Positions 1-64,000 of a DNA stretch of 64,000 bases are shown here, piece after piece (within the stretch, counting starts at the first letter, position 1; each line of letters begins with the position of its first letter). Under the pieces are notes generated by a model. It did not search any database. It was given only the letters and a program-made list of their open reading frames with translations, and was not told the DNA's origin. A program made the position numbers and the translations under genes. The stretch is from Streptomyces antibioticus (GTDB taxonomy: Bacteria > Actinomycetota > Actinomycetes > Streptomycetales > Streptomycetaceae). The DNA lies in the NCBI RefSeq assembly GCF_001514065.1, contig NZ_KQ948428.1:251525-315524 (forward strand), given 5' to 3'.

Positions 1-24
1 GGTCGCGCTGCGGCGGCGCGGTGA
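1..24 (+). CDS. possible 3' end of an upstream gene
   Basis: A frame open from the first base reads GRAAAAR and stops at TGA 22-24. A strong hairpin follows at 38-68, then a convergent gene, which fits the tail of a plus-strand gene. Eight codons are too few to identify anything, so this is a weak call. Confidence 0.2.
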   Translation, partial: GRAAAAR

Positions 25-37
25 CTGAACCGGCGGC

Positions 38-68
38 GCGGCGGCGGGACCCCGGTGCCCGCCGCCGC
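38..68. terminator. GC-rich hairpin between convergent ends
   Basis: Positions 38-48 pair perfectly with 58-68 (11 bp, 9-nt loop). No U-tract follows, as is usual in Streptomyces. It sits 12 nt from the stop of the minus-strand gene ending at 80 and could serve both directions. Confidence 0.5.
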
Positions 69-79
69 ACCACCACGCC

Positions 80-937
80 TCACCCCCCGGCGAACACCCC
101 CTTGTGATCCTCGGCCCACTCCCGGTACGACCGCGCCGGCCGTCCCAGCGCCTCCCGTACGTCGTCCGTGACCGTCGTGTTGCCGCCCGCGCGGGCGAAC
201 TCCAGGCCGCCGAGGACCCCTTCCACCGCCGGTTCGCTCAGGCCGGACGCCGCCAGTTGCTCCCGCAGCTGTTCCCGCGTCGGGGTGACCGTCTCCACCG
301 GGCGGCCGAGCACCTCGGCGAGCGCCGCGGCCTGGTCGTCGACGGTGATCGCCTCGGGGCCGGTCAAGGTGTACGTCCGTCCCGCGTGCCGGGTGTCGGT
401 CAGGGCCGCCACCGCCACCTCGGCCACGTCACGCGGGTCGACGACCCCCTGTCGCCCCTCCCCCGTCATGTTCGGCACGGGTTGGCCCGCCGCCAGTGCC
501 TGCGCCCAGCCCAGGGTGTTCGAGGCGAAGGACGAAGGCCGGAGGATCGTCCACTCCACGTCGGAGGAGGACCGCAGGGCCTGTTCGCCGGGCAGGTGCC
601 ACCTGCCGAACTCGCCGAACTCGGGCTCGCCGGTGCCGATGGAGGAGAGCTTCACGATCCGCCGCACCCCCGCCGCCCGCGTCAGTTCGATGAGCCGCAC
701 GTCCCGCCCGCCGTCCTCCGGCCCGAGCACCCCCACCAGGAACGCGGCGTCGACTCCCGTCAACGCCGCCTCCAGGGACGCCTGGTCGAGGAAGTCCCCG
801 CGCACCACCTCCACGCCCTCGGGCACCACCGCCCGCCCGGGGTCGCGGGTCAGGGCGCGGACCTTCTCGCCGCGTGCCGCGAGCTGTCGTACGACTTCAC
901 TGCCGATGGTGCCGGTCGCACCTGTCACTAGGATCAT
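80..937 (-). CDS. NmrA-like NAD(P)-binding oxidoreductase
   Basis: The 285-residue protein opens with a Rossmann motif, MILVTGATGTIGSEVVRQL, and follows the atypical short-chain NmrA/SDR-a5 pattern seen in quinone oxidoreductase 2-like and redox-sensing proteins. Residues around 75-110 (AAGVRRIVKLSSIGTG) match the strand before the usual active site, but no YxxxK pair is clear, so catalysis is uncertain. I chose the ATG at 937 because upstream codons in this frame are compositionally a shadow. The gene is divergent from an AraC-type regulator starting at 1034, its likely controller. The physiological substrate is unknown. Confidence 0.8.
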   Translation of the reverse strand: MILVTGATGTIGSEVVRQLAARGEKVRALTRDPGRAVVPEGVEVVRGDFLDQASLEAALTGVDAAFLVGVLGPEDGGRDVRLIELTRAAGVRRIVKLSSIGTGEPEFGEFGRWHLPGEQALRSSSDVEWTILRPSSFASNTLGWAQALAAGQPVPNMTGEGRQGVVDPRDVAEVAVAALTDTRHAGRTYTLTGPEAITVDDQAAALAEVLGRPVETVTPTREQLREQLAASGLSEPAVEGVLGGLEFARAGGNTTVTDDVREALGRPARSYREWAEDHKGVFAGG

Positions 938-1033
938 GACCTCCACGCTGACGGACCGCCCTGCGGCAACTCTTGGAAATTCCGGCACGGTTGGCCGGCC
1001 CGCTCGGCCGCGCCGCCCGCTTACCGTGGAGAC

Positions 1034-1819
1034 GTGACGACGACCGCCCTCCCAGAACCGGCCCCGCCCCTGCCCGACGCGCTGCGTCCCTGGATCACCG
1101 AGATCGCCACCGTGACCGGCGGCGAGTCGGTCGCGCACGCCCCGGACACCGCGACGAAGCTGGTCGTGCGGGTCCACGAGGACGGTCGGCGGGACGCCCT
1201 GGTCATCGGCCCGCGGACCCGTGCCTCGTACCACCGGGCCGGGACCGAGCGCCTCGCGTCCTGTGTGCAGCTGCATCTGGCGCCGGGGGCGGCGCGGCCG
1301 CTGCTCGGGGTGGCAGCGGCCGATCTCGTCGGGCGTGCGGTGCCCCTGGGAAACCTGCCCACGCATACGGCCCGGCAACTCGCCCACGACACCACCGACT
1401 TGGAGGCGAAGGAGCTGATCGACCGGCTCACGCGCACGCTCGGCCGGCTCCCGCTCCCGGACTCCCGGGGCAGGCTGCTGCGGGCGGCGGTCGACGCCCT
1501 GTCGATGCGCGGTGACCGGCCACCGGCGCAGGTGAAGGACGTGGCGCGGGAACTCGCCGTCAGTGAAAGGCAGTTGCGGAACCTCTTCGCGGAGGGCGTC
1601 GGCCTCTCCCCCAAGCACTACGCGCGCATCGACCGCGTCCGTACGGTGCTGGCGCAGGCGCCCACCGCGAGGTGGGCCGATCTCGCCGCCACCGCCGGCT
1701 ACTACGACCAGGCGCACATGACGTCCGACTTCCGCACCCTGATGGGCGTCCCGCCCCGCTCCTTCTTCACCGGCCGCCTCCCCGAGGCCCGCCCCTGCCA
1801 GGCCTTCGACCGGCTCTGA
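1034..1819 (+). CDS. AraC-family transcriptional regulator
   Basis: The 261-residue protein ends in a two-helix-turn-helix AraC domain (about residues 165-250) with the hallmark stretch LAATAGYYDQAHMTSDFR and a second-motif tail GVPPRSFF. The N-terminal half (about 1-150) is a ligand/dimer region without a recognisable effector motif. The GTG start at 1034 lies six bases after a TACCGT -10-like hexamer (1022-1027), which suggests a leaderless transcript. It is divergent from the NmrA-like gene, so control of that gene and of itself through the 96-nt shared region is the simplest inference. Confidence 0.87.
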   Translation: MTTTALPEPAPPLPDALRPWITEIATVTGGESVAHAPDTATKLVVRVHEDGRRDALVIGPRTRASYHRAGTERLASCVQLHLAPGAARPLLGVAAADLVGRAVPLGNLPTHTARQLAHDTTDLEAKELIDRLTRTLGRLPLPDSRGRLLRAAVDALSMRGDRPPAQVKDVARELAVSERQLRNLFAEGVGLSPKHYARIDRVRTVLAQAPTARWADLAATAGYYDQAHMTSDFRTLMGVPPRSFFTGRLPEARPCQAFDRL

Positions 1820-1832
1820 ACGCGGTGCAGGT

Positions 1833-1856
1833 GGGAGGCGGCCGACGACAGCCGCC
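1833..1856. terminator. weak bidirectional hairpin
   Basis: GGCGGC at 1837-1842 pairs with GCCGCC at 1851-1856 in the 44-nt gap between the convergent araC-type and permease genes. The stem is short, so termination is only suggested. Confidence 0.35.
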
Positions 1857-1863
1857 CCCTCGG

Positions 1864-3249
1864 TCAGTGCGCCGCGACGATCTCCTCGCCCGCCTCCATC
1901 GGATGGGTCACGTCCTGCGCGTCGTGCTGCCTGCCCAGGTGGTTGAAGACCAGGTTGAGCGCCACGGCCGCCACGCAGCCCGTCGAGATGCCCGAGTCGA
2001 GCACGATCTTCGCCGTCTCGGGGAACGCATGGTAGAACTCCGGCGCCGTGATGGGGATGATCCCGACGGCCAGCGAGACGGCGACGATCAGGACGTTGTT
2101 GTCCTTGTCGAGGCCGGCTCGCACCAGGGTCTGGATGCCGCTCGCCGCGACCGACCCGAAGAGGACCACACCCGCGCCGCCGAGCACCGGGCGCGGTACG
2201 ACGGCGATGAGCGAGGCGGCCATCGGGCACAGGCCCATCAGGACCAGGAAGGCGCCGCCGGTGGCGACGACGTACCGGCTGCGGATCCTCGTCATCGCGA
2301 CCAGGCCGATGTTCTGGGCGAAGGCGCTGCACATGAAGCCGTTGAAGAGGGGGCTGAGCGCGGAGCCGAGGGTGTCGGCGCGCAGGCCCGCCGCGATGGT
2401 CCGCTCGTCGGCCGGGCGGTCCACGATCTCGCCCAACGCCAGCATGTCCGCGGTCGATTCGGTCATGGAGACCACCATCACCACGATCATCGACACGATC
2501 GCGGCGACCTGGAACTGCGGGGCGCCGAAGTGGAACGGCGTCGGGAAGCCGACCACGTCCGCGTCCGCGACCGGCCCGAAGTCCGTGACACCGAAGGGGA
2601 TCGCGACGAGCGTGCCGACGACCAGGCCGAGCAGCACGGCGATCTGCTTGACGAAGCCGCGGGTGAACCGGCGCAGCAGCAGCACGATCACGAGTGTCGT
2701 GGCCGCGAGGCCCAGATAGGTCGTCGAACCGTAGTCGTCCGCCGCGGGGTTGGGCCCCTGCGCCCAGCCGAAGGCGACCGGCAGCAGGGAGACGCCGATC
2801 AGGGTGATGACCGTACCGGTGACGACCGGTGGGAAGAAGCGGACCGCCTTGCTGAAGAAGGGGGCGGCGAGGAAGCCGAGCAGACCGGCGACGATGACCG
2901 CGCCGAAGATGACCGGCAGCGCGTCGGACTTGTCGTCGGTGGAGGCGACGATCGCCGTCATCGGGGCCACGCCCGCGAAGGTGACGCCGTTGACGAAGGG
3001 CAGCCGGGCGCCGATCTTCCAGACGCCGAGCGTCTGGAGGAAGGTGGCGAGGCCCGCGGTGAAGAGGCAGGCGCCGGTCAGGAAGGTGAGTTCGGTGCCG
3101 GAGAGGCCGACGGCCGCCCCGACTATCAGGGGCGGGGCCACGACTCCCGCATACATGGCGGCCACGTGTTGCAGGCCCGTGGTGGCCATCTTCAGTGCGG
3201 GGAGTTTTTCGTCGACGGGGTGGATCGCGTCGGCTCGTTGGGCGGTCAC
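1864..3249 (-). CDS. NCS2 uracil/xanthine-type permease
   Basis: The 461-residue polytopic membrane protein belongs to the nucleobase:cation symporter-2 family (UapA/PbuX/UacT-like), with about 12-14 hydrophobic segments. The central MTESTADMLALGEI stretch (roughly residues 260-280) corresponds to the substrate-binding region of the family, and the length is normal. Uric acid or xanthine is the likely cargo because the gene lies just downstream of the uricase and 8-oxoguanine deaminase genes on the same strand. The GTG start at 3249 follows a GGAGG ribosome site. A terminator at 3431-3458 and a palindrome at 3273-3290 suggest its own promoter. Exact substrate specificity is inferred. Confidence 0.87.
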   Translation of the reverse strand: MTAQRADAIHPVDEKLPALKMATTGLQHVAAMYAGVVAPPLIVGAAVGLSGTELTFLTGACLFTAGLATFLQTLGVWKIGARLPFVNGVTFAGVAPMTAIVASTDDKSDALPVIFGAVIVAGLLGFLAAPFFSKAVRFFPPVVTGTVITLIGVSLLPVAFGWAQGPNPAADDYGSTTYLGLAATTLVIVLLLRRFTRGFVKQIAVLLGLVVGTLVAIPFGVTDFGPVADADVVGFPTPFHFGAPQFQVAAIVSMIVVMVVSMTESTADMLALGEIVDRPADERTIAAGLRADTLGSALSPLFNGFMCSAFAQNIGLVAMTRIRSRYVVATGGAFLVLMGLCPMAASLIAVVPRPVLGGAGVVLFGSVAASGIQTLVRAGLDKDNNVLIVAVSLAVGIIPITAPEFYHAFPETAKIVLDSGISTGCVAAVALNLVFNHLGRQHDAQDVTHPMEAGEEIVAAH

Positions 3250-3272
3250 GGCGGTTCCTCCGGGTCAGCTAA

Positions 3273-3290
3273 CACGTCGGCTCTGACGTG
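3273..3290 (-). promoter_or_regulatory. palindrome upstream of the purine permease
   Basis: CACGTC-N6-GACGTG lies 24 bases upstream of the permease start, where a promoter or leader would be. It looks like a regulator half-site pair; the regulator is unknown. Confidence 0.4.
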
Positions 3291-3334
3291 GGTTTCTTGG
3301 AGGTGGTGCGCGGTCGTGCGGGACCGGAGGACGG

Positions 3335-3352
3335 GTGCATGGGGACATGCAC
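3335..3352. promoter_or_regulatory. 18-bp inverted repeat
   Basis: GTGCATG-GGGA-CATGCAC is a perfect 7-bp inverted repeat in the 223-nt gap between the deaminase and permease genes. It may be a second permease operator; no regulator can be assigned. Confidence 0.3.
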
Positions 3353-3430
3353 GGTGACCGTTCCGGGGCGCACACGTGTGGCATGCGCCCCGGAGACGGC
3401 CGCCATGAACCCCGCTCGGGTTCACGGCTA

Positions 3431-3458
3431 CCGGCCGGGAGCCGTCCCTCCCGGCCGG
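3431..3458 (-). terminator. terminator of the uricase operon
   Basis: An 11-bp perfect stem (3431-3441 with 3448-3458, 6-nt loop) begins 15 bases past the deaminase stop. It separates the uraD-to-deaminase operon from the permease gene. Confidence 0.65.
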
Positions 3459-3472
3459 AGATCTTCACCTGG

Positions 3473-4855
3473 TCAGCCCTGCGCGGCGATCCGCGCCAGC
3501 CGCTGCGCCTGCTCCCGCGTGGAGCGCGCGATCGCGTCCTCGTCGACGTGCAACAGGCGGTTGTCCTCGACGATCTGACGGCCATTCACGAAGGAGGCCG
3601 TGACCGGGGCCGCCGCGCCGAAGACCAGCGCGGTCACCGGGTCGGCGATGGAGGCGTGGGCGAGCGTGTCCAGCTTCCACAGCACCAGGTCGGCGAGCTT
3701 GCCGGCCTCCAGGGAGCCGATCTCGGCGGCGCGGCCCAGGACCTGGGCGCCGCCGTACGTGCCCAGGCGCAGCGCCTGACGGGCGTTGAGCGCCGCTTCC
3801 CGGTGGGCGCCGAGGCGGTTGATGAGGAGCGCGTTGCGCAGCTCGGTGTGGAGTTCGCCGGACTCGTTGGAGGCGGTGCCGTCGACACCGAGGCCGACCG
3901 GGACGCCGGCGGCGAGCATGTCGGGGACGCGGGCGATGCCGGCGGCGAGGCGGGCGTTGGAGGACGGGCAGTGGGCGACACCGGTCTTCGTGCGGGCGAA
4001 GGCGGCGATGTCGGAGTCGTTCATGTGGACGCAGTGCGCCATCCACACGTCCTCGCCGAGCCAGCCGGTGGACTCGAAGTAGTCGGTCGGGCCCATCCCG
4101 AACAGTTCCTTGCAGAACTGCTCCTCCTCGACGGTCTCCGAGCCGTGCGTGTGCAGGCGCACCCCGAGACGGCGGGCCAACTCGGCACCCTCCCGCAGGA
4201 GTTCGGTGGAGACGGAGAAGGGCGAGCAGGGCGCGACGGCGACCTGGGTCATCGCGTCGAAGGAGGCGTCGTGGTGCTCCTTGACGGTGGCCTCGGTCGC
4301 GGCGAGGGCGCCTTCGAGCGTCTCGACGGCGAAGTCCGGGGGCAGGCCGCCGTCCTTCTCGCTGCGGTCCATGGAGCCGCGGGCGAGGGTGAAGCGGACG
4401 CCCATCTCGCGGGCGGCGCGGATGATCGAGCCGGACAGGTCGCCGGAGTTCTGCGGGAAGACGTAGTGGTGGTCCATGGCGGTGGTGACACCGCCGCGGG
4501 CCATCATGGCCAGCGAGCCCTGCGCGGCCGAGTAGGTCATCGACTCGTCGATGCGCGCCCAGGTCGGGTACAGCGCGACGAGCCAGTTGAAGAGGTTGTG
4601 GTCGGTGGCCAGGCCCCGGGTGATCCACTGGTAGAAGTGGTGGTGGGTGTTGACCAGACCGGGGGTCACGAGATGGCCGGTGGCGTCGATGCGGCGTACG
4701 ACGTTCTCCAGGCCCTCGGGGGCCTTGCCCGCGCCGAGCGCCTCGATGCGGTTGCCGGCGATGACGACGTATCCGCTCGCGTACTCGGTGTCGTGCGCGT
4801 CGACGGTCGCGATCGAACAGTTCTCGATGACGATGCGCTGGGCTGCTGCTGCCAT
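3473..4855 (-). CDS. 8-oxoguanine deaminase (amidohydrolase)
   Basis: The 460-residue protein is a metal-dependent amidohydrolase of the 8-oxoguanine/guanine deaminase and TrzN-like group. It shows the N-terminal metal site NTHHHFYQW (about 69-77), the HTHGSET motif, the HCVHMND motif and the late Asp in GVDGTASNESGEL. Streptomyces relatives with this pattern are named 8-oxoguanine deaminase, converting 8-oxoguanine to urate; plain guanine deaminase activity cannot be excluded. The ATG at 4855 has a good AAAGGA site nine bases upstream, so a longer frame beginning at 4948 is not needed. It is the last gene of the uraD-uraH-uricase operon and would feed urate straight to uricase. Confidence 0.85.
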   Translation of the reverse strand: MAAAAQRIVIENCSIATVDAHDTEYASGYVVIAGNRIEALGAGKAPEGLENVVRRIDATGHLVTPGLVNTHHHFYQWITRGLATDHNLFNWLVALYPTWARIDESMTYSAAQGSLAMMARGGVTTAMDHHYVFPQNSGDLSGSIIRAAREMGVRFTLARGSMDRSEKDGGLPPDFAVETLEGALAATEATVKEHHDASFDAMTQVAVAPCSPFSVSTELLREGAELARRLGVRLHTHGSETVEEEQFCKELFGMGPTDYFESTGWLGEDVWMAHCVHMNDSDIAAFARTKTGVAHCPSSNARLAAGIARVPDMLAAGVPVGLGVDGTASNESGELHTELRNALLINRLGAHREAALNARQALRLGTYGGAQVLGRAAEIGSLEAGKLADLVLWKLDTLAHASIADPVTALVFGAAAPVTASFVNGRQIVEDNRLLHVDEDAIARSTREQAQRLARIAAQG

Positions 4856-4957
4856 GGTTTCGTCCTTTGCGCTTCGGTGGAGAGGGCACGGCAGGACCCC
4901 GGTGATTTGAGTGCCGCGGCCCGCACAGGCGGGCCGCGGGTGCCGCAATGGAGTTGA

Positions 4958-5881
4958 TCAGAGGTTGGTGAGGTCCACCGGGATCTTCGGCTCGCAGCCG
5001 TCCCGCAGGATCGTCGCCTCGATCAGGCCGTAGGGCCGGTCCGCGGCGAAGTACACCTCGTTGTCGTTCTTGAGCCCGAACGGCTCCAGGTCCACCAGGA
5101 AGTGGTGCTTGTTCGGGAGGGAGAAGCGGACCTCGTCGATCTCGCTGCGGTTGTTGATGATCCGCGAACCCATTTGGTACAGGGTCTGCTGGAGCGAGAG
5201 GGAGTAGGTCTCGGCGAAGGCCTGGAGCATGTGCTTCCTGGTCTGCTCGTAGGACTTCTCCCAGTTGGGCATCCGCTGCTCGTCGTCGGTCCAGTTGAAC
5301 CGCCAGCGGCCGGAGACCTGGGTGGCCAGGATGCGGTCGTACGCCTCCTGGAGCGTCGTGTACTTGTCCTTGACGTAGCCCCAGAACTCGGAGTTGGTCG
5401 AGTTCATCACGACCAGGTCCTTCAGCCCCGAGATGACCTCCCACGACGAGCCGTCATAGGTGATCTGCGTGACCCGGGTCTCCTGGCCCTTGCGCACGAA
5501 CGAGTGCTTGACCTCGTCCGCGCCGATGAACTGCGAGTTGGCGTCGGAGGCTTCGATGCGCTCCCACGCGTACTCCTCGATCCGGATCCGGGCGACCTTG
5601 ATCGGCTCCTGCGAGGTCACGAAGTGCCGCGCCAGGTGGATGCCGAACTGCTCGGCCGACTCGATGCCGTGCTCCTTGGCGAACGCGTACACCGTGTTCT
5701 TGGTGGTGTCGGTCGGCAGCACGTTGGCGTTGGAGCCGGAGTAGTGGACCTCGTCCATGTCGCCGCTCAGCGCGACGGACACGTTCAGGTCCTTGATGTG
5801 ATGGGTGGCGCCGTCCCGCGTGATCTTTACGACTCGGTTCTCGGCCTTGCCGTACTGGTTCTGTCCCAGAATCGTGGGCAT
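4958..5881 (-). CDS. urate oxidase (uricase)
   Basis: The 307-residue cofactor-free uricase oxidises urate with O2 to 5-hydroxyisourate and releases H2O2. Lys12 and Thr57 (in NVLPTDTTKNT) match the catalytic Lys/Thr pair of the family, and the length is standard. The ATG at 5881 follows a GAGGGAG ribosome site; the frame continues upstream into the uraH gene but only as a shadow. The gene lies 7 nt downstream of uraH, and its product is the substrate of UraH. The peroxide it makes gives context to the catalase at 9638, which shares the operon's candidate operator. Confidence 0.95.
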   Translation of the reverse strand: MPTILGQNQYGKAENRVVKITRDGATHHIKDLNVSVALSGDMDEVHYSGSNANVLPTDTTKNTVYAFAKEHGIESAEQFGIHLARHFVTSQEPIKVARIRIEEYAWERIEASDANSQFIGADEVKHSFVRKGQETRVTQITYDGSSWEVISGLKDLVVMNSTNSEFWGYVKDKYTTLQEAYDRILATQVSGRWRFNWTDDEQRMPNWEKSYEQTRKHMLQAFAETYSLSLQQTLYQMGSRIINNRSEIDEVRFSLPNKHHFLVDLEPFGLKNDNEVYFAADRPYGLIEATILRDGCEPKIPVDLTNL

Positions 5882-5888
5882 GTGTCTG

Positions 5889-6287
5889 CTAGCTCCCTCG
5901 GTAAACGGAGTAGCCGAACGGGTTGAGCAGCAGCGGTACGTGATAGTGCTCCCCGGGCTCGACGGCGAAGGTGATCGCCACTTCCGGGAAGAACACTGCC
6001 CCTGCACCGCTGTCCCGATTCGCGGGGGCGTCCTGCTGCGCATCGGCTTGCTTCTTCTCGAAGTACGGCTCCACCGCGAAGTCGAGCCGTACGTGTGTGG
6101 TGCCCTCCGGCAGGGCCGGCAGGTCCTTGCACCGCCCGTCCGCGTCGGTCGCGCTGCCGCCGAGCGCCTGCCAGTCCGCATCCGCACCCTGGCGGGCGGA
6201 CAGCTGGACGGCGACTGCCTCGGCGGGGCGGCCGATGCTGGTGTCCAGGATGTGGGTGGACACCGAGGCGGTGGTGCTGGTGCTCAT
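5889..6287 (-). CDS. uraH: 5-hydroxyisourate hydrolase (transthyretin-like)
   Basis: The 132-residue transthyretin-related enzyme hydrolyses 5-hydroxyisourate to OHCU. It carries the N-terminal STHILDTSIGRPA motif (His12), an Arg in HVRLDF, the HYH pair at about 114-116 and the diagnostic C-terminal YRGS. The stretch at about 82-97 (KKQADAQQDAPANRDS) is a hydrophilic loop longer than in many homologues. The ATG at 6287 lies 6 nt after the uraD stop, so the two genes are almost certainly co-transcribed with uricase. Cytoplasmic location is inferred from the lack of a signal peptide. Confidence 0.93.
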   Translation of the reverse strand: MSTSTTASVSTHILDTSIGRPAEAVAVQLSARQGADADWQALGGSATDADGRCKDLPALPEGTTHVRLDFAVEPYFEKKQADAQQDAPANRDSGAGAVFFPEVAITFAVEPGEHYHVPLLLNPFGYSVYRGS

Positions 6288-6293
6288 GCTGCG

Positions 6294-6821
6294 TCAGTCC
6301 TCTTCGACGAGTCGGGCGAGCCGGATGCGGTTGATCTTGCCCAGCTCGGTGCGGACGATCTCCCGCTCCTGCTCCGGCGCGTTCCCGATCCGCTCCTTGA
6401 CCGCGTCCCGCATCTGCTCGCCGGTCCGGCCGGTCGCGCAGATCAGGAAGACATGGCCGAACTTCTCCTGGTAGGCGAGGTTCAGCTCCAGCATCTCCGC
6501 CTTGAGCTCCTCCGTCGCGCCGGCCATGCCGCGCTGTTCACGGGCGGAGGTCGGGTCGCCCTCCTTGGGGCGGCCGATGGGCGGGTGTCCGGCCATCGCC
6601 TCGGCGAGGTCCTCGGCGGTCAGTTCGGCCATCGCGGCGTCGCTGGCGGCGTAGAGGTCGTCGCCGCTGGTGTAGGGGCGGGCGGCGAGCAGTCGCCGCA
6701 CCCATGCCGTGGAGGCACACGCCTCGTGGAGGGCGGCGAAGGCCGCGTGCTCCTCCAGGGCGTTGAACCGGGTCAGGCCCGGCGGCGTGGATGTCGAAGT
6801 CACGGGAGCCTCCGTGGCCAT
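6294..6821 (-). CDS. uraD: OHCU decarboxylase
   Basis: The 175-residue protein decarboxylates 2-oxo-4-hydroxy-4-carboxy-5-ureidoimidazoline to S-allantoin. The family signature is present: His79 in AGHPPIGRP, followed by SAREQ (about 92-96). I prefer the ATG at 6821 over a GTG at 6866. The GTG begins on the last base of a TTGACG -35 box, upstream of the predicted transcript start, and that reading would include a rare TTA codon. It is the first gene of the operon, and the TCAACA-N3-TGTTGA operator overlaps its promoter. Confidence 0.92.
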   Translation of the reverse strand: MATEAPVTSTSTPPGLTRFNALEEHAAFAALHEACASTAWVRRLLAARPYTSGDDLYAASDAAMAELTAEDLAEAMAGHPPIGRPKEGDPTSAREQRGMAGATEELKAEMLELNLAYQEKFGHVFLICATGRTGEQMRDAVKERIGNAPEQEREIVRTELGKINRIRLARLVEED

Positions 6822-6841
6822 GTTGCTGAACGGGCTGCCGA

Positions 6842-6882
6842 TAGCTAACGCCCTTCGAAACACCACGTCAACACTTTGTTGA
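6842..6882 (-). promoter_or_regulatory. uraD operon promoter with palindromic operator
   Basis: On the minus strand, TTGACG (6871-6866) is followed after 17-18 bases by TTAGCT/TAGCTA (6848-6842). The perfect palindrome TCAACA-CTT-TGTTGA occupies 6868-6882 and covers the -35 box. The same palindrome in the same position lies before the catalase gene at 9539-9553. Repression by a shared regulator is the natural inference. Confidence 0.65.
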
Positions 6883-6926
6883 AAATTCGGGGTTACATCG
6901 GCGACCCCGTGAAGGACCTCGAAGGA

Positions 6927-7292
6927 TCAGCCCTTGTCACGGTTCAAGTAGTTGTAGACCGTGAACCGGCTAACCCCGAGCGCGCTCGCCACGGTCTCCA
7001 CGCCGTGCCGTACGGAGAAGGCGCCACGCGCCTCCAGTATGCGCACGACCTCCTGCTTGGCCTTGCGGTCCAGGTCGGCCAGCGGCTTGCCCTGCTTGCG
7101 CTCCATGGCGGCGAGGATGTGATCGAGGGAGTCCGCGAGCTGCGGCAGGCGTACGGCGACCACGTCGGCGCCCTCCCAGGCCAGCACGACGTCGTCGGGG
7201 CCGGCCTCGTCCGGCGGGACCATCTCCCCGCCCATGGCGTCGACCAGCGGCTTCACGGCCGTGATGAAGGGTTCGTCCCCGGTGCCGGTCAC
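6927..7292 (-). CDS. HTH_22 (DauR/YheO-like C-terminal) DNA-binding protein
   Basis: The 121-residue protein has a C-terminal helix-turn-helix (about 78-119; EVVRILEARGAF then ALGVSRFTVYNYLNR) matching the HTH_22 domain found at the end of YheO/DauR regulators. The usual N-terminal YheO PAS-like domain is replaced by about 70 residues with no clear motif. The GTG start at 7292 overlaps the stop of the upstream gene by 4 nt (GTGA), so the two are translationally coupled. Sitting between the uricase operon and hyi, it is a candidate regulator of one of them; that is inference. Confidence 0.7.
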   Translation of the reverse strand: MTGTGDEPFITAVKPLVDAMGGEMVPPDEAGPDDVVLAWEGADVVAVRLPQLADSLDHILAAMERKQGKPLADLDRKAKQEVVRILEARGAFSVRHGVETVASALGVSRFTVYNYLNRDKG

Positions 7293-7546
7293 TTCTCGCC
7301 CTCCCCGATCACGTTGACCTGAAGCGAGATACGGGTGGCACCGGCCGCCAGGCTCTTGCGCAGCAGCGCGTCGACAGCGGAGAGCACGGCCTCGGCGCCG
7401 CCTTCCGCGGTGTTGCCGAACGGGCCGACATCGACCGCGTCCAGCTCGGCCGCCTCGACCACCTCACGGGCCGCGACCGCGTGCGCGGGCGCCTCGTCCA
7501 GGTCGAAGGGCTCGGTCGTGAACTCCACTCTCAATCGCACGCGCAC
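7289..7546 (-). CDS. MTH1187/YkoF-like thiamine-binding family protein
   Basis: The 85-residue protein matches the small ferredoxin-fold family MTH1187 (PF01910), whose members bind thiamine or related pyrimidines: an N-terminal strand RLRVEFTTEPF, a central VGPFGNTAEGG turn (typically a TP-x-GT-x-IEG motif), then a helix and GATRISLQVNV. The annotated GTG is 7546. A second GTG at 7540 lies six bases after TAGGTT and may be a leaderless start (83 residues). It is coupled to the HTH_22 gene. Gcl, made from a nearby gene, needs thiamine diphosphate, so a cofactor-sensing link is possible but unproven. Confidence 0.6.
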   Translation of the reverse strand: MRVRLRVEFTTEPFDLDEAPAHAVAAREVVEAAELDAVDVGPFGNTAEGGAEAVLSAVDALLRKSLAAGATRISLQVNVIGEGEK

Positions 7547-7582
7547 AACCTAACGCGCGGCACCGACTTCCGCCGAGCCCTC

Positions 7583-7612
7583 TTGACAAGCGACGAGACC
7601 CGACGGCAATCT
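7583..7612 (+). promoter_or_regulatory. hyi-glxR promoter
   Basis: TTGACA (7583-7588) is an exact -35 consensus, followed after 18 bases by CAATCT (7607-7612). Transcription would start near 7619, ahead of the operator at 7633-7647. Confidence 0.6.
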
Positions 7613-7632
7613 TCCATTAAGCAGAAACGAAC

Positions 7633-7647
7633 TTCCGCAATACGGAA
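7633..7647. promoter_or_regulatory. TTCCG-N5-CGGAA operator of hyi
   Basis: TTCCGCAATACGGAA is a 15-bp palindrome about 14 bases past the predicted start site. The reverse complement is repeated exactly at 13743-13757 before gcl. It resembles operators of IclR-type regulators such as AllR-like proteins; the assignment is inference. Confidence 0.65.
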
Positions 7648-7677
7648 TCACTCGACACGGAAGGGAGCGCAGCGCCG

Positions 7678-8517
7678 ATGCCCGCTTTTAAATGGGACAC
7701 AGCCGCAGACCAGCGCTTCAACGTCAACCTGTCGATCCTCTTCACGGAACTCCCGCTCCTGGAGCGCCCCGCGGCCGCCGCCGCGGCCGGCTTCACCGCG
7801 GTCGAGCTGTGGTGGCCCTGGGTCGACTCCCCCACTCCCGAGCAGTCCGAGCTCGACGCCCTGAAGCAGGCGATCGAGGACGCGGGCGTCCAGCTCACGG
7901 GCCTGAACTTCTACGCCGGACAGCTGCCCGGCCCCGACCGCGGCGCCCTGTCGATCCCGGGCGAGGAGTCGGAGAAGTTCCGCGCCAACATCGAGGTGGC
8001 CGCGGACTTCGCCCAATCGCTGGGCTGCAAGGCGCTCAACGCCCTGTACGGCAACCGCGTCGACGGCGTCGACCCGGCCGCGCAGGACGCGCTCGCGCTG
8101 GAGAACCTGGTCCTCGCGGCCCGCGCGGCCGACCGGATCGGCGCGATCCTTCTCATCGAGACGCTGAACAAGCCCGAGTCGCCGCGCTACCCGCTGGTGA
8201 GCGCACCGGCCGCGATCGGGATCGTCGACAAGGTCAACGACGCGACGGGCCTCGGCAACGCCAAGTTCCTCATGGACCTCTACCACCTGTCCATGAACGG
8301 CGAGGACCTGCCGGCGGTGATCGAGGAGTACGCCGCGAAGACCGGCCATGTGCAGATCGCCGACAACCCGGGCCGCGGCGCGCCGGGGACCGGCTCGCTG
8401 CCCCTCGAAGACCTCCTCGACCAGCTGAGGAAGGCGGGTTACGACGGCTGGGTCGGCCTTGAGTACAAGCCGGGCGACCGCCCGAGCGCCGAGGCCTTCG
8501 ACTGGCTGCCCCGCTGA
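7678..8517 (+). CDS. hyi: hydroxypyruvate isomerase
   Basis: The 279-residue TIM-barrel protein of the xylose-isomerase-like Hyi family interconverts hydroxypyruvate and tartronate semialdehyde. Visible family features are NVNLSILFTELP near the start, LIETLNKPE around 160-170 (metal-binding Glu), FLMDLYHLSMNGED around 198-210 and GLEYKPG near the C-terminus. The ATG at 7678 follows a GAAGGGAG site. It heads an operon with glxR 28 nt downstream. The promoter and 15-bp operator just upstream match those of gcl, so the three enzymes are probably one glyoxylate-induced set. Confidence 0.9.
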   Translation: MPAFKWDTAADQRFNVNLSILFTELPLLERPAAAAAAGFTAVELWWPWVDSPTPEQSELDALKQAIEDAGVQLTGLNFYAGQLPGPDRGALSIPGEESEKFRANIEVAADFAQSLGCKALNALYGNRVDGVDPAAQDALALENLVLAARAADRIGAILLIETLNKPESPRYPLVSAPAAIGIVDKVNDATGLGNAKFLMDLYHLSMNGEDLPAVIEEYAAKTGHVQIADNPGRGAPGTGSLPLEDLLDQLRKAGYDGWVGLEYKPGDRPSAEAFDWLPR

Positions 8518-8545
8518 CCCCCTTTACGTGAAAGGCACCCCCATC

Positions 8546-9439
8546 ATGAGCAACACCCTTCCGAAGATCGCCTGGATAGGCCTCGGCATCATGGGCTCCC
8601 CCATGTCCGAGAACCTCATCAAGGCGGGTTACGACGTCACCGGCTTCACGCTGGAGCAGGACAAGCTGGACCGCCTGGCCGCCGCCGGGGGCAAGGCCGC
8701 CGCCTCGATCGCCGAGGCCGTGCGGGGCGCCGACGTGGTCATCACGATGGTGCCCGCATCGCCGCAGGTCGAGGCCATCGCGTACGGCCCGGACGGCATC
8801 CTGGAGAACGCGAAGTCCGGCGCCCTGCTGATCGACATGTCCTCGATCACCCCGCAGACCTCGGTGGACCTCGCGAAGGCCGCCCAGGACAAGGGCATCC
8901 GCGTCCTGGACGCCCCGGTTTCCGGCGGTGAGGCGGGCGCCATCGAGGCCGTGCTGTCGATCATGGTCGGCGGTGAGCAGGCCGACTTCGAGGCCGCCAA
9001 GCCGATCCTGGACGCACTCGGCAAGACCATCGTGCTGTGCGGTCCGCACGGCTCGGGGCAGACCGTGAAGGCCGCCAACCAGCTGATCGTCGCCGTGAAC
9101 ATCCAGGCGTGCGCCGAGGCCGTGGTCTTCCTGGAGAAGTCCGGCGTGGACCTGAAGGCCGCGCTCGACGTCCTCAACGGCGGCCTCGCCGGCTCGACCG
9201 TGCTGACGCGCAAGAAGGACAACTTCCTCCAGCGCGACTTCAAGCCGGGCTTCCGCATCGACCTCCACCACAAGGACATGGGCATCGTCACCGACGCCGC
9301 CCGCAACGTCGGCGCGGCCCTGCCCGTCGGCGCCGTGGTCGCCCAGCTGGTCGCGTCCCTGCGCGCCCAGGGCGACGGGGGCCTGGACCACTCCGCACTG
9401 CTGCGCGCGGTCGAGCGCCTCTCCGGCGCCCAGATCTGA
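8546..9439 (+). CDS. glxR: 2-hydroxy-3-oxopropionate (tartronate semialdehyde) reductase
   Basis: The 297-residue beta-hydroxyacid dehydrogenase reduces tartronate semialdehyde to D-glycerate. It shows the N-terminal Rossmann motif WIGLGIMGSPM, the substrate-binding DAPVSGGEAGA segment (about 120-130) and the catalytic Lys in GSGQTVKAANQLI (about 170-182). The ATG at 8546 with a GAAAGG site is preferred over an upstream in-frame start at 8459 that lies inside hyi. It is co-transcribed with hyi and works on the product of Gcl. Glycerate kinase, the next step, is not in the window. Confidence 0.92.
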   Translation: MSNTLPKIAWIGLGIMGSPMSENLIKAGYDVTGFTLEQDKLDRLAAAGGKAAASIAEAVRGADVVITMVPASPQVEAIAYGPDGILENAKSGALLIDMSSITPQTSVDLAKAAQDKGIRVLDAPVSGGEAGAIEAVLSIMVGGEQADFEAAKPILDALGKTIVLCGPHGSGQTVKAANQLIVAVNIQACAEAVVFLEKSGVDLKAALDVLNGGLAGSTVLTRKKDNFLQRDFKPGFRIDLHHKDMGIVTDAARNVGAALPVGAVVAQLVASLRAQGDGGLDHSALLRAVERLSGAQI

Positions 9440-9538
9440 CGCACGGCACCCAGACCCCGGGCGGCGCACGCTGCTGACACCTGTCCTGTCGCGCCCAAGC
9501 GGCGGCGCCGCCCGGTATCAACGCATCGCCGATCATCT

Positions 9539-9579
9539 TCAACAAACTGTTGACGTCCAGATCGCCCCAAACCTAGGCT
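9539..9579 (+). promoter_or_regulatory. catalase promoter with palindromic operator
   Basis: The palindrome TCAACA-AAC-TGTTGA (9539-9553) overlaps a TTGACG -35 box (9550-9555). An 18-base spacer leads to TAGGCT (9574-9579). Spacing and overlap match the uraD promoter, and 17 of 19 bases around the palindrome are the same. This argues for one regulator acting on both. Confidence 0.65.
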
Positions 9580-9637
9580 CCACGAAGCGGAAGTCCCTTT
9601 CCGAAGCCTCCGCTGACTCTCGTACGGAAGGTCCCCG

Positions 9638-11095
9638 ATGTCGAAGCGCGTGCTGACGACCGAGTCCGGCGCCCCGGTCGCCGACAACCAGAATTCCGCC
9701 TCCGCCGGTGTCGGCGGTCCGCTCCTCCTCCAGGACCAGCACCTGCTGGAGAAGCTCGCCCGCTTCAACCGCGAGCGCATCCCGGAGCGCGTGGTGCACG
9801 CCCGTGGCAGCGGCGCGTACGGCTACTTCGAGGTGACCGACGACGTCACCGGGTTCACGCACGCCGACTTCCTGAACAGCGTCGGCAAGCGCACCGAGGT
9901 CTTCCTGCGCTTCTCCACGGTGGCGGACTCGCTCGGCGGTGCGGACGCGGTGCGCGACCCGCGCGGCTTCGCGGTCAAGTTCTATACGGAAGAGGGCAAT
10001 TACGACCTCGTCGGCAACAACACCCCGGTGTTCTTCATCAAGGACCCGATCAAGTTCCCCGACTTCATCCACTCGCAGAAGCGCGACCCGTTCACGGGCC
10101 GTCAGGAGCCGGACAACGTCTGGGACTTCTGGGCGCACGCCCCGGAGGCCACGCACCAGGTGACCTGGCTGATGGGCGACCGCGGCATTCCGGCCTCGTA
10201 CCGCCACATGAACGGCTACGGCTCGCACACCTACCAGTGGACGAACGCCGACGGCGAGGCCTTCTTCGTCAAGTACCACTTCAAGACCAACCAGGGCATC
10301 CGCTGCCTGTCCGCCGAGCAGGGCGCCGAGCTCGCCGGCAAGGACCCCAACTCGCACCAGACGGACCTGCTCCAGGCCATCGAGCGCGGGGTGAACCCCT
10401 CCTGGACCCTCTACGTCCAGCTCATGCCGGCGGCCGAGGCGGCGGACTACCGCTTCAACCCGTTCGACCTCACCAAGGTGTGGCCGCACAAGGACTACCC
10501 GCTCCAGCGCGTGGGCCGCCTCGTCCTCGACCGCAACCCGGACAACGTCTTCGCCGAGGTCGAGCAGGCCGCGTTCTCCCCGAACAACTTCGTGCCGGGC
10601 ATCGGTCCCTCGCCGGACAAGATGCTCCAGGGCCGCCTGTTCGCCTACGCGGACGCCCACCGCTACCGCCTGGGCGTCAACCACACCCAGCTCGCGGTGA
10701 ACGCCCCGAAGGCGACCGTCGCGAACAATTACGGGCGGGACGGCCTCATGGCCACCAACTCCCAGGGCCGCGCCGCGAAGAACTACGAGCCGAACTCCTA
10801 CGACGGCCCGGCGGAGACCGGCCGCCCGCTCTCCGCGCCGCTGGCGGTCAGCGGCTGGACCGGCACGCACGAGGCCGCGCAGCACACCAAGGACGACGAC
10901 TTCTTCCAGGCCGGCGAGCTGTACCGGCTGATGTCGGAGGACGAGAAGTCGCGCCTGGTCGCCAACATCGCCGGCGGCCTCTCCCAGGTCTCCCGCGACG
11001 ACGTGATCGAGAAGAACCTGGCCCACTTCCACGCCGCCGACCCGGAGTACGGCAAGCGCGTGGAGGAGGCGGTCCGCGCCCTGCGCGAGGACTGA
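9638..11095 (+). CDS. katA: monofunctional heme catalase (small subunit, clade 3)
   Basis: The 485-residue catalase converts H2O2 to water and O2. It has the distal His54 ([16 protein letters not shown]), the distal Asn in [13 protein letters not shown], the NADPH-region motifs and the proximal heme Tyr in [14 protein letters not shown]. Its length is typical of small-subunit catalases, and there is no signal peptide. It stands between glxR and gcl but has its own promoter, whose operator matches the uricase operon promoter. That context suggests a dedicated role in removing uricase-derived peroxide, rather than, or in addition to, a general OxyR- or CatR-type stress response. Confidence 0.95.
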
Positions 11096-11304
11096 GCCGG
11101 CGAAGACTCCCTGTTCGCGCCCAAGGACTGAGCGACCCGGATGAGGGGTGGTCCTCGGTACGGGCACGGGCAGGGTGATGGACCGCGGCGGCGTGCGAGC
11201 CAGTGCGGTGGTGAAGGACCGGAGATCCTCTTCTCGACCTGAGGGAAGGGCTTCTCGGGCTCCGTCGCCGCCGCCGCGGTCCCAGCAGTACGGCAAGAGA
11301 CGCA

Positions 11305-11340
11305 GAGCACCGGATACGGACGGACCCGTATCCGGTGCTC
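11305..11340 (+). terminator. strong hairpin downstream of catalase
   Basis: A 15-bp perfect stem (11305-11319 with 11326-11340, 6-nt loop) lies 210 bases past the catalase stop and ahead of the small gene at 11391. The rest of the 295-nt gap shows no gene. Confidence 0.6.
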
Positions 11341-11390
11341 TTCGCTGTGCCCGGGGTGCGCGGAGGGCCGCCGCGCAGGACGCTGAAGGC

Positions 11391-11627
11391 ATGGCACACG
11401 CATCCCACCACCCGCATGTCGTGGTGCACTCGCCGGCCCTGGACGGCTCCCGGCGGGTCACCGCGGACGACCACAACCTCGGCGTCGCCTCCCACCTGGA
11501 CGACGTCGTGGAGCTGCTGCGCCTCGCCGATCTCGACCGGATCGAGGTGGAGGACGAGGACATCGTGGAATGGCAGGGCGGCGGCCCGGACGACTGGCCC
11601 GGACTGTCCGAGCATCACGAGGACTGA
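11391..11627 (+). CDS. small acidic hypothetical protein
   Basis: A 78-residue protein, rich in His near the start (MAHASHHPHVVVHSP) and Asp/Glu later (IEVEDEDIVEWQGGGPDDW). It has no membrane segment or signal peptide. I recognise no named family, though the sequence looks like a real, evenly codon-biased Streptomyces gene. The ATG at 11391 has only a weak GAAGG site close by. It lies alone between the catalase hairpin and three terminator-like hairpins, so it is probably monocistronic. Function unknown. Confidence 0.55.
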   Translation: MAHASHHPHVVVHSPALDGSRRVTADDHNLGVASHLDDVVELLRLADLDRIEVEDEDIVEWQGGGPDDWPGLSEHHED

Positions 11628-11689
11628 GCCCGCCTACACCCGGCGACGTAGACGGAGTACGGAACCCTCAAATCAACCTCTGAACCCGT

Positions 11690-11716
11690 CCCCGGAGGCT
11701 TCAACCGCCTTCGGGG
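11690..11716 (+). terminator. hairpin after the small gene
   Basis: CCCCGGAGGC pairs with GCCTTCGGGG through one G-U wobble, with a 7-nt loop. It lies 62 bases past the stop of the 78-residue gene. Confidence 0.5.
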
Positions 11717-11733
11717 TTGGGCACATTGTCGTC

Positions 11734-11772
11734 ACGCGGTGCCCGCCGGCACGGGGGCGGCGGGCACCGCGT
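11734..11772. terminator. 14-bp stem between convergent genes
   Basis: Positions 11734-11747 pair perfectly with 11759-11772 (11-nt loop). It is the strongest of three hairpins in this 251-nt convergent gap and could act in both directions. Confidence 0.6.
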
Positions 11773-11828
11773 AACGGGGGAACGGGGGGATCGGGGGACG
11801 GACACCCGGGGGGACGGGGCATGCCGAA

Positions 11829-11860
11829 GGGGCGGCCCATCCCCCCGGATGGACCGCCCC
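11829..11860 (-). terminator. gcl terminator
   Basis: GGGGCGG and CCATCC arms (11829-11842) pair with 11847-11860 with one internal mismatch and a CCCC loop. It begins 18 bases beyond the gcl stop. Confidence 0.55.
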
Positions 11861-11878
11861 TGTGCGTGCTGCGCTACG

Positions 11879-13666
11879 TCAGACCTTCAGCGGCCTGATC
11901 GCCGTCGGGGCGTGCCCCGGCTCCGTCGCGAGCTCCTCGAACTCGGTGACGTCGCTGATGTCGGCGGTCTTGCTCATCGCGATGTTGGTGACCCGCTCCA
12001 GGATCGCCTCGACCACGACCGGCACCCGGTACTCGGCGGCCAGCTTCTTGGCCTCCTCGAAGGCCGGCAGCAGCTGGTCGGGCTCGGTGACGCGGATGGC
12101 CTTGCAGCCGAGGCCCTCGACGACCTTGATGTGGTCGACACCGTAGACGCCCAGCTCCGGGGAGTTGATGTTCTCGAACTCCAGGTTGACCTGGAAGTTG
12201 ATGTCGAGACCGATCTGCGCCTGCCGGATCAGGCCCAGATAGGCGTTGTTGACGAGGACATGGACGTACGGGATCTTGTGCTGCGCGCCGACGGCCAGCT
12301 CCTCCAGCATGAACTGGAAGTCGTAGTCGCCGGAGAGCGCGACGACCTGGGCCTCCGGGTCGGCCTTGGCGACGCCGAGCGCGGCCGGAATGGTCCAGCC
12401 GAGCGGGCCGGCCTGGCCGCAGTTGATCCAGTGCCGCGGCTTGTAGACGTGCAGCATCTGGGCGCCCGCGATCTGCGACAGGCCGATCGTGGTGACGTAC
12501 CGCGTCTCGGGGCCGAAGGCCTTGTTCATCTCCTCGTAGACGCGCTGCGGCTTCAGGGGCACGTTGTCGAAGTGCGTACGGCGCAGCAGCGTGGCCTTGC
12601 GCTCCAGGTGGGAGGCGATCCACGCGGAGCGGTCGGGGAGCCTGCCCGCGGCCTTCAGCTCCTTCGCCACCTCGACGAAGAGCTCCAGGGCGGCCTTGGC
12701 GTCGGAGGTGATGCCGTAGTCCGGCGGGAAGATCTTGCCGATCTGGGTGGGCTCGATGTCGACGTGGACGAACTTGCGGCCCTGGCGGTAGACGTCGAGC
12801 TTGTAGCCGGTGTGCCGGTTGGCCCAGCGGTTGCCGATGCCGAGGACGAAGTCGGACTCCAGGAAGGTCGCGTTGCCGTAGCGGTGCGAGGTCTGGAGGC
12901 CGACCATGCCGGCGTTCAGCTCGTGGTCGTCGGGGATGGTGCCCCAGCCCATCAGGGTCGGGATCACCGGGGTGCCGGTGAGCTCGGCGAACTCCACGAG
13001 GAGGTCGGAGGCGTCGGCGTTGATGATGCCGCCGCCCGCGACGATCAGCGGGCGCTCGGAGGCGAGCAGGAACTCGATCGCCTTCTCGATCTGGGCGCGG
13101 GTCGCGGCCGGCTTGTAGACCGGGAGCGGCTCGTAGGTCTCCGGGTCGAACTCGATCTCGGTGAGCTGGACGTCGATGGGCAGGTCGATGAGGACCGGGC
13201 CGGGGCGGCCGGAGCGCATCAGGTGGAAGGCCTGCTGGAAGACGCCGGGGACCTGGGCCGCCTCCAGGACGGTGGTGGCCGCCTTGGTCACGGGCTTGGC
13301 GATCGACGCGATGTCGACGGCCTGGAAGTCCTCTTTGTGGATGACGCTCACCGGCGCCTGGCCGGTGATGCACAGGATCGGGATCGAGTCGCCGATCGCC
13401 GAGTACAGGCCGGTGATCATGTCGGTGCCGGCCGGGCCCGAGGTGCCGATGCAGACGCCGATGTTGCCCGGGTTGGTGCGGGTGTACCCCTCGGCCATGT
13501 GAGAGGCGCCCTCGACGTGCCGGGCGAGCGTGTGGTCGATGCCGCCGCCCTCCTTGAGGGCGCGGTAGAAGGGGTTGATCGCCGCGCCGGGCACCCCGAA
13601 CGCGTTGGTGACGCCCTCGCGCTTGAGGATCTCAACTGCCGCGCGGGCAGCGGTCATACGTGCCAT
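11879..13666 (-). CDS. gcl: glyoxylate carboligase (tartronate-semialdehyde synthase)
   Basis: The 595-residue thiamine-diphosphate enzyme joins two glyoxylates to tartronate semialdehyde with loss of CO2. Val51 in [11 protein letters not shown] replaces the glutamate conserved in other ThDP enzymes, the known hallmark of Gcl, at the same residue number as in E. coli. The ThDP/Mg motif [11 protein letters not shown] and [10 protein letters not shown] (about 430-465) is intact, and the FAD-binding middle domain is present. The ATG at 13666 has a GGGAG site. It is regulated through the 15-bp operator shared with hyi-glxR, and its product is used by GlxR and Hyi. Confidence 0.96.
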
Positions 13667-13725
13667 CGAGTACTCCCTGCTTCGGCTGCCGGATTCGCAC
13701 TCCCGTCGCGCCCCGCGGTGAGTAC

Positions 13726-13778
13726 TTCCGTTCTGCGGTTAATTCCGTATTGCGGAAACTAACTTCTACTATCTGGAA
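13726..13778 (-). promoter_or_regulatory. gcl operator cluster
   Basis: The perfect site TTCCGTATTGCGGAA at 13743-13757 is the exact reverse complement of the hyi operator. Imperfect copies flank it at 13726-13740 (TTCCG-N5-CGGTT) and 13764-13778 (TTC-N9-GAA). All three lie at or downstream of the predicted start site near 13774. Confidence 0.65.
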
Positions 13779-13780
13779 TC

Positions 13781-13809
13781 AATGTAAGTGGAGGGGTGAA
13801 GGCCGTCAA
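13781..13809 (-). promoter_or_regulatory. gcl promoter
   Basis: On the minus strand, TTGACG (13809-13804) and TACATT (13786-13781) are separated by exactly 17 bases. The geometry relative to the operator is the same as at hyi. Confidence 0.6.
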
Positions 13810-13841
13810 GAGACGGACAAGCGGGGGTCGACAGGAGGACG

Positions 13842-14582
13842 ATGGGGGCGCTGTCCCGACGTGGGGTCGTTCTGGAGTGGGCCATGTCCGAGAACGTGTC
13901 GGTGCGCTGCCCGGTCTGCCGGCGCGAGCACTTCTATGCGGCACCGTCCTATCCGTGCGCCTGCGGGGCGCCGGTGACACCGCCGCTGGACCGGCGTGCG
14001 CGGGCGACGGCGGTGACGCACCGGTCCTGGGAGGACGACTGGGTGACGGTGCTGTGCGCGCGCTGCGGGCGCACCGGCGAGTGGCCGCACCCCGAGGTGG
14101 GCTGCGCCTGCGGGACGGTGCTGCGGGTCCCGGTCGCGGCGGAGGCGGTCGGTATCCCGACGGCCCGCCGCGTCGAGCAGTCCCGGCGGCGCGCGTTCCA
14201 GCCGGTGACGATCCGCACGGCTCGCGACGCGGTCACGGCCGCGGCCCTCTATCTGCGCTGGCTCGGCTACGCGGACATCCGCCGCGCCGACCAACGCCCC
14301 CCGAACGGCATCGGCCTCGCCGCCCGCGGCCTCCTTGCCCAGGTCGACCCCACGGTCCGCCCGGCATCCCTCCGCGATGTCGAGTGCCTGTGGCTGACAG
14401 CGATGACGGAGTCGGCGGACTGCGTCTACTTCTCCCTGGCCGGCTACGCCACGGAGGCCCGAACGGTCGCCGACTCCCTGGCCGTCCCCTTGTTCGTCCT
14501 CGACCTCACGGGCACGCCCCAGCCGGTGAACGCAAGAGCAGACGAACTGGACGCCACTGGAACGGAGGCCTCCGGCGGTTGA
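13842..14582 (+). CDS. zinc-ribbon protein with Mrr-like, apparently inactive nuclease fold
   Basis: The 246-residue protein (232 from the ATG at 13884) opens with two Cys4 knuckle pairs, CPVC/CAC and CARC/CAC (about residues 23-90). The C-terminal part (about 125-240) follows the Mrr-type restriction-endonuclease pattern: helix, LRWLGYADIR, a GIGLAARGLLAQVD core and a VYFSLAGYATEA strand-helix. The metal-binding Asp is absent (NGIGL) and the usual QVK reads QVD, so nuclease activity is unlikely. The start at 13842 has AGGAGG three bases upstream, which is close; 13884 has GGAG at a normal distance. Function unknown. Confidence 0.6.
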   Translation: MGALSRRGVVLEWAMSENVSVRCPVCRREHFYAAPSYPCACGAPVTPPLDRRARATAVTHRSWEDDWVTVLCARCGRTGEWPHPEVGCACGTVLRVPVAAEAVGIPTARRVEQSRRRAFQPVTIRTARDAVTAAALYLRWLGYADIRRADQRPPNGIGLAARGLLAQVDPTVRPASLRDVECLWLTAMTESADCVYFSLAGYATEARTVADSLAVPLFVLDLTGTPQPVNARADELDATGTEASGG

Positions 14583-14683
14583 ACGGGGGTGGCCCCGGCC
14601 CGGAGTGAGGACCAGGGCGTGCCTTCACCGCCCCCGCCCGGAAACCCGATGCGTTCGCATCCGGCGCCCGCCATACTCGCCCG

Positions 14684-15187
14684 ATGCTCATCCGCCCCGT
14701 CACCCCCGTCGAACTCACCGCCCTCCAGGACATCGAGCGTGCCGCCGGTGCCGGCTTCCGTGAGGTCGGCATGTCGGCGATCGCCGAGGACGAGCCGTTC
14801 CCGGTGGACGTTCTGGAGGGGTACCGCAGCCAGGGGCGGGCCTGGGTCGCGGTCGGCGATGAGGAGCGTCCCGTCGGCTATCTGATCGCCGAGGCCGTCG
14901 ACGGCGCCCTGCACATCGAGCAGGTCTCGGTCCATCCGGACTTCGCGCGCCGACGCATCGGCGAGGCCCTGCTCACGCATGCCGCCGAGCACGCCCGCGC
15001 CCACCACCTCACCGGCCTCACCCTGACCACCTTCGCCGAGGTGCCCTGGAACGCCCCGTACTACGAGCGCCTCGGCTTCCGCGTCCTCGGCGAGGCCGAA
15101 CTCACCCCCGGACTGCGGAAGATCCGCGCCCATGAAGCCGAGCTCGGCCTCGACCGGTGGCCGCGCGTGTGCATGCGCAGGGACTGA
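14684..15187 (+). CDS. GNAT-family N-acetyltransferase
   Basis: The 167-residue protein has a single GNAT domain, with the acetyl-CoA loop in VSVHPDFARRRIGEALL (about 84-100) and the C-terminal NAPYYERLGFRVL motif. No substrate can be deduced. The ATG at 14684 is six bases after CATACT (14672-14677) and lacks a ribosome site, suggesting a leaderless transcript. A GATGCG-TT-CGCATC palindrome sits at 14648-14661, near the -35 region. It converges on the acyl-CoA synthetase gene with an 8-nt gap. Confidence 0.85.
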   Translation: MLIRPVTPVELTALQDIERAAGAGFREVGMSAIAEDEPFPVDVLEGYRSQGRAWVAVGDEERPVGYLIAEAVDGALHIEQVSVHPDFARRRIGEALLTHAAEHARAHHLTGLTLTTFAEVPWNAPYYERLGFRVLGEAELTPGLRKIRAHEAELGLDRWPRVCMRRD

Positions 15188-15195
15188 AGGACGCC

Positions 15196-16779
15196 CTATT
15201 CCGCCGCGTACGTCTCCCGCAGCTCCACCTTGCGCACCTTCCCCGACACCGTCATCGGGAAGGACTCCAGCACCTGGAGCCTGCTCGGCACCTTGTAGTG
15301 GGCCAGGCGGCCCTCACAGAAGGCGCGTACCTCCTCCAGGGTCGGCGGGTCGGCCGGGTCGCGGGGGATGACGCAGGCCAGGACCTCCTCGCCGTACCGC
15401 TCATGGGGGACGCCGACGACCTGGACGTCCGCGATCTTCGGGTGGGCGTAGAGGAACTCCTCGATCTCGCGCGGGTAGATGTTCTCGCCACCCCGGATGA
15501 TCATGTCTTTGATGCGGCCGACGATCTCGACATAGCCGTCCTCGCGCATCACGGCCAGGTCGCCGGTGTGCATCCAGCGGCCCGCGTCGATCGACTCGGC
15601 GGTCTTCTCGGGTTCGTTCCAGTAGCCGAGCATCACGCTGTAGCCGCGGGTGCACAACTCCCCTGCCGTGCCCCGGGGTTGGGTCACCCCCGTCGCCGGG
15701 TCGACGACCTTCACCTCGATGTGCGGCAGGACCCGGCCGACCGTGCCGGTGCGGTGTTCCAGGTCGTCGTCGCGGCGTGTCTGGAGCGATACCGGGGACG
15801 TCTCCGTCATGCCGTAGCAGATGGAGACCTCCGCCATGTGCATCTCGGCGACCACCCGTTTCATCACCTCCACCGGGCAGGGCGAGCCCGCCATGATGCC
15901 GGTGCGCAACGACGACAGGTCGTACGTCGCGAAGTCCGGGTCGTTCAACTCCGCGATGAACATGGTCGGTACGCCGTACAACGAGGTGCAGCGCTCCCGC
16001 TGCACCGCCTCCAGCGTGGCCTTCGGGTCGAAGGACGGGGCCGGGATCACCATGCAGGCGCCGTGCGAGGTCGCCGCGAGGTTGCCCATCACCATGCCGA
16101 AGCAGTGATAGAAGGGGACGGGGATGCAGATCCGGTCCTGCTCGGAATACGCGATCAACTCCCCTACGAAATAACCGTTGTTGAGGATGTTGTGGTGGGA
16201 GAGCGTGGCCCCTTTCGGGAAGCCCGTCGTGCCCGACGTGTACTGGATGTTGATCGGGTCGTCGCAGGACAGCTCCGGGTACGGCGCCGGGGTCGCGCGG
16301 GCGAGCAGCGCGTCCCAGCTCGGGTCCCCGATGAACACGGCCTCCCGCAACTGCGGGCACTTCCCCCGCACTTCCGCGATCATCGCGCGGTAGTCACTGG
16401 TCTTGTGGCTGAGGGAGGCGAACAGCAGGGAGATCCCGGCCTGGTTGAGGACGTACTCGACCTCGTGGGTGCGGTACGCCGGGTTGATGTTCACCATGAT
16501 CGCGCCGATGCGGGCGGTGGCGTACTGGACCAGCACCCACTCGGGGCAGTTGACCGCCCAGATGCCCACCCGATCACCCTTGGCGACCCCGCTCGCCAGC
16601 AGCGCGTACGCCAACTCCTCGACCTCCGCGGCGAATCGGGCGTAGGTCCAGCGCCGCCCCGAAGGCACGTCGACCAGCGCCTCGCGCTCCGGCCAGCGGG
16701 CGACCGCCCGGTCGAGGTTGGCCCCGATCGTGTCCCCGAGCAGCGCGGTCCCGCTCACCCCGTGGCTGTAGGAGCTCAT
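15196..16779 (-). CDS. fatty-acyl-CoA synthetase (AMP-forming)
   Basis: The 527-residue ANL-superfamily ligase activates a carboxylate to its acyl-CoA. Motifs include the P-loop [11 protein letters not shown], the YGMTETSP adenine-binding motif, the [12 protein letters not shown] hinge region, [16 protein letters not shown] and the C-terminal catalytic Lys in [10 protein letters not shown]. The sequence resembles medium/long-chain and propionate-type ligases; chain length cannot be read from it. The ATG at 16779 overlaps the stop of the upstream ligase by 4 nt (ATGA), so the pair is translationally coupled. A much longer frame to 17562 is a shadow of that neighbour. Confidence 0.92.
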
Positions 16780-18440
16780 CGGAAGTCCTCCTCGCGGTAC
16801 TCGGCGTCCGAGCCCTCCGCCGTGGCCTCGCGCAGCTCGATGCGGCGGATCTTTCCGGACACGGTCTTGGGCAGCGGCGCGAACTCCAGGCGGCGAATGC
16901 GCTTGTAGGGCGCCAGCACGTCCCGTGAGTGCTCGAAGAGGACCTTCGCGGTGTCCGGGCCGGGCTCCCAGCCCTCCGCCAGCACCACGTACGCCTTCGG
17001 CACCGCGAGCCGCAGCTCGTCCGGCGCGGGCACCACGGCCGCCTCGGCGACCGCCTCGTGCTCCAGCAGCGCGCTCTCCAGCTCGAAGGGGCTGATCTTG
17101 TAGTCGCTCGCCTTGAAGACGTCGTCGCTGCGGCCGATGTAGGTCAGATAGCCGTCGGCGTCCCTCGACGCCACATCGCCCGTGCGGTAGTAGCCGCCGG
17201 CCATCGCCTCCGCCGTACGGTCCGCGTCGCCGTGGTAGCCGGTCATCAGGCCGACGGGACGGGCGGACAGGTCGAGCGCGATCTCGCCCTCGTCCGCGCC
17301 GGGCGCTCCCGTCACCGGGTCCAGCAGCTCCACCCGGTAGCCGGGGCTGGGCCGGCCCATGGAGCCGGTCTTCAGGAGCTGACCGGGGCTGTTGGAGACC
17401 TGCACGGCCGTCTCGGTCTGCCCGAAACCGTCCCGGATCGTCACGCCCCACGCCCGCCGCACCTGCTCGATGACCTCGGGATTCAGCGGCTCGCCCGCCG
17501 CCACCACCTCCCGCGGCGGAGTCCGCAGCTGGGTCAGGTCGGCCTGGATGAGCATCCGCCACACGGTCGGCGGCGCGCAGAAGGTGGTGACCCCCGCGCG
17601 GTCCATCTCGGCCATCAGACGGGCCGCGTCGAAGCGCGTGTAGTTGTGGATGAAGACGGTGGCTTCCGCGTTCCAGGGCGCGAACAGGTTCGACCAGGCG
17701 TGCTTGGCCCAGCCGGGCGAGGAGATGTTCAGATGCACGTCGCCGGGCTTGAGGCCGATCCAGTACATGGTGGCCAGGTGCCCGATCGGGTACGAGGTGT
17801 GGGTGTGCTCGACCAGCTTGGGGCGGGCGGTGGTGCCCGAGGTGAAGTAGAGCATCAGCGGGTCGTCGGCACGGGTGGGGCCGTCGGGCGTGAACGAGGC
17901 GTCGGCCTGGTACAGGTCGTCAAGGGCCAGCCAGCCCTCGACTGGATCACCCGCCACGATCCGGGTGTAGGAGCCGGGCACCTCGGCGAACTTGCCGGTG
18001 TCCTCGGAGCGCACGATCACGTGCCGGACCCGCCCGCGCTCGACGCGGTCGCGCAGGTCGGCCGGGCCGAGCAGCGGGGTGGCCGGGATGACGACGGCGC
18101 GCAGCTTCATCGCGGCCAGCGCCGTGATCCACAGCTCGGCCTGGTTGCCCAGCATCACCAGGATGCGGTCCTCGGCGGCCACCCCCCGCTCCCGCAGCCA
18201 GTTGGCGGCCTGGTCGGAGCGGACCGCGAGCTCCCCGAAGGACAGCTTGGTCTCCCGGCCGTCGTCCTCGACGATGTGCAGCGCGGTCGCGGCGTTCCCG
18301 TGCGCGATGACGTCGAACCAGTCGAGTGCCCAGTTGAAGCCCTCGGGGCGGGGCCATTCGAAGCCCTCGTAGGCCGTGGCGTAGTCCTCGCGGTGGGCGA
18401 GCAGGAAATCCCGCGCACCGCGGAACAGCTCCGTCGTCAT
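16776..18440 (-). CDS. acyl-CoA synthetase (medium-chain/ACSM-like)
   Basis: The 554-residue AMP-forming ligase is closest in motif pattern to medium-chain acyl-CoA synthetases: [18 protein letters not shown]-loop, [39 protein letters not shown] and a terminal Lys in [12 protein letters not shown]. The leading segment [12 protein letters not shown] is typical of the acetyl/medium-chain branch. The ATG at 18440 follows AGGAGG. It is the first gene of a two-ligase operon and is divergent from a GAF/LuxR regulator. Two different ligases together suggest uptake of mixed acids; the actual substrates are unknown. Confidence 0.92.
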
Positions 18441-18513
18441 CTGTCCTCCTCATGACCGGCACCATTGCCGAGCGGCTCTCTGCCATCGTTTACTCCGTGA
18501 TGCAGGTCTCACT

Positions 18514-18529
18514 ACCCCCGAACGGGGGT
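18514..18529. promoter_or_regulatory. palindrome between ligase operon and LuxR regulator
   Basis: ACCCCCG-AA-CGGGGGT lies in the 115-nt divergent region. It is placed to serve both genes and is a candidate operator for the GAF/LuxR protein. Confidence 0.5.
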
Positions 18530-18555
18530 GTGCGCCGCGGCGAAAGGACGAACAG

Positions 18556-19395
18556 GTGAGCACGGACGCTGCGGAGATCCGGAACGCGCTGGTGCGGCTG
18601 CGGCGCACGACGGGGCTCCCGGTCGCCTTCGGCGGGCTGGTGGAGGCCGGCCGCCCGCAGATGCGCATCAGCGAACTGAGCGGCACCTCGACCATCGCGC
18701 TGCGCGCGCTCGCCGTGGTCTCGGGCAGCGGCCTGGGCGGCAAGGCGGTCGCGCTCGCCCGGCCCTGCGCGGTGACGGACTACTCCTCCTCACGGCAGAT
18801 CAGCCACGAGTACGACGCCCCGGTCGCCACCGAGGGCCTGCGCTCCATCGTGGCGGTGCCCGTCGTCGTACGGCGTCGGGTGCGGGGGGTCCTGTACGGG
18901 GCGCTGCGCACCGTACAGCCGCTCGGCGACCGGGTGCTGAGCGCGGCGATGGAGGCGGCGCGGGACGTGGAGCAGGCGCTGGTGGTGCGCGAGGAGGCCC
19001 GGGAGCTGGTGGCGGCGGCCGGGCCCGCCGGGGTGGACCCGGTGTCGCGGGAGCAGGTCCGGGAGGCGCACGCGGCGCTGCGCGCGCTGGCGCCGCGGAT
19101 CACCGACCCGGAGCTGCGGGCCGAACTCCTCGACGCCTGCGGGCTGCTCACGCCCCGGCAGGACGCCGGCGGGCCGCTCACACCCCGGCAACCGGAGCGG
19201 GCCGCGCTCGCCCCGCGTGAGCTGGACGTCCTCGCCTGTGTGGCCGCGGGGGCGACGAACGCGGCCGCCGCGGAACGGCTGGGGCTGCGGCCGGAGACGG
19301 TCAAGGGTTATCTGCGCTCGGCCATGCGCAGGCTCGGCGCGCACACGCGCGGGGAGGCGGTGGCGGCGGCGCGCCGGGCGGGGCTGCTGCCGTAG
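18556..19395 (+). CDS. GAF-domain LuxR-type regulator
   Basis: The 279-residue protein has a GAF-like sensor domain at about 20-140 (including TEGLRSIVAVPVVVRRRVRGVLYGALR) and a C-terminal LuxR helix-turn-helix at about 215-277 (LAPRELDVLACVAAGATNAAAAERLGLRPETVKGYL). There is no receiver domain, so this is a ligand-sensing activator rather than a response regulator. The GTG at 18556 follows AAAGGA. It is divergent from two acyl-CoA synthetases and probably controls them; the effector might be an acid or acyl-CoA, which is inference. Confidence 0.85.
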   Translation: MSTDAAEIRNALVRLRRTTGLPVAFGGLVEAGRPQMRISELSGTSTIALRALAVVSGSGLGGKAVALARPCAVTDYSSSRQISHEYDAPVATEGLRSIVAVPVVVRRRVRGVLYGALRTVQPLGDRVLSAAMEAARDVEQALVVREEARELVAAAGPAGVDPVSREQVREAHAALRALAPRITDPELRAELLDACGLLTPRQDAGGPLTPRQPERAALAPRELDVLACVAAGATNAAAAERLGLRPETVKGYLRSAMRRLGAHTRGEAVAAARRAGLLP

Positions 19396-19564
19396 CCGGT
19401 CCGACCGGACGGCCCCGGAAACGTTGGCCAGCCATTCATTCAGCTGTGCTTTGAATTTCCTCATGCTGTGAGGTTGTTATTTGGCTCACCACGTCTCCCC
19501 TCCGGATTTCAAAGAATCGTTGCCTAGAATTTGGCCCGGACACGACACGAGGGGAGCGGCGACC

Positions 19565-22369
19565 GTGCAACGGGACTTCCAGGAGCCTGCGAGATGCCGC
19601 CCTGACCTGGTCATCGGCCGTGAGGAGGTGTTCGGCCAGGCCCGCGAGCAGCTCGCCCGGGGCGGCAGCGTGCTGCTGCACGGCCCCGCCGGAATAGGAA
19701 AGTCCACCGTCCTGCGGGCATTGGCCGCCGATAACGGCGGCTCGGCGCGCACCGTGTTGCGCTGCTCGGCCACCGAGTCCGAATCGCATCTCCCCTTCCT
19801 CGCCCTCGCCGACCTGCTCGGTCTGGTCCTCGACGAGGTCTCCGGAAAGCTGCCCGTGGCCCAGCGCACCGCGCTGGAGTCGGCGCTCACCGGCCGCGGC
19901 GAGTCCACCCTCCAGCGCGACGGCCTCGCCCTGCGCCTCGCGGTGCTCTCCGCGCTGCGCGCGCTCGCCGCCGAGGGCCCGGTGCTGATCGTCGCCGACG
20001 ACGTGCAGTGGCTGGACTCGGCCAGCGCCGAACTCCTCGGCTTCGCCGCCCGCCGCCTCGGCGGCACCCCGGTGCGGATGCTGTGCGCGGTGCGGACCGA
20101 GGGCCAGGAGTACGACCGCCACCTACGCGCGTCACCCCCCGACACCCTCGCCCTGCGCGTCAACCCGCTCTCCCGCACCCAGGTCTCCGAACTGCTCGGC
20201 CACCGCGGCTACACCGGCCTGCCCCGCTCCACGGTCCGGGACATCCACCGCACCAGCGGCGGCAACCCGCTCTTCGCCCTGGAACTCGGCCGCGCCCTCA
20301 GCGAGAACCCGACCCCGCCCCGCCCCGGCGAGCCGCTCCCGGTGCCCACCTCGCTGCGCACCCTGGTCCTGAACCGCCTGGAGATGCTCTCGGACGAGGC
20401 CCGCCGCACCCTCCTCGTCGCGAGCGCCGGCGCCCGCCCCACCCCCGCCCTGCTGCGCGCGGCCGGCCGCGAGAACGCCGAGGCGGAGACCGCCCAGGCC
20501 GCCGCCCTCGGCCTGCTGGCGACCGAACCCGAGGGCCCCGCCGTACGGTTCGCGCACCCGCTGATCTCCGCCGCGCTGTACGCGGAGGCGCCCGCGCACG
20601 AGAGGCGGGCCGCGCACGCCGCGCTGTCGAAGGCCGCCTCCGACCCCATCGAGCGGGCCCGGCATCTCGCCCTGGCCACCACCGGCACCGACCCGGACAC
20701 CGCCGACAGCCTCGCCGAGGCCGCCTCCCTCGCCCGGGACCGCGGCGCTCCCTCGGTCGCCGCCTCCCTCGGCCTGCTCGCCGCCCGTCACACCCCCGCC
20801 GAGGGCAACCCCGACGCCCGGCGCCTCCAGGCCGCCGAGGACGCGATCACCGCCGGTGAACTGGACCTCGCCCGGGACATCGCGCGGGACGTGCTGACCC
20901 GGGCGACCGTGCCCGCGGACCGGGTGCGGGCCTGGATCATCGTGATCGACACCGCGGGCCACGCCATGACCGAGGTCGACTCGGTCTTCCCGCAGGCCCT
21001 GGCCGACGCGGGCGACGACCCTCAGCTGCTGGCCCTGATCCACTACCAGCTGACCTGGCGGGCCGTGCTGGTGGACGGCGACTTCGACCGGGCCCGGGCG
21101 GAGGCCGCGCACTCGGCGGCGCTCGCCGCCCAGGCCGGCGACCGCTACAACGAGCTGATGGCGCTGGCCTTCCAGGCCCAGATCGAGACCCTCATGGGCC
21201 ATCCCGACGCCCCCGCGACCATCAAGAAGGCCCTGAAGGAACCCCAGGACCCGAGGGTGTCGTGCCATCACAACGGCGCCGGCTACTCCCGGTTCCGCTG
21301 GCTGATCATGAGCGACCAGCTGGCCGAGGCCCGCGCGACGGTCACCGCGCTGCTGCGCGAGGTCCAGCGCACCGGGGCGGTCGAGAGCGAGGTGCACTTC
21401 CTGCGCGGGGTGGCCGAGACCGAACTGCGCTCCGGGCACTGCGGCCGCGCCCTCGACCTCGCCCGGGAGAGCCTGATGATGGCCCGGGACACCGGCATCG
21501 GCGAGGTCGCCTCCGCGGTCCTCACCTCGCTCGGGGAGGCCTCGGGCGGCGATGTGGAGCGGGCGCTTGAGCTGGCCCGGGAGGCCGTCGACCACGCCGA
21601 GGAGGACGGCGACCAGATGTACGTCTCCCGCGCGCTGACCGCCCTCGGCTACGCCCAGCTGGTCGCCGGGGACGCCGAAGGAGCCGTCCGCTCGCTGCGC
21701 CGGGTGCGCGAGCTGGAGCACGGGCTCGGCATCACCGACCCGGCCCGCGGCCGCTGGCAGGGCGATCTCGCCGAGGCCCTGGTCAGGACCGGCGAACTGC
21801 GCGAGGCCCAGGACGTCATCGACGTCACCCGGGAACAGGCGCTGCGGCTCGGCCGGGAGAGCGTGCTCGCGGTGCTGGACCGCGCCGAGGGGCTGCTGCG
21901 CGCCGCGCGCGGTGAACACGAGGCCGCGCTCTCCCAGTTGACCTCGGTACAGGACCGGCTCGCCAAACTCGGGTACGGCCTGGAGGAGGCCCGCACCGCC
22001 TTCGCGCTGGCCCAGCTGCGCACCCGGCGCGCCGGGCCGACGTCGTACGACGAGGCGGCCCGGCTCTTCCGGCGCTGCCGGGCGCTGCCCTGGCTGCGGC
22101 AGGTCGACGCGGCGAGCGTCGTGCCGGCGGCCGAACCGGGACCGGCCGCCGTGCCCGCGCCGGCGTCCGACGCCCTCGAAGGGCTCGCGGCGATGGAGCG
22201 TCAGGTCGCCGCGCTCGTCATGGAGGGCGCGACCAACCGGGAGATCGCCGCGCGGCTGTTCATCAGCGTCAAGACGGTCGAGGCGACCCTGACCCGGGTC
22301 TACCGCAAGCTCGGCATCCGCTCGCGGGTGGACATCGTCCGACTGGCGGCGGGGCGCCGTACGAAGTGA
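19565..22369 (+). CDS. LAL-type LuxR transcriptional regulator (large ATPase)
   Basis: The 934-residue protein has an N-terminal ATPase with Walker A GPAGIGKST (40-48) and Walker B VLIVADDVQWLD (about 138-150), a long helical TPR-like middle, and a C-terminal LuxR helix-turn-helix (ATNREIAARLFISVKTVEATL, about 885-905). I chose the GTG at 19565, which has an AGGGGAG site, over an in-frame ATG at 19481 without one. Such MalT-like regulators commonly activate adjacent secondary-metabolism or secreted-enzyme genes. The next gene downstream is a secreted trypsin, whose promoter is full of palindromes. Confidence 0.88.
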   Translation: MQRDFQEPARCRPDLVIGREEVFGQAREQLARGGSVLLHGPAGIGKSTVLRALAADNGGSARTVLRCSATESESHLPFLALADLLGLVLDEVSGKLPVAQRTALESALTGRGESTLQRDGLALRLAVLSALRALAAEGPVLIVADDVQWLDSASAELLGFAARRLGGTPVRMLCAVRTEGQEYDRHLRASPPDTLALRVNPLSRTQVSELLGHRGYTGLPRSTVRDIHRTSGGNPLFALELGRALSENPTPPRPGEPLPVPTSLRTLVLNRLEMLSDEARRTLLVASAGARPTPALLRAAGRENAEAETAQAAALGLLATEPEGPAVRFAHPLISAALYAEAPAHERRAAHAALSKAASDPIERARHLALATTGTDPDTADSLAEAASLARDRGAPSVAASLGLLAARHTPAEGNPDARRLQAAEDAITAGELDLARDIARDVLTRATVPADRVRAWIIVIDTAGHAMTEVDSVFPQALADAGDDPQLLALIHYQLTWRAVLVDGDFDRARAEAAHSAALAAQAGDRYNELMALAFQAQIETLMGHPDAPATIKKALKEPQDPRVSCHHNGAGYSRFRWLIMSDQLAEARATVTALLREVQRTGAVESEVHFLRGVAETELRSGHCGRALDLARESLMMARDTGIGEVASAVLTSLGEASGGDVERALELAREAVDHAEEDGDQMYVSRALTALGYAQLVAGDAEGAVRSLRRVRELEHGLGITDPARGRWQGDLAEALVRTGELREAQDVIDVTREQALRLGRESVLAVLDRAEGLLRAARGEHEAALSQLTSVQDRLAKLGYGLEEARTAFALAQLRTRRAGPTSYDEAARLFRRCRALPWLRQVDAASVVPAAEPGPAAVPAPASDALEGLAAMERQVAALVMEGATNREIAARLFISVKTVEATLTRVYRKLGIRSRVDIVRLAAGRRTK

Positions 22370-22434
22370 GGGGTCGCGGGCTTTACTGACCCGCGTGGTG
22401 TTCCCCCTGGGCCGACCGAGGGTTTTCCCTGCCC

Positions 22435-22487
22435 AACTCCCCTAGGGGGTTCCCTCATTGGGAAGGGGAACTCTCGAGTTCTAGGTT
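22435..22487 (+). promoter_or_regulatory. trypsin promoter with stacked palindromes
   Basis: Three palindromes overlap the promoter: a near-perfect 17-bp site centred on CCCCTAGGGG (22435-22451), TTCCC-TCATT-GGGAA (22450-22464) over the -35 TTGGGA (22458-22463), and GAACTC-TC-GAGTTC (22468-22481) in the 18-base spacer. The -10 is TAGGTT (22482-22487). The weak -35 box fits an activator-dependent promoter. Confidence 0.6.
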
Positions 22488-22595
22488 ATGAACGTGCCGC
22501 TCGCCCGGGCATACGGGGGTCGGTCCCGCGACCCCCGTGCTCAACCCCCCACACCCGCGCGTCCCCCCACCGGCAACCCCCCACTGAGGAGACTC

Positions 22596-23390
22596 ATGTT
22601 GTTCGGGCTCAACCGCGCAAGAAAGACCGCGGCCGTCGTCGCGGCCGGCGCTGCGGCCGCAGCGACCGCGCTGCTCGGCGCCCCCACCGCCGTAGCCGCT
22701 CCCCAGCCCATCGTCGGCGGTACGACGACCACGACGACCTCGTACCCGTTCGTCATGCAGATCACGGACGCCTCCCAGAACCAGTTCTGCGGCGGCACCC
22801 TGGTCTCCTCGACCAAGGTGGTGACGGCGGCCCACTGCATGGTCGGCGAGACCACGAGCAGCGTCCGCGTCATCGGTGGCCGGACCTACCTCAACGGCAC
22901 CAACGGCACGGTGAGCCGGGTCAGCAAGATCTGGATCAACCCCAGCTACACCGACGCCACCAACGGCGACGACGTGGCCGTCCTCACCCTCTCGACGGCG
23001 ATGTCGTACACCCCGGCGTCGTACGTCTCCTCGTCCCAGACGAGCGTGTACGCGGCCGGTACCACCGCGCGCATCCTCGGCTGGGGCACCACCTCGGAGA
23101 ACGGCAGCTCCTCCAACCAGCTGCGGACCGCGACCGTCCCGATCGTGTCCGACTCCAGCTGTGCGAGCTCCTACGGTTCGGACTACGTCAAGTCCGACAT
23201 GGTTTGCGCCGGATACTCCTCCGGCGGCACAGACACCTGCCAGGGCGACAGCGGCGGTCCCCTGCTCATCGGGGGCGTCCTGGCAGGGATCACTTCATGG
23301 GGCGAGGGCTGCGCGGAGGCCGGTTACCCGGGTGTCTACACCCGGCTGACCACCTTCTCCAGCCTGGTGACCGCGCAGGTCAACTCATAG
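22596..23390 (+). CDS. secreted trypsin-like serine protease
   Basis: The 264-residue S1 protease resembles S. griseus trypsin (SprT). A Sec-type signal peptide (about 1-34, Ala-rich after RARK) precedes a very short propeptide and the mature N-terminus IVGG (39-42). The catalytic triad is visible: His in TAAHC, Asp in GDDVAVL and Ser in GDSGGP. The Asp six residues before that Ser gives trypsin Lys/Arg specificity. The ATG at 22596 has GAGGAG upstream. It follows a LAL regulator gene, probably its activator, and ends before a 17-bp bidirectional terminator. Confidence 0.95.
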   Translation: MLFGLNRARKTAAVVAAGAAAAATALLGAPTAVAAPQPIVGGTTTTTTSYPFVMQITDASQNQFCGGTLVSSTKVVTAAHCMVGETTSSVRVIGGRTYLNGTNGTVSRVSKIWINPSYTDATNGDDVAVLTLSTAMSYTPASYVSSSQTSVYAAGTTARILGWGTTSENGSSSNQLRTATVPIVSDSSCASSYGSDYVKSDMVCAGYSSGGTDTCQGDSGGPLLIGGVLAGITSWGEGCAEAGYPGVYTRLTTFSSLVTAQVNS

Positions 23391-23430
23391 GTCCCAGAAG
23401 TTCTCCTGAGCATCCCTCAGGTGAAGTACC

Positions 23431-23473
23431 AGGGGGCGTTGCGGGCCTCCACGAGCGGCCCGCAACGCCCCCT
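23431..23473. terminator. 17-bp bidirectional terminator
   Basis: Positions 23431-23447 pair perfectly with 23457-23473 (9-nt loop) between the convergent trypsin and HTH_42 genes. It is among the longest perfect stems in the window. Confidence 0.75.
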
Positions 23474-23498
23474 ATCCATGTCTTCGATAGAGGACGGT

Positions 23499-24599
23499 TC
23501 AGGACGGGCGCACAACGGTCCCGAACCGGATGTCGTACGAGGTCCCGGGGTGCATGGTCGCGAGCATCCGCACCCCCTCTTCCGTGACCTCGTCCCGCTG
23601 GGCCTTGGTGAGCTTGCCGAAGGGCTGGATGACCAGGGACTCCTCCTCCAGCCTCCACACCCCCGCCAGGAAGCCGTCGACGAGGAACGTCGCGTACACC
23701 ATGTTCCCGACCCAGCTGCGGCCCCGGTACTCGGCCGGGATGACACGGGTGCGGTCGGCGTGGGAGAGGAGGAGGTTGTCGAACTCGGGGAGGAAGCGGG
23801 GCGGGGCCGGGGTGTCGGCGGCGGGGCGCGGGGCGTCGGGGAGGTCGAAGAGTTCGACGCCGTGCTCGTCGCGGAAGGTCAGCAGCTGAGGGCACAGGCG
23901 TTCGAACGCCTCTTTGAGCCTGGTCAGGCCGGACCAGGTCTGCATGTCCTTGACGGAGGCGGGACCGAAGGCGGCCAGGTAGCGCAGGACGGTGGCGTCC
24001 GGGGCGGGGACGGGTTCGGCGGGGCGGCCGAGCCAGTGCTCGGCGGTGGTGAGGGCGACCTGGCCGCTCTGCCCCCACAGTCCGCGCGGGGTGACCTGGA
24101 CCAGGGGAAGCCGGCAGCGGGCAGCGATGGCGAGGGACTGCGGGTCGGCGTCGGGCCACTCTTCGAGCAGGGCCTCGCGCAGCTGCTTCATGGTGCGCGG
24201 CTCGGCCTCGACGAGGTCGCGGGCCAGGGCGGCGAGCCGGTCCAGGTCGACGCCGACAAGGCCCTTGCGGAAGTTGGTGAGTTCGCGGTCGCGGGCGGCC
24301 TGGACGAGCGGGCGCAGGGTGAGGGCGTCGTCGGCGGTGTGGGTGTGGATGGTCGAGCGCATGGTGACGATCCGGACGACCTCGCGGTCGGCCATCAGCG
24401 TGGAGAGCTCCTCGGGGCGGAAGCCGTCGAGGCGGGCGGCGAGCGCGTAGTACGGCGGCTTGACGTTCTGCGCCTGGAGCCCGAGCAGATGCTCCACGGC
24501 CGCCCGGGCCGTGAGGTTCGAGCGCTTCAGCAGCAGCTGGCGGTCGAGGGTCGCGCGGTTGAGGGCGCGGGTGCCGAGCACGGTGTCCGTCTTCGTCAT
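23499..24599 (-). CDS. AlkZ/YcaQ-family (HTH_42) winged-helix DNA glycosylase
   Basis: The 366-residue protein belongs to the winged-helix HTH_42 family (PF06224), which includes E. coli YcaQ and the azinomycin-resistance glycosylase AlkZ. These remove bulky alkyl or crosslinked bases. Gln42-Ala-Gln44 (LLGLQAQNVKPP) matches the catalytic Q-x-Q motif of the AlkZ-like branch rather than the Q-x-D of YcaQ. Later landmarks include IVTMRSTIHTHTADD and the C-terminal FLPEFDNLLLSHADRTRV. I chose the ATG at 24599; frames to 24647 are possible. No biosynthetic cluster is adjacent, so a housekeeping repair role is as likely as self-resistance. Confidence 0.8.
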   Translation of the reverse strand: MTKTDTVLGTRALNRATLDRQLLLKRSNLTARAAVEHLLGLQAQNVKPPYYALAARLDGFRPEELSTLMADREVVRIVTMRSTIHTHTADDALTLRPLVQAARDRELTNFRKGLVGVDLDRLAALARDLVEAEPRTMKQLREALLEEWPDADPQSLAIAARCRLPLVQVTPRGLWGQSGQVALTTAEHWLGRPAEPVPAPDATVLRYLAAFGPASVKDMQTWSGLTRLKEAFERLCPQLLTFRDEHGVELFDLPDAPRPAADTPAPPRFLPEFDNLLLSHADRTRVIPAEYRGRSWVGNMVYATFLVDGFLAGVWRLEEESLVIQPFGKLTKAQRDEVTEEGVRMLATMHPGTSYDIRFGTVVRPS

Positions 24600-24619
24600 G
24601 CTCCGCACGTTAGCCGCCA

Positions 24620-24642
24620 TTGCGGACACCTTCTGTCCGCAA
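24620..24642. promoter_or_regulatory. 23-bp palindrome upstream of the glycosylase
   Basis: TTGCGGACA-N5-TGTCCGCAA has perfect 9-bp arms, 21 bases upstream of the HTH_42 start and about 100 bases ahead of the divergent corA. It looks like an operator for a dimeric repressor. The HTH_42 protein itself or an unlinked regulator could bind it. Confidence 0.6.
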
Positions 24643-24742
24643 GGCACACCGGATCCACGGGCACCCGCCCCCGCCGACGTCGTTTGCCCCGTATATCCTG
24701 CTCGGTGATCACGCAGCCGTGGACTCGACCTGAGAGGCAGCC

Positions 24743-25909
24743 GTGATGTCCGAGCGACGTGCCCGACCGAACGGGAAGGGCCGGGGCAGGTCCGCCTGGC
24801 TTCGGTCCCTGGCCGCGGCGGCCACCCCGCCGACGCCGGAGCGGCGCCCGGCGCCCGAGGCGGAGCCGGCGACCCCGGAGGCCGAACCGGCGAGCATCGT
24901 CCAGGCGGCCCTGTACCAGGACGGCGTACGGGTGTCCTCCCCCGCGACCCTCGCCGAAACGTTCCGCGAGCTGCGCCTCCAGCGTTCCGGCATGGCGTGG
25001 ATCGGCCTTGCCCGGCCCACCGAGGCCGAACTCCTCTCCCTGGCCGCCGAGTTCGACCTGCATCCGCTGGCGGTCGAGGACGCGATGGAGGCCCACCAGC
25101 GGCCCAAGCTGGAGCGCTACGGCGAGACGCTCTTCGTCGTGCTGCGGGCGGCCCGCTATCTGGACGCCCCCGAGGAGGTCGACTTCGGCGAACTGCACGT
25201 CTTCGTCGGCGCCGACTTCGTGATCACCGTCCGGCACGGCGCCGCCCCGGACCTGTCGGCGGTCCGCAGCCGGATGGAGGCGACGCCTGACCTCCTGAAG
25301 CTGGGCCCGGAGGCGGTGCTGTACGCGATCCTGGACGCGGTGGTCGACGGCTACGCGCCGGTCGTGTCGGGCGTGCAGAACGACATCGACGAGATCGAGA
25401 CCGAGGTCTTCCGCGGCGACCCGGAGGTCTCCCGCCGTATCTACGAACTCTCCCGCGAGATGGTGGAGTTCCAGCGCGCCACCCGCCCCCTGGTCGGCAT
25501 GCTGCACGGTCTGATGGCCGGCTTCTCCAAGTACGGCACGGACGAGGAGTTGCAGCGCTATCTGCGGGACGTCGCCGACCACGTCACCCACACCAGCGAG
25601 CGCGTCGACGGCTTCCGGCAGGCCCTCACCGAGATCCTCACGGTGAACGCGACCCTGGTCACCCAGCAGCAGAACGCGGAGATGCGGGCGCTGGCGGAGG
25701 CGGGGTTCGAGCAGAACGAGGAGATCAAGAAGATCTCCAGCTGGGCCGCGATCCTCTTCGCCCCCACCCTCGTCGGGACGATCTACGGCATGAACTTCGT
25801 CCACATGCCCGAGCTGAAGTGGAGCTTCGGGTACCCCTTCGCGATCGGGCTGATGGGCGTGGTCTGTGTCAGCCTGTACGTGATCTTCAAACGGCGGGAC
25901 TGGCTCTGA
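24743..25909 (+). CDS. corA: CorA-family magnesium/cobalt transporter
   Basis: The 388-residue protein has a cytoplasmic N-terminal alpha/beta domain (about 50-280), a long helix, and two C-terminal membrane segments separated by the selectivity motif YGMNF (about residues 352-356). The tail FKRRDWL is typical of the family. The first 45 residues are a disordered Pro/Ala/Glu-rich extension. GTG at 24743 and ATG at 24746 both fit the GAGAGG site. Mg2+ is the usual substrate. It is a single gene with no adjacent riboswitch that I can see. Confidence 0.92.
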   Translation: MMSERRARPNGKGRGRSAWLRSLAAAATPPTPERRPAPEAEPATPEAEPASIVQAALYQDGVRVSSPATLAETFRELRLQRSGMAWIGLARPTEAELLSLAAEFDLHPLAVEDAMEAHQRPKLERYGETLFVVLRAARYLDAPEEVDFGELHVFVGADFVITVRHGAAPDLSAVRSRMEATPDLLKLGPEAVLYAILDAVVDGYAPVVSGVQNDIDEIETEVFRGDPEVSRRIYELSREMVEFQRATRPLVGMLHGLMAGFSKYGTDEELQRYLRDVADHVTHTSERVDGFRQALTEILTVNATLVTQQQNAEMRALAEAGFEQNEEIKKISSWAAILFAPTLVGTIYGMNFVHMPELKWSFGYPFAIGLMGVVCVSLYVIFKRRDWL

Positions 25910-25928
25910 GACGAGGCCGGGCCCCCTT

Positions 25929-25985
25929 TTTCCGATGATTTCGATGTTTTCCGAAGTTGCCGATGATTTCCGACGGAAGAGGAAC
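25929..25985 (+). repeat. three 19-bp-spaced direct repeats before lpd
   Basis: TTTCCGA recurs at 25929, 25948 and 25967, exactly 19 bases apart, and an 11-bp CCGATGATTTC repeats at 25932 and 25960. The block is AT-richer than its surroundings and ends six bases before the lpd start. It may be a regulator array or the result of local duplication. Confidence 0.5.
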
Positions 25986-25990
25986 GACCC

Positions 25991-27403
<1,413 letters not shown>

Positions 27404-27420
27404 CCGGCCGCGCCGGCCGC

Positions 27421-27468
27421 GTCACACGGCGGCCGGCACCGGACGTCACACGGCGGCCGGCGCCGGCC
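27421..27468. repeat. 24-bp tandem duplication at the 3' end of a CBS-domain gene
   Basis: Units 27421-27444 and 27445-27468 match at 22 of 24 positions. The second contains the stop codon of the minus-strand gene. The unit is self-complementary in part (GCGGCCGGC) and may also serve as a termination structure. Confidence 0.6.
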
Positions 27469-28468
27469 CCACCAGCTCGGACAGCACGTCCTCCATCGTC
27501 ACGAAGCCGAGGACGGCACCCGCCTCCCCCGTCACGGCCGCCAGATGGCTGCCGTCGGCGCGCAGGGCGGTGAGGGTGTCGTCCAGCGGGGTGTCGATGC
27601 GGACCCGGGTGACCGGGTGCAGGGCGGCGCGCGGGAACGGCCGGTCGCGGTCGGCGACGCCGAGGGTGTCCTTGATGTGCAGATAGCCGAGGAGCGTGCC
27701 CTGCGGGCCGGTGACCGGGAAGCGGGAGTAGCCCGCCTCGGCGGCCACCCGCTCCAGGCGCGCCGGAGTGACCGAGGCGTCGACCGTGCGCATCCGCCGG
27801 GCCGGGACGAGGATCTCGCCGACCGGGCGGGTGCCCAGCTCCAGGGCGTCGCGCAGCCGTTCGCCGTCGGCGGGCGAGAGCAGCCCCGCCTCGCGCGCGT
27901 CGACGACCATCCGGGCCAGCTGGTCGTCGGTGAAGACCGACTCGACCTCGTCCTTCGGCTCGACGCGCAGCAGCTTCAGCAGGGTGTTGGCGAAGGCGTT
28001 GACGCCGAACACCACCGGCCGCAGCAGCCGGGTGAGCGCCACCAGCGGCGGGCCGAGCACCAGCGCGGTCGCCACGGGGGCGGCGAGCGCGATGTTCTTG
28101 GGCACCATCTCGCCGATCAGCATGTGCAGATACGTCGCCACGGCGAGCGCGATGACGAAGGCGATCGGGTGCACCAGGCCGTGCGGGATGTGCGCCGCCT
28201 CGAAGCCGGGCTCCAGCAGGTGGGCGATGGCCGGTTCGGCGACCGCGCCGAGCACCAGCGAGGAGACGGTGATGCCCAGCTGGGCGGTCGCCATCATCGC
28301 CGAGAGGTGCTCCAGGCCCCACAGGGTCATCCGGGCCCGCTTGTCGCCCTCCTTGGCGCGCGGCTCGATCTGGCTGCGGCGCACGGAGATCAGGGCGAAC
28401 TCGCCGCCCACGAAGAACGCGTTGGTCAGCAGCGTCAGGGCGCCGATGACGAGTTGCAGGACGGTCAT
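27446..28468 (-). CDS. CNNM/CBS-domain membrane protein (HlyC/CorC-like)
   Basis: The 340-residue protein has an N-terminal CNNM (DUF21) membrane domain (about 1-190, with IGEMVPKNIAL) followed by a pair of CBS domains (about 205-335, including SRFPVTGPQGTLLGYLHIKD and GFVTMEDVLSELVG). It lacks the C-terminal CorC_HlyC domain present in its neighbour. Family members are linked to Mg2+/divalent-cation efflux; the old name hemolysin is misleading. The ATG at 28468 overlaps the upstream stop by 4 nt, so the two proteins are made in tandem and may form a heteromer. Confidence 0.9.
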   Translation of the reverse strand: MTVLQLVIGALTLLTNAFFVGGEFALISVRRSQIEPRAKEGDKRARMTLWGLEHLSAMMATAQLGITVSSLVLGAVAEPAIAHLLEPGFEAAHIPHGLVHPIAFVIALAVATYLHMLIGEMVPKNIALAAPVATALVLGPPLVALTRLLRPVVFGVNAFANTLLKLLRVEPKDEVESVFTDDQLARMVVDAREAGLLSPADGERLRDALELGTRPVGEILVPARRMRTVDASVTPARLERVAAEAGYSRFPVTGPQGTLLGYLHIKDTLGVADRDRPFPRAALHPVTRVRIDTPLDDTLTALRADGSHLAAVTGEAGAVLGFVTMEDVLSELVGPAPAAV

Positions 28469-29784
28469 CGGGACTCCTCCCCCACCTGGACCGGTACCGG
28501 GACCGGTGCGGTGATGCGGACGCGGTCGGCGCGGTGGTGCTCGATGTCGAGGACGTCGAGCTCCCAGCCGTCGAGTGCGAGGACGTCGCCCTTGACGGGG
28601 ATGCGGGCCAGCCGGGTGGCGACGAGGCCGGCGACGGTCTCGTACGGGCCCTCCGGAGCCGTGAGTCCTATCTCCTCCAGTTCGTCGATGCGGACGGAGC
28701 CGTCCGCCTCCCACGTCCCCGGTCCGACGGGTGCCAGGTCGGGCGCCTCGACGGGGTCGTGCTCGTCGCGGACCTCGCCGACGACCTCCTCGACGATGTC
28801 CTCCATCGTCGCGAGGCCCGCGGTGCCGCCGTACTCGTCGATGACCACGGCCATCGTGCGGGTCGTGCGCAGCCGCTCCAGCAGCCGGTCCGCGGGGAGG
28901 CTGTCGGGCACCAGCAGGGGCTCGGTGGCCAGTTCGGTGACCGGGGTGACGGCGCGCTTCTCGGGCTCCAGGGCCAGCACGTCACGGATGTGGACGGTGC
29001 CGATGACCTCGTCCAGGCTGTCGCGGTAGACCGGGAAGCGGGACAGGCCGGTGGCGTACGTCAGGTTCGCCGCGTCGGCCGCCGTGGCATGCGCCTCCAG
29101 GGCCTGGACGTCGACGCGCGGGGTCATCACGTTCTCGGCGGTCAGCTCGCCCAGGTGCAGGGTGCGCACGAACAGTTCGGCGGAGTCCGCCTCCAGGGCG
29201 CCCTCGGCCGCCGAGTGCTCGGCCAGCGCGGCCAGTTCCTCGGGGCTGCGGGCGGAGGCCAGCTCCTCGGCGGGCTCCAGTCCGAGCCGGCGTACGGCAC
29301 GGTTCGCGGTGTCGTTGAGATGGCGGATGAACGGGCCGAAGGCGGCCGTGAAGCCGCGCTGCGGTCCGGCCACCACCTTCGCGACCGCCAGCGGCCGGGA
29401 GATCGCCCAGTTCTTCGGGACGAGCTCGCCGATCACCATCAGCACGACCGTGGACAGCGCCACGCCCAGGACGGTCGCCACCGTCGGGGCGGCCCCGCCC
29501 AGGCCTGCGGCCTCCAACGGGCCCCGCAGCAGCGCGGCCAGCGACGGCTCGGCGAGCATGCCGATCACCAGAGAGGTGACGGTGATGCCGAGCTGGGCTC
29601 CGGAGAGCTGGACGGTCAGCCGGCGTACGGCCTTGAGGGCGCCCTCGGCGCCGCGCTCGCCGGCCTCGGCGGCCCGTTCGAGCTCACCGCGCTCGACGGT
29701 GGTCAGGGAGAACTCGGCCGCGACGAACACCGCGCAGGCCAAGGTCAGCAGGAGGGCCGCCAGGAGCAGCAGGACCTCGGTCAC
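28465..29784 (-). CDS. CNNM/CBS/CorC_HlyC membrane protein
   Basis: The 439-residue protein has a CNNM membrane domain (about 1-190, IGELVPKNWAI), two CBS domains (about 215-345, SRFPVYRDSLDEVIGTVHIRD and GGTAGLATMEDIVEEVVG) and a C-terminal CorC_HlyC domain (about 355-435). The GTG start at 29784 follows a GAAGGAA site. It is the first gene of a coupled pair; the second member is a shorter paralogue. A role in divalent cation homeostasis is the family expectation. A CorA gene lies 3 kb away. Confidence 0.9.
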   Translation of the reverse strand: MTEVLLLLAALLLTLACAVFVAAEFSLTTVERGELERAAEAGERGAEGALKAVRRLTVQLSGAQLGITVTSLVIGMLAEPSLAALLRGPLEAAGLGGAAPTVATVLGVALSTVVLMVIGELVPKNWAISRPLAVAKVVAGPQRGFTAAFGPFIRHLNDTANRAVRRLGLEPAEELASARSPEELAALAEHSAAEGALEADSAELFVRTLHLGELTAENVMTPRVDVQALEAHATAADAANLTYATGLSRFPVYRDSLDEVIGTVHIRDVLALEPEKRAVTPVTELATEPLLVPDSLPADRLLERLRTTRTMAVVIDEYGGTAGLATMEDIVEEVVGEVRDEHDPVEAPDLAPVGPGTWEADGSVRIDELEEIGLTAPEGPYETVAGLVATRLARIPVKGDVLALDGWELDVLDIEHHRADRVRITAPVPVPVQVGEESR

Positions 29785-30013
29785 CGCGCCACCCCCGTTC
29801 CTTCGAGGAGGCGGGAGGCGGCACGGCTGGTACTGGGAGGCTCACCCATCGCGGGCTCGTTTCTCCTTCTCGGGTCGGTGGATCGGGGTGTGTCGCTGCA
29901 CCCCATGGTAAAGGGCGCGCAAAGCATGCTGGTCAAGAGCAGAACGCTCGGGACTTCCCGGTTGTTCCGGGCATCGGTGGTTTACGTCGCCCGGAGTCGG
30001 CAAGGCGGACAGG

Positions 30014-31099
30014 ATGTCGCGCTCTGCCACCACACCCGTAACCCCAGTAAGACGAGCACCGCAGCCTGCGGGTTTCACAGCGGAGACGACAAAGCAGCCC
30101 CAGCGGCGGGACGCGTTCTTCGACAACGCCAAGTACCTGGCGATCGTGCTGGTGGCGATGGGGCACGCTTGGGAGCCGCTGCGCTCCGACAGCCGGGCCG
30201 TCACCGCGCTCTACACTCTCGTCTACGCCTTCCACATGCCGGCGTTCATCATCATCTCCGGCTACTTCTCCCGGAGTTTCGACGCGAGCCCGGCGAAGAT
30301 CAGGCGGCTCGTCACGGGTGTCGTGGTGCCGTACGTCGTCTTCGAGACGGCGTACACCTATTTCACCCGCTGGTCCGACGGCGAACCGGACCGGGCGATC
30401 AGTCTGCTGGACCCGCTGTATCTGACCTGGTTCCTGGCGGCGCTGTTCATCTGGCGGCTGACCACGCCGATCTGGCGGGCGGTGCGTCGGCCGCTGCCGA
30501 TCGCGCTGGCCGTCGCGGCGCTCGCCACCCTCACCCCGTCCATCGGCAAGGACCTCGACCTCCAGCGCACGCTCCAGTTCCTGCCGTACTTCGTGCTCGG
30601 ACTGTGTCTGCGCCCTGAGCACTTCAGCCTGGTCCGGCAGTGGCGGGTGCGGCTGGCGGCGGTGCCGGTCTTCCTGGCGGCGCTCGTGTTCGCGTACTGG
30701 TCCGTGCCGCGCATGGACTACGCCTGGTTCTTCCACAAGGACGCCGCAGCGGACTTCGCGGTGCCCGACTGGTACGGGCCGCTGATGACCCTGGCCCTGT
30801 TCGGCTGTTCCTTCGTCCTGGTCGGCTGCTTCCTGTCCTGGGTGCCGGGGCGCCGGACGTGGTTCACCGCGCTGGGCGCGGGCACGCTCTACGGCTATCT
30901 GCTGCACGGGTTCTTCATCCAGGCCGCCAACCACTGGCACTGGTCCCGTATCGACTTCTTCCACGAACCGCTCGGCAAGATCACCGCCTCGCTGATCGCC
31001 GGGGCGCTCGTGACCGCACTGTGCACGGCGCCGGTGCGCAGGGTCTTCCGGTGCGTGATGGAACCGAGGATGGACTGGGCCTTCCGCGGCAAGGCCTAG
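30014..31099 (+). CDS. acyltransferase-3 family membrane protein
   Basis: The 361-residue integral membrane protein has about 10 hydrophobic segments and the N-terminal acyltransferase-3 pattern (FFDNAKYLAIVLVAMGHAW, then YAFHMPAFIIISGYFS). The catalytic His lies in the first motif. Such proteins O-acylate cell-surface sugars or small molecules; the substrate cannot be inferred. The first 30 residues are an extra-membrane tail. The ATG at 30014 has an AGG close upstream. It is probably a single gene with a small membrane protein gene following 57 nt later. Confidence 0.85.
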   Translation: MSRSATTPVTPVRRAPQPAGFTAETTKQPQRRDAFFDNAKYLAIVLVAMGHAWEPLRSDSRAVTALYTLVYAFHMPAFIIISGYFSRSFDASPAKIRRLVTGVVVPYVVFETAYTYFTRWSDGEPDRAISLLDPLYLTWFLAALFIWRLTTPIWRAVRRPLPIALAVAALATLTPSIGKDLDLQRTLQFLPYFVLGLCLRPEHFSLVRQWRVRLAAVPVFLAALVFAYWSVPRMDYAWFFHKDAAADFAVPDWYGPLMTLALFGCSFVLVGCFLSWVPGRRTWFTALGAGTLYGYLLHGFFIQAANHWHWSRIDFFHEPLGKITASLIAGALVTALCTAPVRRVFRCVMEPRMDWAFRGKA

Positions 31100-31156
31100 T
31101 GAGGGTTCGAACGGGCACTCGTATGTCACCAACGAGTGAGGGGTGGCAGACCGGCC

Positions 31157-31420
31157 ATGGAGATTTCAGGCGTCATCAGTGCGATCGTCATCGGCATCGT
31201 GATCGGTGTCCTGGGCCGGCTCGTCGTCCCCGGCCGCCAGCGCATCGGCATTCTGTGGACGATCCTCATCGGCATCGTCGCCGCGTTCATCGGAACCGGC
31301 ATCGCCTCCGGCCTGGACGTCGCCGACACCAAGGGTGTCGACTGGGTCGAGTGGCTCATCCAGATCGCCCTCGCCGCCCTCGGTGTGGTCGCGGTAAGCA
31401 AGGTGAAACTGCGTCGCTGA
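31157..31420 (+). CDS. GlsB/YeaQ/YmgE family stress-related membrane protein
   Basis: The 87-residue protein has three hydrophobic helices (about 4-20, 30-48 and 65-80) with the Gly-rich pattern of transglycosylase-associated/GlsB proteins. These are small membrane proteins linked to envelope stress, with no known catalytic activity. The ATG at 31157 follows a GAGGGG site; an in-frame GTG at 31136 lies before that site and is less likely. One extra-membrane loop carries the acidic VADTKGVDWVEW segment. Confidence 0.85.
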   Translation: MEISGVISAIVIGIVIGVLGRLVVPGRQRIGILWTILIGIVAAFIGTGIASGLDVADTKGVDWVEWLIQIALAALGVVAVSKVKLRR

Positions 31421-31522
31421 TGGGGCAGATTCGGCCAGTGCCACAGGTCACATTCCGAGCGAGAACAAGGTCACAGCCTTGCACTCTGCTGGAACTTCAG
31501 CGATCTGCCCTAGCATCCGAGC

Positions 31523-33325
31523 ATGACGGTCCTGCCTGACGACGGGCTCGCGCTGGCCGCCGAGTTCCCGGACGCGACACACGAAGAATGGCAACACCTG
31601 GTGGCCGGGGTGCTGCGCAAGTCGGGCAAGGAGGTCTCGGGCGCGGCGGCGGAGGACGCCCTGGCCACCGCGCTCGAGGACGGACTCGGCGCCCGGCCCC
31701 TGTACACCGCGCGCGACGCGGCCCCCGATCCCGGCCTGCCCGGCTTCGCCCCGTTCGTCCGCGGCGGCCGGGCGCAGGGCAACACCGTCGGCGGCTGGGA
31801 CGTACGCCAGCGGCACGCGGCGGCGGACGGCCAGGCCGTCCTGACCGACCTGGAGAACGGCGCCACCTCCGTGTGGCTGCCGCTCGGCGAGGGCAGTGCC
31901 CTCCAGGTGTCCGAGCTGGGCCGGGTGCTCGACGGCGTCTACCTCGACCTCGCCCCCGTCGTCCTCGACGCGGGCGCCGAGACCGAGGCCGCCGCGCAGG
32001 AGCTGCTGAAGCTGTACGAGGAGCGCGGCATCGCCCCCGACGCGGCGCGCGGCAACCTCGGCGCCGACCCGCTGGGCTTCGAGGCCCGCACCGGGCGGAC
32101 GTACGACCTCGCCCCCGTGCTGAGGCTCGCCGAGCGCTACCCGGGGGTGCGCGCCCTGACCGTGGACGCGCTGCCGTACCACGAGGCCGGCGGTTCGGCC
32201 GCGCAGGAGCTGGGTGCCTCGCTGGCGACCGGCGTCGCGTATCTGCGGGCGCTGACCGAGGCCGGGCTGAGCGCCGAACAGGCCTGCGCCCAGCTGGAGT
32301 TCCGGTACGCGGCGACCGCCGACCAGTTCCTGACCATCGCCAAGCTGCGCGCCGCGCGCCGGCTGTGGGCGCGGGTGGCCGAGGTGTGCGGGGTGCCGAA
32401 GGCGGGCGCCCAGGTGCAGCACGCGGTGACCTCGCCGGTGATGATGACCCGCCGCGACCCGTGGGTGAACATGCTGCGGACGACGATCGCGACGCTGGCC
32501 GCCGGTGCCGGTGGCGCCGACGCCGCGACGGTGCTCCCCTTCGACCAGGAGCTGGGGCTGCCGGACGCGTTCGCCCGTCGTATCGCCCGCAACACCTCCA
32601 CGATCCTCATCGAGGAGTCCCACCTCGCCCGGGTCATCGACCCGGCGGGCGGCTCCTGGTACGTGGAGCGGCTGACCGACGAACTCTCGCACGCGGCCTG
32701 GGAGTTCTTCCGGACGATCGAGCGGGACGGCGGTCAGGCGGCTGTCCTGCGCTCGGGCCGGCTGCGCACGGACCTGGCGACGACCTGGGCGGAGCGCTCC
32801 AAGAAGCTCGCCAAGCGACGCGAACCCATCACGGGCGTCAGCGAGTTCCCGCACCTGGCCGAGAAGCCGGTCGTCCGCGCGCCCGCCCCCGAGCCGCTGT
32901 CCGGCGGACTGCCGCGGGTGCGCCGCGACGAGGCCTACGAGGAGCTGCGCGCCCGCTCCGACGCCCATCTGGCCGCCACCGGCAGCCGGCCCCGCGTCTT
33001 CCTTGCCGCGCTCGGCCCGGCCGCCGCCCACACCGCGCGGCTGACGTTCGCCGCGAACCTGTTCCAGGCGGGCGGCATCGAGGCCGTCACCGCGGGCACG
33101 TTCGAGGAGAGCGGCGCCACCGAGGTGTGCCTGTGCTCCAGTGACGCGCTGTACGCGGAGCAGGCCGAGTCCGTGGCCCAGGAGCTGCGCGCGGCGGGTG
33201 CCACGCACGTCTCCCTCGCCGGCCGCCCGGCGGAGTACGCGGGCGTGGACTCCTACGTCTTCGCCGGCTGCGACGCCGTCTCCGTACTGACCGACGCTCT
33301 CGACCGCTTGGGGGTCTCCCGATGA
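31523..33325 (+). CDS. mutA: methylmalonyl-CoA mutase small subunit
   Basis: The 600-residue non-catalytic subunit partners MutB in converting methylmalonyl-CoA and succinyl-CoA, which links propionyl-CoA catabolism and polyketide precursor supply. The TIM-barrel domain (about 30-430) is followed by a cobalamin-domain relic in which the B12-ligand motif is lost ([13 protein letters not shown]). The ATG at 31523 lies six bases after TAGCAT (31511-31516) with no ribosome site, so the mRNA is probably leaderless. The stop overlaps the mutB start by 4 nt (ATGA). No B12 riboswitch is visible upstream. Confidence 0.95.
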
Positions 33326-35496
33326 CCGTCCCCGACTTCTCCGGGATCGACCTCGGCACCCCGGCCCCGTCCGGCACGGCCGACGACTGGCAGGCGGCCG
33401 TCAAGAAGGCCGGTGACGGCGACGACCTGCTCTGGGAGACCCCGGAGGGCATCCCGGTCAAGCCGCTCTACACCGGCCAGGACCTGGAGGGCCTGGACTT
33501 CCTCGACACCCGCCCGGGCGTGGCGCCGTATCTGCGCGGCCCGTACCCGACGATGTACGTCAACCAGCCCTGGACGATCCGCCAGTACGCGGGTTTCTCC
33601 ACGGCCGAGGAGTCCAACGCCTTCTACCGCCGCAACCTCGCGGCCGGCCAGAAGGGCCTGTCGGTCGCCTTCGACCTGCCCACGCACCGGGGTTACGACA
33701 GCGACCACCCGCGCGTGACCGGTGACGTCGGCATGGCGGGCGTGGCCATCGACTCGATCTACGACATGCGGCAGCTCTTCGACGGCATCCCGCTGGACAA
33801 GATGACCGTGTCGATGACGATGAACGGCGCGGTGCTGCCGGTGCTCGCGCTGTACATCGTCGCCGCGGAGGAACAGGGCGTACCGCCCGAGAAGTTGGCC
33901 GGGACCATCCAGAACGACATCCTCAAGGAGTTCATGGTCCGCAACACCTACATCTATCCGCCGAAGCCGTCGATGCGGATCATCTCCGACATCTTCGCCT
34001 TCACCTCGCAGCGGATGCCGCGCTACAACTCCATCTCGATCTCCGGGTATCACATCCAGGAGGCGGGTGCGACGGCCGACCTGGAGCTGGCGTACACGCT
34101 CGCGGACGGGGTCGAGTACATCCGCGCGGGACGTGAAGCGGGCCTGGACGTCGACGCGTTCGCGCCCCGGCTGTCGTTCTTCTGGGCGATCGGCATGAAC
34201 TTCTTCATGGAGGTCGCCAAACTGCGCGCGGCACGCCTGCTGTGGGCGAAGCTGGTCAAGCAGTTCGACCCGAAGAACACCAAGTCGCTGTCCCTGCGCA
34301 CCCATTCGCAGACCTCCGGCTGGTCGCTGACCGCGCAGGACGTCTTCAACAACGTCACGCGCACCTGCGTGGAGGCGATGGCGGCGACACAGGGCCACAC
34401 GCAGTCGCTGCACACCAACGCCCTCGACGAGGCGCTCGCGCTGCCCACCGACTTCTCCGCGCGCATCGCCCGCAACACCCAGCTGCTGCTCCAGCAGGAG
34501 TCGGGCACCACCCGGGTCATCGACCCGTGGGGCGGCAGCGCATACGTCGAGAAGCTGACGTACGACCTCGCGCGCAAGGCCTGGCAGCACATCCAGGAGG
34601 TCGAGGCGGCGGGCGGTATGGCCAAGGCCATCGACGCCGGCATCCCGAAGCTGCGCATCGAGGAGGCCGCGGCCCGCACCCAGGCCCGCATCGACTCCGG
34701 GCGGCAGCCGGTGATCGGCGTCAACAAGTACCGGGTGGAGAACGACGAGGCGATCGAGGTCCTCAAGGTCGACAACTCCTCCGTGCGCGCCCAGCAGATC
34801 GAGAAGCTGCGGCGGCTGCGCGCCGAGCGCGACGAGCGGGCCTGCCAGGACGCCCTCGACGCGCTGACCCGCGCGGCGGGCGGCGAGGGCAACCTGCTGG
34901 AGCTGGCGGTGAACGCGGCCCGCGCCAAGGCGACCGTCGGCGAGATCTCCGACGCCCTGGAGAAGGTGTACGGCCGGCACGCGAGCCAGATCCGTACGAT
35001 CTCCGGCGTGTACCGCAACGAAGCAGGGGAGTCCCCGTCCGTGGACCGCACCCGCGCCCTGGTCGACGCCTTCGAGGAGGCGGAGGGCCGGCGCCCGCGC
35101 ATCCTGGTCGCCAAGATGGGCCAGGACGGCCACGACCGCGGCCAGAAGGTCATCGCGACCGCCTTCGCCGACCTCGGTTTCGACGTCGACGTCGGCCCCC
35201 TGTTCCAGACCCCGGCCGAGGTGGCCCGGCAGGCCGTCGAGGCGGACGTGCATATCGTCGGGGTGTCGTCGCTGGCGGCCGGTCACCTCACCCTCGTACC
35301 GGCGCTGAAGGAGGCACTGGCCGAGGAGGGGCGCGCGGACATCATGATCGTCGTCGGCGGGGTGATCCCGCCGCAGGACGTGCCCACGCTCCTTGAGATG
35401 GGCGCGGCGGCCGTGTTCCCGCCCGGGACGGTGATCCCGGACGCGGCCCACGACCTGGTGGAGCGGCTGTCGTCGGACCTCGGGCACGACCTGTGA
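33322..35496 (+). CDS. mutB: methylmalonyl-CoA mutase large (catalytic) subunit
   Basis: The 724-residue adenosylcobalamin enzyme has a substrate-binding TIM barrel (about 60-560) and a C-terminal B12 domain. The lower-axial ligand is His604 in [11 protein letters not shown]. Other landmarks are [21 protein letters not shown]-like substrate residues near 72-92 and [12 protein letters not shown]. It is translationally coupled to mutA and followed by meaB. Its TGA stop at 35494-35496 overlaps a GTG that begins the first copy of a 35-bp tandem duplication. Confidence 0.97.
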
Positions 35497-35531
35497 TCGA
35501 TGTCGACGCGTATGTGAAGGGCGTGCTGTGA
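35493..35531 (+). CDS. 12-codon mini-ORF created by duplication
   Basis: GTG at 35493 overlaps the mutB stop and reads [12 protein letters not shown] before TGA at 35529-35531. That stop in turn overlaps the meaB GTG at 35528. The peptide is the same as the first 12 residues of MeaB. It is probably a by-product of the duplication that still relays ribosomes from mutB to meaB; a separate function is unlikely. Confidence 0.5.
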
Positions 35532-35562
35532 TCGATGTCGACGCCTATGTGAAGGGCGTGCT
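35493..35562 (+). repeat. 35-bp tandem duplication at the mutB-meaB junction
   Basis: Units 35493-35527 and 35528-35562 differ at one base (G35510 versus C35545). Because 35 is not a multiple of three, the first copy runs out of frame relative to the second and ends in a stop. The GTGA stop/start overlap is thereby duplicated. Confidence 0.9.
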
Positions 35563-36520
35563 CGACGGGAAGCGGGCGATCATCGCGCGCGCCATCACGC
35601 TCGTCGAGTCGACCCGCCCGCAACACCGGGTGCTGGCGCAGGAGTTGCTCACCGCGCTGCTCCCGCACAGCGGCCGGTCGCGGCGGATCGGGATCAGTGG
35701 GGTGCCCGGCGTCGGCAAGTCCACCTTCATCGACGCCTTCGGCACCCTGCTGACGGGCCTCGGCCATCGGGTGGCGGTCCTCGCCGTGGACCCGTCCTCC
35801 ACCCGGACCGGCGGTTCGATCCTCGGCGACAAGACCCGCATGGAGCGCCTGGCCGTCGACCCGGCGGCCTTCGTGCGCCCCTCCCCCACCGCCGGCACGC
35901 TGGGCGGTGTGGCCAAGGCGACCCGTGAGTCGATCGTGGTCATGGAGGCGGCGGGCTACGACGTGATCCTGGTCGAGACGGTCGGCGTCGGCCAGTCGGA
36001 GACCACGGTCGCCAACATGGTCGACACCTTCCTGCTGCTGACCCTGGCCCGCACCGGCGACCAGCTCCAGGGCATCAAGAAGGGCGTCCTGGAGCTGGCC
36101 GACGTGATCGCCGTGAACAAGGCGGACGGACCGCACGAGCGCGACGCCAAGGCCGCCGCCCGTGAACTGGCGGGCGCGCTGCGGCTGATGCACGGCCCGG
36201 ACCCGGCCTGGACCCCGCCCGTGCTGAGTTGCAGCGCCCGTGAGTCGACCGGTCTGGACACGGTCTGGGAGCGGATCGAGCAGCACCGCACCCTGCTGGA
36301 CTCCACCGGCCGCCTCACCGCCAAGCGCCGCGACCAGCAGATCGACTGGACCTGGAGCATGGTCCGCGACGAACTCCTGGACCGGCTGCACGCCGACCCG
36401 GCGGTCCGCGCCCTCGCTCCCGATCTCGAACAGCAGGTCAGGGACGGGGAGTTGACGGCCACGCTGGCGGCGGAGCGGATTCTGAAGGTGTTCGGGGCGG
36501 CGGGCAGCGAGGGCCGCTGA
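35528..36520 (+). CDS. meaB: methylmalonyl-CoA mutase-associated GTPase
   Basis: The 330-residue G3E-type P-loop GTPase (ArgK/MeaB family) loads and protects the cobalamin cofactor of the mutase. It has Walker A GVPGVGKST (about 61-69), switch residues in VDPSSTRTGGSILGDKTRM, the DxxG-like ETVGVGQSE and the base-specificity motif NKADG (about 196-200). The GTG at 35528 is the start of the second copy of a 35-bp duplication. A GTG at 35493 opens only a 12-codon frame. It is third in the mutA-mutB-meaB operon and has no obvious ribosome site, in keeping with coupled translation. Confidence 0.93.
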   Translation: MIDVDAYVKGVLDGKRAIIARAITLVESTRPQHRVLAQELLTALLPHSGRSRRIGISGVPGVGKSTFIDAFGTLLTGLGHRVAVLAVDPSSTRTGGSILGDKTRMERLAVDPAAFVRPSPTAGTLGGVAKATRESIVVMEAAGYDVILVETVGVGQSETTVANMVDTFLLLTLARTGDQLQGIKKGVLELADVIAVNKADGPHERDAKAAARELAGALRLMHGPDPAWTPPVLSCSARESTGLDTVWERIEQHRTLLDSTGRLTAKRRDQQIDWTWSMVRDELLDRLHADPAVRALAPDLEQQVRDGELTATLAAERILKVFGAAGSEGR

Positions 36521-36597
36521 CAGCCCTCGCTCGTGGGAGCGGCGGCGGCCGGGGAGAATGGCCGTACGACGACCCTGCACGAACCGGAAGGCGCCCC

Positions 36598-37224
36598 ATG
36601 ACCAGCCCGAACACCGAGCGGAAGCGGCGTGCCAACGGCGTGGAGTCCCGGCGCCGGATTCTCGACGCGGCCGTGGCGATCGCGGGTGAGCGCGGCTACG
36701 AGGGCACGTCCATCGCGGCCGTCAGCGCCAAGTGCGGACTGCCCGCCAGCTCCATCTACTGGCACTTCAAGGACAAGGACGACCTGATCGCCGCGGTCAT
36801 CGAACGTAGTTTCGAGACCTGGCTGGCGGCCGTCGAGCTGCCCGGGGAGGACGCGGGCACGCCCCTGGAGCGGGTCACGGCCATGGCGGCCAACGTGGCC
36901 AGGTCCCTCGTCGACACGCCGGACTTCCTCCGCCTGGGCCTGATGCTCGCGCTGGAGCAGCGGCCGAGCGAGCCACGCGGGCGGACCGTGTTCCTCCAGG
37001 TCCGGGACGTCGCCCGGCAGCGGATCGCGGACATCGCCCGCACGCTCCTCCCGGAACTCGCCGAGGCGGACGTACAGACCCTCACGACGTACGCGGTCGC
37101 CGGCGCCGACGGTCTGTTCGTGCACCGGGAGATCCATGGCGAGGCCGTCGATCTGGTGGCGATGTTCGAGCTGCACGCACGGATGGTGTTCGAGGCGGGC
37201 GCCCGCCTGGCCTCACCCGCATAG
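36598..37224 (+). CDS. TetR-family transcriptional regulator
   Basis: The 208-residue protein has an N-terminal TetR helix-turn-helix (about 18-65, with TSIAAVSAKCGLPASSIYWHFKDKDDL) and a helical ligand domain. The ATG at 36598 follows GGAAGG. It lies 77 nt downstream of meaB in the same direction and could be the last gene of that operon or be separately expressed. Control of the mutase operon is possible but not shown by any palindrome that I can see there. The ligand is unknown. Confidence 0.88.
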   Translation: MTSPNTERKRRANGVESRRRILDAAVAIAGERGYEGTSIAAVSAKCGLPASSIYWHFKDKDDLIAAVIERSFETWLAAVELPGEDAGTPLERVTAMAANVARSLVDTPDFLRLGLMLALEQRPSEPRGRTVFLQVRDVARQRIADIARTLLPELAEADVQTLTTYAVAGADGLFVHREIHGEAVDLVAMFELHARMVFEAGARLASPA

Positions 37225-37267
37225 CAGGACATGATCGACCGGGGTGTGGCCCCAGGCGCCTCCGGCA

Positions 37268-38038
37268 TCATCGCGCCGGCAGCCGTACCCCCAGCTCCTC
37301 GGCCGCCGCCCGCAGGACCGGCACCATCGCCACCATGTCGTCCATGCTGCGGCGGAAGGCGGGCGCCGCGGTGGACAGCGCGGCGAAGACGGTGCCGTCG
37401 GGGCGCAGGACGGGCACGGCGACGGCGCGCAGGCCCGCGTGGTGCTCCTCGTCGGCCGTGGCATAGCCGCGCCCGGCGGCGCGGGCGACCTCCTCGCGCA
37501 GGACGTCCCGGTCGGTGATGCTGCGGGGGCCGTACGGGGTGAGCTCGACGCGGTCGAGGAGGTCCTCGCGGACGTCCTCGGGGGCGAAGGCCATCAGGAC
37601 CTTGCCCATGGAGGTGCAGTGCAGCGGGCCGTGCCGGCCGGGGTCGCTGCGGACGCCGACCGGCAGCGGGCCGTCCACGTAATGCACGTACAGGTGCCGG
37701 GTGCCGTCGAGGACGGACATCAGGGTGGCCTCCTCGGTCTGCCGCGTCACGCGCTGCATCACGGGGAGGGCGGTGCCGGCGAATCCGTAGACCTGGCCCG
37801 CCTGCTGGCCGAGCTGGAAGAGACGGAGTCCCGGCTTGTAGCGCTTGCCAGCGGCCTCGAACTCCACCAGGCCTTCCCGGCACAGGGAGTTGACCAGCCG
37901 GTGCGCGGTGCTGACGGCGACGCCGCTGGCCCGGGCCAGCTCGGAGAGCGTGATGCCGTGCGGATGCTCGCCGACCAGGACGAGCAGCCGGATCGCCCGG
38001 CCCACGACATCGGCGGGCACCTCACTGGTGGCACTCAT
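37268..38038 (-). CDS. IclR-family transcriptional regulator
   Basis: The 256-residue protein has an N-terminal winged helix (about 8-70; ITLSELARASGVAVSTAHRLVNSLCREG) and a C-terminal IclR effector domain (about 80-250, with HCTSMGKVLMAF and GLRAVAVPVLRPDG). It is divergent from a ketogluconate reductase/idonate dehydrogenase pair, with two operator-like palindromes 20 bp apart in the 54-nt gap. The ATG at 38038 has no ribosome site, and TAATCT at 38048-38043 could be a -10 for a leaderless or very short-leader mRNA. A sugar-acid effector is inferred. Confidence 0.88.
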   Translation of the reverse strand: MSATSEVPADVVGRAIRLLVLVGEHPHGITLSELARASGVAVSTAHRLVNSLCREGLVEFEAAGKRYKPGLRLFQLGQQAGQVYGFAGTALPVMQRVTRQTEEATLMSVLDGTRHLYVHYVDGPLPVGVRSDPGRHGPLHCTSMGKVLMAFAPEDVREDLLDRVELTPYGPRSITDRDVLREEVARAAGRGYATADEEHHAGLRAVAVPVLRPDGTVFAALSTAAPAFRRSMDDMVAMVPVLRAAAEELGVRLPAR

Positions 38039-38051
38039 ATGCGGCAGATTA

Positions 38052-38086
38052 CCATTGAGTGGATAAGTTTTCCACTGAATGGAAAA
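38052..38086. promoter_or_regulatory. tandem IclR-type operators
   Basis: CCATTGAGTGG (38052-38062) and CCACTGAATGG (38072-38082) share the form CCAyTnArTGG with centres exactly 20 bp apart. The second sits inside the perfect-armed TTTTCCA-CTGAA-TGGAAAA (38068-38086). Two turns of helix between sites suits cooperative dimers. Confidence 0.65.
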
Positions 38087-38092
38087 ACAGCG

Positions 38093-38863
38093 ATGAGTCA
38101 TCCTCTCTTCGACGTCACCGGCAAGGTGGCCCTGGTGACCGGTTCGAGCCGTGGCATCGGCCGGGCGCTGGCCGTCGGGCTGCTGGAGGCGGGCTGCACG
38201 GTCGTCCTCAACGGCCGCGACACCGTCGCCCTGGAGGCCGCCCGCAAGGAGCTCGCCGAGTCGTTCGGCGACCGGGTCCTGGCCCAGGCCTTCGACGTCA
38301 CCGACTCCGCCGCGGTCACCGACGCCGTCGCCCGCATCGAGCGCCGCGCCGGGCCGATCGACATCCTGGTGAACAACACCGGCGCCCAACGCCGCGCCCC
38401 GCTCCTGGATTTCACCGACGAGGACTGGCACGGCCTGCTGGACACCAACCTCACCAGCGCCTTCCTCGTCGGCCGCGAGGTCGCCCGGCGCATGGTGCCG
38501 CGCGGCCACGGCAAGATCGTCAACATCTGCTCGCTCCAGAGCGAGGCGGTCCGCCCCGGCATCGCGCCCTACTCCGCCACCAAGGGCGGCCTGAAGATGC
38601 TCACCAAGGGCATGTGCGCCGACCTCGGCCCGCACGGCATCCAGGTCAACGGCATCGGTCCCGGCTACTTCGACACCGAACTGACCTCCGCCCTGGTCGC
38701 CGACGAGGAGTTCAACGCCTGGGTGCGCGGGCGGACCCCGGCGGGCCGCTGGGGCAAGGTCGAGGACCTCGTCGGCGCCCTGCTCTTCCTGTCCTCTCCG
38801 GCCTCCGACTTCGTCAACGGACAGCTCGTGTACGTCGACGGCGGCATGCTCTCCGTCCTGTAA
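38093..38863 (+). CDS. SDR oxidoreductase, probable 5-keto-D-gluconate reductase
   Basis: The 256-residue classical short-chain dehydrogenase has the cofactor motif TGSSRGIGRA (about 15-24), NNTG near 91-94 and the active-site Tyr/Lys in IAPYSATKGG. It closely follows the gluconate 5-dehydrogenase/IdnO pattern (GAQRRAPLLDFTDEDW). The ATG at 38093 immediately follows the operator region. The next gene, 17 nt on, encodes an idonate-type dehydrogenase; together they would convert L-idonate through 5-ketogluconate to D-gluconate. No gluconate kinase or transporter is adjacent. Confidence 0.85.
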   Translation: MSHPLFDVTGKVALVTGSSRGIGRALAVGLLEAGCTVVLNGRDTVALEAARKELAESFGDRVLAQAFDVTDSAAVTDAVARIERRAGPIDILVNNTGAQRRAPLLDFTDEDWHGLLDTNLTSAFLVGREVARRMVPRGHGKIVNICSLQSEAVRPGIAPYSATKGGLKMLTKGMCADLGPHGIQVNGIGPGYFDTELTSALVADEEFNAWVRGRTPAGRWGKVEDLVGALLFLSSPASDFVNGQLVYVDGGMLSVL

Positions 38864-38880
38864 CCCCCCGAGGAGCCCCT

Positions 38881-39909
38881 ATGCACGCCTGTGTCGTCCA
38901 CGGAGCAGGTGATCTCCGGGTCGAGGAACGGCCGTACGACGGTCCCGGTGCCGGTGAAATCGCGGTCGCCGTCGCCCTCGGCGGGATCTGCGGCAGCGAT
39001 CTGCACTACTACCACCGGGGCCGGGTCGGCGACTTCGCCCTGCGCGAGCCCATGGTGCTGGGCCACGAGGTGGTCGGCCATGTCGCCGCCCTCGGCCCCG
39101 GCGCGGACGGCCCGGCCCCCGGCACGCCCGTCGCCGTCCACCCCGCCACGCCCTGCGGCACCTGCCCCGAGTGCACCGGCGGCCGGCGCAACATCTGCGC
39201 CCGCACCCGCTATCTCGGCAGCGCCGCCCACACCCCGCACGTCCAGGGCGGGTTCGCGCAGACCATCACCGTGCCCGCCGAGCAGATCCGGGCACTGCCG
39301 CCGGGCCTCGCTCTGCGGCGGGCCGTCCTCGCCGAGCCGCTGTCGGTGGCGCTGCACGCCGTCAACCGGGCGGGCGAGGTGCGCGGCAAGCGCGTCCTCG
39401 TCACCGGCGCGGGACCGATCGGCTGCCTGGTCGTGGCCGCGCTGCGGCGGCGGGGCGCCGCCGAGGTCGTCGTCAGCGACCTCTTCGACGAGCCGCTGCG
39501 CCTCGCGACCGCCGTCGGGGCCACCGCGACGGCACGGGCCGACCGGCCCGAAGACCCTTCCTGGGCAGGCGACTTCGATCTCGCGATCGAGGCGTCGGGC
39601 GCCCCGGCGGGACTGCTCACCTGCGTGGAACGCGTCCACCGCGGCGGCACCGTCGTCCTCCTCGGCCTGCTTCCGCCCGGCGAGACCGGCCTGTTGGGCA
39701 ATGTCGTGGTCACCCGGGAACTCGACCTGCGCGGCGCCTTCCGCTTCGACACCGAGTTCGACGAGGCGCTCGCCCTGCTGGCCGAGGGGCTGCCCGTGGA
39801 CCCGGTCGTGACGCACACCTTCCCGCTGGACCAGTCCGTCGCCGCGTTCGCCGCGGCGCAGGACCGCACGGTGGCCTCCAAGGTGCTGCTGGACCTGTCG
39901 GGCACCTGA
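38881..39909 (+). CDS. zinc-dependent L-idonate 5-dehydrogenase
   Basis: The 342-residue medium-chain dehydrogenase has the catalytic zinc ligands in GGICGSDLHYYH and GHEVVG (about 37-64), four structural-zinc cysteines (CGTCPECTGGRRNIC, about 90-104) and the Rossmann motif VTGAGPIGCL (about 175-184). DLHYYHRGRVGDF is characteristic of L-idonate 5-dehydrogenases. The ATG at 38881 follows GAGGAG. It forms an operon with the SDR gene under the divergent IclR regulator. Sorbitol or another polyol is a less likely substrate. Confidence 0.85.
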   Translation: MHACVVHGAGDLRVEERPYDGPGAGEIAVAVALGGICGSDLHYYHRGRVGDFALREPMVLGHEVVGHVAALGPGADGPAPGTPVAVHPATPCGTCPECTGGRRNICARTRYLGSAAHTPHVQGGFAQTITVPAEQIRALPPGLALRRAVLAEPLSVALHAVNRAGEVRGKRVLVTGAGPIGCLVVAALRRRGAAEVVVSDLFDEPLRLATAVGATATARADRPEDPSWAGDFDLAIEASGAPAGLLTCVERVHRGGTVVLLGLLPPGETGLLGNVVVTRELDLRGAFRFDTEFDEALALLAEGLPVDPVVTHTFPLDQSVAAFAAAQDRTVASKVLLDLSGT

Positions 39910-39963
39910 CGCGTCCGAACCCCCGCTCCCGGAGCGGCGGTTGCCCCGGGTACGTTCGTTCAC

Positions 39964-41079
39964 ATGCGCATACGAGCGAGGGTCATCGGCGGCGGAATCG
40001 GCGGTACGGCAACGGCGTTGGCGCTGCACAAGGCGGGCGCCGACGTCGTCGTGCACGAGGCGCATCCCGACTCGGCCGAGGATCTGGGCGCGTTCCTCAC
40101 GCTGGCGAGCAACGGCATGCGGGCGCTGGCCCAGTTCGACGCCGATGCCGCCGTCCGGGCGGTCGGGTTCCCGCTGCGGGAGATGCGGCTGCTCGACGCG
40201 GCGGGCGAGGAGATGGGGCGGGGGCCGCTGGGCGAGGCCGACGATCCGCGCCTGCGGTTCCGGTGCGTGCGCCGCGGCGACCTCAACGCCGCGCTCCAGG
40301 CGGAGGCGGTGCGCCGGGGCCTCGACGTCCGGCACGGGGTGCGGCTGACCGCGGTCGAGGAGGGCCCGGACGGCGTGACCGCCCGCTTCTCGGACGGCGG
40401 CAGCGCGACGGCCGACCTGCTCGTGGGCGCCGACGGCCTGCACTCCACCGTCCGGGAGACCATCGCCCCGGGCGTGCGCCCGCAGTACGCCGGGCAGCGC
40501 GTGTTCTACGGCTACACCGATACCGCCCGCCCGCCGGGCGCCGCCGAGCAGATCACCATGGTGCGGGGCAGCCGGGCCGCCTTCGGGTACGCGGTGTCGC
40601 CCGACGGGGAGACCTACTGGTTCGCCCGCGTGGCCGACGTACCGCCGAAGGCGCCCGGCGGGTGGCGGGAGCCGCTGGTGGAGCTGCTGCGCGCGGACGC
40701 CGGGCCCGCCGCGGACATCGTCGCGGCCACACACGAGGACATCTTCGTCACCGACGCCGCCGAGATACCCGTCGGCACCCCTTGGCGCTCCGCGCGGACC
40801 CTGCTCGTCGGCGACGCGGCCCACGCGGCGTCCCCCGCGACCGGCCAGGGGGCGTCGATGGCGCTGGAGGACGCGGTCGTCCTCGCCAAGTCCCTGCGGG
40901 ACGCCCCGGATCTCGACGCCGCGCTCAGCCGCTACGAGGCGCTGCGCCGCCCGCGCGTGGAACACAACATCACCGTCAGCGGCGCCCTCTCCCGGGGCGG
41001 CCGGCCCACCGGCGCGCCCCGCCCCGGCGAGGACGACCTCGTACAACTGCTGGACTGGGAGAGCAAGTTGGCGGCCTGA
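39964..41079 (+). CDS. FAD-dependent aromatic-type monooxygenase
   Basis: The 371-residue class A flavoprotein hydroxylase has the N-terminal GGGIGGTATALAL (about 9-21), the DG-like LLVGADGLHSTVRE motif and the second FAD motif VGDAAHAASPATGQGASMALEDA (about 280-302). These enzymes hydroxylate aromatic or related substrates with NAD(P)H and O2; the substrate is unknown. The ATG at 39964 lies seven bases after TACGTT (39951-39956) without a ribosome site, so a leaderless mRNA is likely. It converges on an alpha/beta hydrolase gene 13 nt away. Confidence 0.87.
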   Translation: MRIRARVIGGGIGGTATALALHKAGADVVVHEAHPDSAEDLGAFLTLASNGMRALAQFDADAAVRAVGFPLREMRLLDAAGEEMGRGPLGEADDPRLRFRCVRRGDLNAALQAEAVRRGLDVRHGVRLTAVEEGPDGVTARFSDGGSATADLLVGADGLHSTVRETIAPGVRPQYAGQRVFYGYTDTARPPGAAEQITMVRGSRAAFGYAVSPDGETYWFARVADVPPKAPGGWREPLVELLRADAGPAADIVAATHEDIFVTDAAEIPVGTPWRSARTLLVGDAAHAASPATGQGASMALEDAVVLAKSLRDAPDLDAALSRYEALRRPRVEHNITVSGALSRGGRPTGAPRPGEDDLVQLLDWESKLAA

Positions 41080-41092
41080 GGAAGGCGGCCGG

Positions 41093-41788
41093 TCAGATCC
41101 AGCCGTCCAGGGACTTCATGAACCCGGCGAAGTCGTCACGGTGGATGGTGTGCCCCGCCCCGGTGACCGTGCGGACCTCGAAGCCGCTCGCCCGCAGCCG
41201 CGTCACGTCCTCGGCGCCCACCAGGAAGCTGGGGTCGGCGAGTTGGACGAGGGAGGGCACCAGCGGGCGGTCGGGGACGAAGCCGGTGAGGGGGCGGCCG
41301 TCGAGGAAGTACGAGGTGTCCGCGTCCCAGTCGGCCAGCGTGGCCACCTCGACCTCGACGTCCTCGGGGTCCCAGCGCGGGTTGAGCTGCGCGATGTGCT
41401 CACGGGTGAGGTTCTTGCCGGACGCGAACACCTCGGGGTCCAGCGGCTGTTCGGGGTCCGGGGACGCCCAGGCCGGGTCGGAGTAGACCGCCCGCGCGGG
41501 GCGCAGTCGCTCCACCGCCAGGGACAGGGCGAGCCCGCCGAGGGAGTGGCCGATGACCACGTCGGCACCGGTCGGCAGGGTGTCGACGAGGTCGTCCGCG
41601 AAGTGCCGCGGGGTGTACTCGCCGCGCGGGGAGCGGCCGTGGCCGCGCAGGTCGACCGCGATCACCCGGTAGCCGCGCTCGGCGAGGGCCGGCCCGACCC
41701 GGCGCCAGGTGCGGGAGTCGGACATGATGCCGTGGACGAGCAGGGCCGTCCGGTCGCCGGTGCCCCATTCACGGGTGTGGAGTTGCAC
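41093..41788 (-). CDS. alpha/beta hydrolase
   Basis: The 231-residue alpha/beta-fold protein has the oxyanion motif LLVHGIMSDSRTWRRVGP near the start, the nucleophile elbow VIGHSLGGLAL (Ser at about 87) and a late His in GAGHTIHRDD. No lid or signal peptide is apparent. Esterase or lactonase activity is plausible, but no substrate can be inferred. The GTG at 41788 follows AAAGGA. The next gene upstream on this strand is a methyltransferase 33 nt away, so the two may be co-transcribed. Confidence 0.87.
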   Translation of the reverse strand: MQLHTREWGTGDRTALLVHGIMSDSRTWRRVGPALAERGYRVIAVDLRGHGRSPRGEYTPRHFADDLVDTLPTGADVVIGHSLGGLALSLAVERLRPARAVYSDPAWASPDPEQPLDPEVFASGKNLTREHIAQLNPRWDPEDVEVEVATLADWDADTSYFLDGRPLTGFVPDRPLVPSLVQLADPSFLVGAEDVTRLRASGFEVRTVTGAGHTIHRDDFAGFMKSLDGWI

Positions 41789-41821
41789 GGAAGTCCTTTC
41801 GCTCCGGTGGGTGTGCCGCAG

Positions 41822-42562
41822 TCAGTGTGCGGGTTTCTCCCAGACGGAGACATGCCGGCCGCTGTCGTGGCCGAAGGGCTCCCGCGTCCATCCCTCCCAC
41901 CGCTCCCGCAGCCGCAGCCCGGCGAGCCGCGCCATCAGGTCCAGCTCGGCCGGCCAGACGTAGCGGAAGGGGATCTCGAAGTACGTCGCGTGCCCGTCCG
42001 CGACCCTGACGTGGTGCGAACTCATCGCCTGGGTCGCCGTGTCGTAGGTGTCGAACCCCAGCCGCTCCGCACCGACATGGAACGGTACGGCGTGCTGCCC
42101 GGGCGGCAGTTTCCGCAGCTCGGGGACCATGACCTCGACGACGAAGCAGCCGCCGGGCGCCAGATGGGCGGCGACGTTGCGGAAGCAGGCCACCTGGGCG
42201 TCCTGCGTCGTGAGGTTCATGATCGTGTTGAAGACGAGGTAGGCGACCGTGAAGGGGCCGTCGACCTTCGTCGTCGCGAAGTCGCCGATCGTGACGCCGA
42301 TCGCGTCACCACCCGGCTTGGCGCGCAGCCGGGCGACCATGGCCTTGGAGAGATCGATGCCGTGGACCGGGACACCGCGGGCCGCCAGTGGGAGCGCGAT
42401 GCGCCCGGTGCCGATACCGAGCTCAAGTGCCCTGCCGCCACGCGCTCGTTCGGCCAGGAAGTCGACGACCGGTCCTACGGCGTCCGGTCGGAACAGGTCT
42501 GCCGACGACTCGTCGTAGGTCGCGGCGATGGGTTCGGGGAAGTATCCGTCCTCGTCGTCCAC
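41822..42562 (-). CDS. class I SAM-dependent methyltransferase
   Basis: The 246-residue Rossmann-type methyltransferase has motif I in ALELGIGTGRIALPLA (about 46-61), motif II in VHGIDLSKAMV and a later GGCFVVEVMVPEL strand. The N-terminal FPEPIAATYDESSADLF stretch is common in Streptomyces members. The substrate is unknown. The GTG at 42562 has no strong ribosome site. It is followed at short distance by the hydrolase gene on the same strand. Confidence 0.87.
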   Translation of the reverse strand: MDDEDGYFPEPIAATYDESSADLFRPDAVGPVVDFLAERARGGRALELGIGTGRIALPLAARGVPVHGIDLSKAMVARLRAKPGGDAIGVTIGDFATTKVDGPFTVAYLVFNTIMNLTTQDAQVACFRNVAAHLAPGGCFVVEVMVPELRKLPPGQHAVPFHVGAERLGFDTYDTATQAMSSHHVRVADGHATYFEIPFRYVWPAELDLMARLAGLRLRERWEGWTREPFGHDSGRHVSVWEKPAH

Positions 42563-42625
42563 GCTCGGACGGTACCCCTCGGCCGGGCGGGGCCGCCCGT
42601 GGATTTCCGCCGGGGCGCCGCACGT

Positions 42626-43045
42626 TCAGCGGCGGGAGCGACGCGTTTCCGGGCGGGGCGGGTTGATGAACTGGAGGGTGAGGGTGGCCGGGGGTTCGGC
42701 CAGGCCGGGGCCGCCGGCCGCCACCCAGTCGAGGACGTCGTCCGTGCAGGCGTCGTCGCCGGACCAGCCGATCCAGGTCGCCCGGCCGCCGCGCCGCCGG
42801 CCCTCACCGGAGGGCTGCACGACCAGGACGTTGGCCTGGTCGCAGGGGCCGAGGCAGTCGGTCGTACGGACCGCGAGCCGGCCCCCGGACTCCGCGGCGG
42901 CGGCCCGCAACCGGTCCAGCTGCCACTGGTGGTCGACCCCCGGGTGCTTGCGCGCGTCACCGCAGCAGCAGCCGCGGCACAGCACGAGGGTGCACGGCCG
43001 GGCACCGGCGGCCCCGAACACGACCCGGCTTCTCGGCACGCTCAC
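42626..43045 (-). CDS. thioredoxin-like (2Fe-2S) ferredoxin family protein
   Basis: The 139-residue protein resembles the thioredoxin-like 2Fe-2S ferredoxin/CobW-associated small proteins, with a cysteine set LVLCRGCCCGDARKH (about 25-39) and DCLGPCDQANVLVVQP (about 66-81). Three adjacent Cys (GCCCG) make ligand assignment uncertain. The GTG at 43045 is preferred because GGAGG lies at proper distance; frames extending to 43123 have no such site. The role is unknown; electron transfer or metal handling is possible. Confidence 0.72.
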   Translation of the reverse strand: MSVPRSRVVFGAAGARPCTLVLCRGCCCGDARKHPGVDHQWQLDRLRAAAAESGGRLAVRTTDCLGPCDQANVLVVQPSGEGRRRGGRATWIGWSGDDACTDDVLDWVAAGGPGLAEPPATLTLQFINPPRPETRRSRR

Positions 43046-43126
43046 GCCATTCCCTCCCCGCGACACCATCGACTTCAAGATCGTACGTACTTGTACGGGC
43101 CACCCGGACCGCGGGCGTCCCAACCG

Positions 43127-43155
43127 TTGACGGGGACATGCCCTATCCCTATCTT
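43127..43155 (+). promoter_or_regulatory. GH43 gene promoter
   Basis: TTGACG (43127-43132) and TATCTT (43150-43155) are separated by 17 bases. Transcription from near 43162 would exclude the ATG at 43138 and supports the downstream start. Confidence 0.55.
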
Positions 43156-43236
43156 CTGACCGGAATCACGAACTACGTTCGACATTACGGACAGGGACGG
43201 TCTCGTATGCCTCGGACCCACCTCAGGAGAACTCCC

Positions 43237-44679
43237 TTGAGACGCAACGCCGTTCGCCTGCTGCTGGCCCTGCTGGTGGCGCTCACCGCGGCCCTGGGCA
43301 CCGCCCCCGCCCAGGCCGCCGCGCCCGACTCCCCCGCGGTCACCTACACCAACCCGATCGCCGAGAAGCGAGCCGACCCGCACATCTTCAAACACACCGA
43401 CGGCTACTACTACTTCACCGCGACCGTCCCCGAGTACGACCGCATCGTGCTGCGCCGGGCCACCACGATCCAGGGCCTGTCCACGGCCACCGAGGTGACC
43501 ATCTGGACGAAGCACAGCAGCGGCGTGATGGGCGCGCACATCTGGGCGCCGGAGATCCACTACATCGACGGCAAGTGGTACGTGTACTTCGCCGCCGGCT
43601 CGACCAGTGACGTGTGGGCGATCCGTATGTACGTCCTCGAAGGCACCGGCGCCAACCCGCTGACGGCGGCCTGGACCGAGAAGGGCCAGATCACCACCAC
43701 GTGGGAGAGCTTCTCCCTGGACGCGACGACGTTCGTCGTGAACGGCGTGCGGTATCTGGCCTGGGCGCAGCGCAACCCGTCGGAGAACAACAACACCAGC
43801 CTGTTCCTCGCGAAGATGGCCAACCCCTGGACGATTCAAGGGACTCCGGCCGAGCTGTCGCAGCCGACGCTCTCCTGGGAGACGGTCGGCTACAAGGTCA
43901 ACGAGGGCCCGGCGGTGATCCAGCACGGCGGCAAGGTCTTCCTGACGTACTCGGCCTCGGCGACCGACGCCAACTACTGCCTGGGGATGCTGACCGCTTC
44001 GGCGACGGCCGACCTGACCAACCCCGCCTCTTGGACGAAGAGTTCGGCACCGGTGTTCCAGAGCAACGCCTCGACCTCGCAGTACGGGCCGGGCCACAAC
44101 TCCTTCACCACGTCCGAGGACGGCAAGTCGGACATCCTCGTCTACCACGACCGCAGCTACAAGGACATCAGCGGCGACCCGCTGAACGACCCCAACCGCC
44201 GCACCCGGGTGCAGAAGGTCTACTGGAAGGCGGACGGCACCCCGGACTTCGGCATCCCGGTCGCCGACGGCGTCACGCCGAAGCGCTTCTCCTCGTACAA
44301 CTACCCGGACCGGTTCATCCGCCACTGGGAGTACCGGGCGAAGATCGAGGCGAACGTCGCGCCGCTCGCCGACTCGCAGTTCCGGGTCGTCACCGGTCTC
44401 GCGGGCACCGGCACGGTCTCGCTGGAGTCGGCCAACTTCCCCGGCTACTACCTGCGGCACAAGAACTACGAGGTGTGGGTGGAGAAGAACGACGGCACGT
44501 CGGGCTTCGCCTCCGACGCGAGCTTCTACCAGCGGTCCGGGCTGGCGGACTCGGCGGGGATCTCGTACGAGACGTACAACTACGCGGGCCGGTACATCCG
44601 GCACTACGACTACCTGCTCCATGTGCAGACGCCGGCCACGGCGACCGACCGGGGAGATGCCACGTTCTACGCGCAGTAG
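43237..44679 (+). CDS. secreted GH43 arabinofuranosidase with AbfB (CBM42) domain
   Basis: The 480-residue enzyme starts at TTG 43237 behind AGGAGA at ideal spacing, giving a clean Sec signal peptide (about 1-28, AQA-A). An ATG at 43207 is possible but less well supported. The GH43 five-blade domain (about 35-330) shows the base Asp47 (RADPHIF), Glu106 (WAPEIHY) and the acid Glu223 (NEGPAVI). The C-terminal AbfB arabinose-binding domain (about 345-480) has two visible repeats (NYPDRFIRHWEY and NYAGRYIRHYDY). Arabinan or arabinoxylan side chains are the expected substrate. Confidence 0.9.
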   Translation: MRRNAVRLLLALLVALTAALGTAPAQAAAPDSPAVTYTNPIAEKRADPHIFKHTDGYYYFTATVPEYDRIVLRRATTIQGLSTATEVTIWTKHSSGVMGAHIWAPEIHYIDGKWYVYFAAGSTSDVWAIRMYVLEGTGANPLTAAWTEKGQITTTWESFSLDATTFVVNGVRYLAWAQRNPSENNNTSLFLAKMANPWTIQGTPAELSQPTLSWETVGYKVNEGPAVIQHGGKVFLTYSASATDANYCLGMLTASATADLTNPASWTKSSAPVFQSNASTSQYGPGHNSFTTSEDGKSDILVYHDRSYKDISGDPLNDPNRRTRVQKVYWKADGTPDFGIPVADGVTPKRFSSYNYPDRFIRHWEYRAKIEANVAPLADSQFRVVTGLAGTGTVSLESANFPGYYLRHKNYEVWVEKNDGTSGFASDASFYQRSGLADSAGISYETYNYAGRYIRHYDYLLHVQTPATATDRGDATFYAQ

Positions 44680-44706
44680 CCGGTCCGCAGGCATGCATGA
44701 ATGGGC

Positions 44707-44738
44707 TATAAACTGCGCGTATAATCGCTGTGTATAGT
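44707..44738 (+). promoter_or_regulatory. 13-bp-phased TATA elements, deacetylase promoter
   Basis: TATA occurs at 44707, 44720 and 44733, each 13 bases apart. The middle copy is a perfect TATAAT (44720-44725), giving a predicted start about 13 bases before the ATG at 44745. The phasing could also be a regulator array. Confidence 0.5.
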
Positions 44739-44744
44739 CCCGGC

Positions 44745-45533
44745 ATGCCATCTCTCACCAACCAGATGCACAAAACGGGGACCGGGTTCCGAGCGACGCT
44801 GATGTCGGCGGCGGCAGCGTGTCTCGCGCTGTCGCTGACCGGCTGCGCGAAGGTCGACACGACCGCGCCCAGCGCCGCCCGGGCCGAGGGTGCGTCGGCC
44901 GCCGCGCAGGCCCGCTTCGGGACCGTCGACTGCCGTCACACCAAGTGCATCGCGCTCACCTTCGACGCCGGCCCGAGCGAGCACTCCGCGCAGCTCCTCG
45001 ACATCCTCAAGGAGAAGCAGGTCCCGGCGACCTTCTTCCTCCTCGGCAAGCGGCACATCGAGAAGTACCCGGAGCTCGTCAAGCGCATGGCGGACGAGGG
45101 CCATGAGGTGGCCAGCCACACCTGGGACCACAAGATCCTGACGCGGCTGAAGCCGGACGAGATACGCGCGGAACTCGAACACCCGAACGACGAGATCGAG
45201 CGCCTCACCGGCAAGAGACCCACGCTCATGCGGCCGCCGCAGGGCCGCACGGACACCGACGTCCACGACATCTGCAAGGAGCTGGGGCTCTCGGAGGTGC
45301 TGTGGACGGTCACCGCCAAGGACTACACGACGACCGACTCGGCCCTCATCCAGAAGCGCGTCCTCGCGCAGGCGTCCCGGGACGGGATCATCCTGCTCCA
45401 CGACCTCTACGACGGGACGGTTCCGGCCGTGCCCGGGATCATCGACGCGCTCAAGGCACGGGGGTATGTGTTCGTGACCGTGCCGCAACTGCTGGCGCCG
45501 GGGAAGGCGGAGCCGGGGAAGGTCTACCGCTGA
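44745..45533 (+). CDS. lipoprotein polysaccharide deacetylase (NodB domain)
   Basis: The 262-residue protein is probably a lipoprotein, with a hydrophobic segment and lipobox LTGC (31-34). The NodB fold (about 66-250) has motif 1 as TFDAGP (72-77), where the usual second Asp, a metal ligand, is Ala. Motif 2 (SHTWDH) and motif 3 (RPPQGR) are present. The TFDAGP variant occurs in other actinobacterial members, so the gene is not obviously dead, but metal use may differ. The ATG at 44745 has no ribosome site. Cell-wall or chitin-like polymers are possible substrates. Confidence 0.83.
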   Translation: MPSLTNQMHKTGTGFRATLMSAAAACLALSLTGCAKVDTTAPSAARAEGASAAAQARFGTVDCRHTKCIALTFDAGPSEHSAQLLDILKEKQVPATFFLLGKRHIEKYPELVKRMADEGHEVASHTWDHKILTRLKPDEIRAELEHPNDEIERLTGKRPTLMRPPQGRTDTDVHDICKELGLSEVLWTVTAKDYTTTDSALIQKRVLAQASRDGIILLHDLYDGTVPAVPGIIDALKARGYVFVTVPQLLAPGKAEPGKVYR

Positions 45534-45545
45534 GGGCCGGAAAAC

Positions 45546-46559
45546 TCAGAAGACGACGGTCCACCCTTCCCGCGCGGCCTGTTCCTTGGTGTACGAGACG
45601 CCGTGGACCTTCAGCCCCTTGGCGTCGAAGAGGGTGATCTCGCCGCCGTGGTTGCCGAGCTGGGCGCCGCCCTCGGCGAGCGGGACGAGAAGGCAGGCGC
45701 CGGCGGCGAGCGTCCCGGCGGGCACCGGGGACTTCTGCCCCAGCCGGTCGCCGATGCGCCACCCGGTGAGGTCGACGGCGTCGGGAGAGGCGTTGAGCAG
45801 CGTGACGGTCTCCGCCTCGGGGGACGGACCGGGCGGGTTGACGAGCGCGGCGACGATCCGCACGGGCAGGGTGCCCGGCTCCGGCCGGTTGCCGTCGACG
45901 TCGTCGAGGGCATGCCCGGTGACGTCGTCGGTGTGCCAGGACTGGCTCTGGAAGGCGAGGAAGATGCCCACCCAGCGGTCGAGGCCGGGGAAGTGGATCA
46001 GGACTCCCCCGTCCTGCCACACCCCGTCGTCCCTGCGGAAGCGGCCGCTGTTGCCCTGGTTCATGTGGATGTCGTGGATGCCGTTGCCCGGCAGGAAGCC
46101 GAACACCTTGTCCTTGACGCCCGGTTCGGGCCCGAAGCGCTCACCGAACAGATACACCCGGGCCTCGGGGTCGGCGACGGCCCGCCGTACGTACAGGTCG
46201 AGGAGGTCGGCGAGGTCGTTGCCGTCGCCGGGGAGGTCCGGGGGCAGGGTGCGCATCTTCGCCGGGTCGAAGAGGTTGCCGCGCACGAAGTCGAGGTTGG
46301 GCCCGCCGGGCCCGGGCGGCAGGATGTTCCACCCACTGGCCAGCCCCGCGAGCCGGGCGGTCACGGGGTGCCGGAAGTCCTCGTCGACGAGGTAGAGCAG
46401 TTCGGAAGGACGCTCCTGGGACAGCACATTGACGGCGGCGCGATAGTGCACGCCCTGATCGTCGGTGAGATGGATCTGGTAATGCGGGGTGTCGGTGGCG
46501 CCCTCGCGCCTGGTGTCGACAGCCCTGGTGATCAGTACGCCGTAGGCCTTGAGCGGCAT
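45546..46559 (-). CDS. DUF2278 (YukJ) protein with lamin-tail domain
   Basis: The 337-residue protein has an N-terminal DUF2278 domain (about 1-225; MPLKAYGVLITRAV, GIHDIHMNQGN and a GGVLIHFP segment) and a C-terminal lamin-tail-like Ig fold (about 245-337; VTLLNASPDAVDLTGWRI). No signal peptide is present. The biochemical role of DUF2278 is unknown. The ATG at 46559 has a GGGGAG site. It is divergent from the SRPBCC gene by 185 nt with no striking element. It converges with the deacetylase gene. Confidence 0.8.
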   Translation of the reverse strand: MPLKAYGVLITRAVDTRREGATDTPHYQIHLTDDQGVHYRAAVNVLSQERPSELLYLVDEDFRHPVTARLAGLASGWNILPPGPGGPNLDFVRGNLFDPAKMRTLPPDLPGDGNDLADLLDLYVRRAVADPEARVYLFGERFGPEPGVKDKVFGFLPGNGIHDIHMNQGNSGRFRRDDGVWQDGGVLIHFPGLDRWVGIFLAFQSQSWHTDDVTGHALDDVDGNRPEPGTLPVRIVAALVNPPGPSPEAETVTLLNASPDAVDLTGWRIGDRLGQKSPVPAGTLAAGACLLVPLAEGGAQLGNHGGEITLFDAKGLKVHGVSYTKEQAAREGWTVVF

Positions 46560-46744
46560 GGCGATCAACTCCCCCTGTTGACGGGCGGAATGCCCGTCCG
46601 TGGGGGAAATCGTAGAGCGCGTGCGCGCCACCGGGTGGCGCGTTCCAGTCGACGTACGCCGGTCGGCCGACCGGCGACTGCACCAACCCTCTGAGCCGGA
46701 TACGAATACGCCGCTGAACTGCCCGGATTCCCTAAGATCGTTGC

Positions 46745-47185
46745 GTGGTCACCTTCCTCATCGAACGCACGGTCCCCCTCCCGCGGGCCGAGACCTGGCG
46801 CCGCCTCACGGAATGGCCCCGCCATGGGGACGTGGTCCCCCTGACCCGGGTCACCGTCGAGACACCGGGCCCTACGGCCGTGGGCACGGTGTTCGTGGCG
46901 CGCACGGGGGTGGGGCCGCTGGGCTTCGACGACCGCATGGAGGTGACGGTGTGGCGTCCGCCGACCGAAGAGACCGCCGGGTTCTGCCGGCTGGAGAAGC
47001 GGGGTCGGGTCGTCATCGGGTGGGCGGAGATCGAGGTGGGGGCGGGGCCGGGTGGGCGCAGCCGGGTGGTGTGGCGGGAGGAGTTGGGGGTGCGGTTTCT
47101 GCCGGGGGTGTTCGATCCCTTGGTACGGGCTGCTTCGCGGTGGTTGTTCGGGCGGGCGGTGAATCGGCTGCTCAGGAAGCCTTGA
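46745..47185 (+). CDS. SRPBCC-family protein
   Basis: The 146-residue protein has the START/SRPBCC (polyketide cyclase/dehydrase-like) pattern: an opening strand VTFLIERTVPLPRAETWRRLTEW, a central beta-rich region and a C-terminal long helix. No catalytic residue can be assigned. The GTG at 46745 lies six bases after TAAGAT (46733-46738) with no ribosome site, so it is probably translated from a leaderless mRNA. It converges with xdhC, 24 nt away. Confidence 0.75.
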   Translation: MVTFLIERTVPLPRAETWRRLTEWPRHGDVVPLTRVTVETPGPTAVGTVFVARTGVGPLGFDDRMEVTVWRPPTEETAGFCRLEKRGRVVIGWAEIEVGAGPGGRSRVVWREELGVRFLPGVFDPLVRAASRWLFGRAVNRLLRKP

Positions 47186-47209
47186 TGGCTTGGGGCGGGG
47201 CCCAGGCCA

Positions 47210-48364
47210 TCAGGCCACCGACCCGATCCGCCCGGTCGGCGCCGACGACGTCACGTCATGATGGATCGGCGTATGCGCCCCCGTCAGTGAAACCCCGCTC
47301 CCCCCGCGCCGATTGGCGACGATCTCCGCCCCGATCGACAGCGCCGTCTCCTCCGGGGTCCGTGCTCCGAGGTCCAGGCCGATCGGGGAGCGCAGGCGAG
47401 CCAGCTCCAGTTCCGTCACGCCGACTTCGCGCAGGCGTTCGTTGCGGTCCAGGTGGGTCCGGCGGGAGCCCATCGCGCCGACGTAGGCGACCGGCAGGCG
47501 CAGTGCCAGTTGGAGCAGGGGTATGTCGAACTTCGCGTCGTGGGTGAGGACGCACAGGACCGTGCGGGCGTCCACCGGCGTCCGCTCCAGGTACTTGTGC
47601 GGCCACTCCACCACGATCTCGTCCGCCTCCGGAAAGCGCGTCCTCGTCGCGAACACGGGGCGCGCGTCGCACACCGTGACGTGGTAGCCGAGGAACTTGC
47701 CGACCCGTACCAGCGCCGACGCGAAGTCGATCGCGCCGAAGACGATCATTCGAGGGGCCGGGACCGAGGACTCGACCAGGACCGTGAGCGGGGCTCCGCA
47801 GCGTGAGCCCTGCTCTCCTATCTCCAGGGTGCCCGTGCGGCCGGCGTCCAGGAACGCGCCCGCCTCCGCCGCCACCGTGCGGTCCAGTTCAGGGTGGGCG
47901 CCGAAGCCGCCGTCGTGGCCGGTCTCCGTACGCACGAGCAGCGCCCGGCCCAGCAGCTCCGCCGGGCCGGACACCACGCGAGCCAGTGCCGCCGCCTCGC
48001 CGTTCGACGCAGCGGCCAGAGCCTCGGTGACCACCTCGCGGACGGGATCTCCCGCCCGAACCGGCGTCACCAGGATGTCGATGATGCCGCCGCAGGTCAG
48101 GCCGACCGCGAAGGCGTCGTCGTCGCTGTAGCCGAAGCGTTCGAGGACCGTCTCGCCGTCCTCCAGCGCCTGTTGGCACAGCTCGTACACCGCGCCCTCC
48201 ACGCAACCGCCGGAGACCGAGCCGATCGCCGTGCCGTCGGCGTCGACCGCGAGGGCCGCGCCGGGCTGGCGAGGGGCGCTGCCGCCGACGGCCACCACGG
48301 TGGCCACGGCGAAGTCGCGTCCCTGCTCGACCCACCGGTGCAGCTCTTCGGCGATGTCCAGCAT
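47210..48364 (-). CDS. xdhC: XdhC/CoxF family xanthine dehydrogenase maturation protein
   Basis: The 384-residue protein has an N-terminal XdhC_CoxI domain (about 10-80, VGGSAPRQPGAALAV and GSVSGGCVEGAV) and a C-terminal XdhC Rossmann domain (about 210-350, IVFGAIDFASAL and YVGAMGSRRTH). XdhC proteins bind molybdenum cofactor and help sulfurate and insert it into xanthine dehydrogenase. The ATG at 48364 follows GGAGA. It is the last gene after the XDH subunits and a purine permease on the same strand, which supports its role. Confidence 0.92.
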   Translation of the reverse strand: MLDIAEELHRWVEQGRDFAVATVVAVGGSAPRQPGAALAVDADGTAIGSVSGGCVEGAVYELCQQALEDGETVLERFGYSDDDAFAVGLTCGGIIDILVTPVRAGDPVREVVTEALAAASNGEAAALARVVSGPAELLGRALLVRTETGHDGGFGAHPELDRTVAAEAGAFLDAGRTGTLEIGEQGSRCGAPLTVLVESSVPAPRMIVFGAIDFASALVRVGKFLGYHVTVCDARPVFATRTRFPEADEIVVEWPHKYLERTPVDARTVLCVLTHDAKFDIPLLQLALRLPVAYVGAMGSRRTHLDRNERLREVGVTELELARLRSPIGLDLGARTPEETALSIGAEIVANRRGGSGVSLTGAHTPIHHDVTSSAPTGRIGSVA

Positions 48365-48403
48365 CTCTCGGTCTCCTCACGGAAGTCGTGTGCGGAGGGG
48401 CGG

Positions 48404-49861
48404 CTAGTGCACGCCCATCCAGTTCTCAATGGGATTGAGGGCGAAATAGACGAAGAAGATCAGTGTGAGGGCCCACATGAACGCCCCGATCTCCCTTGCC
48501 TTGCCCTGGGCGACCTTGATGGCGACGTACGAGATGACGCCCGCCGCCACGCCCGCCGTGATCGAGTACGTGAACGGCATGATCACGACCGTCAGGAAGA
48601 CCGGGATCGCCGTCGCGCGGTCGGCCCAGTCCACGTGCCGCGCGTTCATCATCATCATCGCGCCGATGACCACCAGGGCCGCCGCCGCCACCTCGCCGGG
48701 CACGATCGCCGTCAGCGGGGTGAAGAACAGGCACGCCGCGAAGAACAGGCCGGTGACGACGGAGGACAGGCCCGTGCGGGCGCCCTCGCCCACTCCCGTC
48801 GCCGACTCCACGAACACCGTCTGGCCCGAGGCTCCCGCCACGCCGCCGATCGCGCCGCCGGCGCCGTCGATGAAGAGCGCCTTCGACAGGCCCGGCATCC
48901 GGCCCTGCGCGTCGGCCAGCTTGGCCTCCGTGCCGACGCCGATGATCGTCGCCATCGCGTCGAAGAAGCCCGCCAGGACCAGGGTGAAGACGATCATGCC
49001 GACCGTCATCGCGCCCACCTCGCCCCAGCCGCCGAACTCGACGTCGCCGAAGATCGAGAAGTCCGGCATCGAGACCGCGCTGCCGTGGAGTGCGGGGGCG
49101 CCGCTCGCCCACTGCTCGGGGTTGATCACGTCGAGGGCGTTGAGGATCACTGCCAGGACCGTGCCGCCGACGATGCCGATCAGGATGGCGCCGGGGACGC
49201 CTCGGGCCTGGAGCATGAAGATCGCGAGGAGCGTGGCCGCGAAGAGAAGGACCGGCCAGCCCGCGAGTTCACCCGTGGGGCCCAGGGTCACCGGGGTCGC
49301 CTTGCCCTGGTGGACGAAGCCGGCCTTGTAGAAGCCGATCAGGGCGACGAACAGCCCGATGCCCATGGTGATCGCGTGCTTGAGGGCCAGCGGGATGGCG
49401 TTCATGATCATCTCGCGCAGGCCGGTGACGACCAGCAGCATGATGACGACGCCGTACATCACGCACATGCCCATGGCCTGCGGCCAGGTCATCTGCGGGG
49501 CGACCTGCGAGGACAGGACGCCGGAGACGGAGAGGCCGGCGGCGAGGGCGAGCGGCACCTTGCCGAAGAAACCCATCAGCAGCGTGGTGAAGGCCGCCGC
49601 GAACGCGGTCGCGGTGATGAGGGCCTTCTGGCCGAGCATGTCCCCCGCCGCGTCCTTGCCGGACAGGATCAGGGGGTTGAGCAGGAGGATGTACGCCATC
49701 GCCATGAAGGTGGTGACGCCGCCGCGCACCTCACGCGCGACCGTCGATCCTCGCTGGGATATGTGAAAGTACCGGTCGAGCCAGGACCGTCCGGCCGGGA
49801 CGCGGGTGCCTTCTCCCGCGTCGTCGGCAACGGTCTCCGGCTCCAGTGACTGCTGGGTCAT
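48404..49861 (-). CDS. AzgA/PbuG-type purine permease
   Basis: The 485-residue NCS2-superfamily permease is of the AzgA-like hypoxanthine/guanine branch, with about 13 hydrophobic segments and the hallmark GGVTTFMAMAYILLLNP near the start (about 47-63) and ESATGVGEGARTGLSSVV around 320-337. This branch differs from the uracil/xanthine type encoded at 1864. It lies between the XDH subunit genes and xdhC, so it likely imports hypoxanthine, adenine or guanine for oxidation. The ATG at 49861 has a GGGAG site. The 239-nt upstream gap holds a long hairpin. Confidence 0.9.
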   Translation of the reverse strand: MTQQSLEPETVADDAGEGTRVPAGRSWLDRYFHISQRGSTVAREVRGGVTTFMAMAYILLLNPLILSGKDAAGDMLGQKALITATAFAAAFTTLLMGFFGKVPLALAAGLSVSGVLSSQVAPQMTWPQAMGMCVMYGVVIMLLVVTGLREMIMNAIPLALKHAITMGIGLFVALIGFYKAGFVHQGKATPVTLGPTGELAGWPVLLFAATLLAIFMLQARGVPGAILIGIVGGTVLAVILNALDVINPEQWASGAPALHGSAVSMPDFSIFGDVEFGGWGEVGAMTVGMIVFTLVLAGFFDAMATIIGVGTEAKLADAQGRMPGLSKALFIDGAGGAIGGVAGASGQTVFVESATGVGEGARTGLSSVVTGLFFAACLFFTPLTAIVPGEVAAAALVVIGAMMMMNARHVDWADRATAIPVFLTVVIMPFTYSITAGVAAGVISYVAIKVAQGKAREIGAFMWALTLIFFVYFALNPIENWMGVH

Positions 49862-49982
49862 GTGGGCCTACTCCCAAGGTTCACAGGGGCCCCCGCCAAC
49901 CGCCGGTGCGGCTGCGGGATTTGGGAAGGTGCTTCGGCCGCACGACCCGGGGGACGGCCCGAGACGAACGAACTGGGGTACT

Positions 49983-50002
49983 GCTGGGTCACGCTGGGTC
50001 AC
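49983..50002. repeat. 10-bp perfect tandem repeat
   Basis: GCTGGGTCAC is repeated head-to-tail (49983-49992 and 49993-50002) in the gap between the XDH Mo subunit gene and the permease. It could be a regulator direct repeat. Confidence 0.4.
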
Positions 50003-50036
50003 GCTTCAAGTGCCGCGAGCGGTGCGGGACTTGGTG

Positions 50037-50084
50037 CTCCGGGCGGCGCGGTGGAGGTTGTGACGTTCCCTGCGCCGCCCGGAG
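50037..50084 (-). terminator. 13-bp hairpin after the XDH Mo subunit gene
   Basis: Positions 50037-50049 pair perfectly with 50072-50084 around a 22-nt loop, 17 bases past the XDH stop. It may terminate part of the transcripts or stabilise the XDH mRNA 3' end. Confidence 0.55.
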
Positions 50085-50100
50085 AGCTTCAACTGGCCGC

Positions 50101-52488
50101 CTACGCCGTGCCGGTGAGGTGTTCCGGGCGGACCGGCGTGCGGTTGAGCTCCAGCCCGGTCGCGTTCCGGATCGCCGCGAGGACGGCCGGGGTCGACGAC
50201 AGGGTGGGGGCCTCGCCGATGCCACGGAGCCCGTACGGGGCGTGGTCGTCGGCGAGTTCGAGCACGTCGACGGGGATGGTCGGCGTGTCGAGGATGGTGG
50301 GGATCAGGTAGTCCGTGAAGGAGGGGTTCCTGACCTTGGCCGTCTTGGGGTCGACGATGATCTCTTCCATCACCGCGACACCGAGGCCCTGGATGGTGCC
50401 GCCCTGGATCTGGCCGACGACCGACAGCGGGTTGAGCGCCTTGCCGACGTCCTGCGCGCAGGCCAGCTCGATGACCTTGACCAGGCCGAGCTCGGTGTCC
50501 ACCTCGACGACCGCGCGGTGCGCGGCGAAGGAGTACTGGACGTGGCCGAAGCCCTGACCGGTCCTGAGATCGAAGGCCTCGGTCGGGCGGTGCCGCCACT
50601 CGGCCTCCACCTCGACGGTCTCGCCCTCCAGCACCTCGGCCAGGTCCGCGAGGACCTCGCCGCCGTCGGTGACGACCTTGCCGCCCTCCAGGAGCAGCTC
50701 CGCCGTCGCCCAAGCGGGGTGGTACGAGCCGAACTTGCGGCGGCCGATCTCCAGGACCTTCTCGCGCACCAGCTCGCAGGAGTTCTTGACCGCGCCGCCG
50801 GTGACGTACGTCTGCCGGGAGGCCGAGGTCGAACCCGCCGAGCCCACCTGGGTGTCGGCCGGGTGGATGGTCACCTGCGCGACGCCCAGTTCAGTGCGGG
50901 CGATCTGCGCGTGGACGGTGACGCCGCCCTGGCCGACCTCCGCCATCGCGGTGTGCACGGTGGCGACGGGCTCACCGCCGACGACCTCCATGCGGACCTT
51001 GGCGGTGGAGTAGTCGTCGAAGCCCTCGGAGAAGCCGACGTTCTTGATGCCGACCGCGTAGCCGACGCCGCGCACGACGCCTTCGCCGTGGGTGGTGTTG
51101 GACAGACCGCCGGGCAGCTGTCGTACGTCCGCCTCCTCGCCCGCGGAGAGCCACTGCTGCTCCGGAGGAAGGGGCATCGCCTTGACGCGGCGCAGGAGTT
51201 CGGCGACCGGGGCCGGCGAGTCGACCGGCTGGCCGGTCGGCATGATCGTGCCCTGCTCCATCGCGTTGAGCTGACGGAACGCGACCCGGTCCATGCCCAC
51301 CTGGTCGGCGAGCTTGTCCATCTGGGCCTCGTAGGCGAAGCACGCCTGGACCGCGCCGAAGCCGCGCATGGCGCCGCAGGGCGGGTTGTTGGTGTAGAGG
51401 GCGATGGCCTCGATGTCGACGTCGTCGACCACGTACGGGCCGATCGAGAGGGAGGAGGCGTTGCCGACGACCGCGGGGGACGCGGAGGCGTATGCGCCGC
51501 CGTCCAGGACGATCCGGCACTTGACGTGCGTCAACTTGCCCTCGGCGGTGGCCCCGTGCTCGTAGTAGAGCTTCGCCGGGTGGCGGTGGACGTGGCCGAA
51601 GAAGGACTCGAAGCGGTTGTAGACGATCTTGACCGGCTTGCCGGTGCGCAGCGCCAGCAGACAGGCGTGGATCTGCATCGAGATGTCCTCGCGGCCGCCG
51701 AAGGCACCGCCGACGCCGGACAGCGTCATACGGACCTTGCTCTCGGGCAGGCCGAGGACCGGGGCGATCTGCTTGAGGTCGCTGTGCAGCCACTGGGTGG
51801 CGATGTAGAGGTGGACGCCGCCGTCCTCGTCCGGCACGGCGAGACCCGACTCGGGGCCGAGGAAGGCCTGGTCCTGCATGCCGAAGGTGTACTCGCCCTT
51901 GACGACGAAGTCGGCCTTCTTGGCGGCCTCTTCGGCGTTGCCGCGGACGATCGGCTGACGGTGCACGATGTTGGGGTGCGGGACGTGGCCGATGTGGTGG
52001 TCGTCGCGGCCCTCGTGGACCAGGATCGCGTCCGGCGCGGTCGCGGAGGCCTCGTCGGTGATGACGGGCAGCTCGCGGTACTCGACCTTGATCTTGGCGG
52101 CGGCCCGGCGGGCGGTCTCCGGGTGGTCGGCGGCGACGATCGCGACCGGCTCGCCGTGGTGGCGTACCTTGCCGTGCGCGAGGACCGGGGTGTCCTGGAT
52201 CTCCAGGCCGTAGTTCTTCACGTCCGTGGGCAGGTCGTCGTACGTCATGACGGCGTAGACGCCCGGCAGGGCGAGGGCCTCGGAGGTGTCGATCGAGACG
52301 ATCTCGGCGTGCGCGACCGTGGAGCGCAGGATCTGGCCCCAGAGCATGTCCTCGTGCCACATGTCGGAGGAGTACGCGAACTCGCCGGTGACCTTGAGGG
52401 TGCCGTCCGGGCGGAGCGTGGACTCGCCGATACCGCCCTTGGTCTGGGAACCCTGGGTGATTTTGGTGGGAGCGCCGGTGGTGGGCAT
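50101..52488 (-). CDS. xanthine dehydrogenase molybdopterin-binding subunit
   Basis: The 795-residue Mo subunit of a three-subunit xanthine dehydrogenase oxidises hypoxanthine and xanthine to urate. It has the a/b-hammerhead domain (about 20-130), then Mo-cofactor segments GGAFGGREDISMQIHACLLA, MRGFGAVQACFAYE and the C-terminal YGLRGIGEAPTLSSTPAVLAAI, where the Glu of GIGEAP is the expected catalytic base. The ATG at 52488 lies 2 nt after the stop of the 2Fe-2S gene. An in-frame extension to 52791 is a shadow of that gene. Confidence 0.95.
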   Translation of the reverse strand: MPTTGAPTKITQGSQTKGGIGESTLRPDGTLKVTGEFAYSSDMWHEDMLWGQILRSTVAHAEIVSIDTSEALALPGVYAVMTYDDLPTDVKNYGLEIQDTPVLAHGKVRHHGEPVAIVAADHPETARRAAAKIKVEYRELPVITDEASATAPDAILVHEGRDDHHIGHVPHPNIVHRQPIVRGNAEEAAKKADFVVKGEYTFGMQDQAFLGPESGLAVPDEDGGVHLYIATQWLHSDLKQIAPVLGLPESKVRMTLSGVGGAFGGREDISMQIHACLLALRTGKPVKIVYNRFESFFGHVHRHPAKLYYEHGATAEGKLTHVKCRIVLDGGAYASASPAVVGNASSLSIGPYVVDDVDIEAIALYTNNPPCGAMRGFGAVQACFAYEAQMDKLADQVGMDRVAFRQLNAMEQGTIMPTGQPVDSPAPVAELLRRVKAMPLPPEQQWLSAGEEADVRQLPGGLSNTTHGEGVVRGVGYAVGIKNVGFSEGFDDYSTAKVRMEVVGGEPVATVHTAMAEVGQGGVTVHAQIARTELGVAQVTIHPADTQVGSAGSTSASRQTYVTGGAVKNSCELVREKVLEIGRRKFGSYHPAWATAELLLEGGKVVTDGGEVLADLAEVLEGETVEVEAEWRHRPTEAFDLRTGQGFGHVQYSFAAHRAVVEVDTELGLVKVIELACAQDVGKALNPLSVVGQIQGGTIQGLGVAVMEEIIVDPKTAKVRNPSFTDYLIPTILDTPTIPVDVLELADDHAPYGLRGIGEAPTLSSTPAVLAAIRNATGLELNRTPVRPEHLTGTA

Positions 52489-52490
52489 GC

Positions 52491-53060
52491 TCAGACCCCC
52501 TCGGACTGCCGGGCGGCCGCGAGGCGGACCGCGTCCATGATCTTCTCGTAGCCGGTGCAGCGGCACAGGTTGCCCGACAGCCCCTCGCGGATGTCCGCGT
52601 CGGTCGGGTTCGGGTTGCGCTCCAGCATCTCGTCGGCCGCGACCAACAGACCGGGGGTGCAGAAGCCGCACTGCACGGCGCCGGCGTCGATGAACGCCTG
52701 CTGGATCGGGGAGAGTTCGGTGCCCTCGCCGGTCTGCGAGTCCTGGCCCTTCGCCGCCCACTGCTTCGCCTCGTCGAGCGGGGTCCCACAAGTGGACCCG
52801 CAGGCCCGCTGCTTGGCGAAGTCCGCGAGGCCCTCGACGGTCACCACGTCACGGCCTTCCACCTGGCCCGCCGCGACCAGACACGAACACACCGGCACCC
52901 CGTCCAGGCGGACCGTGCAGGAACCGCACTCGCCCTGCTCGCAGGCGTTCTTGGAACCCGGCAGGCCGAGCCGCTCGCGCAGCACGTACAGCAGGGACTC
53001 GCCCTCCCAGACGTCGTCGGCCTCCTGCGGACGGCCGTTGACCGTGAAATTGACGCGCAT
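52491..53060 (-). CDS. xanthine dehydrogenase 2Fe-2S subunit
   Basis: The 189-residue subunit has a plant-type 2Fe-2S ferredoxin domain (Cys40, Cys45, Cys48, Cys60 in CEQGECGSC...C) and the C-terminal helical 2Fe-2S domain (CGFCTPG at 131-137 and LCRCTGYEKIMDA). Between them, residues about 80-116 form an insertion with Cys87 and Cys91 that many CoxS/XdhC-type subunits lack. It passes electrons from the Mo centre to FAD. The ATG at 53060 shares a base with the TAA stop of the FAD-subunit gene. Confidence 0.93.
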   Translation of the reverse strand: MRVNFTVNGRPQEADDVWEGESLLYVLRERLGLPGSKNACEQGECGSCTVRLDGVPVCSCLVAAGQVEGRDVVTVEGLADFAKQRACGSTCGTPLDEAKQWAAKGQDSQTGEGTELSPIQQAFIDAGAVQCGFCTPGLLVAADEMLERNPNPTDADIREGLSGNLCRCTGYEKIMDAVRLAAARQSEGV

Positions 53061-53950
53061 TACGCGACTCCCTCCGTGTGAGCGGCGGTGCCGCGGTACG
53101 ACTCCCAGGTCCAGGTCAGCGTGCGGCGGGCCATGATGCCGACCGCGTGGCGGCGGTAGCTCGCCGTGCCCCGGACGTCGTCGATCGGGTTGCAGGCGGC
53201 GGCGCACAGGTCCGCGAACTGCTTGGCGACCGACGGGGTGATGATCTTTCCGTTGTCCCAGAAGCCGCCCTCGTCGAGCGCCGCGTTCAGGAACTCCTCC
53301 GCGGCCTTCGCCCGGACCGGGGTGGGCGCCGCCGAACCGATGCCGGTGCGGACCGTGCGGGTCTCGGGGTGCAGGGCCAGGCCGAACGCGCAGACCGCGA
53401 TGACCATGGCGTTGCGGGTGCCGACCTTCGAGTACTGCTGCGGGCCGTCGGCCTTCTTGATGTGGACCGCGCGGATCAGCTCGTCGGGCGCGAGCGCGTT
53501 GCGCTTCACTCCGGTGTAGAACTCGTCGATCGGGATCAGGCGCGAGCCGCGCACCGACTCGGCCTCGACCTCGGCGCCGGCCGCGAGGAGCGCGGGGTGG
53601 GCGTCGCCGGCCGGGGAGGCGGTGCCGAGGTTGCCGCCGACGCCGCCGCGGTTGCGGATCTGCGGGGAGGCGACCGTGTGCGAGGCCAGGGCGAGGCCCG
53701 GCAGCTCGGCACGGAGGTTCTCCATGATCCGGGTGTACGGGACGGAGGCGCCGAGCCGCACCGAGTCCTGGCCGACCTCCCACTCCGTGAGGTCGGTGAT
53801 GCGGTTCAGGTCGAGCAGGTACTCGGGCCGCCGGTGGTCGAAGTTGATCTCGACCATCACATCGGTGCCGCCCGCAATGGGCACAGCGGTGGGGTGCTCA
53901 GCCTTGGCGGCGAGCGCCTCCTCCCAGCTGGCGGGGCGAAGGAAGTCCAT
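53060..53950 (-). CDS. xanthine dehydrogenase FAD-binding subunit
   Basis: The 296-residue CoxM-type subunit has the FAD-binding patterns AIAGGTDVMVEI-like (VPIAGGTDVMVEINF, about 23-37) and RNRGGVGGNLGTASPAGD (about 98-115), and a C-terminal CO-dehydrogenase flavoprotein domain (about 180-280). It transfers electrons from the 2Fe-2S subunit to NAD+. It is the first gene of the XDH operon and overlaps the next by one base. It is divergent from pucR across 367 nt, so PucR is the expected regulator. Confidence 0.94.
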   Translation of the reverse strand: MDFLRPASWEEALAAKAEHPTAVPIAGGTDVMVEINFDHRRPEYLLDLNRITDLTEWEVGQDSVRLGASVPYTRIMENLRAELPGLALASHTVASPQIRNRGGVGGNLGTASPAGDAHPALLAAGAEVEAESVRGSRLIPIDEFYTGVKRNALAPDELIRAVHIKKADGPQQYSKVGTRNAMVIAVCAFGLALHPETRTVRTGIGSAAPTPVRAKAAEEFLNAALDEGGFWDNGKIITPSVAKQFADLCAAACNPIDDVRGTASYRRHAVGIMARRTLTWTWESYRGTAAHTEGVA

Positions 53951-54317
53951 GACCGGCTCTCTTCTTCGTCTTGTGGGTGGTACGGATTGAGCCAGATCGT
54001 GTGCGGCGGGCCCGGCTCGTTCATGTGTTGTTCACGCGGAGTGGGGCCAGTACACAGCGCCGTGCTCCGACGGGGTCAGTCACGGAAACTCTGAAGGAGT
54101 TGGCTGGTCGGGGCGGGCATCTTGTAGATTCGTATGAACGGAGGTCCTCAGTAACCTCCATGTTTTCCTGTGGAAACGCGCGACACACCGGGCGTGACCT
54201 GGGACACAGTCCGAAGGGCGGTGGGCGGAGCACACCGGGCCCACCGGACCGGCGCCTCCCGCACAGGGGCCCCACAGTTCATCGTAGATTTCTAGACAAA
54301 GATCGGCGGCGACGAGA
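53951..54317. promoter_or_regulatory. 367-nt XDH-pucR divergent regulatory region
   Basis: No gene is apparent. It contains GGAGGT-N8-ACCTCC (54140-54159), TTTCC-TGT-GGAAA (54164-54176), and two GTAGATT elements (54124 and 54284), the second a plausible -10 (TAGATT 54285-54290) for pucR. These are candidate PucR sites; none is proven. Confidence 0.45.
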
Positions 54318-55991
54318 ATGCGGCTGCGCGCACTGCTGGACACCGACGCGCTGGGCCTGCGGCTGCTCGGCGGCGAGGACGAGCTGGACCGCACCGTGCG
54401 CGGTGTGATGACCACGGACCTGCGGGACCCGAGCCGCTATCTGTCGGGCGGGGAGCTGGTGCTCACGGGGCTGGCGTGGCGGAGGGACGCCGCGGACTCC
54501 GACGCTTTCGTCCGGATCCTCGTGCAGGCCGGCGTGGCGGCGCTGGCGGCGGGTGAGGCGGAGCTCGGTGATGTGCCGGACGACCTGGTGCTGGCCTGTG
54601 CGCACAACCGGCTGCCGCTGTTCGCGGTGCACGAGTCGGTGGCGTTCGCGACGATCACCGAGCATGTCGTACGGCAGGTCAGCGGCGAGCGCGCCGGGGA
54701 CCTGGCGGCCGTGGTGGACCGGCACCGCCGGATGATGACCTCGGGCCCGGCGGGCGGCGGCCCGGACGTGGTCCTGGACCTGCTGGGCTCCGACCTGGAC
54801 CTGCGGGCCTGGGTGCTGTCGCCGACCGGACGGCTGATCGCGGGCTCCAAGACCACCGGCCCCGCGCTCCCCGCCGACATCTGCGCGAAGCTCGCGGCGG
54901 AGCATCTGGCGGCCGCCCGCACGGGCCGGCGCGGGCCGCACCGGCTGACGCTCGGCTCGACGACGTACTCCCTGTTCCCGGTTCGCAGCAGCGGCCGCTC
55001 CCCGCAGGCCTCGCGGGACGTGCGGGAGACGGTGCTGTCGGACTGGCTGCTGGCCGTCGAGGCGGACGCCGGTGACTGGCCCGAGGAGCGCCTGGACCTG
55101 CTCCAGGGCGTCACCCAGCTGATCGCGGTCGAGCGGGACCGCAGGGACGCGGCCCGCACGGTGCGGCGGCGGCTCGCCCAGGAGGTCCTGGAGCTGGTCC
55201 AGACGGGGGCCGCGCCCGCCGAGATCGCCGCGCGCCTCAGAGTCGCCGCGCCCGTCCTGCTGCCCGGTCTGGGGGCGGCGCCGCACTGGCAGGTCGTCGT
55301 CGCCCGCGTCGAGTGGGACGGCGGGGACATCGAGGGCGGCCCGGTCGCCCAGTCGCTCCTTGAGGAGATCCTCGTCGACCCGCTGTCGCCCGGCCCCGAG
55401 CCGTCCGACCGGATCGCCGTGGCCCACACCGGGGAGGAGGCCATCGCGCTCGTCCCGCTGCCGGCGGTGTCGACCGAGCACGACGGCTCCGAGACCGGTG
55501 TTCTCGCCGACGTGCTCCTTGAGTCCGTACGGGACCCGCTGGCCGCCGGGCTCGACGACGACGGGCGGGTCACGCTGGGCGTCAGCGCGGCCGTGCACTC
55601 GGCGGAGGGGCTGCGCGGCGCGCTGGAGGAGGCGCGGCACGCCCGCCGGGTGGCGGCGGCGCGGCCCGGCCGGGTGTGCGCGGCGGGCCACCAGGAGCTC
55701 GCCTCGCACGTCCTGCTCCTGCCCTTCGTGCCGGACGACGTCCGCCGGGCGTTCACGGCCCGCCTCCTGGACCCGCTGCGGGACTACGACCGCCGGCACC
55801 GCGCGGAGCTGATCCCGACGCTGGAGGCGTTCCTCGACTGCGACGGCTCCTGGACCCGCTGCGCGACCCGCCTCCACCTGCACGTCAACACGCTGCGCTA
55901 CCGAGTGGGGCGAATCGAGCAGTTGACGAGTCGTGACCTTTCCCGGCTGGAGGACAAGCTGGATTTCTTCCTGGCGCTGCGGATGAGCTGA
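54318..55991 (+). CDS. pucR: PucR-family purine catabolism regulator
   Basis: The 557-residue protein has the N-terminal PucR domain (about 5-120), a central CdaR/GGDEF-like domain (about 300-430) and a C-terminal PucR helix-turn-helix (about 490-552; FLDCDGSWTRCATRLHLHVNTLRYRVGRI). In Bacillus PucR controls purine catabolism in response to pathway intermediates; here the divergent XDH operon makes the same role likely. The ATG at 54318 has only a weak GA-rich ribosome site, so expression may be low. Whether it also acts on the uricase operon 47 kb away is open. Confidence 0.9.
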   Translation: MRLRALLDTDALGLRLLGGEDELDRTVRGVMTTDLRDPSRYLSGGELVLTGLAWRRDAADSDAFVRILVQAGVAALAAGEAELGDVPDDLVLACAHNRLPLFAVHESVAFATITEHVVRQVSGERAGDLAAVVDRHRRMMTSGPAGGGPDVVLDLLGSDLDLRAWVLSPTGRLIAGSKTTGPALPADICAKLAAEHLAAARTGRRGPHRLTLGSTTYSLFPVRSSGRSPQASRDVRETVLSDWLLAVEADAGDWPEERLDLLQGVTQLIAVERDRRDAARTVRRRLAQEVLELVQTGAAPAEIAARLRVAAPVLLPGLGAAPHWQVVVARVEWDGGDIEGGPVAQSLLEEILVDPLSPGPEPSDRIAVAHTGEEAIALVPLPAVSTEHDGSETGVLADVLLESVRDPLAAGLDDDGRVTLGVSAAVHSAEGLRGALEEARHARRVAAARPGRVCAAGHQELASHVLLLPFVPDDVRRAFTARLLDPLRDYDRRHRAELIPTLEAFLDCDGSWTRCATRLHLHVNTLRYRVGRIEQLTSRDLSRLEDKLDFFLALRMS

Positions 55992-56022
55992 AACCTCGAG
56001 TCGCCGGGTATCCCACGACTTT

Positions 56023-56036
56023 GTGAAATCCTTCAC
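56023..56036. promoter_or_regulatory. GTGAA-ATCC-TTCAC palindrome
   Basis: A 14-bp inverted repeat in the 127-nt gap between pucR and the TPR-like gene, placed where a promoter for the latter could be. No regulator is assigned. Confidence 0.35.
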
Positions 56037-56118
56037 CCACCCTCTTGGCCGGGCCACGGAATTCGTGCTGAGATGCGGCCACCACTCAACAGCTCAATGG
56101 TGTGCCGGGGAGGGCGAG

Positions 56119-56892
56119 GTGGCGTATACCGCCATGTCTGGTAACGGAACGACCCCTGACGATCCACTCCAGACCGCGGTATGGCGGCTGCGCTCACGCG
56201 CCTGCTGGGCCGACGCGGCGGCGCTGCTCCGACCGGACGGCGCGGACGCGGCCTTGCAGCGGGCCGCGCTGCTGGTCGAGCGGTGTCTCTACACCGAGCA
56301 GGGCTGGGAGGAGGCCGAGGACGCGCTGCGCACGGCCGAGGCGCTGGCCCACACCGACGACGAGCGGGGCGCCGCCGCTTGTGAACGAGGGCAACTTGCG
56401 TACGCGGCCACGCTGCACCAGGTCCGCGACCGGGCCGACGAGGCGCGGGCCGCGCTCGGGCGGGCGGCGGCGCTGATCGCTCCGGGAGCGCCGGGACGGG
56501 CGCTGCTGGACTTCCGGCGCGGACTGCTCGCCGAGAACCTCGCCCGCTCACCGCAGGCCGCGCGGGCGGCGTACCGGCGGGCGCACGCGGGCGCGGTGGC
56601 CCACGCCGATCCCCTGCTCCTCTCCTTCACCTGGCGCCACCTCGCCGGACTCGCCCTGCGGGACGGGGAGTTGGCGGAGGCCCGGCACGGCTTCGCCGAA
56701 TCCCTGCGCATCCGCGAGGAGTTGGGCTATCTCGTCGGAACGGCTCCCGCGCTGGCCTCGCTGGCGGACGCGGAGGTGGAGCCGGAGGCGTCCCGGCTAC
56801 GGGAGGAGGCGCGGCGGTTGTTCCGGCTCCTGGGCGGCGTACCGACGTGGCTGTCCCGGCAGTTGGCGCCGCCGCCTGCCGCGACGGCCTGA
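56119..56892 (+). CDS. TPR-like hypothetical protein
   Basis: The 257-residue protein is nearly all helical and Ala/Arg/Glu-rich, with at least four degenerate tetratricopeptide-like repeats (for example AALQRAALLVERCLYTEQGWEEAEDALRT-type and RHGFAESLRIREELGY regions). The GTG at 56119 follows GGGGAGG at ideal spacing; the ATG at 56134 is a fallback. There is no DNA-binding or catalytic motif. It could be a scaffold protein or a relic of a larger regulator. It follows pucR in the same direction but with a separate palindrome upstream. Confidence 0.65.
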   Translation: MAYTAMSGNGTTPDDPLQTAVWRLRSRACWADAAALLRPDGADAALQRAALLVERCLYTEQGWEEAEDALRTAEALAHTDDERGAAACERGQLAYAATLHQVRDRADEARAALGRAAALIAPGAPGRALLDFRRGLLAENLARSPQAARAAYRRAHAGAVAHADPLLLSFTWRHLAGLALRDGELAEARHGFAESLRIREELGYLVGTAPALASLADAEVEPEASRLREEARRLFRLLGGVPTWLSRQLAPPPAATA

Positions 56893-56896
56893 GGTG

Positions 56897-57190
56897 CTAG
56901 CTGTTGCCGATCCGGTCCGCCAGCTTCTGGATCTCGTTGAGGACGGTGTCACGGAGTTCCGGGTCGCGGGCGAGGACCACGGCCACGACGATCACCACGA
57001 GGAGTGAGACGAGGCCTCCACCGCGGCCGCCGCGGTGTGGCATCGGGGTGTGCATGGGCGGGCGGTGGTAGCCGTGCCGGACGTGCTGCTGGTGCGCCTG
57101 CCGGTGGGAGTTCACGGCTTGTTGATGTGCCTGCTGGGCTTGCTGACTGGCCTGTTGCGCCTGCTGCTGGGCCATGAAGGACGGGTCCAT
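56897..57190 (-). CDS. small Gln/His-rich membrane protein
   Basis: The 97-residue protein starts at ATG 57190 behind GGAGG. Residues 6-40 are a low-complexity Gln/Ala tract (AQQQAQQASQQAQQAHQQA), then a His/Pro/Arg linker, a single transmembrane helix (about 60-75; GLVSLLVVIVVAVVLA) and an amphipathic tail. An ATG at 57238 would add 16 residues but lacks a ribosome site. Function is unknown; the Q-rich region suggests protein-protein contact. It converges with the TPR-like gene with only 4 nt between. Confidence 0.6.
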   Translation of the reverse strand: MDPSFMAQQQAQQASQQAQQAHQQAVNSHRQAHQQHVRHGYHRPPMHTPMPHRGGRGGGLVSLLVVIVVAVVLARDPELRDTVLNEIQKLADRIGNS

Positions 57191-57315
57191 GGGGTCACCT
57201 CCGCTGTCGGCACCAGGCGTGCCGTCGGGGGATGCCACGCGGGACGGGACGGGCGGGTTCCCGGCGTAGCGGACCGTTGCGCGGAGCCAACGGTTCCGCG
57301 ACCGCGGTCACACGC

Positions 57316-58227
57316 TCAGGACGCGCCCGCGAAGTGCTCCCCCACCAGCGACCGCACCACATCCAGGTCCCCGGCGATCAACGCGTCCAGCAGTGCGGTG
57401 TGTTCGGCCGCGTCCGCGACCAGGTCCGCGCGGCCGCGGGAGGTGGGTGTGCCGGTCAGGGGCCACTGGGCGCGGCGGTGGAGGTCGTCGGCGATCTGGA
57501 CCAGCTGTGCGTTGCCGGCGAGGGTGAGGACCGCGCGGTGGAAGGCGCGGTCCGACTCGGCGTACGTGGCCCGGCATCCCGTCGACGCCGCCCGCACCGT
57601 GGCCTCGGCGGCCGGCCGCAGCTCCGCCCAGCGCTCAGGCGGCACCGTACGCGCCAGCCGCAGCATCACCGGCACCTCCACCAGGGCGCGGATCTCGGCG
57701 AGTTCGGCGAGCTCCCGCGCCCCCCGCTCCACGACCCGGAAGCCCCGGTTGGGCACGACCTCGACGGCGCCCTCCAGCGCGAGCTGCTGCATCGCCTCAC
57801 GGACCGGCGTCGCGGAGACCCCGAAGCGCTCGCCGAGGACGGGCGCCGAATAGACCTCGCCGGGGGTCAGTTCGCCGGTCACCAGCGCGGTGCGCAGCGC
57901 GTCCAGGATCTGCCCGCGCACGGAGGCCCGCTGGACGACGGGCCGGGCGCGGTGCCCGGCGGGCGGCGTCGGCAAGGGCTGCTCAGCGGGCAGGACCCGC
58001 GGCGCCGGCATCGGCGGCTCGGCGGGCGGGCGTCCGCCTCGGGCCTTCGGTACGGCGTCGGCGGCGCGCGTGCGCTCGACCTGCGGCTCCGGCAGCCCGC
58101 CCTGGGCGCGCGCCTGCCGGTCTCGCGCGGCGTCCACGTCCGCCGCCCGCGCCTGCGCCGGCACCCGCACCGGCCCGGTGATCCCGGTGGCCTCCGTCCC
58201 GATGGAGCCCTGTGTGCCCTGATTCAC
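57316..58227 (-). CDS. GntR-family regulator (FCD type) with long N-terminal tail
   Basis: The 303-residue protein has a disordered Pro/Ala/Arg-rich N-terminus (about 1-95), a GntR winged helix (about 100-165; YSAPVLGERFGVSATPVREAMQQLALEG) and an FCD effector domain (about 175-295). The GTG at 58227 has GGAGG six bases upstream, so an extension to 58296 is not required. The effector is unknown; FCD regulators often sense organic acids. It is divergent from the FhuF-like gene across 182 nt that include an iron box. Confidence 0.85.
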   Translation of the reverse strand: MNQGTQGSIGTEATGITGPVRVPAQARAADVDAARDRQARAQGGLPEPQVERTRAADAVPKARGGRPPAEPPMPAPRVLPAEQPLPTPPAGHRARPVVQRASVRGQILDALRTALVTGELTPGEVYSAPVLGERFGVSATPVREAMQQLALEGAVEVVPNRGFRVVERGARELAELAEIRALVEVPVMLRLARTVPPERWAELRPAAEATVRAASTGCRATYAESDRAFHRAVLTLAGNAQLVQIADDLHRRAQWPLTGTPTSRGRADLVADAAEHTALLDALIAGDLDVVRSLVGEHFAGAS

Positions 58228-58339
58228 AAGGAGCCTCCTCCGGACGTGTCGGTACTTGGGGTCATTACGGCGGGTTGTTACTCGTCCGTCAAGCACCTTA
58301 GGCGCAGAAGTCGACGGTTCAAAGCGTGACGATCTTGGG

Positions 58340-58358
58340 TAAGGTTAGCCTTACCTTC
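58340..58358. promoter_or_regulatory. iron box (DmdR/IdeR-type operator)
   Basis: TAAGGTTAGCCTTACCTTC matches the actinobacterial iron-box consensus at about 14 of 19 positions. It precedes the FhuF-like reductase gene by 51 bases and implies repression by iron-loaded DmdR1. It also shows that the in-frame ATG at 58326 is upstream of the operator and not the start. Confidence 0.75.
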
Positions 58359-58409
58359 AGAACGCCTGTGCCACACAGTCGCACAACTGTCTTGGATTGG
58401 TGGCCCCGC

Positions 58410-59255
58410 ATGACCGCTCCCGCCTCGGCCCTCACGGACGCCTACGACCGTCTGACCGCGGTCTTTCCGGGCATGACGGTGCGCGAGCTGGGGCCCGCCG
58501 AGGCAGCGCCCCAGGGCGGCGGATGGGTCGGCGCCGACGCGCTCGCGGCGGGCGGGGCCGGGCTGGAGTCCTTTCTGATGTGGGACGACGCACAGGTGCG
58601 GCGCGATCACGGGCGGCCCGGCCGGCCTGACGTCATCGCGAGCTTCGGACTGCACCGGTACGCCTGGCCCGCCTGCCTGCTGATCACGCTGCCCTGGTTC
58701 CTGCACCGCCGGGTGCCGCGCCTCCCCCTGGCGCAGGTGTCGTACGACCGCACCCGGGGCCCGATGGACTTCGCCGTGCGCACCGGCGCCTTCGCCTGCC
58801 TGCCGGGCGATCCGGCCGCGGTGCTGCCCGGCGCCCGGGTGGTCCCGGACGAGGAGGCGCTGCGGGCCGAGGTGCGGGACGCCGTCGCCGAGCACATGGA
58901 GCCGCTGCTCGCCGGCTTCGGGCCGCGGATGCGGCGGCGCGGGCGGGCACTGTGGGGCATGGTGACGGACGAGGTGGTGGAGGGGCTCTGGTACGTCGCC
59001 GGGCTGCTCGGCGAGCACGAGCAGCGGCGGGCCGAGCGCGAGCTGGAGCTGCTGCTGCCGGGAACGGCCAAGCCGTACGTCGGCACCGCGGCCTTCCGGG
59101 AGTTGAGCGGACCGGCCGGCGAGGTGCTGCCCACCAGGGACCGGGTCAGCTGCTGCATGTACTACACGCTCGCGCCGCAGGACACCTGTGCCACCTGCCC
59201 GCGCACCTGCGACACCGACCGGGTCGTCAAGCTGCTGGCGGAGGCCGCCAGTTGA
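58410..59255 (+). CDS. FhuF-like (2Fe-2S) ferric siderophore reductase
   Basis: The 281-residue protein ends in the FhuF cluster motif SCCMYYTLAPQDTCATCPRTC (split as CC-x10-C-x2-C), which binds an unusual 2Fe-2S centre used to reduce ferric siderophores. The middle (about 75-230) fits the ferric iron reductase fold, with SFGLHRYAWPACLLITLPWFL. The ATG at 58410 is chosen because the iron box at 58340-58358 lies between it and the earlier in-frame start. Iron-starvation induction is therefore expected. No siderophore transport genes are adjacent. Confidence 0.85.
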   Translation: MTAPASALTDAYDRLTAVFPGMTVRELGPAEAAPQGGGWVGADALAAGGAGLESFLMWDDAQVRRDHGRPGRPDVIASFGLHRYAWPACLLITLPWFLHRRVPRLPLAQVSYDRTRGPMDFAVRTGAFACLPGDPAAVLPGARVVPDEEALRAEVRDAVAEHMEPLLAGFGPRMRRRGRALWGMVTDEVVEGLWYVAGLLGEHEQRRAERELELLLPGTAKPYVGTAAFRELSGPAGEVLPTRDRVSCCMYYTLAPQDTCATCPRTCDTDRVVKLLAEAAS

Positions 59256-59558
59256 CACCCCCCGGGGAACGACCGCGCCGGCCGGTCCCGTAAGATCACC
59301 TGCGAACAAGGCTTCCGGCCGGTTACAGGCGATTCACAATTTCCTCACCTGCCGCAGGAACTTTCCGTGGAACCACCCGTACGGGTAGTCTTATTCGAAC
59401 TCAACTCCCGCCCCTCATGCGGCAGTTCGAGCAGAACGCCGCCCTGGGCAATCCCTTGCACCTCCTTGGCGGCCTCTTGCCCCGAAACCCCCTGAGGGCC
59501 GGTGGGATTGGGCCACTATGGCGGGCGTTACGCCCTATCCCAATGCAAGGGACCCCAG
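59256..59558 (+). other. 303-nt leader/intergenic region before the DUF2637 gene
   Basis: No convincing gene. A 12-bp palindrome ACCCGTACGGGT lies at 59375-59386 next to GTAGTCTTAT, a possible promoter. A nested stem, ATTGGG (59507-59512) with CCCAAT (59539-59544) enclosing GGGCG-TTA-CGCCC (59523-59535), ends 15 bases before the start codon and may be a structured 5' leader. Confidence 0.4.
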
Positions 59559-60605
59559 ATGAGACTGACCGACATATCGCTGAACTGGCTGCTTCCGGGC
59601 GCCGTACTGCTCCTGGGCATGGTCGCGGCGATGGCGGTGCTGGCGCGGAGCAAGCGGTCCGGCGGGGAGCACGCGAAGGACGACTCCTGGGAGCGCAGCG
59701 AGGAGCGCCGGCGGCGCAAGGAGGCCATATACGGCACCGCCTCCTATGTCCTGCTGTTCTGCTGTGCGGCGGTCGCCGCCGCCCTCTCCTTCCACGGCCT
59801 GGTCGGCTTCGGCCAGCAGAACCTGAACCTGTCCGGCGGCTGGGAGTACCTGGTCCCGTTCGGCCTGGACGGCGCGGCGATGTTCTGCTCGGTGCTCGCG
59901 GTGCGCGAGGCCAGCCACGGTGACGCGGCGCTCGGCTCCCGGATACTGGTGTGGACGTTCGCGGGTGCCGCGGCGTGGTTCAACTGGGTGCACGCGCCCA
60001 GGGGCTTCGGCCACGACGGCGCGCCGCAGTTCTTCTCCGGCATGTCCCTGTCGGCGGCCGTCCTGTTCGACCGCGCGCTGAAGCAGACCCGCCGGGCCGC
60101 GCTGCGCGAGCAGGGCCTGGTGCCCCGTCCGCTGCCGCAGATCCGCGTGGTCCGCTGGCTGCGGGCGCCCCGTGAGACGTACAAGGCCTGGTCGCTCATG
60201 CTGCTGGAGAACGTGCGCAGCCTCGACGAGGCGGTCGAAGAGGTGCGTGAGGACCAGCGGCAGAAGGAGACGAACCGGCTGCGCCGCCGCGAGGCGGACC
60301 GACTGGAGCGCGCCCAGCTCAAGGCGATCAGCCGGGGGCACCGCGGATTCATCGGCCGCGGGAGCGGTCGGCAGGTGGAGGCCCTGGAGCGGGGCGGTGG
60401 CGGCGACGACCGAGCCACCGCGGAGCCTGCCATAGCGACGACGCCGGAACCGCTGCCCGTGCGCTCACGTCCGTCCCTTCAGCCGGTCCGTCAAAGTACT
60501 GAGCCGATCACCGTCGACCTCACCGCGGAGGACGACACCATGGCCCTGCCGCGGCTCGACTCCCTGGAGCGCAAGCTCAAGGACCTTGAGCAGCAGTTCG
60601 GTTAA
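59559..60605 (+). CDS. DUF2637 membrane protein
   Basis: The 348-residue protein has about four to five transmembrane segments in residues 8-190 (including YGTASYVLLFCCAAVAAALSFHGLVGF and LVPFGLDGAAMFCSVLAVREASHGD), the DUF2637 pattern. A charged coiled-coil-like cytoplasmic tail (about 215-270) and a terminal amphipathic helix (DSLERKLKDLEQQFG) follow. DUF2637 proteins occur on Streptomyces chromosomes and transfer elements (Spd-like), but no transfer or integrase gene is nearby. The ATG at 59559 follows AAGGGA. Function unknown. Confidence 0.8.
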   Translation: MRLTDISLNWLLPGAVLLLGMVAAMAVLARSKRSGGEHAKDDSWERSEERRRRKEAIYGTASYVLLFCCAAVAAALSFHGLVGFGQQNLNLSGGWEYLVPFGLDGAAMFCSVLAVREASHGDAALGSRILVWTFAGAAAWFNWVHAPRGFGHDGAPQFFSGMSLSAAVLFDRALKQTRRAALREQGLVPRPLPQIRVVRWLRAPRETYKAWSLMLLENVRSLDEAVEEVREDQRQKETNRLRRREADRLERAQLKAISRGHRGFIGRGSGRQVEALERGGGGDDRATAEPAIATTPEPLPVRSRPSLQPVRQSTEPITVDLTAEDDTMALPRLDSLERKLKDLEQQFG

Positions 60606-60620
60606 GTCCCTCAGGGGACC

Positions 60621-60662
60621 ACGCGAGGGGGGTACGGCCCGGTGGCCGTACCCCCCTCGCGT
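60621..60662. terminator. 19-bp bidirectional terminator
   Basis: Positions 60621-60639 pair perfectly with 60644-60662 around a CGGT loop, between the convergent DUF2637 and anti-sigma-type genes. It is the longest perfect stem I found. Confidence 0.8.
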
Positions 60663-60669
60663 TCGTCCG

Positions 60670-61122
60670 TCACGCGGCGCCCGCGTCGAGTTCGAACCAC
60701 ACCGCCTTCCCCACGCCGTGCGCCCGTACGCCCCACGCGTCGGCGAGGGACTGTACGAGGACCAGGCCCCGGCCGTGCGTACCGTCGTCGGCGTTCGGTA
60801 CGCGCAGTCTGGGTCTGCGGGCCACGAAGTCCCGTACCTCCACCCGCAGTCCACGGGGTCCGACGGTGGCCGTCAGGACCGCGTCGTGGTCGGTGTGGAC
60901 GAGCGCGTTGGTGACGAGCTCGCTGGTGAGCAGTTCCGCTATCTCCGATCGTCCGGGCCTCCCCCACTGGCGTAACAACTCGCGCAGCTGGCGGCGTACT
61001 TCGGGCACTGCCCGCAGGTCCGCCCGTCCGAGTCTGCGCCGTAGCGATACGGCCTGCGCCGGTTCGCCGGCGCTCGTGGCCCTGTCCTCCACCGTCTCTG
61101 CCGAGAAGGCCCCGATCGCCAT
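60670..61122 (-). CDS. RsbW-like ATP-binding (anti-sigma factor type) protein
   Basis: The 150-residue protein is a stand-alone HATPase_c_2 (GHKL) domain of the RsbW/SpoIIAB-like kind that is very numerous in Streptomyces. N box: ELLTSELVTNALVHTD (about 67-82); G box: DDGTHGRGLVLVQSLADAWGV (about 112-132). The ATG at 61122 with AGGAGG is preferred over 61152. No sigma factor or anti-anti-sigma gene is adjacent, so its partner is unknown. An inverted repeat 98 bases upstream may mark its promoter region. Confidence 0.87.
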   Translation of the reverse strand: MAIGAFSAETVEDRATSAGEPAQAVSLRRRLGRADLRAVPEVRRQLRELLRQWGRPGRSEIAELLTSELVTNALVHTDHDAVLTATVGPRGLRVEVRDFVARRPRLRVPNADDGTHGRGLVLVQSLADAWGVRAHGVGKAVWFELDAGAA

Positions 61123-61219
61123 GGGACCGCCTCCTCGTGCCTGCCTCTTCATGACCCCCGCCCGCGTGCCGATGTCGGTTCCCCTCCTGCTCGAACACGT
61201 TCACGGGGATCCATGCCCC

Positions 61220-61256
61220 GTCGTTCACGCCGCAGTCATGTCGAATCGTGAACGAC
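61220..61256. promoter_or_regulatory. 10-bp inverted repeat with 17-nt spacer
   Basis: GTCGTTCACG (61220-61229) and CGTGAACGAC (61247-61256) are perfect complements. A related CGTTCACGGGG lies at about 61198. The location upstream of the RsbW-like gene suggests a regulatory site. Confidence 0.45.
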
Positions 61257-61786
61257 CAGGTGTTCGGCCATGGTTCTGGGGTGCAGGACCGGGCGCGCGG
61301 CGTCCGCCGCACCACCCCTCGAGCGCCCTTCGAGCCACCGTGCGGCGCGGCCGGACCGCGGTGGCGGCGGGGCCGGCGCGGGGCGGGCGTGCCGCTGGTC
61401 CCCCCGGTGGGCATGTGCCGCGCGTACCGCGGGCCGGGCCGGGGCCCCGCGCGGGCGGCGGGGCGCGGGAAAGCGCTGGTCGAAGGGGTCGTTCCGGTTG
61501 CCGCCGGAGCCGGCCTCGGAGGGGCGGAACCAGGACCCGCCAAGGTCGCGGGCCGGGCACAGCCGCTACGACGCCGTGGGCGCCGCCTCCGACGGTGTGC
61601 TCCGTGGCATCGCCCCGCGGCGGAGAGCGCAGCCGGGGCCGTGCATCCGGCGTTCGTGACGACCGGCCGATCCGGCGGCCCGGCGGGGCCTCGGGCCCCC
61701 GCACAGGTGAGACACCCTGACCGACGCGCCTCGGACGAACTGCCCATCCGCGTCTGCACGGGCGGCCGTACCCGGCCGGAAAAAGA

Positions 61787-61823
61787 GGCGGCCGGCGCGG
61801 CAGGTCACGCCACGCCGGCCGCC
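61787..61823. terminator. 11-bp hairpin in the gap
   Basis: GGCGGCCGGCG (61787-61797) pairs with CGCCGGCCGCC (61813-61823) over a 15-nt loop, preceded by an A-run at 61780-61784. On the minus strand this reads as hairpin plus U-tract, a good intrinsic terminator form. Confidence 0.5.
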
Positions 61824-61880
61824 GTTCCCCCCTCCGGCGAAACTGGCCGGAATTCACCAGCCCGGTACCGGACCTGCGGC

Positions 61881-61922
61881 GGGGTGCCGCCCTCCCGACC
61901 CCCGTGGCGAGAGGGCGGCCCC
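61881..61922 (-). terminator. terminator of the secreted-protein gene
   Basis: GCCGCCCTC (61886-61894) pairs with GAGGGCGGC (61911-61919), extended by GGGG/CCCC with one bulge, 17 bases beyond the stop of the gene ending at 61939. Confidence 0.55.
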
Positions 61923-61938
61923 GCTTCCTCGGATGGCC

Positions 61939-62553
61939 TCAGTAGAGCTTGTTCACCGCGGTGGTCGTCGTCTTGCGGAACGCCTTCACGGGCGCGTCGG
62001 CGAAGTCGCCCAGCTGCCCCCACTGCACGACCGTGACGGTCTTGCCGTCCCGGCCGACGGAGAGCAGATGGATGTCGGAGGCGCCCCAGGAGCTCTCGAT
62101 GTGCAGACCGTGCACCCGGGCGCCCTCCTCGACCGGCAGCGTCCCGTAGTCCCGGTGGGTGGCCTCGACCTCCGGGTCGGCCTGCTCCAGCTGCGTGGGG
62201 CAGGTCTTGATGTCCTTGTTCAGCCGGGTGGCGAGGGCCTTGGCCTTGCTGGTGTCGCCGACGACGATCGTGAGCTGCAGGGCGCCGGTGTCGAGGTCGG
62301 TGTGGAAGGTGCGGTACCGGGAGTCGTAGCCCGGCATCGTGTCCTGGAGGCAGGACAGCAGGCCGTCCGGGACACCGTCGGTGACCTTGCCGGCCGTCCA
62401 GGAGGACGAGGGGTGCGGCGGCAGTTCGGACGCCGACAGGAACTTCGGAGATACCTTCGGGGCGGCGTCCGCGGGTGAGGCGAGCGTCGCGCCGAGGGCG
62501 AGTCCGGTGGCGGCGACGGCGAGGAGCGCGCCGGCTCGGTTGCGCATGGGCAT
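61939..62553 (-). CDS. secreted protein of unknown function
   Basis: The 204-residue protein has a Sec signal peptide (about 1-31; MPMRNRAGALLAVAATGLALG, cleavage near ASPADA-A). The mature part resembles lipoprotein/PknH-sensor-like extracytoplasmic domains in shape: two Cys (DGLLSCLQD and KTCPTQLE) likely form a disulfide, with a LQLTIVVGDTSKAKALATRLN helix between. I do not recognise a family with confidence. The ATG at 62553 has a GGGGGA site; ATG 62547 is an alternative. It is monocistronic, with its own terminator. Confidence 0.7.
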   Translation of the reverse strand: MPMRNRAGALLAVAATGLALGATLASPADAAPKVSPKFLSASELPPHPSSSWTAGKVTDGVPDGLLSCLQDTMPGYDSRYRTFHTDLDTGALQLTIVVGDTSKAKALATRLNKDIKTCPTQLEQADPEVEATHRDYGTLPVEEGARVHGLHIESSWGASDIHLLSVGRDGKTVTVVQWGQLGDFADAPVKAFRKTTTTAVNKLY

Positions 62554-62793
62554 GAGTGTGTCCCCCGTGTACGAGTGAGTGCGAGAAGATGTGCGAGTGC
62601 GTGCTGAGTAAGTAGCGTGTCGCCCGGCGGTGGTTGGTCGGTCCGGTCCGCTCGGTGCGACACCAAGAGCATCAGCGGTCACAGGCGGCCGGCGCAACCG
62701 CGGACGGCCGATCTGCGCGGGTGGAACCATCCCAGGCCATGTGACGTGCAGGAATACGAGTGCCTGGGACAGCGGAACGGGGGCGGGACAACG

Positions 62794-64000
62794 GTGTCGG
62801 AGCAGCACGACGCAGACGAGGTGGCGGAGTTCGCGGCGCTGCTCGCGCGGCTGAAGGAACGGACGGACCGCAGCTACGGCCAGTTGGCCCGCCGGCTGAA
62901 CATGAACACCTCGACGCTGCACCGGTACTGCGCCGGTGAGACGGTCCCGGTGGACTTCGCCCCCGTGGAGCGGTTCGCGGCGCTGTGCGGGGCGACGCCG
63001 GAGGAGCGGCACGAACTCCACCGGCGGTGGCTGCTCGCGGTGGCGGCACGACAGCGGTCGTCCCGCCCGCAGGAACCCGCGCCGACGCCCGGACCGACGC
63101 CGGCATCGGACCCGGCCGAACCCGACGCCGAGCCGACCGTCGAGGCGGCCGCTGCACCGACCGTCGAGGCGAGCGCACCGGCCGTAGAGGCGAGCGTCGA
63201 GCCGACCGCTGCACCGACCATCGAGGCGAACGCTGCACCGCCCCTCGACCCGACCGTCGAGCCCGCCATCGGCCCCACCCTCGAAGCGGACGAGGTCGAC
63301 CCCGTCACCGAGCTGCGGCTGCCCGAGCCAGCCCGCCCGCGCCCCCGCCCTTGGTACCGGCGTCGGCGGACCCTGGTCGCCTCGGCGGCGGCCGTCGCGC
63401 TGATCGCCACGCTCGGCAGCCTGTCCGCCCTCTCGGACGGCCGCTCCTCCGCCGCCGACTCCGTGAGCCCCACCGACCCGGCCGTCACCACCTCGGCCGC
63501 CCCCGGGTCACCGGACCCCACCGCGTCGAAGAAGAAACCGAGTCCGTCCGCTTCCCCGGGCCGGGGAACCTCGTCGCCGTCCGCCTCCGGAACCGGCCGC
63601 CCGCACGCCGGCCCGTCCGCCAAGGGCGGCGGCAGCCCCACCGGCGGAGCCGGCCCGGGAGCGGCCGTGCCGCTGTCCTGGACGGTCAACTCCCATGTCT
63701 GGAACGCGGGCTGCGGCCACCGGTACGTCATCGACAAGCCGTCGACGCAGGTGCCACCGCCGCCGGTCGCGCAGGATGCCGCGGTCTGGGCGGCGGCGCA
63801 GGGCGCGCTGCACGGCGGCGAGACGATGGTGCAGATCTCGGTGCAGGGGCGGAGTTCCACGGCCGTGGTCCTCGACGCGCTCCGGGTGCGGGTGGTGGGG
63901 CGTTCGGCCCCGGCCGAGGGCAACTCGTACGCCATGGACAACGGCTGCGGCGGCGCGCTCACGCCCCGCATGTTCTCCGTCGACCTCGACGCGGACCGGC
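62794..64000 (+). CDS. HTH/transmembrane protein with repeat linker (cut by window end)
   Basis: A GTG-initiated frame runs open for 402 codons to the window end. Residues about 8-70 form an Xre-like helix-turn-helix (YGQLARRLNMNTSTLHRYCAGETVP). A Pro/Glu/Ala linker with PTVEA-type repeats spans about 90-170, one transmembrane helix lies at about 192-212 (TLVASAAAVALIATLGSLSAL), then a Ser/Pro/Gly-rich segment, and an outer domain begins with SWTVNSHVWNAGCGHRYVIDKPS. This architecture, a cytoplasmic HTH and an outer beta-rich domain, recurs in Streptomyces. It suggests a membrane-bound regulator whose signal is unknown. Confidence 0.8.
   Translation, partial: MSEQHDADEVAEFAALLARLKERTDRSYGQLARRLNMNTSTLHRYCAGETVPVDFAPVERFAALCGATPEERHELHRRWLLAVAARQRSSRPQEPAPTPGPTPASDPAEPDAEPTVEAAAAPTVEASAPAVEASVEPTAAPTIEANAAPPLDPTVEPAIGPTLEADEVDPVTELRLPEPARPRPRPWYRRRRTLVASAAAVALIATLGSLSALSDGRSSAADSVSPTDPAVTTSAAPGSPDPTASKKKPSPSASPGRGTSSPSASGTGRPHAGPSAKGGGSPTGGAGPGAAVPLSWTVNSHVWNAGCGHRYVIDKPSTQVPPPPVAQDAAVWAAAQGALHGGETMVQISVQGRSSTAVVLDALRVRVVGRSAPAEGNSYAMDNGCGGALTPRMFSVDLDADR
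63115..63290 (+). repeat. degenerate PTVEA-coding repeats
   Basis: Units such as CCGACCGTCGAGGCG recur about eight times with drift, encoding PTVEA, APAVEAS, EPTAAPTIEA and similar. They form the cytoplasmic linker of the HTH/transmembrane protein and are prone to length change. Confidence 0.6.

Follow-up and report, generated by a model that had tools for sequence, protein, structure and literature searches.

Gene content of the uricase locus

The analysed DNA, a stretch of 64,000 nucleotides from Streptomyces antibioticus (hereafter the window), encodes on its minus strand OHCU decarboxylase (uraD), hydroxyisourate hydrolase (uraH) and uricase, which generates H2O2, and on its plus strand a catalase (Table 1). 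An amidohydrolase resembling guanine or 8-oxoguanine deaminase probably belongs to the same operon as uricase, and its true start may lie further inside the open frame. The most likely start of uraD is the ATG at 6821, because the GTG at 6866 would place the predicted -10 box within the gene. Beyond uraD lie two genes for small proteins, one of the HTH_22 family and one related to MTH1187, which together with two copies of one palindrome form the subject of this analysis.

Table 1. Genes, promoter elements and palindromes of the uricase locus, in window positions.
Feature	Position	Strand	Remarks
Purine permease-like protein	1864..3249	-	named by eye
Amidohydrolase, guanine or 8-oxoguanine deaminase-like	3473..4948	-	substrate name is a prediction
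Uricase	4958..5881	-	produces H2O2
uraH, hydroxyisourate hydrolase	5889..6287	-	
uraD, OHCU decarboxylase	6294..6821	-	alternative start 6866
uraD alternative -10, TAGCTA	6842..6847	-	spacing 18 nt; putative, read from sequence
uraD probable -10, TTAGCT	6843..6848	-	spacing 17 nt; putative, read from sequence
uraD -35 box, TTGACG	6866..6871	-	read from sequence; conserved; overlaps right arm of operator 1
Operator 1, TCAACAAAGTGTTGA toward uraD	6868..6882	-	exact TCAACA-N3-TGTTGA
HTH_22 protein, 121 aa	6927..7292	-	PF13309; proposed DNA-binding subunit, from association with operator
MTH1187/Thiamine_BP-like protein, 83 aa	7289..7540	-	proposed sensor subunit, from profile relation and fusions elsewhere
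IclR/AllR-type box, TTCCGCAATACGGAA	7633..7647	+	second palindrome, 5' of hyi-glxR
Operator 2, TCAACAAACTGTTGA	9539..9553	+	exact TCAACA-N3-TGTTGA, 5' of catalase
Catalase -35 box, TTGACG	9550..9555	+	read from sequence; conserved; overlaps right arm of operator 2
Catalase -10 box, TAGGCT	9574..9579	+	spacing 18 nt; read from sequence
Catalase	9638..11095	+	PF00199
IclR/AllR-type box, TTCCGCAATACGGAA read on minus strand	13743..13757	-	5' of gcl

A shared operator at the uraD and catalase promoters

The first-pass annotation placed the palindrome TCAACA-N3-TGTTGA at the promoters of uraD and catalase, positioned identically over the -35 box, and it was right on both counts: the two copies are exact and correctly located, and the right arm of each runs into TTGACG. 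Oriented with their genes, the sites (TTCAACAAAGTGTTGACG for uraD, TTCAACAAACTGTTGACG for catalase) differ at 1 position in 18. The window contains 2 exact matches in all, and with up to 2 mismatches allowed it contains 7 against 0.38 expected, a number reached by none of 100 shuffled sequences. A TAG-type -10 box 18 bases on, also proposed for both promoters, holds for catalase, where many aligned rows of relatives show TAGGCT or TACGCT (by eye, uncounted); the predicted -10 of uraD is weak, since only TTAGCT at 17 nt or TAGCTA at 18 nt fits. A promoter scan based on an E. coli-type consensus called no promoter at either site.

The whole 10.1-Mb genome has four exact sites (none for the reversed control pattern), two of them being those at the uraD and catalase promoters, 2.7 kb apart, the third lying within the coding part of a MarR-like gene (named by eye) and the fourth shortly upstream of a cyclophilin-like gene. 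The sequence conservation on which the proposal of a shared site depended is found at both promoters: all 81 of the 81 loci compared in Streptomyces have the exact site ahead of uraD, and 57 of the 59 that could be scored have it ahead of catalase. The catalase arm is not universal, because the other 22 of the 81 loci lack a scorable catalase start beside the cluster. In alignments restricted to rows with at most one mismatch (L035 was left out), the site at catalase promoters stands out from variable DNA at about 2 bits per column, and the flanks of the site at uraD promoters are moderately conserved as well. The shared operator signal in Streptomyces is real and strongly conserved. Eighteen further exact copies were fetched from other genomes, eight of them at the cyclophilin-like gene; the remaining ten have no explanation, and most lie inside open frames.

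Possible further targets

The coupling of uricase to catalase by a single regulator, as first envisaged, survives in the shared operator but would make up part of a larger regulon, because very similar sites also occur at genes for allantoinase, a cyclophilin-like protein and a xanthine dehydrogenase-like protein. Upstream of allantoinase a copy is found as TTCAAC-N5-GTTGAA in 29 of 29 scored loci. The cyclophilin-like gene carries a closely similar site in 9 genomes, 8-27 nt ahead of its start codon; a search for loss of this site in the absence of HTH_22 found nothing in any of 15 genomes, an uninformative result with no positive control among the 15. A very similar site precedes the xanthine dehydrogenase-like gene in one distant genome. 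The malate synthase gene aceB, a possible target, has a copy with 1 mismatch to TCAAC-N5-GTTGA in all 6 scorable loci among L100-L129. The number of mismatches is 3 in L195, L196 and L208, which are more distant members of Streptomyces, and 2-4 in five loci from outside the genus (L202 and L207 have no scorable start, and L206 lacks the gene).

In genome G228, which has lost HTH_22, the copy at allantoinase stands about 22 kb away from uraD and departs from TTCAAC-N5-GTTGAA by 2 mismatches, compared with 0-1 in 8 of 8 HTH_22-bearing genomes; the decayed copy of G228 is a single case.

The HTH_22 protein as candidate regulator

The first-pass annotation listed the HTH_22 protein, a PucR protein and an unlinked IclR- or MarR-type protein as possible regulators, among which the distribution of the site strongly favours the HTH_22 protein, a member of PF13309 (75 bits, cut-off 29.6). 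Of 64 uricase regions, 21 have HTH_22 beside them, and every one of these carries the exact site; none of the 43 without this neighbour does (two of these, L193 and L222, have a copy with one mismatch), and regions with HTH_22 alone or the site alone do not occur. Each of five families (f1, f4, f21, f28 and f41) includes both states. Outside Streptomyces the exact site is present in 5 of 43 uricase regions, against 0.005 expected from base composition, and HTH_22 is present in the same five; in all five of these distant loci the site separates the regulator gene from the gene that comes next, uraD or uricase, with TTGACG or TTGACC retained. The regulator gene adjoins operator 1, and their joint presence could reflect inheritance as a block; in G228 the two vanished together, in one stretch. 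The HTH_22 match is 52-60% identical, a divergence that argues against mere hitch-hiking without excluding it.

A further copy of the palindrome, TTCAACACAATGTTGAAA, lies in genome G377 between the gene of a PAS_6-HTH_22 regulator and a divergent permease gene. A genome search found no uricase match in G377, and the recognition helices are alike (TRYTVYNYLN in comparison with SRFTVYNYLN). Such proteins are regulators of the YheO/DauR type; they have the HTH_22 DNA-binding domain in common with the window protein. The PAS_6 domain, which precedes HTH_22 in the proteins of L174 and L182, is absent from the window protein, whose proposed sensor is instead the MTH1187-like protein, separate or fused. 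In the DNA fetched around other HTH_22 loci, including MTH1187-HTH_22 pairs, the exact site is missing except at orthologues included in the counts above; the operator is therefore not general for HTH_22.

Binding of the HTH_22 protein to the operator is a prediction, and palindromes of this kind can be read by many regulators. MarR-type urate sensors are known in other systems, and several exact copies in other genomes remain unexplained, all of which would suit an unlinked regulator (PucR, a MarR/HucR-type protein or another) with HTH_22 as a bystander. This we regard as distinctly unlikely, as site and HTH_22 vary together in five families and the PAS_6-HTH_22 regulator of G377 adjoins a copy of the site in a genome with no uricase match. 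PucR itself is not supported, there being no association within the fetched regions (both present in 1, pucR only in 6, site only in 20; p=0.41).

Another possible owner of the operator is AllR, which represses the allantoin pathway, is of IclR type and has its gene beside that of allantoinase. Close AllR-type genes occur in 99 of 101 Streptomyces genomes (one more has a weak match only), the allantoinase/allR intergenic region contains an operator copy, and papers name AllR as the controller of allantoin genes in S. coelicolor. IclR-type homologues beside uricase nevertheless show no association with the site (gene and site together in 2 regions, the gene without the site in 8; p=0.48); the comparison covers the fetched regions, and allR lies about 23 kb off in the genome of the window. 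The probable targets of AllR have a different palindrome, TTCCRY-N3-RYGGAA, which precedes hyi, gcl, allantoinase and allR; none of its 14 places in this genome is at uraD or catalase. The palindrome resembles the IclR consensus WTTYCRYW3RYGRAAW published in PMC8222616. In addition, G228 has kept AllR (85-86% identity), yet its allantoinase operator copy has decayed. AllR thus probably uses a palindrome other than TCAACA-N3-TGTTGA, and the reading of the latter as an AllR site, not supported by these observations, is very improbable. The two regulators would act in the same wider pathway, with both kinds of box upstream of allantoinase and with other targets (hyi, gcl) for AllR.

A putative sensor subunit

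The MTH1187-like gene lies upstream of the HTH_22 gene, and its stop codon overlaps the HTH_22 start (GTGA). This gene, fused to HTH_22 elsewhere, was missed by the first-pass annotation. Of 80 named loci, 79 have it, and 78 of these have it within 200 nt of HTH_22; the sole exception to this spacing is L040, where unread bases intervene. The two are fused into a single protein in L172, L173, L220 and L247, four genomes that belong to three other families, and in other families the genes are adjacent in varying order.

The window protein scores 20.1 bits against PF01910 (E 6e-4), below the cut-off of 24.9, and has no NCBIfam match; of the fused proteins, those of L172 and L173 are above the cut-off (41 bits) and those of L247 and L220 below it (about 20 bits). 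A profile of 39 sequences finds solved members of the MTH1187/Thiamine_BP family first among PDB entries: 1yqh (1e-6), labelled 'hypothetical', which we take to be a member, MTH1187 (1lxn, 9.7e-5), TM0486 (1vk8, 8.6e-4) and MJ1052 (2eky, 0.0039). As a single query, the fused protein of L172 reaches MTH1187 in the PDB only at E 0.16, below unrelated chains. PMC6393860 counts the MTH1187/DUF77 family with the conserved proteins that are still uncharacterised and describes it as possibly thiamine-binding; here the family is paired with or fused to a DNA-binding domain, and no thiamine gene stands out among the genes named here.

Neighbouring genes need not interact, and the score of the window protein under Pfam's cut-off would fit an MTH1187-like gene that merely shares the operon and has no regulatory part. 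The fusions, the adjacency in either order and the overlapping coding regions make this unlikely. Among the literature matches listed there was no account of the operator or of an HTH_22/MTH1187 uricase regulator, a weak negative.

Proposed regulation and its significance

Taken from sequence comparison, the likely reading is that TTCAACA-N3-TGTTGA(A/C) serves as operator for the HTH_22 protein, which together with the MTH1187-like protein encoded directly ahead of it would form a split one-component regulator of the uricase operon and catalase, equivalent to the single fused protein of some other Actinomycetes. The small MTH1187-like protein would sense a purine catabolite (at a guess urate or a compound next to it in the pathway), and an HTH_22 dimer would cover the -35 box of the uraD-uraH-uricase and catalase promoters and also sit close to the allantoinase promoter. 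In our view it would repress until the ligand accumulates; relief of repression would then set off the oxidation of urate, the removal of peroxide and the following pathway step together.

An operator centred near -40, counted from the predicted start, is compatible with either sign of control, and we modestly favour repression over activation. A centre at this distance is typical of activators that touch RNA polymerase from about -40, and the weak uraD -10 would agree with such a role; however, the -35 hexamers inside the operator are conserved and near consensus, as in promoters that work unaided, and the site so close to the cyclophilin-like start codon has a repressor-like position. Activation by HTH_22 through this operator is accordingly rated as doubtful, though with an appreciable chance.

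If the proposed split regulator exists, a specific regulator has been named for the uricase operon, with a reason for the joint control of catalase. Uricase has medical use, and an operator that responds to purines and has a core of 15 bp would be useful as a sensor part. We see an even chance that MTH1187-family proteins are detachable ligand-sensing subunits of HTH_22 factors, making up a split or fused one-component regulator widespread in Actinomycetota, of which the Streptomyces version would place urate oxidation, peroxide removal and allantoin breakdown under one operator and one signal. The MTH1187/DUF77 family would then have a role, as the sensor subunit of a transcription factor.

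Conservation and promoter context of the operator

The two copies of the palindrome TCAACA-N3-TGTTGA that the first-pass annotation placed at the uraD and catalase promoters lie exactly where it put them, and are two of only four exact copies in the 10.1-Mb genome, in which the reversed control pattern does not occur. Its observation that the right arm merges into TTGACG stands at both sites, with the spacing to the -10-like hexamer better given as 17-18 nt; this hexamer is good at catalase (TAGGCT) and weak at uraD (TTAGCT or TAGCTA). An E. coli-type promoter scan, the model of which says little for Streptomyces, reported no promoter at either site. Among the best 80 of 517 loci from a uricase search, all titled Streptomyces, together with the window, the exact operator is found upstream of uraD in 81 of 81 and upstream of catalase in 57 of 59 scorable loci (the remaining two have one and three mismatches), so the proposed shared motif is kept at both promoters of related genomes. 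Of the 22 loci outside the catalase scoring, two have partial matches and 20 gave no match to catalase in the DNA fetched, some of their contigs being cut short. In an alignment of 80 uraD and 57 catalase rows with at most one mismatch each, nearly all columns of TTCAACAAAsTGTTGACG at catalase promoters carry about 2 bits of information and the surroundings mostly less than 1; the flanks at uraD promoters are moderately conserved. None of the scored starts of the cluster's other eight genes has an exact operator within 250 bases upstream.

Coordinates of operators, palindromes and associated genes
Feature	Location	Remarks
Operator, site 1	window 6868-6882	uraD promoter
Operator, site 2	window 9539-9553	catalase promoter
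HTH_22 gene	window 6927-7292 (-)	121 aa
MTH1187-like gene	window 7289-7540 (-)	83 aa
IclR/AllR-type palindromes	window 7633-7647, 13743-13757	
IclR/AllR-type palindromes	L006:3911-3925, 4019-4033	
IclR-type box	window 38070-38084	
PF04126 cyclophilin-like gene	L002:1119-1490 (-)	full operator at 1501-1515
PAS_6-HTH_22 regulator and divergent amino-acid permease-like gene	L174:4950-5820	operator between the two
Uricase operon of G228	L190:12325-12500	MTH1187-like remnant; no HTH_22, no operator
Exact copies matching no known target	L300:2550-2564 (G140); L308:2486-2500 (G219)	HTH_22-bearing genomes

Co-occurrence of HTH_22 and the operator

Among 296 class-level genomes drawn, a strong HTH_22 orthologue is present in 28 of the 31 Streptomyces, and eight genomes of other genera have some match. 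Uricase was found in 170 of 393 class-level genomes. Hand selection of 64 uricase regions covered divergent Streptomyces, second copies of uricase, and other genera, each represented by one or a few regions. HTH_22 and the exact site occur together in 21 of these and are both missing from 43, with no mixed cases (Fisher p 2e-17, a value that takes no account of shared ancestry or of the hand selection of regions); a one-mismatch copy is found in two of the 43 regions without HTH_22. Of the regulators suggested by the first-pass annotation, HTH_22 thus tracks the site; for the IclR-type and PucR candidates the comparison covers only genes inside the fetched regions, where AllR-type and PucR-type genes show no association with it (p 0.48 and p 0.41, respectively). 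The MTH1187-like gene is almost as tightly associated as HTH_22 (20 together, one and one apart); hyi, glxR and gcl are also associated (p about 1e-6), but with mixed cases.

The 21 positive regions comprise 16 from Streptomyces and five others (families f4, f28 twice, f41 and f21), and each of these groups also has members with neither HTH_22 nor the site (e.g., G228 and L191-L194); both states are thus found within five families. Five exact sites are seen in the 43 non-Streptomyces regions, compared with 0.005 expected from base composition, and all five adjoin HTH_22. At these distant loci the operator sits between the regulator gene and uraD or uricase, all five retain TTGACG or TTGACC, and in all except G385 a TAnnnT hexamer can be made out by eye 17-18 nt further along. 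Co-occurrence at a single locus may reflect joint inheritance; because the lineages have diverged, unselected survival of 12 exact bases would be unlikely. In the fetched DNA around the second uricase genes of four Streptomyces genomes (L191-L194, 62-65% identical) there is no uraD, no HTH_22 and no exact operator.

Further candidate targets

Between allantoinase and allR, at a distance of about 23 kb from site 1 in the genome of the window, TTCAAC-N5-GTTGAA is present in 29 of 29 scored loci, with an exact match to TCAACA-N3-TGTTGA in one and a single mismatch in 28; these loci are close relatives, being the top 30 by score among 101 genomes searched, less L106, which is cut. An independent hint on the regulator comes from G228, which keeps uricase but no longer has HTH_22, site 1 or most of the MTH1187-like gene, apparently owing to one deletion that proves little alone; the allantoinase copy in this genome, at a distance of about 22 kb, has two mismatches to TTCAAC-N5-GTTGAA, compared with 0-1 in eight of eight HTH_22-bearing genomes and five in G272, which lacks uricase and a close HTH_22 orthologue.

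A PF04126 cyclophilin-like gene has the fourth exact genomic copy 10 nt ahead of its start, and the corresponding distance is 8-27 nt in nine Streptomyces genomes including that of the window, the other eight having been fetched on account of an extra exact copy. Ten further exact copies from the same fetch are not at a cyclophilin-like gene and were assigned no target. The malate synthase gene aceB is uncertain as a target. Near the exact copy in L300 are thioesterase-like and symporter-like genes, and in the distant Actinomycete G140 a second copy lies between hydantoin racemase-like and xanthine dehydrogenase-like genes (names by eye).

Another independent hint is G377, which gave no match in the uricase search but encodes a PAS_6-HTH_22 protein; TTCAACACAATGTTGAAA lies between its gene and a divergent permease-like gene if the start is the ATG giving 247 residues. 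The recognition helix of this protein (TRYTVYNYLN) is near that of HTH_22 in the window (SRFTVYNYLN), and most site-less HTH_22 paralogues differ there; an RFT-type helix also occurs in L178, L262, L263 and L270, in the fetched DNA of which no exact site was found, so the helix by itself is no proof. The downstream gene in L174 resembles a D-amino-acid enzyme (this and permease names by eye).

The MTH1187-like partner

The MTH1187-like gene directly precedes HTH_22, its stop overlapping the HTH_22 start. It is matched in 79 of 80 named loci, at most 200 nt from HTH_22 in 78; neither gene is matched in L063, and unread bases separate the two in L040. In L172, L173, L220 and L247 the pair forms a single open frame. 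Against the Thiamine_BP cut-off of 24.9 in Pfam, L172 and L173 score 41 bits; the scores of L220, L247 and the protein of the window are about 20. A 39-sequence profile places MTH1187, TM0486 and MJ1052 among the first four structures; the L172 protein as a single query reaches MTH1187 at E 0.16 only, after unrelated chains, and a profile of HTH_22 found no clear relative among solved structures. The two genes are adjacent in other families as well. L264-L267 and L274 come from another actinobacterial family (f64); no operator was found in their fetched DNA, and a HAD hydrolase adjoins the pair in L265 and L266. L270 (f82) has the genes in reverse order, with an allantoinase match and a xanthine dehydrogenase-like open frame alongside (enzyme names partly by eye). 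The pair may predate its purine role.

Two proposed regulatory layers

A second palindrome, TTCCRY-N3-RYGGAA, occurs 14 times in the genome (control, three); copies precede hyi, gcl, allantoinase and allR, and none of the 14 is at uraD or catalase. Its sequence is similar to the IclR subgroup consensus WTTYCRYW3RYGRAAW given in PMC8222616, and we infer that it is AllR's box; these palindromes would be a second, separate regulatory layer of the same pathway. TTCCACTGAATGGAA, flanked by an IclR-type gene and a short-chain dehydrogenase gene in divergent orientation (names by eye), also fits the IclR-type box.

Among the papers listed by limited literature searches, the sole basis for judging novelty, none concerned the operator or an HTH_22/MTH1187 regulator of uricase. 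The simplest reading is a two-subunit regulator, elsewhere one chain, in which an MTH1187-like sensor would act with an HTH_22 dimer at a palindrome whose core is 15 bp. The position of the operator would allow repression by covering the -35 box or activation from about -40; repression is favored because the -35 box is near consensus and the site of the cyclophilin-like gene is close to the start codon. TM0486, of the MTH1187 family, is thiamin-binding according to a cited title; here the ligand may be a purine, for example urate or xanthine. S. coelicolor SCO6208, entered as "Putative Transposase" in PMC3897704, may by gene number be the HTH_22 gene, in which case it would be misannotated. 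Published S. coelicolor expression data are compatible with the proposed regulation: SCO6209 (OHCU decarboxylase), SCO6247 and SCO6248 shift the same way in one comparison (3.11, 2.92 and 2.43; PMC6629963), and SCO6209-6211 drop together in another (PMC4991794).
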